Source: a virus. Taken from it: a stretch of 20,213 nucleotides of DNA. This document shows positions 1 to 20,213 of the stretch, piece by piece. Under the pieces are notes generated by a model that did not search any database, was not told where the DNA came from, and was given only the letters and a program-made list of their open reading frames with translations. The stretch covers positions 1 through 20,213 of IMG/VR virus record IMGVR_UViG_3300045017_000268; one strand, written 5' to 3'. Numbering within the stretch: position 1 is the stretch's first letter; every line of letters starts with the position of its first letter. The translations under genes and the position numbers were made by a program.

Positions 1-103
1 ACAGCCGAAGTCGCACCTTGAAAAGGCTAAGGAATATCAAAAACAAAACGGCGGAACAATCACCGAGGCATTAAGAGCCACCGCTGAAAAAAGGAAATCT
101 TAA
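1..103 (+). CDS. C-terminal end of a capsid maturation protease or scaffold-type protein (partial)
   Basis: An open frame enters from the left edge (first full codon at base 2) and ends with TAA at 101-103, leaving 33 residues. The visible end is charged and helical, with a KEYQKQNGGTITEALRATA segment. Ends of the form '(E/A)YQ...NPGTS...EAL' occur at the C-terminus of phage prohead proteases and scaffolds, and the next two genes are a decoration protein and the major capsid protein, which is where a lambda gpC-like protease normally sits. The assignment therefore rests mostly on position; no catalytic residue is in view. The stop is followed by a 27-base gap containing an AAAGGGAGGG ribosome-binding site for the next gene. 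Confidence 0.5.
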   Translation, partial: QPKSHLEKAKEYQKQNGGTITEALRATAEKRKS

Positions 104-130
104 AGTTTAAAGAAAAGGGAGGGTATAAAC

Positions 131-487
131 ATGTCGCAGCTGAATATGGGTTCAAAGGCATTTGTGGTAAACGAGGCGGTAATCGAGCCTTACCGCAGGA
201 TAAAGCTGACTGCAGGAAGCGGGACGCTGGTTGAGTACGCGGATGCAGGAGACGCTTTTATCGGAGTAAGCGCTGCGCGCGCTCTTATAGGCGAGATGGT
301 TTCAGTAGACCTGAAGCACACCGGCCGGACCTTCAAGATGGAGGCAAACGGAGCAATTGCCGTGGGATCGAGTTTCTACGGAGCGTTAGACGGCAAGATC
401 AGCGCCACGGTAAGCGGTTCAGCCCAAGGCCGCAACCTGGAAGCAACAGCAGCAGACGGAGAAATAGTCGAGTGTATTCTTTTGTAA
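131..487 (+). CDS. Capsid decoration (cement) protein, DUF2190-like
   Basis: This 118-residue protein is rich in small residues and beta-prone, with no membrane segment or cysteine cluster. The pattern of an N-terminal strand pair, then PYRRIKLTAG, then a GDAFIGVSA segment, then VDL...TF-ME..GAIAVGSSFYGALDGK matches the DUF2190 capsid cement family, which binds the outside of HK97-fold capsids and stabilises them, as lambda gpD does. It has a strong site (AGGGAGGG) ahead of ATG 131 and lies directly before the major capsid gene, the usual place for a decoration gene. The family call is from pattern recall; the role is supported by position. Confidence 0.75.
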   Translation: MSQLNMGSKAFVVNEAVIEPYRRIKLTAGSGTLVEYADAGDAFIGVSAARALIGEMVSVDLKHTGRTFKMEANGAIAVGSSFYGALDGKISATVSGSAQGRNLEATAADGEIVECILL

Positions 488-516
488 ACAGAACCTAAAA
501 CGAGGAGGGATTACAG

Positions 517-1473
517 ATGGGAGTTGATTATCAAGGCACCAGAGCCGTACCGAGGCTTGAGCTGGGAGAGGCAGTTAAGGAATTCACCCAGCAGCAGAAT
601 GAGTTTATCGGCACACAGGTCCTGCCGATTTTCGGCACCAAAAAGAAATCCAGCATCTTTCCGGCAATCACCCGGGAAAGCATCACCAGGGAAGCCGACA
701 CCAAGCGCGCGCCCAGGGGTAACTACAACCGGGACGGCTTCTCGGCTAAGGATAAGCTTTATAACTGCGAGGAGTTCGGGCTCGAAGGCATCCTGGATGA
801 CGGAGAGCGGGCGCTTTACGCATCCGACTTTGATGCAGAGCTTACCACGGTGCAGATCGTTACACGCAGGGTCCTGCAGGCGCAGGAGCGCAGGATTGCT
901 GCGCTTATGTTTAATACGACCACTTTCACTGGAGCCCAGCTTTACACGGATAACACGGCTACACCCTGGACAAACGCTTCCACCGATGTCATTGCCCAGG
1001 TGCGTGCGATCCGGGAAAAGGTCAGAGCCAATTCCGGCCTTGACGCTAATGCGCTGATTTTCAGCAAGGCAAACCTTGACCGGCTCTTAAATAACACCGT
1101 GATCAAGGACTCGATCAAGTATGTGGCGCGTTTAGCAGAGGCAGAGATTTTAAATGCCCTGGCTGATCTTCTGGGTATAAGGCAGATCATTGTGGGCAGG
1201 GGTATTTACAACACCGCCAAAGAAGGGAAAACCTTTGTCAACGGAGACATCTGGAACGCCTCTTATGTTATGGCTGCGGTTATCGGCAGCCCGGAGAGGC
1301 TTGCGGATCCTAGTGTCGGAAGGACTTTCCTTTGGACTGCGGATTCGCCGGAGAACGCCACGGTTGAGCAGTACCGCGACGATGCTTCAAGAAGCGATAT
1401 CTTCCGCGTCAGGCAGCATGTGGATGAGATCGTCATTGATCCGTACTTTGCGCACCTGATGAAGGTAGCTTAA
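517..1473 (+). CDS. Major capsid protein (HK97 fold, gpE-like)
   Basis: This 318-residue protein forms the shell. It resembles the lambda gpE-type family: an N-terminal 'FIGTQVLPIFGTKKKSS' arm leading into strands, a central helical spine region ('VIAQVRAIREKVRANSGLDAN' followed by 'LIFSKANLDRLLNN'), then 'ILNALADLLGI..IIVGRGIYN', a pattern common to phage coat proteins of the type seen with DUF2190 cement proteins. The C-terminal part, 'FRVRQHVDEIVIDPYFAHLMKVA', matches the usual end of the family. Length is typical. A GAGGAGGG site precedes ATG 517. It lies between the decoration gene and a head-tail joining gene, as expected. No separate N-terminal scaffold (delta) domain is seen, which fits an external scaffold upstream. 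Confidence 0.85.
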   Translation: MGVDYQGTRAVPRLELGEAVKEFTQQQNEFIGTQVLPIFGTKKKSSIFPAITRESITREADTKRAPRGNYNRDGFSAKDKLYNCEEFGLEGILDDGERALYASDFDAELTTVQIVTRRVLQAQERRIAALMFNTTTFTGAQLYTDNTATPWTNASTDVIAQVRAIREKVRANSGLDANALIFSKANLDRLLNNTVIKDSIKYVARLAEAEILNALADLLGIRQIIVGRGIYNTAKEGKTFVNGDIWNASYVMAAVIGSPERLADPSVGRTFLWTADSPENATVEQYRDDASRSDIFRVRQHVDEIVIDPYFAHLMKVA

Positions 1474-1476
1474 GAG

Positions 1477-1824
1477 ATGAGTTTTAAGGACGGACTGTCT
1501 CAGGATGCAGGGAAGGTGTTTTTAAACAGCAGCGAATTTGCCGAGGACGTGGTCTATACGCCGAAAGGCGGCAGTCCTCTTGCAATAAAAGCTGTCATCA
1601 ACCGCAGGCGCCTGGATCCTGCTTATGAGGATACCGGGCGCACGCTGCTTAATCAGGCAGAAATCTTTATTGCCAATGATGCAGCTGCAGGCGTTATCAG
1701 CATCAATAAGGGCGGAGATACAGTTTCCTTTGCGGAAAATCTCGGCGGCGCAGCAGTCAACTGGGTTGTGGTTGATATTTTAAGCCAGGACGAAGGCATG
1801 TGGCATTTGCTGGTGCAGAAATAA
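1477..1824 (+). CDS. Head-tail joining protein, lambda gpFII-like
   Basis: This small 115-residue, beta-rich protein sits right after the capsid gene. Length and position match lambda gpFII (117 residues), which joins the finished head to the tail. Visible features are an N-terminal helix with 'DVVYTPKGGSPLAIKAVINR', a central 'NQAEIFIANDAAAGVISINKGGDTVSF' and the end 'WVVVDILSQDEGMWHLLVQK', which look like strands of the small beta barrel of gpFII/ATP-binding sugar transporter-like head-tail connectors. The start is three bases after the capsid stop and lacks a good ribosome-binding site, so translation is probably coupled to the capsid gene. Confidence 0.65.
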   Translation: MSFKDGLSQDAGKVFLNSSEFAEDVVYTPKGGSPLAIKAVINRRRLDPAYEDTGRTLLNQAEIFIANDAAAGVISINKGGDTVSFAENLGGAAVNWVVVDILSQDEGMWHLLVQK

Positions 1825-1845
1825 AATGGTGAGCGAAGTCGAACC

Positions 1846-2451
1846 ATGAGCGAGTTAACCGTTGAAATAAACACCAAGGATCTTGACCGGGCATTGAGGA
1901 TGTTTCCAAAAGACCTCAAATACGAGATCGCAGACGGCATGGATCATATCAGCCGGAAGTTCTTAAAAACTTTCAGGCAGGAGAGGCTTCAGGGTCCGCC
2001 GGGGATAAGGGGCAGGCCTCACGGGATATTCACGCATTTTAGCAGGGCAAGCCTGGTTTCGCAGGATATCGAAGGCATGGGCATGGTGATTTTCTCGGAC
2101 TCAAAGATTGCCCGCATGCACGAGGAGGGCGCCACAGTCAAGAATCCGGGCGGAGGAAAGCTTGCCGTGCCTCTTTCTGCACGTAAAGAATTATTTACCG
2201 TAGACGGCAGGCTTAAGCAGCAGTACCGCAAGCCCAGGCTGCTTAAGAATGTAGTGCCGATTCAATTAAGGGGCAAGACATTCCTGGTCCGGGTTAAGAA
2301 GAAGCTGCGCGAGCTGCTGTCGTTGTTTGTGTTAAAGAACAGCGTGCGCATAAAACCCAGGCTGATGTTTTATAAAACTTGGGATGATATGCAGAATGAC
2401 CGTATCCAGATTTTAAACAAGTCAATTGAAAAGGCGCTGAAGACGACATGA
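1846..2451 (+). CDS. Tail completion protein, HK97 gp10 / lambda gpZ-like
   Basis: This basic 201-residue protein occupies the gpZ position of the lambda order, between the gpFII-like and gpU-like genes. Its N-terminal part has the alternating helix-strand pattern of HK97 gp10-type and gpS virion morphogenesis proteins ('LDRALRMFPKDLKYEIADGMDHISRKFLKTF', then a 'HEEGATVKNPGGGKLAVPLS' loop like the 'E.Gt...a.P...' motif of that family). The role would be to close the tail's head-proximal end. The C-terminal third is Lys/Arg-rich. It overlaps the next gene by four bases (ATGA at 2448-2451). The exact family is unsure; the call rests on pattern plus position. Confidence 0.6.
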   Translation: MSELTVEINTKDLDRALRMFPKDLKYEIADGMDHISRKFLKTFRQERLQGPPGIRGRPHGIFTHFSRASLVSQDIEGMGMVIFSDSKIARMHEEGATVKNPGGGKLAVPLSARKELFTVDGRLKQQYRKPRLLKNVVPIQLRGKTFLVRVKKKLRELLSLFVLKNSVRIKPRLMFYKTWDDMQNDRIQILNKSIEKALKTT

Positions 2452-2906
2452 CCGTCAGGGAAAACATTTTACAGGATCTAAAGACTACGCTCGAAGGCAT
2501 CAGCATTGCCAGCGGATATCACAATGATATTGCCAGCGTGCAGCGCTGGAGGCAGTCCGGCAATTCTTTGCTTAATGTGCCCTGCATTGTGATTAACGCC
2601 GGTCCTGAAGAAAAAGAGCCGGTACCCAATCCTTTCACCACCTGTAAATTTACTGTTTATCTTGATGTTTGGATGAGGCAGGACTCAAGCGATCCCCAGG
2701 CAACAGATACTCTTCTTAACAGCTTATTAGGCGATGTAGAAAAGGCGCTGATGCAGGATATTACACGGAGTGGTTTTGCTAAGGATACGAATATTAAATC
2801 AAACGTTTTGTTTGAGACCTTAGAAGGCCAGCCTCAGGCAGGCATCATTGTAGAGCTTGAAATAATTTATCAGCATAAACAGGATGACCCGGAGGTTTCA
2901 GGATAA
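2448..2906 (+). CDS. Tail terminator protein, gpU-like
   Basis: This 152-residue alpha/beta protein starts with a helix ('VRENILQDLKTTLEGI') and continues with strands around 'CIVINAGPEEKEPVPNPFTTCKFTVYLDVWMRQ', a long helix ('ATDTLLNSLLGDVEKALMQD') and a C-terminal strand ('AGIIVELEIIYQHKQDDP'). This layout is that of gpU/gp37-type tail terminators, which cap the tail tube in a hexameric ring and bind the head. The final 'V.v.Y.h...dP' strand is typical. ATG 2448 overlaps the previous stop, and the gene directly precedes the tail tube gene, as in lambda. Confidence 0.65.
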   Translation: MTVRENILQDLKTTLEGISIASGYHNDIASVQRWRQSGNSLLNVPCIVINAGPEEKEPVPNPFTTCKFTVYLDVWMRQDSSDPQATDTLLNSLLGDVEKALMQDITRSGFAKDTNIKSNVLFETLEGQPQAGIIVELEIIYQHKQDDPEVSG

Positions 2907-2922
2907 GGAGGATAGATAAAAT

Positions 2923-4065
2923 ATGCTTACACGTAAACGCCAGCTGGCAGCAAAGATTGAGGCAGTGGAAGGCACTGCCGAAACCCTGGCTGCAGCTGAT
3001 GCCAAACTTTTAGTCTATAACCCCAAGGTAAGTTTTGATGTGGCGATGGCCGAACGCAACCCCGCCAGGACCTCATTTTCCGATATCGGTAAGATCCCGG
3101 GAAAACGCCCTGGAGGATTATCATTCCGTATCGAGCTGAGGGGCTCAGGCGCTGCAGCCACAGTACCGGAGTGGGGCAAGCTTCTGCAGGCCTGCGGGTT
3201 TGGGGTAAACGCCTTAAAGTCAATGAATATCGGCGCAATAACCAACGGTCCCTTTCAGCACGGAGAGACTATTACCGGAGGAACTTCTGCAGCTAAAGGC
3301 AGGGTAGTGATTAATACTGCTAACGGCGCTACCGCTATTCTTTTTGTTTCGGTTTCCGGGACGTTTGTCAGCGGCGAGGTAATTACCGGAGGCACCTCAG
3401 CTGCTACAGCCACGACTTCTTCGATACCCTCAACCGTAGGCAATGAGTTTAAGCCGGTTTCAGACAATATTCCCTCATTAACGCAGGGCAGCTTTGAGGA
3501 CGGCCTGCGCAAATTGATTAAAGGTTCGAGAGGCAAGGTCAAGTTAGGCTTTAAATCAGGCGAGCCGGTGTATCTGGATTTTGAGTTTCAAGGGGTGGAA
3601 GCAGGGATAACCGATACAGCATTTCTTGCCAATGTAACTTATGAGAGTACCAAACCGCCCGCATTCTTAAGCGCACTATTTTCGGTAGATGCTTATTCCG
3701 CAAAGATAGGTGAAATGGATATCGATGTCGCCAACACTTTAGCGGTGCGGGATGACGTCAACGATGCCAGAGGTATTCTATCATTCGCGATTACAGACAG
3801 GATTGTTTCCGGATCGTTTAATCCGGAGATGGTTTCCTGCGCGGCGTATGACTTCCACAACAAATGGTTCTCAGGCGCGGAAATGATTGTTGATTTTACC
3901 GTAGGTTCTGTAGCAGGGAATAAGTTCCGTTTCTACATCCCGCGGGCGCAGTATACCAAGATTGAAGATGAGGACAGAGACGGCCTGCAGCTGGCTAAGT
4001 CTGCCTTTAATCTTAACGGCTCGCTTCTTTACGGAGACGATGAGCTGAGCATTTTAGCCTTATAG
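2923..4065 (+). CDS. Major tail tube protein, with an inserted repeat domain
   Basis: At 380 residues this is longer than lambda gpV (246). The N-terminal part ('LTRKRQLAAKIEAVEGTAETL..ADA') and the segment 'FSDIGKIPGKRPGGLSFRIELRGSG' match phage tail tube proteins of the 'EstYGta' type, and residues about 180-380 hold further strands of the tube fold ('VKLGFKSGEPVYLDFEFQG', 'SFAITDRIVSGSFNPEM'). Between them, residues about 105-168 carry two copies of a short GE(T/V)ITGGTSAA motif (114-124 and 151-161), probably a surface-exposed insert. The start has a strong AAGGAGG site. Position between the terminator and the frameshifting chaperone pair fits a tube subunit. Confidence 0.75.
   Translation: MLTRKRQLAAKIEAVEGTAETLAAADAKLLVYNPKVSFDVAMAERNPARTSFSDIGKIPGKRPGGLSFRIELRGSGAAATVPEWGKLLQACGFGVNALKSMNIGAITNGPFQHGETITGGTSAAKGRVVINTANGATAILFVSVSGTFVSGEVITGGTSAATATTSSIPSTVGNEFKPVSDNIPSLTQGSFEDGLRKLIKGSRGKVKLGFKSGEPVYLDFEFQGVEAGITDTAFLANVTYESTKPPAFLSALFSVDAYSAKIGEMDIDVANTLAVRDDVNDARGILSFAITDRIVSGSFNPEMVSCAAYDFHNKWFSGAEMIVDFTVGSVAGNKFRFYIPRAQYTKIEDEDRDGLQLAKSAFNLNGSLLYGDDELSILAL
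3262..3417 (+). repeat. Two copies of a GE-ITGGTSAA motif in the tail tube gene
   Basis: Bases 3262-3306 and 3373-3417 encode two 15-residue segments that share GE(T/V)ITGGTSAA in their first eleven residues. The DNA copies differ at several third positions (for example GGAGGAACTTCT against GGAGGCACCTCA), so this is an old protein-level duplication, not a recent DNA repeat. The copies are 37 codons start to start. Similar glycine-rich strands decorate many phage tail and fibre proteins. Confidence 0.75.
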
Positions 4066-4082
4066 CGAAAGGAGAAATTTCT

Positions 4083-4508
4083 ATGCTTACCGGAATAAAC
4101 ATTTACGAAACCAAGCCTTACAAATCACAGTTAGATCCCGACAAAGATAACCCTACGATTTTTCACATCGGCTCTCTTGATTCTTACCTAAGAGCCCACA
4201 TCGAAGACCAGACTACCTCTTTTGAATTCAGCTCTAAAAATCCCAAGGACCCGGCAAGGGCAAATATTAATGCTTCAAAGCGCAATCTTTTGGCAGTCCG
4301 TTTTGGTCTTAAGGGCCTGGATAGCTTCCTGGATCCCAGGGATAAGAAGCCGGTTAAGTTTGATACGGTCTCAGTAGCAATTATCGGCAAGAATTACACC
4401 GCTGTCAGTGAGGATATTCTTTCCATGCTGCCTAAAGCCTTAATTGATGAGCTGGCCGAGGTGATCTTGTCCGAGAACACATTAAGCGGGGAAGAGGCAA
4501 AAAACTGA
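4083..4508 (+). CDS. Tail assembly chaperone, short form (gpG-like)
   Basis: This 141-residue protein sits between the tail tube and tape measure genes, the invariant place of tail assembly chaperones that keep the tape measure protein soluble and recruit tube subunits. Residues 20-90 are strand-rich ('TTSFEFSSKNPKDPARANINASKRNLLAVRFGLKGLDSF') and residues 100-141 form helices. The gene ends in GCA AAA AAC TGA, a canonical -1 slippery heptamer (4499-4505) directly before the stop, so most ribosomes end here and a minority continue in the -1 frame to make the long form. A GAAAGGAG site precedes ATG 4083. Confidence 0.8.
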   Translation: MLTGINIYETKPYKSQLDPDKDNPTIFHIGSLDSYLRAHIEDQTTSFEFSSKNPKDPARANINASKRNLLAVRFGLKGLDSFLDPRDKKPVKFDTVSVAIIGKNYTAVSEDILSMLPKALIDELAEVILSENTLSGEEAKN

Positions 4509-4816
4509 CCCTGGCAGTCTGGCTGCATAAACTGAAGCTTGACTGCCGAAAGTGCAGCGACGCTCAAAAAGAAGAGCGGGGCTGCGAAGCTGATTCTCAA
4601 ATCCCGGGAATGTGGAAGATAGGCGATGAAGAATTTTCAAGATGTCCAAGAGGCCTGGTCACTGCAACGAGCATTGAGTATTTAAACGCATACATCTTTT
4701 TTAAGCAAGGTTTTCTTCCTAATCCCGGCGGCTGGCTAGAACAGCCGCTTAAATTTATCCAGGCCATGCGGGTGATTGAGCAGGAAGTTATAAAGTCAAA
4801 AGAGGAAAAAGACTAA
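4083..4816 (+). CDS. Tail assembly chaperone, long form made by -1 frameshift (gpGT-like)
   Basis: The -1 frame is open from 4451 to the stop at 4814-4816, with no in-frame stop around the slippery site. After slippage at 4499-4505 the protein continues with LTLAVWLHKLKLDC and gains 103 residues, giving about 244 in total. The extension has four cysteines at its residues 14, 17, 27 and 46 (CRKC, RGC, SRCP), a possible zinc site, then a 'FFKQGFLPNPGGWLEQP..FIQAMRVIEQE' tail of a type common in phage T-domain proteins. An internal ATG at 4610 could be taken as a separate 68-residue gene, but it lacks a good ribosome-binding site and would lose three of the four cysteines. The stop overlaps the tape measure start (TAATG). 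Confidence 0.8.
4499..4505 (+). promoter_or_regulatory. Programmed -1 ribosomal frameshift slippery site A AAA AAC
   Basis: Read in the gpG frame the bases are gcA AAA AAC TGA, a textbook X XXY YYZ heptamer, with the zero-frame stop immediately after it. The -1 frame is open across it and leads into a conserved-looking T-type domain. It lies directly upstream of the tape measure gene, as in the conserved G/GT arrangement of long-tailed phages. Confidence 0.88.
4513..4558 (+). promoter_or_regulatory. Candidate frameshift-stimulating hairpin or pseudoknot
   Basis: Seven bases after the slippery heptamer, GGCAGTC (4513-4519) is perfectly complementary to GACTGCC (4541-4547), giving a 7-bp stem. 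Within its loop, GCTGCA (4522-4527) is perfectly complementary to TGCAGC (4553-4558) beyond the stem, which would make an H-type pseudoknot, with a rather long 13-base connector (4528-4540). The 7-base spacer is in the usual range for -1 frameshift stimulators. The two pairings were found by eye; stability was not computed. Confidence 0.6.
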
Positions 4817-6366
4817 TGCCTACCAACCGTGAGCTGGAAATCATCATGAAGTTAAAGGATGAGGTGACCAAGCGGCTGCAGGGAATAGAAGGAGGCCTGC
4901 AGAAGTTTGCCAACTCTGCGCATCAGCTGGGCCTCAACATGCGTCAAGTAGGCAGGGAAATCTCCCAAGTGGGCTCAACCTTGACCTTTATGGGCGCAGC
5001 TCTAACCGGTCCTTTGGCTCTAGCCTTTAAGTCAGCCGAGAAATACTCTCTTTCCGTGCATAATGAACTGAAACGCTTGGATAATGCCTTTATTGCTTTA
5101 AGAGTGAGTATCGCCGAGGCCTTAGTGCCGGTTGTGCATCAGCTGGCCAACGCCTTTGGCAATCTGCTTGCCATGTGGAACAGTATTCCGGCTGCCACCC
5201 AGCAGATGATTATTCAAGGAGTTGCAATCACCGGAATATTTTTAACCTTAAGCGGAGTGGTAGTCAGCCTTATCGGCAGGCTGGTCAGGGTAGGCGGGAT
5301 TATCCTGGATCTAGTAAGCAAATTTGCCTTATTTGCCCTGGCCAACCCTTGGCTGGTAGGAATTGCTGTAGTTGTAGCCGGTCTGATTGTCGTTTTTCTT
5401 AAGTTCAGGGATGTGGCAGTGCCTGTGCTTAACGCGGTTGAAATAGGCGCAGAAATGGTCTACATCGGCTTTGTAAAGCTGATCAAGTATCTGATTATCG
5501 GTTTTGACAAGTTAGCCCTAGGCCTTGAGAAATTCTACGATCTCTTAGGCAAGCTCCCGGGTAAATTAGGCGAGCCTTACCGCGAGGCATCAGAACACAT
5601 CAAAAAATTCCGCGAGAATTTAGACGGCCTGATTAAAGCGTCAGATACCGAGATGGACCGGGTCGGCAATAAGATCTCAAATATTCTGGTGACCGGAGAG
5701 GGCAGCTTGGTTAAAGGCTACGACAAAGCGCGCGAGGCAATCGGCAACTTTATCAACTCCCTTAGGAATTTAGGCAAGGATGTCAAGATTAACGAAGTAG
5801 CGCAGTCCTTTGATGCCATACAGGCAATAGGCGAGGGAACGGCTAGATCTTTGGGCTCTTCGTTTAAGCATTTCTTTAGCGATGCATTCCGCGGCCAATT
5901 AGACGATGCCAAGGACTATTTTGCCGAGTTCGGCAATATGATGCTGGATATACTCGCAGAAGTCCTGGCAAAAATCATCTTGATTAAAACTATCGGCGCA
6001 ATATTCCCCGGAATGATTCCGTTTTTTCACCAGGGAGGAGTTGTTTATCACAAGGGAGGCATGATCCAGCCGGTGTATGCGCATTCGGGCCTTGCGCCTG
6101 ATGAAATCCCCATTGTTGCGCAGTCAGGAGAGGGAGTGCTTTCCAGAAGAGGAATGCGTTCGCTGGGCGTAAATAATTTGAATAAGTTAAACCGAGGCGA
6201 AGGCTTAGGCGAAAGCGCCCAGGTTTTTAATGTTTACATTAATGCCAATGACGCAAAGTCTTTCCGGGAGATGCTGGTGCAGCATCCGGATGTCTTTGAA
6301 GGCGCAATCATTGACGCCTTAAACAAGAATAAACCCATAAGAAGCGCAATCAGGAACCGCTTATGA
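4816..6366 (+). CDS. Tail tape measure protein
   Basis: This 516-residue protein sets tail length and is threaded inside the tail tube. It has an amphipathic N-terminal part ('LEIIMKLKDEVTKRLQGIEGGLQKF'), hydrophobic segments around residues 130-200 ('MIIQGVAITGIFLTLSGVVVS', 'WLVGIAVVVAGLIVVFL') typical of tape measures that insert into the host membrane, and a C-terminal 'GGVV..KGGM......HSGLAPDEIPIVAQSGEGVLSRRGM.SLG...LNKLN' block that is a well-known tape measure ending. It is short for the family. If the usual rule of about 0.15 nm per residue holds, the tail would be roughly 75-80 nm. ATG 4816 overlaps the chaperone stop. Confidence 0.88.
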   Translation: MPTNRELEIIMKLKDEVTKRLQGIEGGLQKFANSAHQLGLNMRQVGREISQVGSTLTFMGAALTGPLALAFKSAEKYSLSVHNELKRLDNAFIALRVSIAEALVPVVHQLANAFGNLLAMWNSIPAATQQMIIQGVAITGIFLTLSGVVVSLIGRLVRVGGIILDLVSKFALFALANPWLVGIAVVVAGLIVVFLKFRDVAVPVLNAVEIGAEMVYIGFVKLIKYLIIGFDKLALGLEKFYDLLGKLPGKLGEPYREASEHIKKFRENLDGLIKASDTEMDRVGNKISNILVTGEGSLVKGYDKAREAIGNFINSLRNLGKDVKINEVAQSFDAIQAIGEGTARSLGSSFKHFFSDAFRGQLDDAKDYFAEFGNMMLDILAEVLAKIILIKTIGAIFPGMIPFFHQGGVVYHKGGMIQPVYAHSGLAPDEIPIVAQSGEGVLSRRGMRSLGVNNLNKLNRGEGLGESAQVFNVYINANDAKSFREMLVQHPDVFEGAIIDALNKNKPIRSAIRNRL

Positions 6367-6944
6367 GCACGGAAATCTTAATCTTTACCCCGGCATTCGG
6401 CTTAAAAGAGGACGCGGAGTTTTCAACCCTGATTTTTCAGGCAGACTCAGGCAAAGAAAAACGCAGGTCTAAATGGTCAAAGCCTATTCGTACCCTGGAC
6501 ACCTGGCTTGAGAACGAAAACGAAACCGCAGTCAGCCTGATCTGGGAATTCTTTAAAGCGCGCAAGGGCAAATACGACACCTTTTGGGTAAAGTTTCCCA
6601 CGAGCTATAAAGTAACCAATGAAGCTGTAGGCACCGGAGGCGGAGGCCAGACAGTTTTTTATTTAGATTATTTCCCGGTTGATCTATCTTCAGTAAAAGT
6701 TTACTTAAACGGAGTGCTGCAGGTTTCCGGTTACACAGTGAGTAACGATTTAACAAACGAAGTAACAAAGATCACTTTTACGGTTGCTCCGGGTGCGGGA
6801 GTGGCAGTCACGGCAAGCTATGAGTATTACATTCAGGCCAGGTTCGATGACGATAAGCTCTCCCGGGAGCTGGTGCAGTATAGGCTTTATAACACCAGCA
6901 TAAAACTAAAAGAAGTTTTGTGGAATATTTACCAGGCGCCCTAA
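6363..6944 (+). CDS. Distal tail protein, DUF2460-like, with an inserted beta domain
   Basis: This 193-residue protein has 'PAFGLKEDAEFSTLIFQADSGKEKRRSKWSKPIRTLD' at the start and 'FFKARKGKYDTFWVKFP' in the middle, matching the DUF2460 family whose member in the Rhodobacter gene transfer agent (RcGTA) is the distal tail protein, the ring joining tube to hub. Residues about 88-158 ('GTGGGGQTVFYLDYFPVD...VYLNGVLQVSGYTVS...ITFTVAPGAGVAVTASYEY') form an inserted beta domain of a kind that recurs in phage proteins and may face outward. The frame then returns to the family with 'ARFDDDKLSRELVQYRLYNTSIKLKEVL'. ATGA overlaps the tape measure stop. Confidence 0.75.
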   Translation: MSTEILIFTPAFGLKEDAEFSTLIFQADSGKEKRRSKWSKPIRTLDTWLENENETAVSLIWEFFKARKGKYDTFWVKFPTSYKVTNEAVGTGGGGQTVFYLDYFPVDLSSVKVYLNGVLQVSGYTVSNDLTNEVTKITFTVAPGAGVAVTASYEYYIQARFDDDKLSRELVQYRLYNTSIKLKEVLWNIYQAP

Positions 6945-6947
6945 AAA

Positions 6948-7826
6948 ATGCAGAATCTGACTACTCCATATAAAGACGAAGCAGCCAAAGGAGAGAACCG
7001 GCCTATTGAGCTGTATGACTTTTATTTAGGCACTCAAGACCACTGCGACGCAAATACCTTTTATTTCTGCACAGACAATAAAAGGTGCCAGTTCTGGAAT
7101 TTAGACGGAGTACTGCAGTATTACATTCCGCTTGGCATAAAGCGCTCGGCAATACCGGCATCGAACCAGCTTGAGATTGAGGCAGTGTCAGGGGAGTTTG
7201 ACAATGTGGACCGGGCCTGGAGCAACTGGCTTAATACCGTGGACCTAAGAGGCAGGCGGGTGGTGATCCGCAAGGTCTTTCTGGACCTGCTTACAGATCC
7301 TCTGCATGCCAAGGTAATGTTTGACGGCATTATTAATGCGGTAGCAGAGCTGACAGAATTAAGCGTCAAGATTGAATGTAAGTCAAAACTTAAATCCCTG
7401 GCTGTTGAGACAGGAAGGATGCAGCAGCTTTACTGCAATTATATTTTCGGAGACGAGTTTTGCCAGTTCAATGTGGCGGCAACCAGGATCACAGGGCAGC
7501 TGGTAGGTGCAGGTTCCACAACCGGATTCATTATTGATGCAAGCCGGACAGAGGCAGACGACTTTTGGAACGACGGAGTGATTCAGTTTAATTCAGGGGT
7601 TAATTCCGGATTAAAGCGCAAGGTGGTGGATTTTACCTTAGCGGAGCACAAGCTGATTCTGGATTATGCCCTGCCTCAGGCACCCAATCCCGGGGATCTT
7701 TATTCAGTTGAGAAGGGCTGCGACAAATCTTTTGATGTCTGTAAAAACAGGCACAACAATCAGGCGAATTTCGGCGGGTTTAAGCATATCCCACAGCTGA
7801 TTAATCCGATTAGCAAAGAAGAATGA
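6948..7826 (+). CDS. Tail hub protein with four-cysteine cluster site (lambda gpL / RcGTA hub type, DUF2163/BR0599)
   Basis: This 292-residue protein carries the N-terminal hub domain ('PIELYDFYLG', 'YYIPLGIKRSAIPASNQLEIEAVSG', 'GRRVVIRKVFLDL') and the C-terminal block of the BR0599/DUF2163 family ('CDKSFDVCKNRHNNQANFGGFKHIPQ'). Cysteines 163, 172, 258 and 265 have the paired arrangement that in lambda gpL and the RcGTA hub holds an iron-sulfur cluster; the cluster here is inferred from the family. The protein forms the trimeric base to which the tip protein attaches. It follows the distal tail gene and overlaps the next gene by four bases (ATGA at 7823-7826). Confidence 0.8.
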   Translation: MQNLTTPYKDEAAKGENRPIELYDFYLGTQDHCDANTFYFCTDNKRCQFWNLDGVLQYYIPLGIKRSAIPASNQLEIEAVSGEFDNVDRAWSNWLNTVDLRGRRVVIRKVFLDLLTDPLHAKVMFDGIINAVAELTELSVKIECKSKLKSLAVETGRMQQLYCNYIFGDEFCQFNVAATRITGQLVGAGSTTGFIIDASRTEADDFWNDGVIQFNSGVNSGLKRKVVDFTLAEHKLILDYALPQAPNPGDLYSVEKGCDKSFDVCKNRHNNQANFGGFKHIPQLINPISKEE

Positions 7827-10800
7827 AAAAACTCGATACAGAATTATTAAATAAGCTGGTAGGTGTTAAGTGGCTCCAAGACGGCCGGGACCTTAGCGGC
7901 ACAGACTGCGTAGGCCTGATGCAGCTTTATTTTAACTCAAGAGGCGTTGAAGGTATTGCGCCTAAGATCAGCGAGGTTGATCAGACTAAGCAGGATGAAA
8001 TAATTAAAAAAATCCTTGAGACAAATACCATTGTCAAAAAAGACGAGCTTGAGCCTGAGGATATCCTGGTCTTTAAGATTAACGATGAGCTGCACGTCGG
8101 GCTTTATTTAGGCTACGGCCGGATGCTGCATGCAAGAAAAAACGCTAAATCCAGGATCTCCCGACTTGATGCTAATTGGGAAAAATACTTTTTATTCGCC
8201 ATCCGTGAAAAAGACGGCAAGATCTACATCCCGCCTGCGGGCCCGCCAGCTGCCATTGCTGTTGCCTTGGTAATTGCCGATTACGCAGCTGCTTCATTTA
8301 TTGCTGGAGGTTTGATTGCATTATCACTTACCACTATAGGCTGTCTTATCGGCACAGCCATGATCGGCTATGCCATCGGCCTGGCAATCCAGACCAGGCA
8401 GCAGTCAAAATCAGGCGGCGCATCCGCATCCCCGCGTTACCGCTTCGGCGAGCTGCAGACAACCTCTACAAATCAGTATCCAGTGCCGGTATTGTACGGC
8501 GAGGCGCGCTTAGCCGGGAATATCGTTTATCAGAATCCGGTGATGGGAGGAGAGCAGATAGACTTGCTTATCGTACTCTGCCAGGGCGAAATCGAAAGCA
8601 TCTCTGATATCAGATTAAACGGCGAGCCCATCGGAAGTTTTCCCGGGTGTTCGTATCATGCCTTTTTAGGCACTCCGGCGCAGAATGTGCAAACCGATAC
8701 CGGTTTAGACTTAGACGGCATTCAGTACCGCAATACTGCTATGCTGCATGTGCATCTTGAGACTTCCGACAAACTAAAAGGCGGTCGTCCGAATATTACC
8801 TGTATCTGCAAGGGAAGGAAGGTTTCCACCTGGACCGGAGCAGATTGGACATCGCTTAAATATTATTCGGAGAATCCTGCAGCCTGTATCAGGGATTATT
8901 TGCTTATGAAACTCCAAATCGGTGGCTGCGGATACTTAACAGCTGACATCGATGACTTGTCTTTTGCCGAGGTTTATGACCGCTGCCAGGAATTAGTGTC
9001 TGACGGCCAGGGAGGGCAGGAGCCAAGATATACGGTTTCCTTCTGCATTGACCAGAAGCGCGCAGCTTCAGATAACTTAAGCGAGATGCTGGTGGGTTTT
9101 GCCGGGGCGCTCATAAGAAGCGGCTCAAAACTAAAGCTGATCATTGCCAAGCCTCAGGCAGCAGCAGCTTCCTTTGATGAGGATGATATCCGGGATTTAA
9201 GAATAATTCAAAAGGGGCTGGATCAGAAGATTAACCGCTTCGGCATTGAATACTTTGACCCGACCCAGGATGATGCCAGGATCCTTGCCTGGGGAGCAGA
9301 GGATAAGGTGGATCAGGATGAAAGAGGTTTAGTTGAGCAGACGCTGACCATTCCTTCAATCAACAGAAAAACGCAGGCCTCAAGATTAAGCAACCAGTAT
9401 TTCTATGAGTTAAAGCTTTGTCCGCTCTCGGTTGAGTTTACAACTTCCTTAAATGCCGTAGGCCAGGAGATAGGCGATGTGATTACACTTACGCATTCGC
9501 TCATGGGCTGGACGAATAAGCAGTTTATTATTCAGCGTATTGAGGAGGACGAAAAAGACGTCTATAAAATCACGGCGCAAGAATACAACGCCTCAATTTA
9601 CAACGACCGCTTTGGCGCCACCATTCAATCTTTTGATTACGGCACGCCGCCTAATCCGTATGCGCCGGTTTCGGAGGTGAGTAACTTACAGCTGGCTGAG
9701 AGCCTTTATTATCTGCATAAAGACGGCACAGTTGGCTCGGATATCCAGATTACTTTTAATGAACCCAGCGATGACTCAAAGATTTTTTTGAGCCACTATC
9801 AGATTGAGCTTAAAAAAGGAGCGGAGGAATATAAAGTTTCCGGTACTGCTACTGAACCGCACTTTACCTGTTTTGCTGTGGAGGATGAGCAGACCTACAA
9901 AGTAAAGGTGAGAACAGTTTCCATAAACGGCATTATTTCAGACGGCCTGGAATCAGGGGATCTTACTGTCCTGGGTAAGCTGCAGCCTCCATCAGATGTC
10001 GCAGGATTTGAGGTTTCGCAGGAAGGGAATTTTTTAAGATTCAGCTGGGATGCAATACCTGACGCCGATCTAGCCCGCTACGTGATCAAAAAAGGTTCTG
10101 AATGGTCTACCGGCCAGTTTATCGGTGAAAAAGTCGATACCACCGAGTTTGTCTATCCGGTAGGCGAAATAGGACAAGTTACTTTTATGATTAAGGCAGT
10201 GGATACTTCCGGCAACGAAAGCTCAACCCCTGGCATTGACTCTTTGGTGATTACCCCGCCTCCGGAGATGAATTTCATTAATGACTTTGACCTCTGGAGC
10301 CAGGAGCTAAGGTATAAGCTTTCTAATTTAGACTTGGTTTACACCAATGATTTTGACCTCGGCTACGTGCGGCCAGCCTTAAGCATAAAAACTGACTTTA
10401 GCTGGGAAGACCGAGAAGCTCAAGGCCTAACCTGGGAGCAGCAGGAGGCTGGAGGAGGACTTAATTTAAACGGTCCTACTAAGTTATCCGGCTTCTTTGA
10501 AATGATTGATCCGGTTGATCTCTTAACTGTCTTTGAGTTTAAGGTGATTGTGGATGCTGATTACCGCAATGTTTTAGGAGGTTCTTTAGAGGTGCAGATC
10601 AGTTATTCCTTAGACGGCATAAGCTACAGCGCTTTTGAGCTGATAGATGCCTTTACTACCTACACGGCAAGGTTTGTGAAGTTTAAGTTTATTCTCTCGA
10701 CAACAGATATAAATCATCACATTTACTTCTACGGCTGCCACCTTTTTATCAATGCTCCGGTGACCAGGGTATCGTGGTTTAGGGATGTATTAATCCCGGT

Positions 10801-10993
10801 GCAGGGTAAAACTATACTTTTTGGCTCTGGCTTTAATTATCCGCCCAGGGTAAGTGTGACAATAGTAAACGGAGTTATCGGCATGCCAATAGTGGCAAAT
10901 AAAACTACCACCCAGTGTGATATCCGGGTCTACGACCGTCTGGGAGCTGCCATAGGCACAGCTGAGGTGGATATCGATGTGAAAGGATACTAA
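7823..10993 (+). CDS. Fused tail tip protein: NlpC/P60 peptidase, gpI-like segment, gpJ-like tip attachment with FN3 domains
   Basis: One 1056-residue frame covers what is three genes (K, I, J) in lambda. Residues 1-130 are an NlpC/P60 peptidase: likely nucleophile Cys29 in GTDCVGL and catalytic His91 in ELHVGLYLGYG, with a further 'RMLHA' His103. It would open peptidoglycan during entry. Residues about 140-190 are hydrophobic with small residues ('AAIAVALVIADYAAASFIAGGLIALSL', 'IGTAMIGYAIGLAIQ'), as in gpI. From about 204 the gpJ-like hub begins ('SPRYRFGELQTTSTNQYPVPVLYGEARLAG'). Two FN3-like domains lie near 612-715 and 720-812 ('PPSDVAGFEV...LRFSWDAIPDADLARYVIKKG'). The last 240 residues are beta-rich and may contact fibres or receptor. 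ATGA overlap with the hub gene. Confidence 0.85.
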   Translation: MKKLDTELLNKLVGVKWLQDGRDLSGTDCVGLMQLYFNSRGVEGIAPKISEVDQTKQDEIIKKILETNTIVKKDELEPEDILVFKINDELHVGLYLGYGRMLHARKNAKSRISRLDANWEKYFLFAIREKDGKIYIPPAGPPAAIAVALVIADYAAASFIAGGLIALSLTTIGCLIGTAMIGYAIGLAIQTRQQSKSGGASASPRYRFGELQTTSTNQYPVPVLYGEARLAGNIVYQNPVMGGEQIDLLIVLCQGEIESISDIRLNGEPIGSFPGCSYHAFLGTPAQNVQTDTGLDLDGIQYRNTAMLHVHLETSDKLKGGRPNITCICKGRKVSTWTGADWTSLKYYSENPAACIRDYLLMKLQIGGCGYLTADIDDLSFAEVYDRCQELVSDGQGGQEPRYTVSFCIDQKRAASDNLSEMLVGFAGALIRSGSKLKLIIAKPQAAAASFDEDDIRDLRIIQKGLDQKINRFGIEYFDPTQDDARILAWGAEDKVDQDERGLVEQTLTIPSINRKTQASRLSNQYFYELKLCPLSVEFTTSLNAVGQEIGDVITLTHSLMGWTNKQFIIQRIEEDEKDVYKITAQEYNASIYNDRFGATIQSFDYGTPPNPYAPVSEVSNLQLAESLYYLHKDGTVGSDIQITFNEPSDDSKIFLSHYQIELKKGAEEYKVSGTATEPHFTCFAVEDEQTYKVKVRTVSINGIISDGLESGDLTVLGKLQPPSDVAGFEVSQEGNFLRFSWDAIPDADLARYVIKKGSEWSTGQFIGEKVDTTEFVYPVGEIGQVTFMIKAVDTSGNESSTPGIDSLVITPPPEMNFINDFDLWSQELRYKLSNLDLVYTNDFDLGYVRPALSIKTDFSWEDREAQGLTWEQQEAGGGLNLNGPTKLSGFFEMIDPVDLLTVFEFKVIVDADYRNVLGGSLEVQISYSLDGISYSAFELIDAFTTYTARFVKFKFILSTTDINHHIYFYGCHLFINAPVTRVSWFRDVLIPVQGKTILFGSGFNYPPRVSVTIVNGVIGMPIVANKTTTQCDIRVYDRLGAAIGTAEVDIDVKGY

Positions 10994-10995
10994 CC

Positions 10996-11133
10996 ATGAA
11001 AGGCTACTGCGTAACGTGCAAGGTTCTTGTAGAAATAAAAGACTGCAAGGAAACTACACTTAAAAACGGCACTAAGGCTTATACCGGAAAATGCCCGGAG
11101 TGCGGCACAGAAATCATTAAGAAAAAGGACTAA
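10996..11133 (+). CDS. 45-residue zinc-ribbon protein, DUF5679-like
   Basis: A short frame starts at ATG 10996, two bases after the tip protein stop, and ends with TAA at 11131-11133. It encodes YCVTCK near the start, then KDCKETTLKNGTKAYTGK, then CPECGTE near the end. The two CxxC pairs and the 'tLKNG..a..G.CP.CGt' core match DUF5679, a small zinc-ribbon family. The protein probably binds one zinc ion. Its role in a tail module is unknown. The next gene starts two bases downstream. Confidence 0.8.
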   Translation: MKGYCVTCKVLVEIKDCKETTLKNGTKAYTGKCPECGTEIIKKKD

Positions 11134-11135
11134 TT

Positions 11136-12176
11136 ATGGAAAGACATGTTTTTGATCCTAACCAGCCGACAGGCTCAATGAGCTTAGAAAACCTGCGTAA
11201 CTGCCTGCGCGCAATCTTCCAAGGAGATTTATTTCCTTTAAGGCCGCGGGCCTCAATGGTGCTCGATGACTTAGAATACCCAACAGATGCTTTAGCGCAG
11301 GCTAAATGGAGCGGGACAGGAATTACGGTTACACATTCAACTACAAAGCAAGAAGGCAACTATGCCCTGCAGTGCGTGATTGATGCCACACCTAACCGGC
11401 AGGTAACTACTATTAAGTTTTTGAACTTATCCGGATTTAAGCAGATTACCCTCTGGGAGAGATGCTCTGGATCATCCCAGGCGTTTAGGTTTTTCTTAGA
11501 GGATAATCTCGGGCATGTGAGTTATTGGAATATAACCAGCCACGCAACATCCGGGACTTGGAAGAAAGACACCCTTACCCTGGCTACACCCGACGGCAAC
11601 AACGGAACACCTGCAGTATTAGCCAATATCACTGACTTTGGGTTTTATCAGCTTCCGGCAAATCAGACCTTTATCTTTGATACTATTTCTGCGGTCTGCG
11701 GGATGAATGTGGCAGTGAGTTCTGCGCTGGTTGCAGGATTTTATCAGAATATCTATATCGGCTCAACCAGGCTTACCTTTGCCGGAGGAGCATCTGCGCT
11801 GATGACCGCCCCCGGTGCAAATCCCAGGATTGACTTATTGACTATTAACGCAGCCGGAACCTTGGAATGGACGCAAGGGGCAGAAGCAACAAATCCGGCA
11901 GAGCCTGTTTTCCCTACGGGAAAGTTTCCGGTATGCCTTGTGTATTGCAAGCCGACCATGACTAAGGTGGTTGATTATGAATTTAAGGACGCAAATCCTA
12001 ATGAGGGATATATCTACAAGGACGTGCGGCCATTGTATCTTTTAGGGATGAGTTCGTTCTTGGCATTAACCGACTGCCCGGCAAGTTACGCTGGCCAGGC
12101 GGGCAAGTCTGTCAGAGTAAAGGCTGATGAGACAGGCTTAGAGTTTGCATTCCCGAATGCAACTTACGCGGAGTAG
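11136..12176 (+). CDS. Tail fibre or receptor-binding-type protein
   Basis: This 346-residue protein starts with 'FDPNQPTGSMSLENLRNCLRAIFQGDLFPLRPRAS', likely the virion-attachment part. Residues about 40-190 are beta-rich ('VLDDLEYPTDALAQAKWSGTGITVTHSTTKQEGNYALQC' through 'FIFDTISAV') with the look of a carbohydrate-binding jelly roll. The region around 205-290 ('IYIGSTRLTFAGGASALMTAPGANPRIDLLTINAAGTLEW') resembles receptor-facing phage structural modules, and the end ('SFLALTDCPASYAGQAGKSVRVKADETGLEF') is a motif seen widely in phage tail fibres. The combination supports a fibre or adsorption role, although ligand and oligomer state cannot be read. It lies directly ahead of the cysteine-rich protein. 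Confidence 0.7.
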   Translation: MERHVFDPNQPTGSMSLENLRNCLRAIFQGDLFPLRPRASMVLDDLEYPTDALAQAKWSGTGITVTHSTTKQEGNYALQCVIDATPNRQVTTIKFLNLSGFKQITLWERCSGSSQAFRFFLEDNLGHVSYWNITSHATSGTWKKDTLTLATPDGNNGTPAVLANITDFGFYQLPANQTFIFDTISAVCGMNVAVSSALVAGFYQNIYIGSTRLTFAGGASALMTAPGANPRIDLLTINAAGTLEWTQGAEATNPAEPVFPTGKFPVCLVYCKPTMTKVVDYEFKDANPNEGYIYKDVRPLYLLGMSSFLALTDCPASYAGQAGKSVRVKADETGLEFAFPNATYAE

Positions 12177-12181
12177 AAAAT

Positions 12182-12904
12182 ATGCCGGAGCATAGATTGC
12201 CGCCGAAACAATGCGCCTCAAATATTCCCAGCTGGACAGATCTGGCTTTGACTGCAGATTCAGTTAAGGTGCGTAACGACCATATAGAGGAGCTGCGCAC
12301 AAAGGTTAACCTGGAGTTTACTAGGAGGTATTTGTCCACGGCAAGTTTTACGGATCCGACGCTTACGGCCAATGCGACTAAGGTTAGAAATGACCACATC
12401 CAGGAGCTAAGAGCCGAGCTGCAGAATATAAAGACAGGCAGAGGCGAATCCGGTTACTGCGTGCAGGACGGTTCAGGCTGCATGGATTTTACTGACCCAA
12501 CATTAACCGCAAATTCTACAAAAGCGCGTAATGACCATGTTTCGGAATTAAGGGGCAAGCTGCAGGCTTTAATGACCGGCTGTATCTGCGAGGCAGAGCA
12601 GTGCCAGTATTGCGCAGACTGCGGCTACTATTATCAGACCTGTTCGCATCAGGGAGTGGCCTGCGACAACCATAAATACAATGAATGCGGCCATTCGATG
12701 GTAGACCACTGGATCTGCGCAAGCTATAACCTGCCCGGAGGCACCGCGCATCCGTATAAAGCAGCCTCAGGGGATCCATTATCCATAACCAACTGGGACG
12801 GTTTTGTGCCTTGGAGTCCGCAGTGTAATTACGCGCCTCCCGGGATTAACTGGCAGAGCGCTCATTCAGACTGGAATTGCAAATGCAATCCTTTTACCTG
12901 GTAG
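12182..12904 (+). CDS. Cysteine-rich repeat protein next to the radical SAM genes (candidate modification substrate)
   Basis: This 240-residue protein has three repeats of the form (S/D)(F/W)TD.(T/A)LTA(N/D).(T/V)KxRNDH(I/V).ELR, near residues 17-43, 55-82 and 102-129. Such 'FTDP.L....T.vR..H..ELR' repeats occur in other phage and secreted bacterial proteins. The last 107 residues are different: 12 cysteines (134, 136, 141, 144, 147, 154, 161, 169, 179, 215, 233, 235) among many aromatic residues, ending NCKCNPFTW. In total there are 15 cysteines. No signal peptide or membrane segment is seen. The C-terminus could be a zinc-binding or disulfide-rich knob, or the target of the three radical SAM enzymes that follow. 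The function is not known. Confidence 0.8.
   Translation: MPEHRLPPKQCASNIPSWTDLALTADSVKVRNDHIEELRTKVNLEFTRRYLSTASFTDPTLTANATKVRNDHIQELRAELQNIKTGRGESGYCVQDGSGCMDFTDPTLTANSTKARNDHVSELRGKLQALMTGCICEAEQCQYCADCGYYYQTCSHQGVACDNHKYNECGHSMVDHWICASYNLPGGTAHPYKAASGDPLSITNWDGFVPWSPQCNYAPPGINWQSAHSDWNCKCNPFTW
12230..12568 (+). repeat. Three protein-level repeats (FTDPTLTA...RNDH..ELR)
   Basis: Bases 12230-12310, 12344-12427 and 12485-12568 encode three related segments of about 28 residues. Repeats 2 and 3 are the closest (FTDPTLTAN shared exactly); repeat 1 is more diverged. At the DNA level they differ at many third positions, so they are not a recent duplication. Confidence 0.85.
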
Positions 12905-12910
12905 AGAGCT

Positions 12911-13291
12911 ATGTTTAAAGATAAAGAATTCTTAATAAATATCACCCTAAAGATTGCCAAGCATGCGCAGGCTGATCCTGTGACAGAGTTGATTTACTGG
13001 GTGAGGCTTAATTTAGACAATGCCAAGACAGGGGATTTTACCAGTAGTCATTTTGAGGACGCAGATTTATTCAGCGGTGCCTTAAAGAGCGCAGTGCAGG
13101 AATTAGGCATAGAGGACGAGGAAGGCAGGATCTCAAACTTCGCTTTCTTTATTGCCGGAGGGGATAAAAACAAGCTTTACTTGGCCGGAGTGATTCCTTT
13201 GACCTTGGAGCATAAGGAAATACTTAAGACCAAGCTTAAGATGGAAACCACTCCGGTTGATGAGGGGCTGTTTTTATTAAATTGGCTATGA
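12911..13291 (+). CDS. Unknown 126-residue protein, first gene of the radical SAM cassette
   Basis: I do not recognise this protein. It has an N-terminal helix ('KEFLINITLKIAKHAQADPVTELIYWVRLNL'), an acidic centre ('ELGIEDEEGRISNFAFFIAGGD') and a C-terminal 'LYLAGVIPLTLEHKEILKTKLKM...PVDEGLFLLNWL'. It has no cysteine, no signal peptide and no membrane segment, and it does not look like the PqqD-type RiPP recognition element. Its stop overlaps the start of the first radical SAM gene (ATGA at 13288-13291), so the products are probably made together. It may be a binding partner or chaperone that brings the substrate to the enzymes, or a substrate itself; both are guesses from position. Confidence 0.7.
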   Translation: MFKDKEFLINITLKIAKHAQADPVTELIYWVRLNLDNAKTGDFTSSHFEDADLFSGALKSAVQELGIEDEEGRISNFAFFIAGGDKNKLYLAGVIPLTLEHKEILKTKLKMETTPVDEGLFLLNWL

Positions 13292-14502
13292 GCGTATTTA
13301 TCTTAGAAGAAACTAAAGCTTGCATCGGCCTGCCTGATGTTTGCCGGACAATTATCAAACGGTATAAAGAGGAAGGCAGGTTTGAGATCGCTTCAATTAC
13401 CGCGGATAAGCAGGAATATACCTCTGTCTATTTACTTATGACGCAGGACTGCAACCTGGCATGTCCTTACTGTTATCAGCCTCGGGAATTCAGGCAGAAA
13501 GGCGCGGAGATCTCCAAGCAGGTTATTGATGATACGGTGAATTTTGTCCTTAAGCATTTTGACGAGGCAAGGGTTAAATTTTCGATCTTCGGAGGCGAGC
13601 CGTTTTTGAACTTCCCGATGATTAAATATTTAGCAGAGACTTACCCGATGTTTCATTATGTGGTAACCACCAACGGCCTTTGTTTTATCGAGGATAAAAG
13701 TATCAGGGACTGGATCGCAAAGCACAAATACCATTTTAAGGTCAGCGTCAGCATTGCATCCTTAAAAGCAAAATTCGGTAAAGATTATTTAGAGGCAGCC
13801 AAACCCGCCTTGGATATCGTGCAGCATAACGGCGGGGACGTGCATTACGTGATTGATGATCCGGATCAGGCCGGGGTGTTTGAGGAGATTAAATATTTAT
13901 TCGAGTATCCGGTGCCGGTAGTGCGCATCTCAGCAGCCAGGCATTGGGACATGATTAAGGAGAAGAATGAGGCATATGAGGCTTTATTCAAAAGGCTGGC
14001 AGACTACATTTATTTTACCGGAGAGCCGAAGTTTGGAAGCAGCCAGTGGGATATTGCCTTTAAGAACAACCTTTACCGCAAGCTTAAAGGATTACCTTTA
14101 AAACATGTCCCGCCGACTTTCTGCGGATGCGGGTATTTGTATTTGGCAGTAAATCATAAGGGAGAGATTTACCCCTGCGATTTCTTTGCCAACTTTCCGG
14201 AGTTTAAGATCGGGGATATCTACTCAGGCTTTAATGAAACCGCCTTGTTTTTTAAGAAGATGGGGGATTGGCTGGATGAATTGTATGAGGACTGCCGGGA
14301 GTGTTCGGTCTGCGAGGGTAGTGATATCCGGCTTTGCCCGCGGGCAATGTGTTTGGCGGAAAATTATATCGTAAACGGCAATCCGCTAAAGCCGGCAGCG
14401 AACCACTGCTGGGCTAACAGGGTTGAGTACGCCAATTTTGAATACATTGCCAAAAAGGCAATTGCTCTTGGCATTGATGAGCTTTACTGCAGGGGAAAAT
14501 GA
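13288..14502 (+). CDS. Radical SAM/SPASM protein 1
   Basis: This 404-residue enzyme has the CX3CX2C motif for the SAM-binding [4Fe-4S] cluster at Cys55, Cys59 and Cys62 (CNLACPYC), the GGEP motif at 102-105 and a 'VVTTNG' strand near 125-130. The C-terminal SPASM domain has cysteines 279, 281, 297 (EIYPCDFF), 336, 339, 342, 350, 355 and 374, enough for two auxiliary clusters. Such enzymes make radical-based changes to peptide or protein substrates, such as thioether or carbon-carbon bonds, epimerisation or oxidation; which one cannot be read here. The first 45 residues are an extension too short for a full RiPP recognition domain. ATG 13288 is preferred to TTG 13282 because it gives the ATGA overlap that recurs in this cassette. 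Confidence 0.88.
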   Translation: MSVFILEETKACIGLPDVCRTIIKRYKEEGRFEIASITADKQEYTSVYLLMTQDCNLACPYCYQPREFRQKGAEISKQVIDDTVNFVLKHFDEARVKFSIFGGEPFLNFPMIKYLAETYPMFHYVVTTNGLCFIEDKSIRDWIAKHKYHFKVSVSIASLKAKFGKDYLEAAKPALDIVQHNGGDVHYVIDDPDQAGVFEEIKYLFEYPVPVVRISAARHWDMIKEKNEAYEALFKRLADYIYFTGEPKFGSSQWDIAFKNNLYRKLKGLPLKHVPPTFCGCGYLYLAVNHKGEIYPCDFFANFPEFKIGDIYSGFNETALFFKKMGDWLDELYEDCRECSVCEGSDIRLCPRAMCLAENYIVNGNPLKPAANHCWANRVEYANFEYIAKKAIALGIDELYCRGK

Positions 14503-15575
14503 AAATACCAGTTTATAAAACAGTTTATCTCTACTTAACGCATGCCTGCGATTCAGGGTGCAGTTTCTGCTACCGCAGAGGCCTCTTTACCCGAAACAAT
14601 CCCGAAAGCTTGGGGCCTCGGTTTATGAGCGAAGACATGGCTTTTAGGATTCTAGAGTTTGTATTCTCGGAACTGGAGCTTGATCCTAAATTCGCAATCT
14701 ACTTTTGGGGAGGCGAGCCGTTACTAAATTTTGCCGTGATTAGAGCAGTAGTTGAAAAACTCCCTCAATTCTTATACCACACCAACACTAACGGCGCGCC
14801 CATAAATCAGGGCATGTATGATTGGTTAAGCCGAAACAAGAATTTAAGCCTGACCTGGTCCTTGGGCAATGCCTATGAAAAATACGGCTCACTCAAGGCA
14901 AAAGTCTATGCCGAGCCCTGGGCCCTCAGGCTGGTAAAAGAAAACCCGCAGCATAACGTCAACTTTATGGTGACAAGATATGACCGGTTATTAGAGGATT
15001 TTGATTTTCTTATTAATAATGTCACCCGCAATATCACCCTAGACCTGGCTACGCGCTTTGAGCATAAGGAAGAGGATCTGGAAAGGTTTGCGGAGGAATA
15101 TTTTAACCTGCTGCAAAAATACAGAGATGACAAAGAGCTTTATCAGGCAATGAATCCGGCCATACACTCAAACCTTTATTTTAAGGAGTTCGGATTAAAG
15201 TCGCAGGTGGAAGATTTTCATTACTGCCGGTCCGGATTAGAGCGGTTATTCATAGACACAGCAGGCGGTATCTGGCAGTGTGACAACATGTATATCTGCC
15301 AGCATAACAAATTAGGCGATATCGAGCGGGGCATTGACTATTCCAAGCTGGAGCTTGTCTGGGAAATCGATGTCAACCGCGAGAAGTATCTCGGGCAGTA
15401 CTGCCGGGATTGCGAGCTTTACAAGCTTTGCCCGCGCAATAAATGTCTTGGTCTAAACCTAGAATGGATGCAAGACATGTTTAAGCCGGAGCCGTCATTC
15501 TGCAAGATGTGCAAGGTCTTATTCAAAATAACCAAGCGTTACATTGAGCTTGAGAAGGAGGCGAAATGCAGCTAA
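14499..15575 (+). CDS. Radical SAM/SPASM protein 2
   Basis: This 358-residue enzyme has CX3CX2C at Cys17, Cys21 and Cys24 (CDSGCSFC), GGEP at 71-74 and 'TNTNG' near 95-99. SPASM-region cysteines are 243, 261 (GIWQCDN), 267, 302, 305, 311, 316, 335 and 338. It differs strongly from protein 1 outside the motifs, for example in the 'LSLTWSLGNAYEKYGSLK' segment, so the three enzymes are old paralogues or were gathered separately, not recent copies. It probably modifies the same or a linked substrate as its neighbours. It starts within the stop of gene 1 (ATGA) and overlaps gene 3 by ten bases. Confidence 0.88.
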   Translation: MKIPVYKTVYLYLTHACDSGCSFCYRRGLFTRNNPESLGPRFMSEDMAFRILEFVFSELELDPKFAIYFWGGEPLLNFAVIRAVVEKLPQFLYHTNTNGAPINQGMYDWLSRNKNLSLTWSLGNAYEKYGSLKAKVYAEPWALRLVKENPQHNVNFMVTRYDRLLEDFDFLINNVTRNITLDLATRFEHKEEDLERFAEEYFNLLQKYRDDKELYQAMNPAIHSNLYFKEFGLKSQVEDFHYCRSGLERLFIDTAGGIWQCDNMYICQHNKLGDIERGIDYSKLELVWEIDVNREKYLGQYCRDCELYKLCPRNKCLGLNLEWMQDMFKPEPSFCKMCKVLFKITKRYIELEKEAKCS

Positions 15576-16717
15576 AGGAAAATGAGATTAAAAGCATCGA
15601 TTTATTCATTACCGAGCAGTGCAACATGGATTGCAGCTATTGTTTTCATGCCAAGCGCGATGAGGTTTTAAGCCTCGAGCAGGGCAGAAAGATTTTAGAG
15701 CGCATGAAGCAGATCAGCCCGGAGGCTCTGCAGATTACTTTCTTCGGAGGCGAGCCTTTACTTTATCCGCAAACAGTCTTAGAGCTGGCCAAGTATGCCC
15801 GGCAGCTTTGGCCGGATAAAGACAGGGTGCATACTTCAACTTTTAGTGTTTCCACCAACGGCACCTACTTCGATGAGGAAATGTTTAAGCAGTATAAGGA
15901 GCTGGGGTTTTCCATGCAGGTCAGCTGCGACGGAGACGAAATCACTACAGCAGAATACCGCAAGGGCGACTGGAAACTAGTCACCGAGAACATTAAGAAG
16001 ATGCTGGTAATCTTTCCGGATCTAAGCGTGCGCCTGACTTATACTCCAAAGACCGCAGGCAGGCTTTCCATAAATGTGCAGTTCTTGCATCAGGAGCTGG
16101 GGGTTAAAAGAATAACTCATCATGCGGTAATGGAAGACGACTGGACTCCTGAGGCGGTAGAAAAGTATGTCTATCAGCTGAACCAGCTCTATCACTACAG
16201 ACGCTACTGCTTAAGGCAGAGTATTCCTTTGGAAATCGCTTTTATTGATAAGCCCCTAAAGACAATTAATGACGAGGTGCCTCCGGATTCAAACTACTGC
16301 GAGGCAGGCAAGTCTTATTTAGCGGTCCTGGCCAGCGGCGATGTTTATCCCTGCCACCGGGCAGCCAGCGTCAGGGTATTCAAACTGGGAAATATCTTTG
16401 AAGAGCGGCCTTTTATCCGGGGAATGTTCTTAAGCATTAACAAAGAATACACCGGCTGCTGGAAGAATTGCTTTGCAGCAGTTACCTGCCACAGCTGCGT
16501 GATCACGCATTATAAGGTCAACGGCGAGTTAACACAGCCGGTTGCCAAATACTGCCAGCTTTGCAAAGCAGAATACAATCAGGCCTTAAAATTCCTGCCG
16601 GTTGAGTTAAGCGACCGCAGGGAAAGGATGATTTACAAGATCGCCCAGGTTTTAGTAGACGTAGCCAGACAGAACGAAGAAGTTTTAGCCGAATTGCGAA
16701 AGGAGCGTGCGTCATGA
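15566..16717 (+). CDS. Radical SAM/SPASM protein 3
   Basis: This 383-residue enzyme has CX3CX2C at Cys19, Cys23 and Cys26 (CNMDCSYC), GGEP at 61-64, 'SVSTNG' near 94-99 and SCDGD at 120-124, the last like the S-DG motif of anaerobic sulfatase-maturating and sactipeptide-type enzymes. SPASM-region cysteines are 245, 263 (DVYPCHR), 298, 302, 308, 311, 330 and 333. Of the three it looks most like the classical subtilosin/anSME-type group. It has its own strong site (GAAGGAGG) inside the end of gene 2, so it may be made at a higher level than coupling alone would give. Its stop overlaps the next start (ATGA at 16714-16717). Confidence 0.88.
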   Translation: MQLKENEIKSIDLFITEQCNMDCSYCFHAKRDEVLSLEQGRKILERMKQISPEALQITFFGGEPLLYPQTVLELAKYARQLWPDKDRVHTSTFSVSTNGTYFDEEMFKQYKELGFSMQVSCDGDEITTAEYRKGDWKLVTENIKKMLVIFPDLSVRLTYTPKTAGRLSINVQFLHQELGVKRITHHAVMEDDWTPEAVEKYVYQLNQLYHYRRYCLRQSIPLEIAFIDKPLKTINDEVPPDSNYCEAGKSYLAVLASGDVYPCHRAASVRVFKLGNIFEERPFIRGMFLSINKEYTGCWKNCFAAVTCHSCVITHYKVNGELTQPVAKYCQLCKAEYNQALKFLPVELSDRRERMIYKIAQVLVDVARQNEEVLAELRKERAS

Positions 16718-17007
16718 CAGGAGACAGTATTGGTTTTGAGGAAATAGTAGTTGATTTGAGCGTGGCGAGTTTAAATCCGGCAATTTATAACCCGCCTGCA
16801 GGAGATCCGGCTGCCAAGGCTTTTATCACTGCAGAAGGCGGGCCTATGAGGTATCGGCTTGACGGAGTGGATCCCACAGACACTACCGGGCATTTATTAA
16901 TGGACTCGGATTTCCTGGAGCTTAAAAGCATTTACCTGATTAATAAATTCAGGGCAATTAAGACAACGGTTAACCCGGGAAAGTTATCCGTGACTTACGA
17001 AAGTTAA
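16714..17007 (+). CDS. Small beta-rich phage protein (probable virion accessory protein)
   Basis: This 97-residue protein has the pattern 'AFITAEGGPMRYRLDGVDPTDTTGHLL', then 'LELKSIYLINKFRAIKT', then 'GKLSVTYES', which I recall from small proteins in tail regions of other phages, where the role is unproven. It is predicted to be an all-beta fold without cysteine, signal peptide or membrane segment. It starts inside the stop of the third radical SAM gene, so it belongs to the same translationally coupled string and may be a virion component whose assembly goes with the modified protein. A RiPP-type peptide substrate is less likely given this fold. Confidence 0.65.
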   Translation: MTGDSIGFEEIVVDLSVASLNPAIYNPPAGDPAAKAFITAEGGPMRYRLDGVDPTDTTGHLLMDSDFLELKSIYLINKFRAIKTTVNPGKLSVTYES

Positions 17008-17018
17008 GGAGGCGGCTT

Positions 17019-17564
17019 ATGCATATCCAGCAGTCAAGAACATACAAGCTTGAGAATGTTATCAATCAGGTCTTTAACGCAGCCCTGCTAAAGACAGGCC
17101 AGGCCTATTCGTATTACCCGGGCGATGACGGCCAGTATCAAAAGGGAGCCTCACCGCAAGGCAACAGATTTATCGATAACGGAGACGGAACCGTAACCGA
17201 TAATTTAACCGGCCTGATGTGGATTAAGGATCCTACGCAGATTCCCGGGTTTGGCTCGACTATGTATTGGTATGATGCGCTTAACGCCTGCGAGAGCCTT
17301 GATTATGCCGGTCACGACGACTGGCGTATGCCGAATATAAACGAGCTTCTATCTATAGTAAATCACTCAAGGTTTGATCCGGCATTTGACCCAATGTTTT
17401 TTACTCCCTTTCCCGATAACTGGACGCCTTATTGGTCGTCTACTACATGCGCGCCTTGGACGGACGGCGTATGGTGTCTGTACCCCTATGACGGTTATAA
17501 AACAGTCTGGAGCAAGCCTTATGATATGTGCTATGTCAGGCCTGTCAGAGGCGGACAGTCTTAA
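17019..17564 (+). CDS. DUF1566/Lcl_C domain protein (C-type-lectin-like), possible receptor-binding protein
   Basis: This 181-residue protein has a 48-residue N-terminal part (probably virion attachment) and then the Lcl_C/DUF1566 domain at about 50-178: 'FIDNGDGTVTDNLTGLMW', 'WYDALNACESLDYAGHDDWRMPNINEL', 'YWSSTT' and the end 'YVRPVRGG', all signature parts of the family. The fold is related to C-type lectins and to formylglycine-generating-enzyme-like domains, and phages use it to display ligand-binding surfaces. Some relatives are diversified by retroelements, but no reverse transcriptase or template repeat is visible here. A strong TAAGGAGG site precedes ATG 17019. No signal peptide is present, which fits a virion protein. 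Confidence 0.8.
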   Translation: MHIQQSRTYKLENVINQVFNAALLKTGQAYSYYPGDDGQYQKGASPQGNRFIDNGDGTVTDNLTGLMWIKDPTQIPGFGSTMYWYDALNACESLDYAGHDDWRMPNINELLSIVNHSRFDPAFDPMFFTPFPDNWTPYWSSTTCAPWTDGVWCLYPYDGYKTVWSKPYDMCYVRPVRGGQS

Positions 17565-17579
17565 AATGGAGGATAAAAA

Positions 17580-17822
17580 ATGCCAAGCGATAAAGTTACA
17601 ATTGAGTTTAAAGACGGAAAGAAAATAACCACGCATTCTGACGGCAGAGTGATTGAACAGACAAAAGAGGACTTGGGAAGGCATAAGGATTTCCTCACGC
17701 GGGAAAAGCAGCGTATTGATCGGCATATCTCCTTGGTTAACGGCGACCTGGTAGAAATCGACAAGGCAGAAGCAGCGAAGCTGAAGGAAAAGAAAGACGA
17801 TGGACAAGAGCAGTTGGCCTAA
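17580..17822 (+). CDS. Small charged protein of unknown function
   Basis: This 80-residue protein is very polar: a short strand pair ('VTIEFKDGKKITTHSDGRVIEQ') and then charged helix to the end ('KDFLTREKQRIDRHISLVNGDLVEIDKAEAAKLKEKKDD'). It has no cysteine or membrane segment. It has a good ATGGAGGA site and its end overlaps the next gene by 23 bases, so both are likely translated. I do not recognise it; a small coiled-coil virion or chaperone protein is possible. Confidence 0.65.
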   Translation: MPSDKVTIEFKDGKKITTHSDGRVIEQTKEDLGRHKDFLTREKQRIDRHISLVNGDLVEIDKAEAAKLKEKKDDGQEQLA

Positions 17823-18081
17823 GTATATCACACCGGTCCTGGTGACAATTGCTATTTTTATGCTCGGCAATATTACCGTGCAGATCGCTAAGCTTGAAGA
17901 CAGGGTGTTCCAGCACCTGGCCAACGACCAGATTCATGCGCCGAGGTCTCAATTCGTCTCCAAGGCGGAGTTTGACCTGCACTGCAGATTCTTTGAGAAG
18001 GAGAACGACCGGATCGTCAAGGCCATTGAAGATCTAAGGAAAGAAATAGAGGCAGAGGTTTTAGGCGCAAAGCATGAGTAA
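17800..18081 (+). CDS. Small membrane protein with one TM segment and a helical tail
   Basis: This 93-residue protein has one hydrophobic segment at about residues 10-29 ('ITPVLVTIAIFMLGNITVQI') followed by a long charged helical region that ends in coiled-coil-like heptads ('FEKENDRIVKAIEDLRKEIEAEV'). The layout resembles the small phage membrane proteins often found next to holins or spanins, but no lipobox or specific motif is present. It overlaps the gene before (23 bases) and the gene after (8 bases). Confidence 0.65.
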   Translation: MDKSSWPKYITPVLVTIAIFMLGNITVQIAKLEDRVFQHLANDQIHAPRSQFVSKAEFDLHCRFFEKENDRIVKAIEDLRKEIEAEVLGAKHE

Positions 18082-18283
18082 GGTAACTTTAGAAATCGAG
18101 CTGCACACGTATAAACATCTGGCGCAGGTTATCCGCGGCCACAGGGAATTTATCTATCGGATTAAGATTAACGAGCTGATAAAGAAATCCTTAATCCGGG
18201 ATATGAATATTATTGCCAGTATCTTAGAAAAATCCGAAACAAAACCGAAGGAGGAGGTGGAGCCATGCACACAGTCCACGTAG
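18074..18283 (+). CDS. Small protein of unknown function
   Basis: This 69-residue protein is basic and helical in its first 50 residues ('YKHLAQVIRGHREFIYRIKINELIKKS', 'DMNIIASILEKSE') with an acidic tail. Its start overlaps the previous gene by eight bases and its end overlaps the next small gene by 19 bases. I do not recognise it. There is no membrane segment. Confidence 0.55.
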   Translation: MSKVTLEIELHTYKHLAQVIRGHREFIYRIKINELIKKSLIRDMNIIASILEKSETKPKEEVEPCTQST

Positions 18284-18366
18284 TAATTGTTTTTGTGTTA
18301 GGGGTTGCGGTAGGAGGGATGGCTGCTTATGTGTATCTATCCGTGACAAAGAGGCTGAAGGTTTAA
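18265..18366 (+). CDS. 33-residue single-TM membrane peptide
   Basis: A short frame from ATG 18265 to TAA 18364-18366 has an unusually strong ribosome-binding site (AAGGAGGAGGTGG) ending four bases before the start, which marks it as real despite its size. The product is almost wholly a hydrophobic segment ('VHVVIVFVLGVAVGGMAAYVYL') with a short basic tail (TKRLKV), consistent with a membrane peptide with N-out, C-in topology. It lies among other small membrane genes of a possible lysis region; it could be a small holin or antiholin-type peptide, but there is no direct evidence. Confidence 0.65.
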   Translation: MHTVHVVIVFVLGVAVGGMAAYVYLSVTKRLKV

Positions 18367-18367
18367 G

Positions 18368-18697
18368 ATGGCAGAAGCGGAAAAATTCAGCTTGATTAAG
18401 TTCATAGCCAGCTTCGGGCAGTTTTTACCTTGGGTAAAGACTGCCCGATACGCCCTGGGATTTTTAGGAATAGGTTTTATCGGCTTGACTATTTATCGGG
18501 CCTACTTTATGCCTACGACCAAGCAGGTCACTCAGATTGTAGCGCAGCCCGGATCCCAGGTTACTGTAGTTGAAGAAAAGAAAAAAGAAACAAAGAAACT
18601 TTTTAGCCTGCATCCTTTTGTTGAGGGTTACGGCTTTGCCGAATCTGACGGCAGGAATGGATTCGGAGCAAAGGCAGGCATAAGAATGGAGTTTTGA
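18368..18697 (+). CDS. Small membrane protein of unknown function
   Basis: This 109-residue protein has a hydrophobic segment at about residues 27-47 ('YALGFLGIGFIGLTIYRAYFM'), a Gln/Val-rich linker with a Lys/Glu-rich stretch (VVEEKKKETKK) and a glycine-rich beta end ('GYGFAESDGRNGFGAKAGIRMEF'). I do not recognise it. The TM plus soluble tail layout would fit a membrane-anchored accessory of host lysis. It starts one base after the previous stop and its own stop overlaps the next start (TGATG). Confidence 0.6.
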   Translation: MAEAEKFSLIKFIASFGQFLPWVKTARYALGFLGIGFIGLTIYRAYFMPTTKQVTQIVAQPGSQVTVVEEKKKETKKLFSLHPFVEGYGFAESDGRNGFGAKAGIRMEF

Positions 18698-19200
18698 TGT
18701 TAATCAAAATTATACTTATAGTTTTATGTGGCATCCTCTGGCGCTTAGGAGGATGGGGTAAAGAAAGCGGAAACCCTGTTCCCTGGAAAGGCTGGCGGGT
18801 AGTATTGATACCTATTATTCTAGGTGCGGCAATAGGTTTGTTTATTAATGATCATTGGTATGTACGCATAATTACGGCTCTGGCCAGCGCAGCAAGTTTA
18901 AATATTATCCGTATTGGCTACGGCAATTATGATCCTGAACATGACAACGAGCCGTCATTCCTGGCCAGAATTACTCACGACCGGAGCGGCTGGTGGATCA
19001 GGGCAATTGCTGGCGCATTATATGGATTGGTAGGCTATCTGCCCTATGCGTTTTATTCTGGTAGGTGGCGGTTTTATCTTTTTGGGATGGTTGTATCAGC
19101 CGCAGCCGGATATTGCGTGAGTAAGTTGAAATTAAAGGACACAATAACTGAGCCTGTCATTGGACTTATCTTTGCTGGTATTGTGTTAGTGATTAGGTAG
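18697..19200 (+). CDS. Polytopic membrane protein of unknown function
   Basis: This 167-residue protein has about six hydrophobic segments (near residues 1-17, 33-50, 55-71, 97-118, 125-143 and 148-166). The motif WRLGGWGK after the first segment followed by 'WR' resembles an uncharacterised small membrane family that I associate with phage genomes. It is too long and has too many segments for a classical holin. ATG 18697 is preferred over the TTG at 18694 because it overlaps the previous stop. It is the last gene of the phage-like string; the sequence becomes visibly more A/T-rich after it. Confidence 0.65.
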   Translation: MLIKIILIVLCGILWRLGGWGKESGNPVPWKGWRVVLIPIILGAAIGLFINDHWYVRIITALASAASLNIIRIGYGNYDPEHDNEPSFLARITHDRSGWWIRAIAGALYGLVGYLPYAFYSGRWRFYLFGMVVSAAAGYCVSKLKLKDTITEPVIGLIFAGIVLVIR

Positions 19201-19277
19201 AAAATATTTACTACAAAAGTGGTCATCACCGACGAGAACATAAAAGAAAACGCTTTCATAAAACCCCTATTTTGGCC

Positions 19278-19305
19278 TTGAATTATCCTCCTTACATGTT
19301 ATATT
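19278..19305 (+). promoter_or_regulatory. Predicted sigma-70-type promoter for the secreted protein gene
   Basis: TTGAAT (19278-19283) and TATATT (19300-19305) are 16 bases apart, and a TGT just before the second box gives an extended -10 (TGtTATATT). Transcription would begin near 19312, about 50 bases ahead of ATG 19362. It lies in the first real intergenic stretch of the window, exactly where one gene string ends and another begins. Confidence 0.5.
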
Positions 19306-19325
19306 TTAAGTACTTAAAGTAACAT
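19296..19325. promoter_or_regulatory. Palindrome overlapping the predicted promoter; possible operator
   Basis: TTTAAGTACTTAAA (19305-19318) is a perfect 14-base palindrome, and it is flanked by ATGTTA (19296-19301) and its complement TAACAT (19320-19325), with unequal short linkers. The whole covers the -10 box and start site of the predicted promoter, a common place for a repressor site. It has no G/C-rich stem or T run, so it is not a typical terminator. Confidence 0.45.
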
Positions 19326-19361
19326 ACGGCTGGCAACCGAAAATTCTACCCATAACTAAAA

Positions 19362-20213
19362 ATGCTAAGAAAGAATAAGATTTTATCTTTTTTATTGTGC
19401 TTTAGCCTTTTATTTGAGCAGACTGGTTTTGCTCAAGTCGCAGGCACTTTGGATATCTCAGGTCACATCGCTGCATTTCGCAATCAGCTTATTCAGGATA
19501 AATTCCGACCCTTGCATTTGCGTTCTCTTGGCTATGACAATAGTCAAAATAACTTCCGGCTGTTGCTTGATAAAGGCGACTTAAAAAATCCCAAGAAACC
19601 AGATTTAGAGACTACTACCAAGACTCTTCTAAATTACTTCTTTGTCGGAATAACCCTCCCTAACGATACCTTCTGGGTAAATCTTAGGCCTGATTCAGAG
19701 AATAATATTATTGACCCGGATCTGGCTACAACCGACGTCGGAAAGATCCTTCTGGAAGCAGACTTGCAACTAAAGAAAGATACCGCTAAGTTCACCTCTC
19801 CAGAAACTCCTGAAGGTAAGGAATACTGGGAAAAACTGTATCAGAAAGCAGGAGAGCTCTTAGGTTACGAGAACGTTACCATCCCTACCCTGACCCGTCC
19901 TTGGATAGTCCCGGGCGAAATCATCATCCGTGAAACCAAAGACAATGCCTATATTTACAAAGCGACTTTAAAGGTAATGTTAGAGCAGGATTACCTGAAA
20001 GGTTCAGCTACCTATAATTTTGATGACCCAAGGCTAAAAACTCTTAACGAATACTCATCTCAACTAATAAGAGACCTCATTATTCCTAAGCTAACCAAAG
20101 AAGTAAATACTTCTCAAAGATACGCTCCTTTAAGGCAGGTTTATTATTCTCTTATTCTTGCCCAGTGGTTTAAATCCAGATTCTATGGCAAAGGGGGGCT
20201 ATATTCCTGGCTT
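19362..20213 (+). CDS. Secreted Omnitrophota-type repeat-family protein (partial, open at window end)
   Basis: From ATG 19362 the frame is open for 284 codons to the window edge. It begins with a clear signal peptide (basic MLRKNK, then 'ILSFLLCFSLLFEQTGFAQ'), so it is exported. The mature part has 'FRPLHLRSLGYDNSQNNFRLLLDKGD', 'FFVGITLPNDTFWVNLRPD', 'TDVGKILLEADLQLKKDT', 'PTLTRPWIVPGEIII' and 'YKATLKVMLEQDYLKG', a block I recall from a large family restricted, as far as I know, to Candidatus Omnitrophota, often in very long proteins; its function is unknown. Codon choice is more A/T-rich than in the phage genes. No good ribosome-binding site precedes the start. It probably marks the host side of the prophage boundary. 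Confidence 0.75.
   Translation, partial: MLRKNKILSFLLCFSLLFEQTGFAQVAGTLDISGHIAAFRNQLIQDKFRPLHLRSLGYDNSQNNFRLLLDKGDLKNPKKPDLETTTKTLLNYFFVGITLPNDTFWVNLRPDSENNIIDPDLATTDVGKILLEADLQLKKDTAKFTSPETPEGKEYWEKLYQKAGELLGYENVTIPTLTRPWIVPGEIIIRETKDNAYIYKATLKVMLEQDYLKGSATYNFDDPRLKTLNEYSSQLIRDLIIPKLTKEVNTSQRYAPLRQVYYSLILAQWFKSRFYGKGGLYSWL

Follow-up and report, generated by a model that had tools for sequence, protein, structure and literature searches.

Among the closest described counterparts of the locus reported here are the PapB systems, in which enzymes of radical SAM plus SPASM architecture are accompanied by a neighbouring Cys-rich ribosomal substrate. PapB ranthipeptide maturases (NF047865) are the best NCBIfam match of each of the three radical SAM enzymes studied here, rSAM1, rSAM2 and rSAM3, and rank first or second for most of the relatives tested. 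In phages, radical SAM genes are usually filed as auxiliary metabolism; in the open-access papers searched we found no earlier description of such enzymes acting on phage tail proteins, and an earlier account elsewhere is possible. We consider it likely (roughly 75%) that CR240, the Cys-rich protein encoded ahead of these enzymes, is a tail-tip virion protein, that rSAM1-3 dock at or near its repeats and cross-link its Cys- and aromatic-rich tip, and that the product enters the tail tip.

CR240 and its neighbouring genes

The sequence analysed, called the window below, is the whole stretch of 20,213 nucleotides at positions 1-20,213 of IMG/VR virus record IMGVR_UViG_3300045017_000268. The genes and parts of genes discussed are as follows.

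tf346: 11136..12176, + strand, tail-fibre-like protein upstream of CR240; PHROG tail protein match (E 5.4e-6) to its C-terminal motif
CR240: 12182..12904, + strand, 240 aa with three repeats and 15 Cys; proposed substrate of rSAM1-3 and tail-tip component
CR240 repeat 1: 12236..12298, + strand, aa 19-39, TDLALTADSVKVRNDHIEELR
CR240 repeat 2: 12350..12412, + strand, aa 57-77, TDPTLTANATKVRNDHIQELR; aligned by hhalign to the leader of prophage Cys-peptides
CR240 repeat 3: 12491..12553, + strand, aa 104-124, TDPTLTANSTKARNDHVSELR
CR240 Cys/aromatic-rich tail: 12554..12901, + strand, 12 Cys, C-terminus NCKCNPFTW; proposed modification site
p126: 12911..13291, + strand, fast-evolving accessory protein of siphovirus versions only
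rSAM1: 13282..14502, + strand, CNLACPYC, GGEP, SPASM domain
rSAM2: 14499..15575, + strand, CDSGCSFC, GGEP, SPASM-like cysteines (model score just below cut-off)
rSAM3: 15566..16717, + strand, CNMDCSYC, GGEP, SPASM domain; of the three, the nearest to the PapB model, yet below its cut-off
p97: 16714..17007, + strand, no family match in Pfam, PHROG or NCBIfam
Lcl_C-domain protein: 17019..17564, + strand, Pfam PF07603 (E 5.6e-29), outside the minimal module

CR240 is placed among tail genes: in the window it follows gpJ (7823-10993; PHROG central tail fibre J, E 2.9e-75) and tf346, and in the contractile-tail phage contig L015 it comes after baseplate and tail genes. A gap of 6 bp separates it from p126, in keeping with an earlier note on this DNA that had put the gene immediately ahead of the radical SAM cassette, and from p126 through the three enzymes to p97 successive genes overlap by a few bases. 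What the same note had read in CR240, namely three RNDH-ELR repeats, a total of 15 Cys of which the tail has 12, and the ending NCKCNPFTW, is borne out on the translated ORF, where 12 of the 15 Cys lie after residue 124. Not one of 20,000 shuffles of CR240 contained two RNDH motifs. p126 and p97 are free of Cys, as had also been stated, though the downstream Lcl_C protein has 4.

Across 13 aligned CR240 homologues, 13 of the 15 Cys are invariant, versus 78 of the 240 residues overall (Fisher p = 1.2e-5). Neither a credible match to CR240 nor a tail-fibre domain within it was found among Pfam, PHROG and NCBIfam models. Its AlphaFold model, made from a shallow alignment, is unreliable (mean pLDDT 36, pTM 0.25) and has three low-confidence helices at the repeats. 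The earlier note had counted a confidently modelled ordinary zinc or disulfide domain at the C-terminus against its idea; none was predicted, but a model of this quality supports no statement on the fold.

CX3CX2C and GGEP are retained in rSAM1, rSAM2 and rSAM3. With PF04055 (gathering cut-off 29.5), rSAM1 (36.8) and rSAM3 (61.8) score above and rSAM2 (23.8) below; with the SPASM model TIGR04085 (cut-off 27), rSAM1 reaches 35.8 and rSAM2 stays just below at 26.7, while rSAM3 passes the SPASM model PF13186 (24.6, cut-off 21.5). Seven or eight C-terminal Cys are invariant or nearly so in each of the three alignments. In rSAM2 and rSAM3 the CX3CX2C motif stands at residue 17-19, which, given the size we take an RRE to have, leaves no room for one fused at the N-terminus. 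p126 was considered as a separate recognition domain and set aside: its AF2 model (pLDDT 74) has no PDB fold match, the best being at E 0.22, and the protein is absent from contractile-tail versions.

Co-occurrence and the smallest shared unit

Queries with CR240, its alignment, rSAM1 and rSAM3 located CR240 on 24 distinct contigs, counting the window; 20 of these are viral records and four are genome contigs. Wherever downstream sequence is available, rSAM1 is next after CR240, either directly or past p126 (22 of 22 contigs; L002 and L016, which end at or inside CR240, were left out of this count), and among the contigs whose sequence continues there is none without an enzyme. The co-occurrence that the earlier note had proposed to look for is thus found, and it spans siphoviruses as well as phages with contractile tails. 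Complete copies of rSAM1, rSAM2 and rSAM3 are present together on 16 of the 24 contigs; rSAM1 of L036 is split in two ORFs, and in L003 and L012 rSAM3 starts and then the contig ends. It should be noted that the independent contigs are fewer than counted, since there are near-identical records among them (L004/L005, L008/L009, window/L002) and they come mostly from related siphoviruses, and because of the latter part of the co-occurrence is shared descent. The earlier note had also suggested that Cys positions might co-vary with enzyme number; the number of Cys, judged by eye, shows no trend with the number of enzymes, with 12 Cys beside three to four enzymes, 18-20 beside two and 90 beside five.

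Two Omnitrophota genomes with rSAM3 and no CR240, G040 and G260, were considered as counter-examples and set aside, both being without rSAM2 and either broken or at a contig end. The G040 fragment begins at about codon 95 of rSAM3, beside an inverted phage gene, and G260 stops at the same codon, at the contig end. This breakpoint lies near NGMFFDE in both genomes (L153 ~9400-9730; L154 position 5483), and in G040 the inverted phage gene adjoining the break is near a large serine recombinase. The shared breakpoint is either a recombination site or an assembly junction.

Comparison of phage groups delimits the unit. A second siphovirus group (group B; L011, L028) is only distantly similar to the window in gpJ (22-23% identity) and tape measure (29%) and has no match to tf346; identities are 56-63% for CR240, 66-72% for the enzymes and 32-36% for p126, the least conserved gene of the unit. 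L036 and L037 retain CR240, p126 and rSAM1-3. L015, part of a 92-kb phage with a contractile tail (Baseplate_J, E 2e-12), carries CR240 immediately before rSAM1, rSAM2 and rSAM3; among 11 window genes compared, only CR240 (48%) and the three enzymes (39, 40 and 52%) are shared. L033, a second contractile-tail phage with CR240, is cut inside rSAM1. CR240 with rSAM1-3 is the smallest unit moving between phages.

The accessories of siphovirus versions are p126, p97 and the Lcl_C protein. p97 is missing from L015, L036 and L037, and so is the Lcl_C protein, which most siphovirus versions retain and which is possibly a receptor-binding tip protein. That the enzymes modify one of these three, with CR240 incidental, is an idea one might draw from the place of p126 between CR240 and rSAM1 in siphovirus versions and from the 4 Cys of the Lcl_C protein; we find it barely credible, since L015 has CR240 and three enzymes and none of the three accessories, L036 and L037 do without p97 and Lcl_C, and p126 varies far more between siphovirus groups than the rest of the unit (32-36% versus 56-72%).

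Three of the four genome contigs belong to Omnitrophota, the fourth to a MAG labelled Ruminococcaceae UBA1447. Among the Omnitrophota contigs is one complete chromosome, that of Candidatus Velamenicoccus archaeovorus; there, relatives of capsid, tape-measure and gpJ genes stand alongside CR240. Among 384 Omnitrophota genomes, CR240 with its Cys tail is present in three (in one of them split across two contigs), and five further genomes match mainly at the repeats, in other proteins; module profiles detected no radical SAM gene in the 10-20 kb around these repeat-only proteins in any of the five. Secreted-type Omnitrophota proteins at L043, L045, L049 and L050 share these N-terminal repeats, behind which come long Cys-rich regions, and the one of genome G189 (L049) has 1,217 aa, 110 Cys and a signal-like start. 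Since secreted proteins encoded away from any radical SAM gene carry the repeats too, those of CR240 are not solely an enzyme recognition leader: they are a module of general occurrence, and recognition is unlikely to be their only role.

Cysteine-array proteins beside radical SAM genes in other phages

A scan with the rSAM1 alignment returned 113 relatives; the best 80 loci of the 113 were taken, and 63 of them are further loci of other phages. Many radical SAM genes of these loci adjoin ORFs that look helical at their start and carry a dense Cys array, such as the (CNCNYCT)n proteins of many freshwater phages, each with exactly 12 Cys, and (CQxCQxC)n proteins, found in pairs in prophages. 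By hhalign, CR240 aligns with the phage 12-Cys family over 134 columns (probability 95.4, E 2e-8) and with the prophage Cys-peptides (probability 89.8, E 1.8e-6). Profile comparison establishes homology, at the level of sequence, between CR240 and Cys-array proteins that include tail proteins. Two unusual loci may be mentioned: at L129:11756-14353, three radical SAM genes are followed by four 12-Cys proteins encoded in tandem, which may be alternative tail tips, and L105:5259-6302, located among five radical SAM ORFs, encodes a protein of 346 aa with 90 Cys in repeats of the CxCNY type.

The association was counted in both directions. In the forward direction we scored same-strand ORFs with at least 8 Cys in 60 aa at most 4 kb from a radical SAM gene, after pattern-based removal of low-complexity shadow frames and other radical SAM ORFs; loci sharing an identical 100-aa radical SAM stretch were merged (62 loci into 47 clusters), L097 having been dropped for want of an HMM hit. 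The result was positive for 36 of the 47 clusters, L092 and L123 marginally, and 11 had no Cys-array ORF in 4 kb. ORFs passing the Cys threshold made up 51 of 634 near radical SAM genes, 2 of 176 farther away on the same strand and 29 of 772 on the opposite strand. This last rate makes the bare threshold noisy, and weight was therefore put on the profile-based reverse test. In human-gut phages, four of the five loci examined (L220, L221, L223, L224) have no convincing Cys-array neighbour.

For the reverse test Cys-array proteins only were used as queries, which gave 64 loci (50 + 14) in 45 clusters at 90% identity. A radical SAM ORF lies within 6 kb at 61 of the 64 loci and in 42 of the 45 clusters; for contigs missing from the results of the radical SAM scan, as judged by contig name, the figure is 26 of 29. 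Three exceptions differ in kind: the match at L190 is limited to an S74 chaperone and includes no Cys array; the contig of L195 starts beside the gene, with a CX3CX2C ORF downstream; and L196 is real, with no radical SAM gene in 14 kb. In a small control, none of three ordinary S74 tail loci had a radical SAM gene nearby. CR240 itself is found in none of 50,697 named phage records, while rSAM3 matches are found in 78 of them; homologues common in phages free of radical SAM genes, which would have told against the earlier note, were not seen, and its view of CR240 as a candidate radical SAM substrate gains support from the 22/22 pairing together with the 61/64 reverse loci.

Several relatives carry parts of virion proteins. 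The 12-Cys proteins of L104 and L110 have Peptidase_S74 at their C-terminal end, which places the class among virion proteins, and a relative at L085 is a collagen-like tail fibre (PHROG tail fibre, E 2e-24) that has a Cys tip. At L088:1352-7405 and L138:1715-7951, proteins of 2,018 and 2,079 aa with C-terminal CGCECPEE repeats are encoded directly before a radical SAM gene; by eye, both have a baseplate-like N-terminus and a Ser-rich part ahead of the repeats.

The class extends to jumbo phages, including the cultured Salmonella phage SPN3US.

SPN3US Cys-rich ORF pair: L222:3061-3874, L222 being the reverse complement of NC_027402 positions 134258-147289, which puts the pair at about 143,416-144,229 of NC_027402, minus strand; two ORFs of 130 and 134 aa with 21 and 20 Cys

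On one side of the pair lies the gene of virion protein gp99, on the other are the radical SAM genes gp102 and gp103. The first ORF is absent from the SPN3US annotation, and in place of the second a different frame is annotated, as gp100; by PHROG the Cys-rich ORF falls in phrog_6085, of unknown function. The leader of the first ORF occurs in 54 records, all among the 61 with a gp103-type enzyme (60 of the 61 compared). Seven jumbo-phage records with the enzyme gave no BLAST match to the Cys ORF, and the two of them that were examined, Kwan (L225) and CR5 (L226), each have two such ORFs.

The shortness of prophage and jumbo-phage relatives (~93-151 aa, in pairs) and the resemblance of rSAM1-3 to peptide maturases could suggest that the module makes a released ribosomal peptide, such as a bacteriocin, a signal or a superinfection factor, with the repeats as a cleaved leader. 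We regard this as highly improbable: comparison of the cassette genes with Pfam, PHROG and NCBIfam gave neither a dedicated transporter nor a leader protease, CR240 stands behind tail genes in both siphovirus and contractile-tail phages, and its relatives bear tail chaperone, collagen-fibre or baseplate-like parts.

A further alternative is that the enzymes act on something else and share no more than a tail operon with CR240 and its relatives, which would be ordinary structural domains that form disulfides or bind metal. It would accommodate the Omnitrophota secreted proteins, which combine the same repeats with a Cys-rich part and have no radical SAM gene in the fetched neighbourhood, as well as a Cys count that does not follow enzyme count, and arrays such as CxCNY could conceivably bind metal. 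Against this, the pairing holds in unrelated phages with unrelated tail genes (54 of 54 records in jumbo phages), and L015 keeps it after losing every other neighbour, where a bystander would have separated; the AlphaFold result, weak and from a shallow alignment, does not predict a confident zinc or disulfide fold. On balance this alternative seems unlikely to us.

Proposed function and comparison with known systems

We infer that CR240 is the substrate of rSAM1-3 and a component of the virion. Its three repeats, predicted to be helical, would form a stalk and probably the part at which the enzymes dock. The enzymes would then modify the tip, most likely through sulfur-to-carbon or ring cross-links, and the modified protein would be built into the tail tip. 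Such a tip would be rigid even though the cytoplasm is reducing and disulfides are not stable in it; the presumed advantage for the phage is that cross-links made there need no oxidation.

CR240 is best read as one case of a wider class, that of phage structural proteins which end in Cys arrays and are encoded beside SPASM-type radical SAM enzymes. We lean towards the broader proposal that many tailed-phage lineages, namely Omnitrophota siphoviruses and contractile-tail phages, freshwater phages, prophages of isolate genomes and Salmonella/Erwinia jumbo phages, share virion proteins with C-terminal Cys arrays cross-linked by phage SPASM enzymes, that is, phage-specific stapled tail tips. If so, phages own a chemistry for rigid, redox-proof tips, with a bearing on host recognition, on tail stability and on cross-linked protein tips generally, and a large set of overlooked Cys-rich phage ORFs is opened for study. 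Cultured jumbo phages such as SPN3US make the link between enzyme and substrate open to direct test, since the enzymes and unannotated candidate substrates are present in them together.

Among PHROG families, the best match of rSAM1-3 is phrog_1802 (radical SAM domain-containing protein), and neither this entry nor phrog_6085 gives a partner or a function. Like a classical RiPP precursor, CR240 adjoins maturase genes; unlike the classical short ones it is 240 aa long. The NCBIfam matches that follow PapB are also largely maturases of Cys-rich peptides. By analogy, rSAM1-3 probably work similarly to PapB maturases, and kinship of the enzymes would imply thioether chemistry at CR240. However, the NF047865 scores of rSAM1, rSAM2 and rSAM3 (112.4, 85.1 and 170.4 bits) are far under the curated cut-off of 340, and the three therefore lie outside the PapB family. 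The present locus differs also in having three different enzymes, no transporter seen at the cassette, and a candidate substrate with helical repeats in a tail operon.

Tailspike and tail-fibre proteins with Peptidase_S74 resemble the class in that the 12-Cys proteins of L104 and L110 end in this intramolecular chaperone; CR240, in contrast, is without S74, and ordinary S74 loci, as in all three controls, are without radical SAM genes. Finally, the maturases of CXXX-repeat targets (TIGR04115) are the best match of SPN3US gp103 (E 3e-36), which likewise neighbours Cys-repeat ORFs, but gp103 scores 125.6 bits against a cut-off of 350 and belongs to a phage virion locus.

Follow-up and report, generated by a model that had tools for sequence, protein, structure and literature searches.

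Why would the tail operon of a phage encode three different radical SAM/SPASM enzymes in a row? The question is raised by a viral stretch of 20,213 nucleotides (IMG/VR record IMGVR_UViG_3300045017_000268, hereafter the window), for which an earlier note had proposed that the phage modifies one of its own virion surface proteins by radical chemistry. The layout described there was confirmed (Table 1). Three complete ORFs, rS1, rS2 and rS3, span positions 13282-16717 of a tightly overlapping operon, with ATGA or 10-base overlaps at the enzyme gene junctions, between a gpJ-type tail-tip gene upstream (J) and an Lcl_C lectin-like gene downstream (Lcl). With the alternative rS1 start, the u126/rS1 junction also becomes ATGA, and rS1 begins MSVF, like several of its homologues. 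Promoter-like sites are not in excess within this block of overlapping tail-operon genes. The coordinates singled out at the time, 12911-17007, leave out the most important gene, CYS240, which lies just upstream.

Table 1. Features of the tail-tip region of the window.
Feature	Coordinates	Strand	Description
J	7823..10993	+	gpJ-type tail-tip protein; phrog_31 central tail fiber J 2.9e-75
g346	11136..12176	+	tail protein linking J and Cys-rich protein; weak tail PHROG matches
CYS240	12182..12904	+	three helical repeats and Cys-rich C-terminus; proposed substrate, putative tail-tip component
u126	12911..13291	+	small alpha/beta protein; AF2 pLDDT 74.7
rS1	13282..14502	+	radical SAM/SPASM; likely start ATG 13288; PF04055 5.6e-9, NF047865 PapB 2.5e-32; alignment A3
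rS2	14499..15575	+	radical SAM/SPASM; NF047865 5.2e-24, PF04055 5.8e-5; alignment A4
rS3	15566..16717	+	radical SAM/SPASM, most conserved of the three; PF04055 1.2e-16, NF047865 5.7e-50; alignment A2
b97	16714..17007	+	small protein; alignment A5
Lcl_C-domain lectin-like protein	17019..17564	+	PF07603 5.6e-29
g109	18368..18697	+	conserved marker 3' of variable tip module; alignment A6, 86% mean column identity

The motifs that had been read in the enzymes are present in all three, namely CX3CX2C (at residue 57 in rS1, 17 in rS2 and 19 in rS3), GGE(P) and at least eight C-terminal cysteines, with 9-10 cysteines beyond residue 200 in each. Since the radical SAM motifs are invariant across 10-11 homologues per enzyme, as are 7-8 of the C-terminal cysteines (alignments A2-A4), and dN/dS is 0.04-0.10, these ORFs are not a product of chance. 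Pfam Radical_SAM (PF04055) matches each enzyme, rS2 with 23.8 bits against a cut-off of 29.5; Pfam SPASM matches rS1 and rS3 (PF13186 in rS3, 24.6 bits), and the NCBIfam SPASM profile TIGR04085 gives 35.8 bits for rS1 and 26.7 bits, just below the cut-off of 27, for rS2. With both the core motif and the auxiliary-cluster domain in place, rS1-rS3 belong to the radical SAM superfamily with SPASM. By profile they are closest to the PapB/SCIFF thioether maturases (NF047865, TIGR03974), and the closest PDB entry is 5WGG, CteB (rS3, E 9.5e-26); the top profile matches include TIGR03906 (QhpD). The NF047865 scores, 112, 85 and 170 bits for rS1, rS2 and rS3, do not reach the equivalog cut-off of 340 bits, and therefore the enzymes are relatives of PapB, not members. 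Indeed, every family score falls under its curated equivalog cut-off, so that predictions of the bond formed, and of the residues that accept it, can only be tentative. A RiPP recognition element (RRE) was found in none of the three, whose radical SAM motif starts too near the N-terminus to leave space for one.

On which protein, then, would these enzymes act? CYS240 consists of three copies of a helical repeat unit, TDPTLTAxxTKxRNDHIxELR, followed by a Cys-rich C-terminus, GCICEAEQCQYCADCG...NCKCNPFTW. Thirteen cysteines are invariant across CYS240 and its relatives (15 homologues), with a dN/dS of 0.035-0.042; its AF2 model, with a mean pLDDT of 41.6 and helices confined to the repeats, is too poor to be informative. 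CYS240 has no match among INPHARED phages, and a Pfam match to FlgM (0.0045), below the gathering score, was taken as chance. Its neighbour u126 was ruled out as an RRE: its AF2 model is reasonably good but matches no known fold at E<=0.001, and u126 is missing from two cassette-bearing contigs, L053 and L043, the latter making it dispensable.

About 20 viral contigs repeat the CYS240-rS1-rS2-rS3 cassette. It also turned up in genomes of Omnitrophota, among them that of Ca. Velamenicoccus archaeovorus (LiM), where it lies in a prophage (A), and in one contractile-tail phage (L043). Apart from u126, rS1 directly follows CYS240, and then come rS2 and rS3, in every contig that extends far enough, an order kept even where J is only about 27% identical. 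The linking protein g346 is 72-98% identical within one group of cassette phages and has no detectable homologue in the other, where t190/t174 takes its place. When we asked whether the block always sits in phage tail modules, this was so for every contig running beyond CYS240; in L043, baseplate genes of a contractile tail lie beside it. The LiM chromosome contains CYS240 once, inside the prophage. The enzymes were not found mainly outside phages, next to a RiPP precursor or a host pathway, a pattern that would have spoken against a phage role; none was found in a host RiPP locus. The host-side radical SAM clusters of LiM and G004 are unrelated, and no Cys-rich partner occurs at the loci inspected in these two genomes.

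The strongest evidence for a substrate comes from a second prophage, B, on the same LiM chromosome, which carries a different cassette: another Cys-rich protein, CT191 (17 Cys), ending in CCECECTCTCTCTCTCTC..., with one PapB-like radical SAM enzyme (208 bits with NF047865) and one B12-dependent radical SAM enzyme. In NZ_CP019384.1, CYS240 of prophage A (245 aa) occupies complement 1861632-1862366 and CT191 of prophage B complement 1910646-1911221. Between prophages A and B, J is 76% identical, the linker t 80%, b97 74%, Lcl 77% and g109 82%, whereas the two Cys-rich proteins align over 38 aa only and the radical SAM enzymes share at most 28% identity. Thus, enzymes and Cys-rich protein swap together. 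Ten more contigs have the CT191-type arrangement, with the tail CCECE(CT)nCQEQCC almost invariant. It is this co-variation with the enzymes that allows CYS240 to be named as the likely substrate, and the pairing of the radical SAM enzymes with the Cys-rich protein is well supported.

Relatives devoid of a cassette, sought with g109 as marker, show what the module replaces. Seven of them carry a longer J C-terminus in place of the cassette; J of the window is 80% identical to J of the cassette-less L073 over residues 1-801 and unrelated beyond, its C-terminal ~255 aa being specific to cassette-bearing phages. The module and the long J tip exclude each other, so that the former replaces a receptor-binding tip, and its location in the tail operon by gpJ or baseplate genes, together with this exchange, marks it as a probable tail-tip/receptor-binding module. 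The earlier note assigned the enzymes to the late operon and not to an inserted cargo with its own promoter; the module does lie in that operon, but it is exchangeable cargo, missing from close relatives. Diversity-generating retroelement (DGR) tail tips and other receptor-binding modules likewise vary or exchange the tip encoded at this position of the operon; in DGRs variation arises by mutagenic retrotranscription, whereas here it would come from module swap and post-translational enzymes. In the distant relatives L088-L090, what seems to be a DGR lies upstream of g109.

Taken together, these results make it likely that the locus is an exchangeable tail-tip module of Omnitrophota phages in which CYS240 is the substrate of its three neighbouring enzymes and becomes cross-linked. 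The proposal of a phage that modifies its own virion surface protein is supported in this form, the modification itself being predicted. The gene overlaps suggest that CYS240 and the enzymes would be co-translated from the tail operon late in infection. In the anaerobic host cytoplasm, the CX3CX2C cluster of each enzyme would cleave SAM, and a substrate cysteine held at the Fe-S cluster of the SPASM region would become bonded through its sulfur to a carbon atom in a residue close by, on the model of CteB (Cys-Thr) and QhpD (Cys-Asp/Glu). Three enzymes may be needed for three kinds of site in the irregular core of CYS240; in the sister cassette, where the (CT)n core is regular, a single such enzyme plus the B12-dependent one may suffice. 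The resulting reduction-proof, cross-linked C-terminal domain, borne by the helical repeats, would be mounted on the tip through J and g346 or its counterpart t190, alongside Lcl, and would bind or grip the host surface; CYS240 would accordingly be present in virions and take part in adsorption.

The cross-links are probably thioethers, to judge from the enzyme family. CteB and ScfB, of the PapB/SCIFF group, share with the cassette a radical SAM core with SPASM, a Cys-rich ribosomal partner encoded alongside and the best NCBIfam and PDB matches, and CteB links Cys to Thr (PMC8326336), the kind of bond that a (CT)n substrate would permit. QhpD, also a radical SAM/SPASM enzyme, places its thioether cross-links in a protein subunit and not in a peptide natural product (PMC8326336); in contrast with the case here, that subunit belongs to a bacterial periplasmic enzyme, quinohemoprotein amine dehydrogenase, and is unrelated and served by one maturase. 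A different chemistry on CYS240, such as C-C cyclophane formation, epimerisation or metallocofactor assembly on CXC/CX2C, is improbable, yet the least so of the alternatives: SPASM enzymes are chemically diverse, the profile matches include cyclophane-type YhhB and other maturases, and CICEAEQCQYCADCG looks like a metal-binding motif, but the enzymes matched best, by profile and in the PDB, form thioethers, and Cys is the residue common to both proposed substrates.

Less probable still, the enzymes could have J, g346/t190, b97 or Lcl as their target in the tail, with CYS240 merely a spike stabilised by disulfides or metal. In our tally, b97 and Lcl accompany both cassette kinds and are missing from cassette-less phages. 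Moreover, Omnitrophota have secreted Cys-rich proteins with the CYS240 repeat and no radical SAM gene in the short stretch examined, so that Cys-richness alone does not imply such modification. Against this, the LiM prophages keep the other tail proteins 74-80% identical while the enzyme set wholly differs, and the Cys-rich protein alone changes with it. Furthermore, in L043 the enzymes adjoin CYS240 with no detectable homologue of g346/t190, b97 or Lcl, on a contig that ends shortly after rS3.

That CYS240 and CT191 instead give rise to a diffusible peptide with an antimicrobial or signalling role, a RiPP cargo of lysogenic conversion, is quite unlikely. PapB/SCIFF/CcpM-type maturases usually make RiPPs, the (CT)n tail of CT191 resembles a core, and, as in canonical RiPP loci, a Cys-rich precursor-like protein lies beside a radical SAM gene at every CYS240 locus that continues downstream and likewise at CT191. 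However, neither in the window block nor in the LiM cassettes was a peptidase or exporter found, nor does the block hold an immunity gene; the N-terminal repeat domain is 130-150 aa long; and the genes overlap inside a tail operon without extra promoter-like sites, are seen in tail modules only and exclude the long J tip. The PapB/SCIFF systems differ accordingly: their partner is a short leader-core peptide, not a 190-265-aa tail-operon protein, whereas here three enzymes would serve one substrate, RREs are absent and scores lie far under the equivalog cut-offs. Finally, accessory metabolic genes aiding the anaerobic host, as suggested for CP220/CPt10 (Timms et al. 2010, PMC2853527), are hardly credible, given that the enzymes are strictly linked to a Cys-rich tail protein and exchanged along with it, that no substrate enzyme such as a sulfatase was found in the window, and that CP220 has its own 35-Cys heptad-repeat protein ~2 kb from a tail-region radical SAM gene.

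Comparable pairs occur in unrelated phages, including Campylobacter CP220, which carries 11 radical SAM genes (PMC2853527), and Salmonella SPN3US. Across unrelated radical SAM phages, Cys-rich ORFs make up 10/115 of those near the enzymes and 5/292 of the others (p=0.002), and 0/192 in control stretches of T4, phiKZ and lambda. In Thermus phage Cumys, a tail-region (HxD)n protein adjoins a radical SAM gene, which recalls the His-Xaa-Ser system (HxsBC), a repeat-containing protein with paired radical SAM enzymes, though non-phage and with another repeat. We left four of six inspected gut 'Bacteriophage sp.' loci (L149, L150, L152, L153) out of the phage evidence as probably mislabelled, since they resemble bacterial SCIFF-maturase loci; L151, which encodes a 22-Cys protein, does look like a true phage. 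A repeat HMM found no N-terminal domain common to all phage Cys-rich partners above reversed decoys, and a viral scan for CxCxCxCxCxCxC gave, among the matches listed, 3/80 loci in frame, all simple repeats. Whether Cys-rich knots cross-linked by radical SAM enzymes form a general class of phage tail tip, in cassettes repeatedly arisen or captured and swapped like receptor-binding modules, across siphophages, myophages and jumbo phages (Omnitrophota, the CP220 and SPN3US groups, Clostridia myophages, gut phages), is to us evenly balanced.

Modification of phage or host proteins by phage-encoded enzymes is known from mycobacteriophage virion glycosylation and ADP-ribosylation by T4 Alt, which, unlike the present case, involve neither radical chemistry nor a dedicated, exchangeable substrate-enzyme cassette. 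The claim that no such phage system had been described needs one adjustment: phage radical SAM genes are already known, but their pairing with Cys-rich tail proteins is apparently undescribed. We found no description of phage radical SAM enzymes with SPASM, tails or ranthipeptides in a literature whose coverage was thin for subscription papers and preprints. The reading is testable now, in LiM, which has both cassettes on its chromosome and a public metaproteome (PRIDE PXD025008, cited in PMC12583861), and in the related arrangements of the laboratory phages Cumys, SPN3US and CP220. If true, phages would use dedicated enzymes to cross-link the tips of their own tails by carbon-sulfur or other radical-made bonds, and no description of virion maturation of this kind was found. 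This would give a function to PHROG 1802, a phage family so far catalogued just as radical SAM, provide a source of thioether-forming enzymes that work on whole proteins without RREs, and account for the puzzling excess of radical SAM genes that CP220 and similar phages carry and that in 2010 was ascribed to host metabolism.

The 20,213-base window carries a siphophage late module whose genes all lie on the plus strand. They include MCP-like, tape measure, hub and gpJ-like tail-tip genes, and the tail-tip protein J matches phrog_31 in PHROGs, 'central tail fiber J' (2.9e-75). The genes that follow J either overlap or are spaced by 5-15 bases. The coupling of the enzyme genes is as the earlier note had said, with ATGA at rS1/rS2 and rS3/b97 and a 10-base overlap at rS2/rS3; an alternative ATG at 13288 would make the u126/rS1 junction also ATGA. 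Promoter-like sites were not in excess over shuffled sequence (5 observed vs 9.3 expected). At the 3' end, 19362-20213 encodes the beginning of a secreted Omnitrophota-like protein. Because a 93.6% identical copy lies 3' of the conserved marker gene g109 in the otherwise distant contig L070, this stretch may be prophage-flanking host DNA or an accessory gene common to both.

Positions of the cassette genes and of proteins associated with radical SAM (rSAM) genes in other phages
Feature	Position	Strand	Remarks
g346	11136-12176	+	3' of J
CYS240	12182-12904	+	Cys-rich protein
u126	12911-13291	+	
rS1	13282-14502	+	radical SAM/SPASM
rS2	14499-15575	+	radical SAM/SPASM
rS3	15566-16717	+	radical SAM/SPASM
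b97	16714-17007	+	
Lcl_C-domain protein (Lcl)	17019-17564	+	PF07603, 5.6e-29
Second cassette type (CT191, PapB-like rSAM, B12-rSAM)	L052 7140-11803 = NZ_CP019384.1 1907140-1911803		tail locus equivalent to that of prophage A
L123			Cys-rich proteins with 35 and 31 Cys, near rSAM
L124/L127			repeat-domain protein, Cys-rich N-terminus, 3' of baseplate genes
L125/L126			364 aa, 81 Cys
L128/L138			(FCPCNCN)n
L131/L134			68 aa with CDCNCDCNC
Campylobacter phage CP220 gp140	L146 4164-5768		534 aa, 35 Cys, (CTCDCNY)n heptad repeat
Campylobacter phage CP220 rSAM gp136	L146 7974-9143		tail region; gp140 about 2.2 kb upstream
Salmonella phage SPN3US	L147 3070-3877		two short Cys-rich ORFs (21 and 20 Cys); two rSAM genes lie downstream
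Achromobacter phage JWF gp028	L157 3631-5082		tail fibre, NCNCDCNCNC directly 5' of Hint/intein-like domain; rSAM two genes downstream
Thermus phage Cumys	L156 4931-7221		343-aa protein, largely His-x-Asp repeats, (HxD)n; adjoins rSAM and DUF483 gene, baseplate module

Each of the three enzymes does possess the motifs first read from the sequence, CX3CX2C and GGE(P), with 9-10 cysteines past residue 200. The top NCBIfam profile of rS1, rS2 and rS3 is the PapB ranthipeptide maturase (2.5e-32, 5.2e-24 and 5.7e-50, respectively). Next come nif11, SCIFF, CXXX-repeat, QhpD and CcpM maturases, and every score is under its equivalog cut-off. Their PHROGs match is in each case family 1802, 'radical SAM domain-containing protein', and the nearest solved structure to rS3 is CteB (5WGG, 9.5e-26). 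Homologue alignments show no variation at the catalytic and C-terminal cysteines of the three enzymes, and dN/dS is 0.04-0.10. No RiPP recognition element was found at the CYS240-enzyme block.

In CYS240, three TDPTLTA..TK.RNDHI.ELR repeats precede a Cys-rich C-terminus; AF2 gave no usable model of the protein. Thirteen cysteines are invariant across 15 homologues, including those of CICE.EQCQYC.DCG and the terminal NCKCNP, and strong purifying selection acts on the C-terminal part (dN/dS 0-0.03, three pairs). In all contigs that extend 3' of CYS240, rS1 comes next, and then rS2 and rS3 wherever the contig reaches that far; this order is kept even where the 5' tail genes are just 26-39% identical (L012, L029, L042, L015, L041, L017, L040). 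L043/L053, a contig of 92 kb whose baseplate genes are of the contractile-tail type (PF04965, PF04865, weak BppU_N), encodes CYS240 (47% identical) and rS1-3 (39-52%) without u126. The minimal unit is thus CYS240 plus the three enzymes, and it is transferred between tail types.

The chromosome of Ca. Velamenicoccus archaeovorus LiM harbors two related prophages, A and B, whose J (76% identity), z (65%), t (80%), b97 (74%), Lcl (77%) and g109 (82%) correspond. Prophage A has the CYS240 cassette; between t190 and b97, prophage B has CT191, one PapB-like rSAM (NF047865, 2.5e-61) and one B12-binding rSAM (PF02310 and PF04055). CT191, of 191 residues, ends in a (CT)n tail, HIVCCECECTCTCTCTCTCTCTCTCTCQEQCCSECDCGD, and this arrangement recurs in ten IMG/VR contigs whose Cys tail is nearly invariant, although three of the ten are two CT units short. 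CYS240 and CT191 have only the repeat domain in common (hhalign probability 92%, E 5e-7; BLAST, 39% over 38 aa). Contig L047 is the reverse case, a CYS240 cassette with CT-phage-like J, z and t. Together, these comparisons show that the Cys-rich protein and the enzymes are exchanged jointly while all other tail proteins are kept. Because of this co-exchange, which we rank as the strongest evidence, the Cys-rich protein is the putative substrate of the enzymes. The L047 cassette itself (11108-15092) seems partly degenerate, with a frameshift splitting rS1, and b97 and Lcl absent.

Using g109 as a marker, we located seven relatives devoid of g346/t190, the Cys-rich protein, rSAMs, b97 and Lcl. 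Their J is longer (1359-1529 aa vs 1056 or about 1205-1236). In one of them, L073, J is 80% identical to that of the window over residues 1-801 and then diverges completely; L070, which has a different J body, carries a C-terminus 68% identical to that of L073. Alternative C-termini on J are to be expected of a receptor-binding tip. The long J tip and the cassette are mutually exclusive in all compared loci; on this gene content, the cassette module is an alternative tail tip. Three distant g109-bearing phages (L088, L089, L090) have an apparent diversity-generating retroelement upstream of g109, with an RT-like ORF starting MKRHGNLYEKI, a target ending GCRFCAEPV and a template-like ORF.

Unrelated rSAM phages were gathered by an rS3 profile scan and by searches of isolate phages. 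A Cys-rich protein lies beside the rSAM in many of them, including L122, L130, L151 and, of the unrelated phages tabulated, all but Cumys. Cys-rich ORFs are commoner within 1.5 kb of phage rSAM genes than elsewhere (10/115 vs 5/292, Fisher p 0.002, duplicates included), a limit that leaves the CP220 ORF and one SPN3US ORF just outside; stretches of T4, phiKZ and lambda gave 0/192. No Cys-rich partner was found beside the rSAMs of L135, L139-L142, L148 and L155, and therefore the pairing is not universal. The 21-bp repeat encoding the CP220 gp140 heptads was noted previously (Timms et al., 2010; PMC2853527). One SPN3US ORF is apparently unannotated, and Cumys is culturable. Four human faecal records labelled 'Bacteriophage sp.' (L149, L150, L152, L153; MT835472, MT835702, MT836452, MT836133) were set aside, as they resemble bacterial SCIFF-maturase loci, not phage.

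The suspicion of an Omnitrophota phage was borne out when 84,980 species genomes were scanned: the CYS240 block occurs in LiM, a complete chromosome, in two Omnitrophota MAGs and in one Ruminococcaceae-binned contig, probably a misbin. Among 285 Omnitrophota genomes, three encode CYS240 and five more have repeat-domain-only matches. Its repeat, as TDP..T.IR..HI.ELR, is used by Omnitrophota secreted proteins (L095-L099), several with 30-59 Cys; no rSAM neighbor was found in the stretches examined. These proteins often adjoin pseudopilin-like genes. The common repeat may thus stem from phage capture of a host surface domain.

Conservation, linkage, co-exchange and the alternative tip are matters of observation. 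Radical-enzyme-matured phage tail proteins were not described in the literature searched, whose coverage is thin for subscription papers and preprints, and within it the system appears undescribed. By analogy with CteB, which forms a Cys-Thr thioether, and QhpD, which forms Cys-Asp/Glu thioethers within a protein subunit (review PMC8326336), rS1-3 would put thioether-type cross-links into the Cys-rich domain. Processing would be site-specific for the irregular CYS240 core, with three enzymes, and iterative for the regular (CT)n core, which is paired with a single SPASM enzyme and a methylase-like B12-rSAM. The resulting cross-linked knot would not depend on disulfides for its stability and may contact the host at the tail tip beside the lectin-like Lcl.
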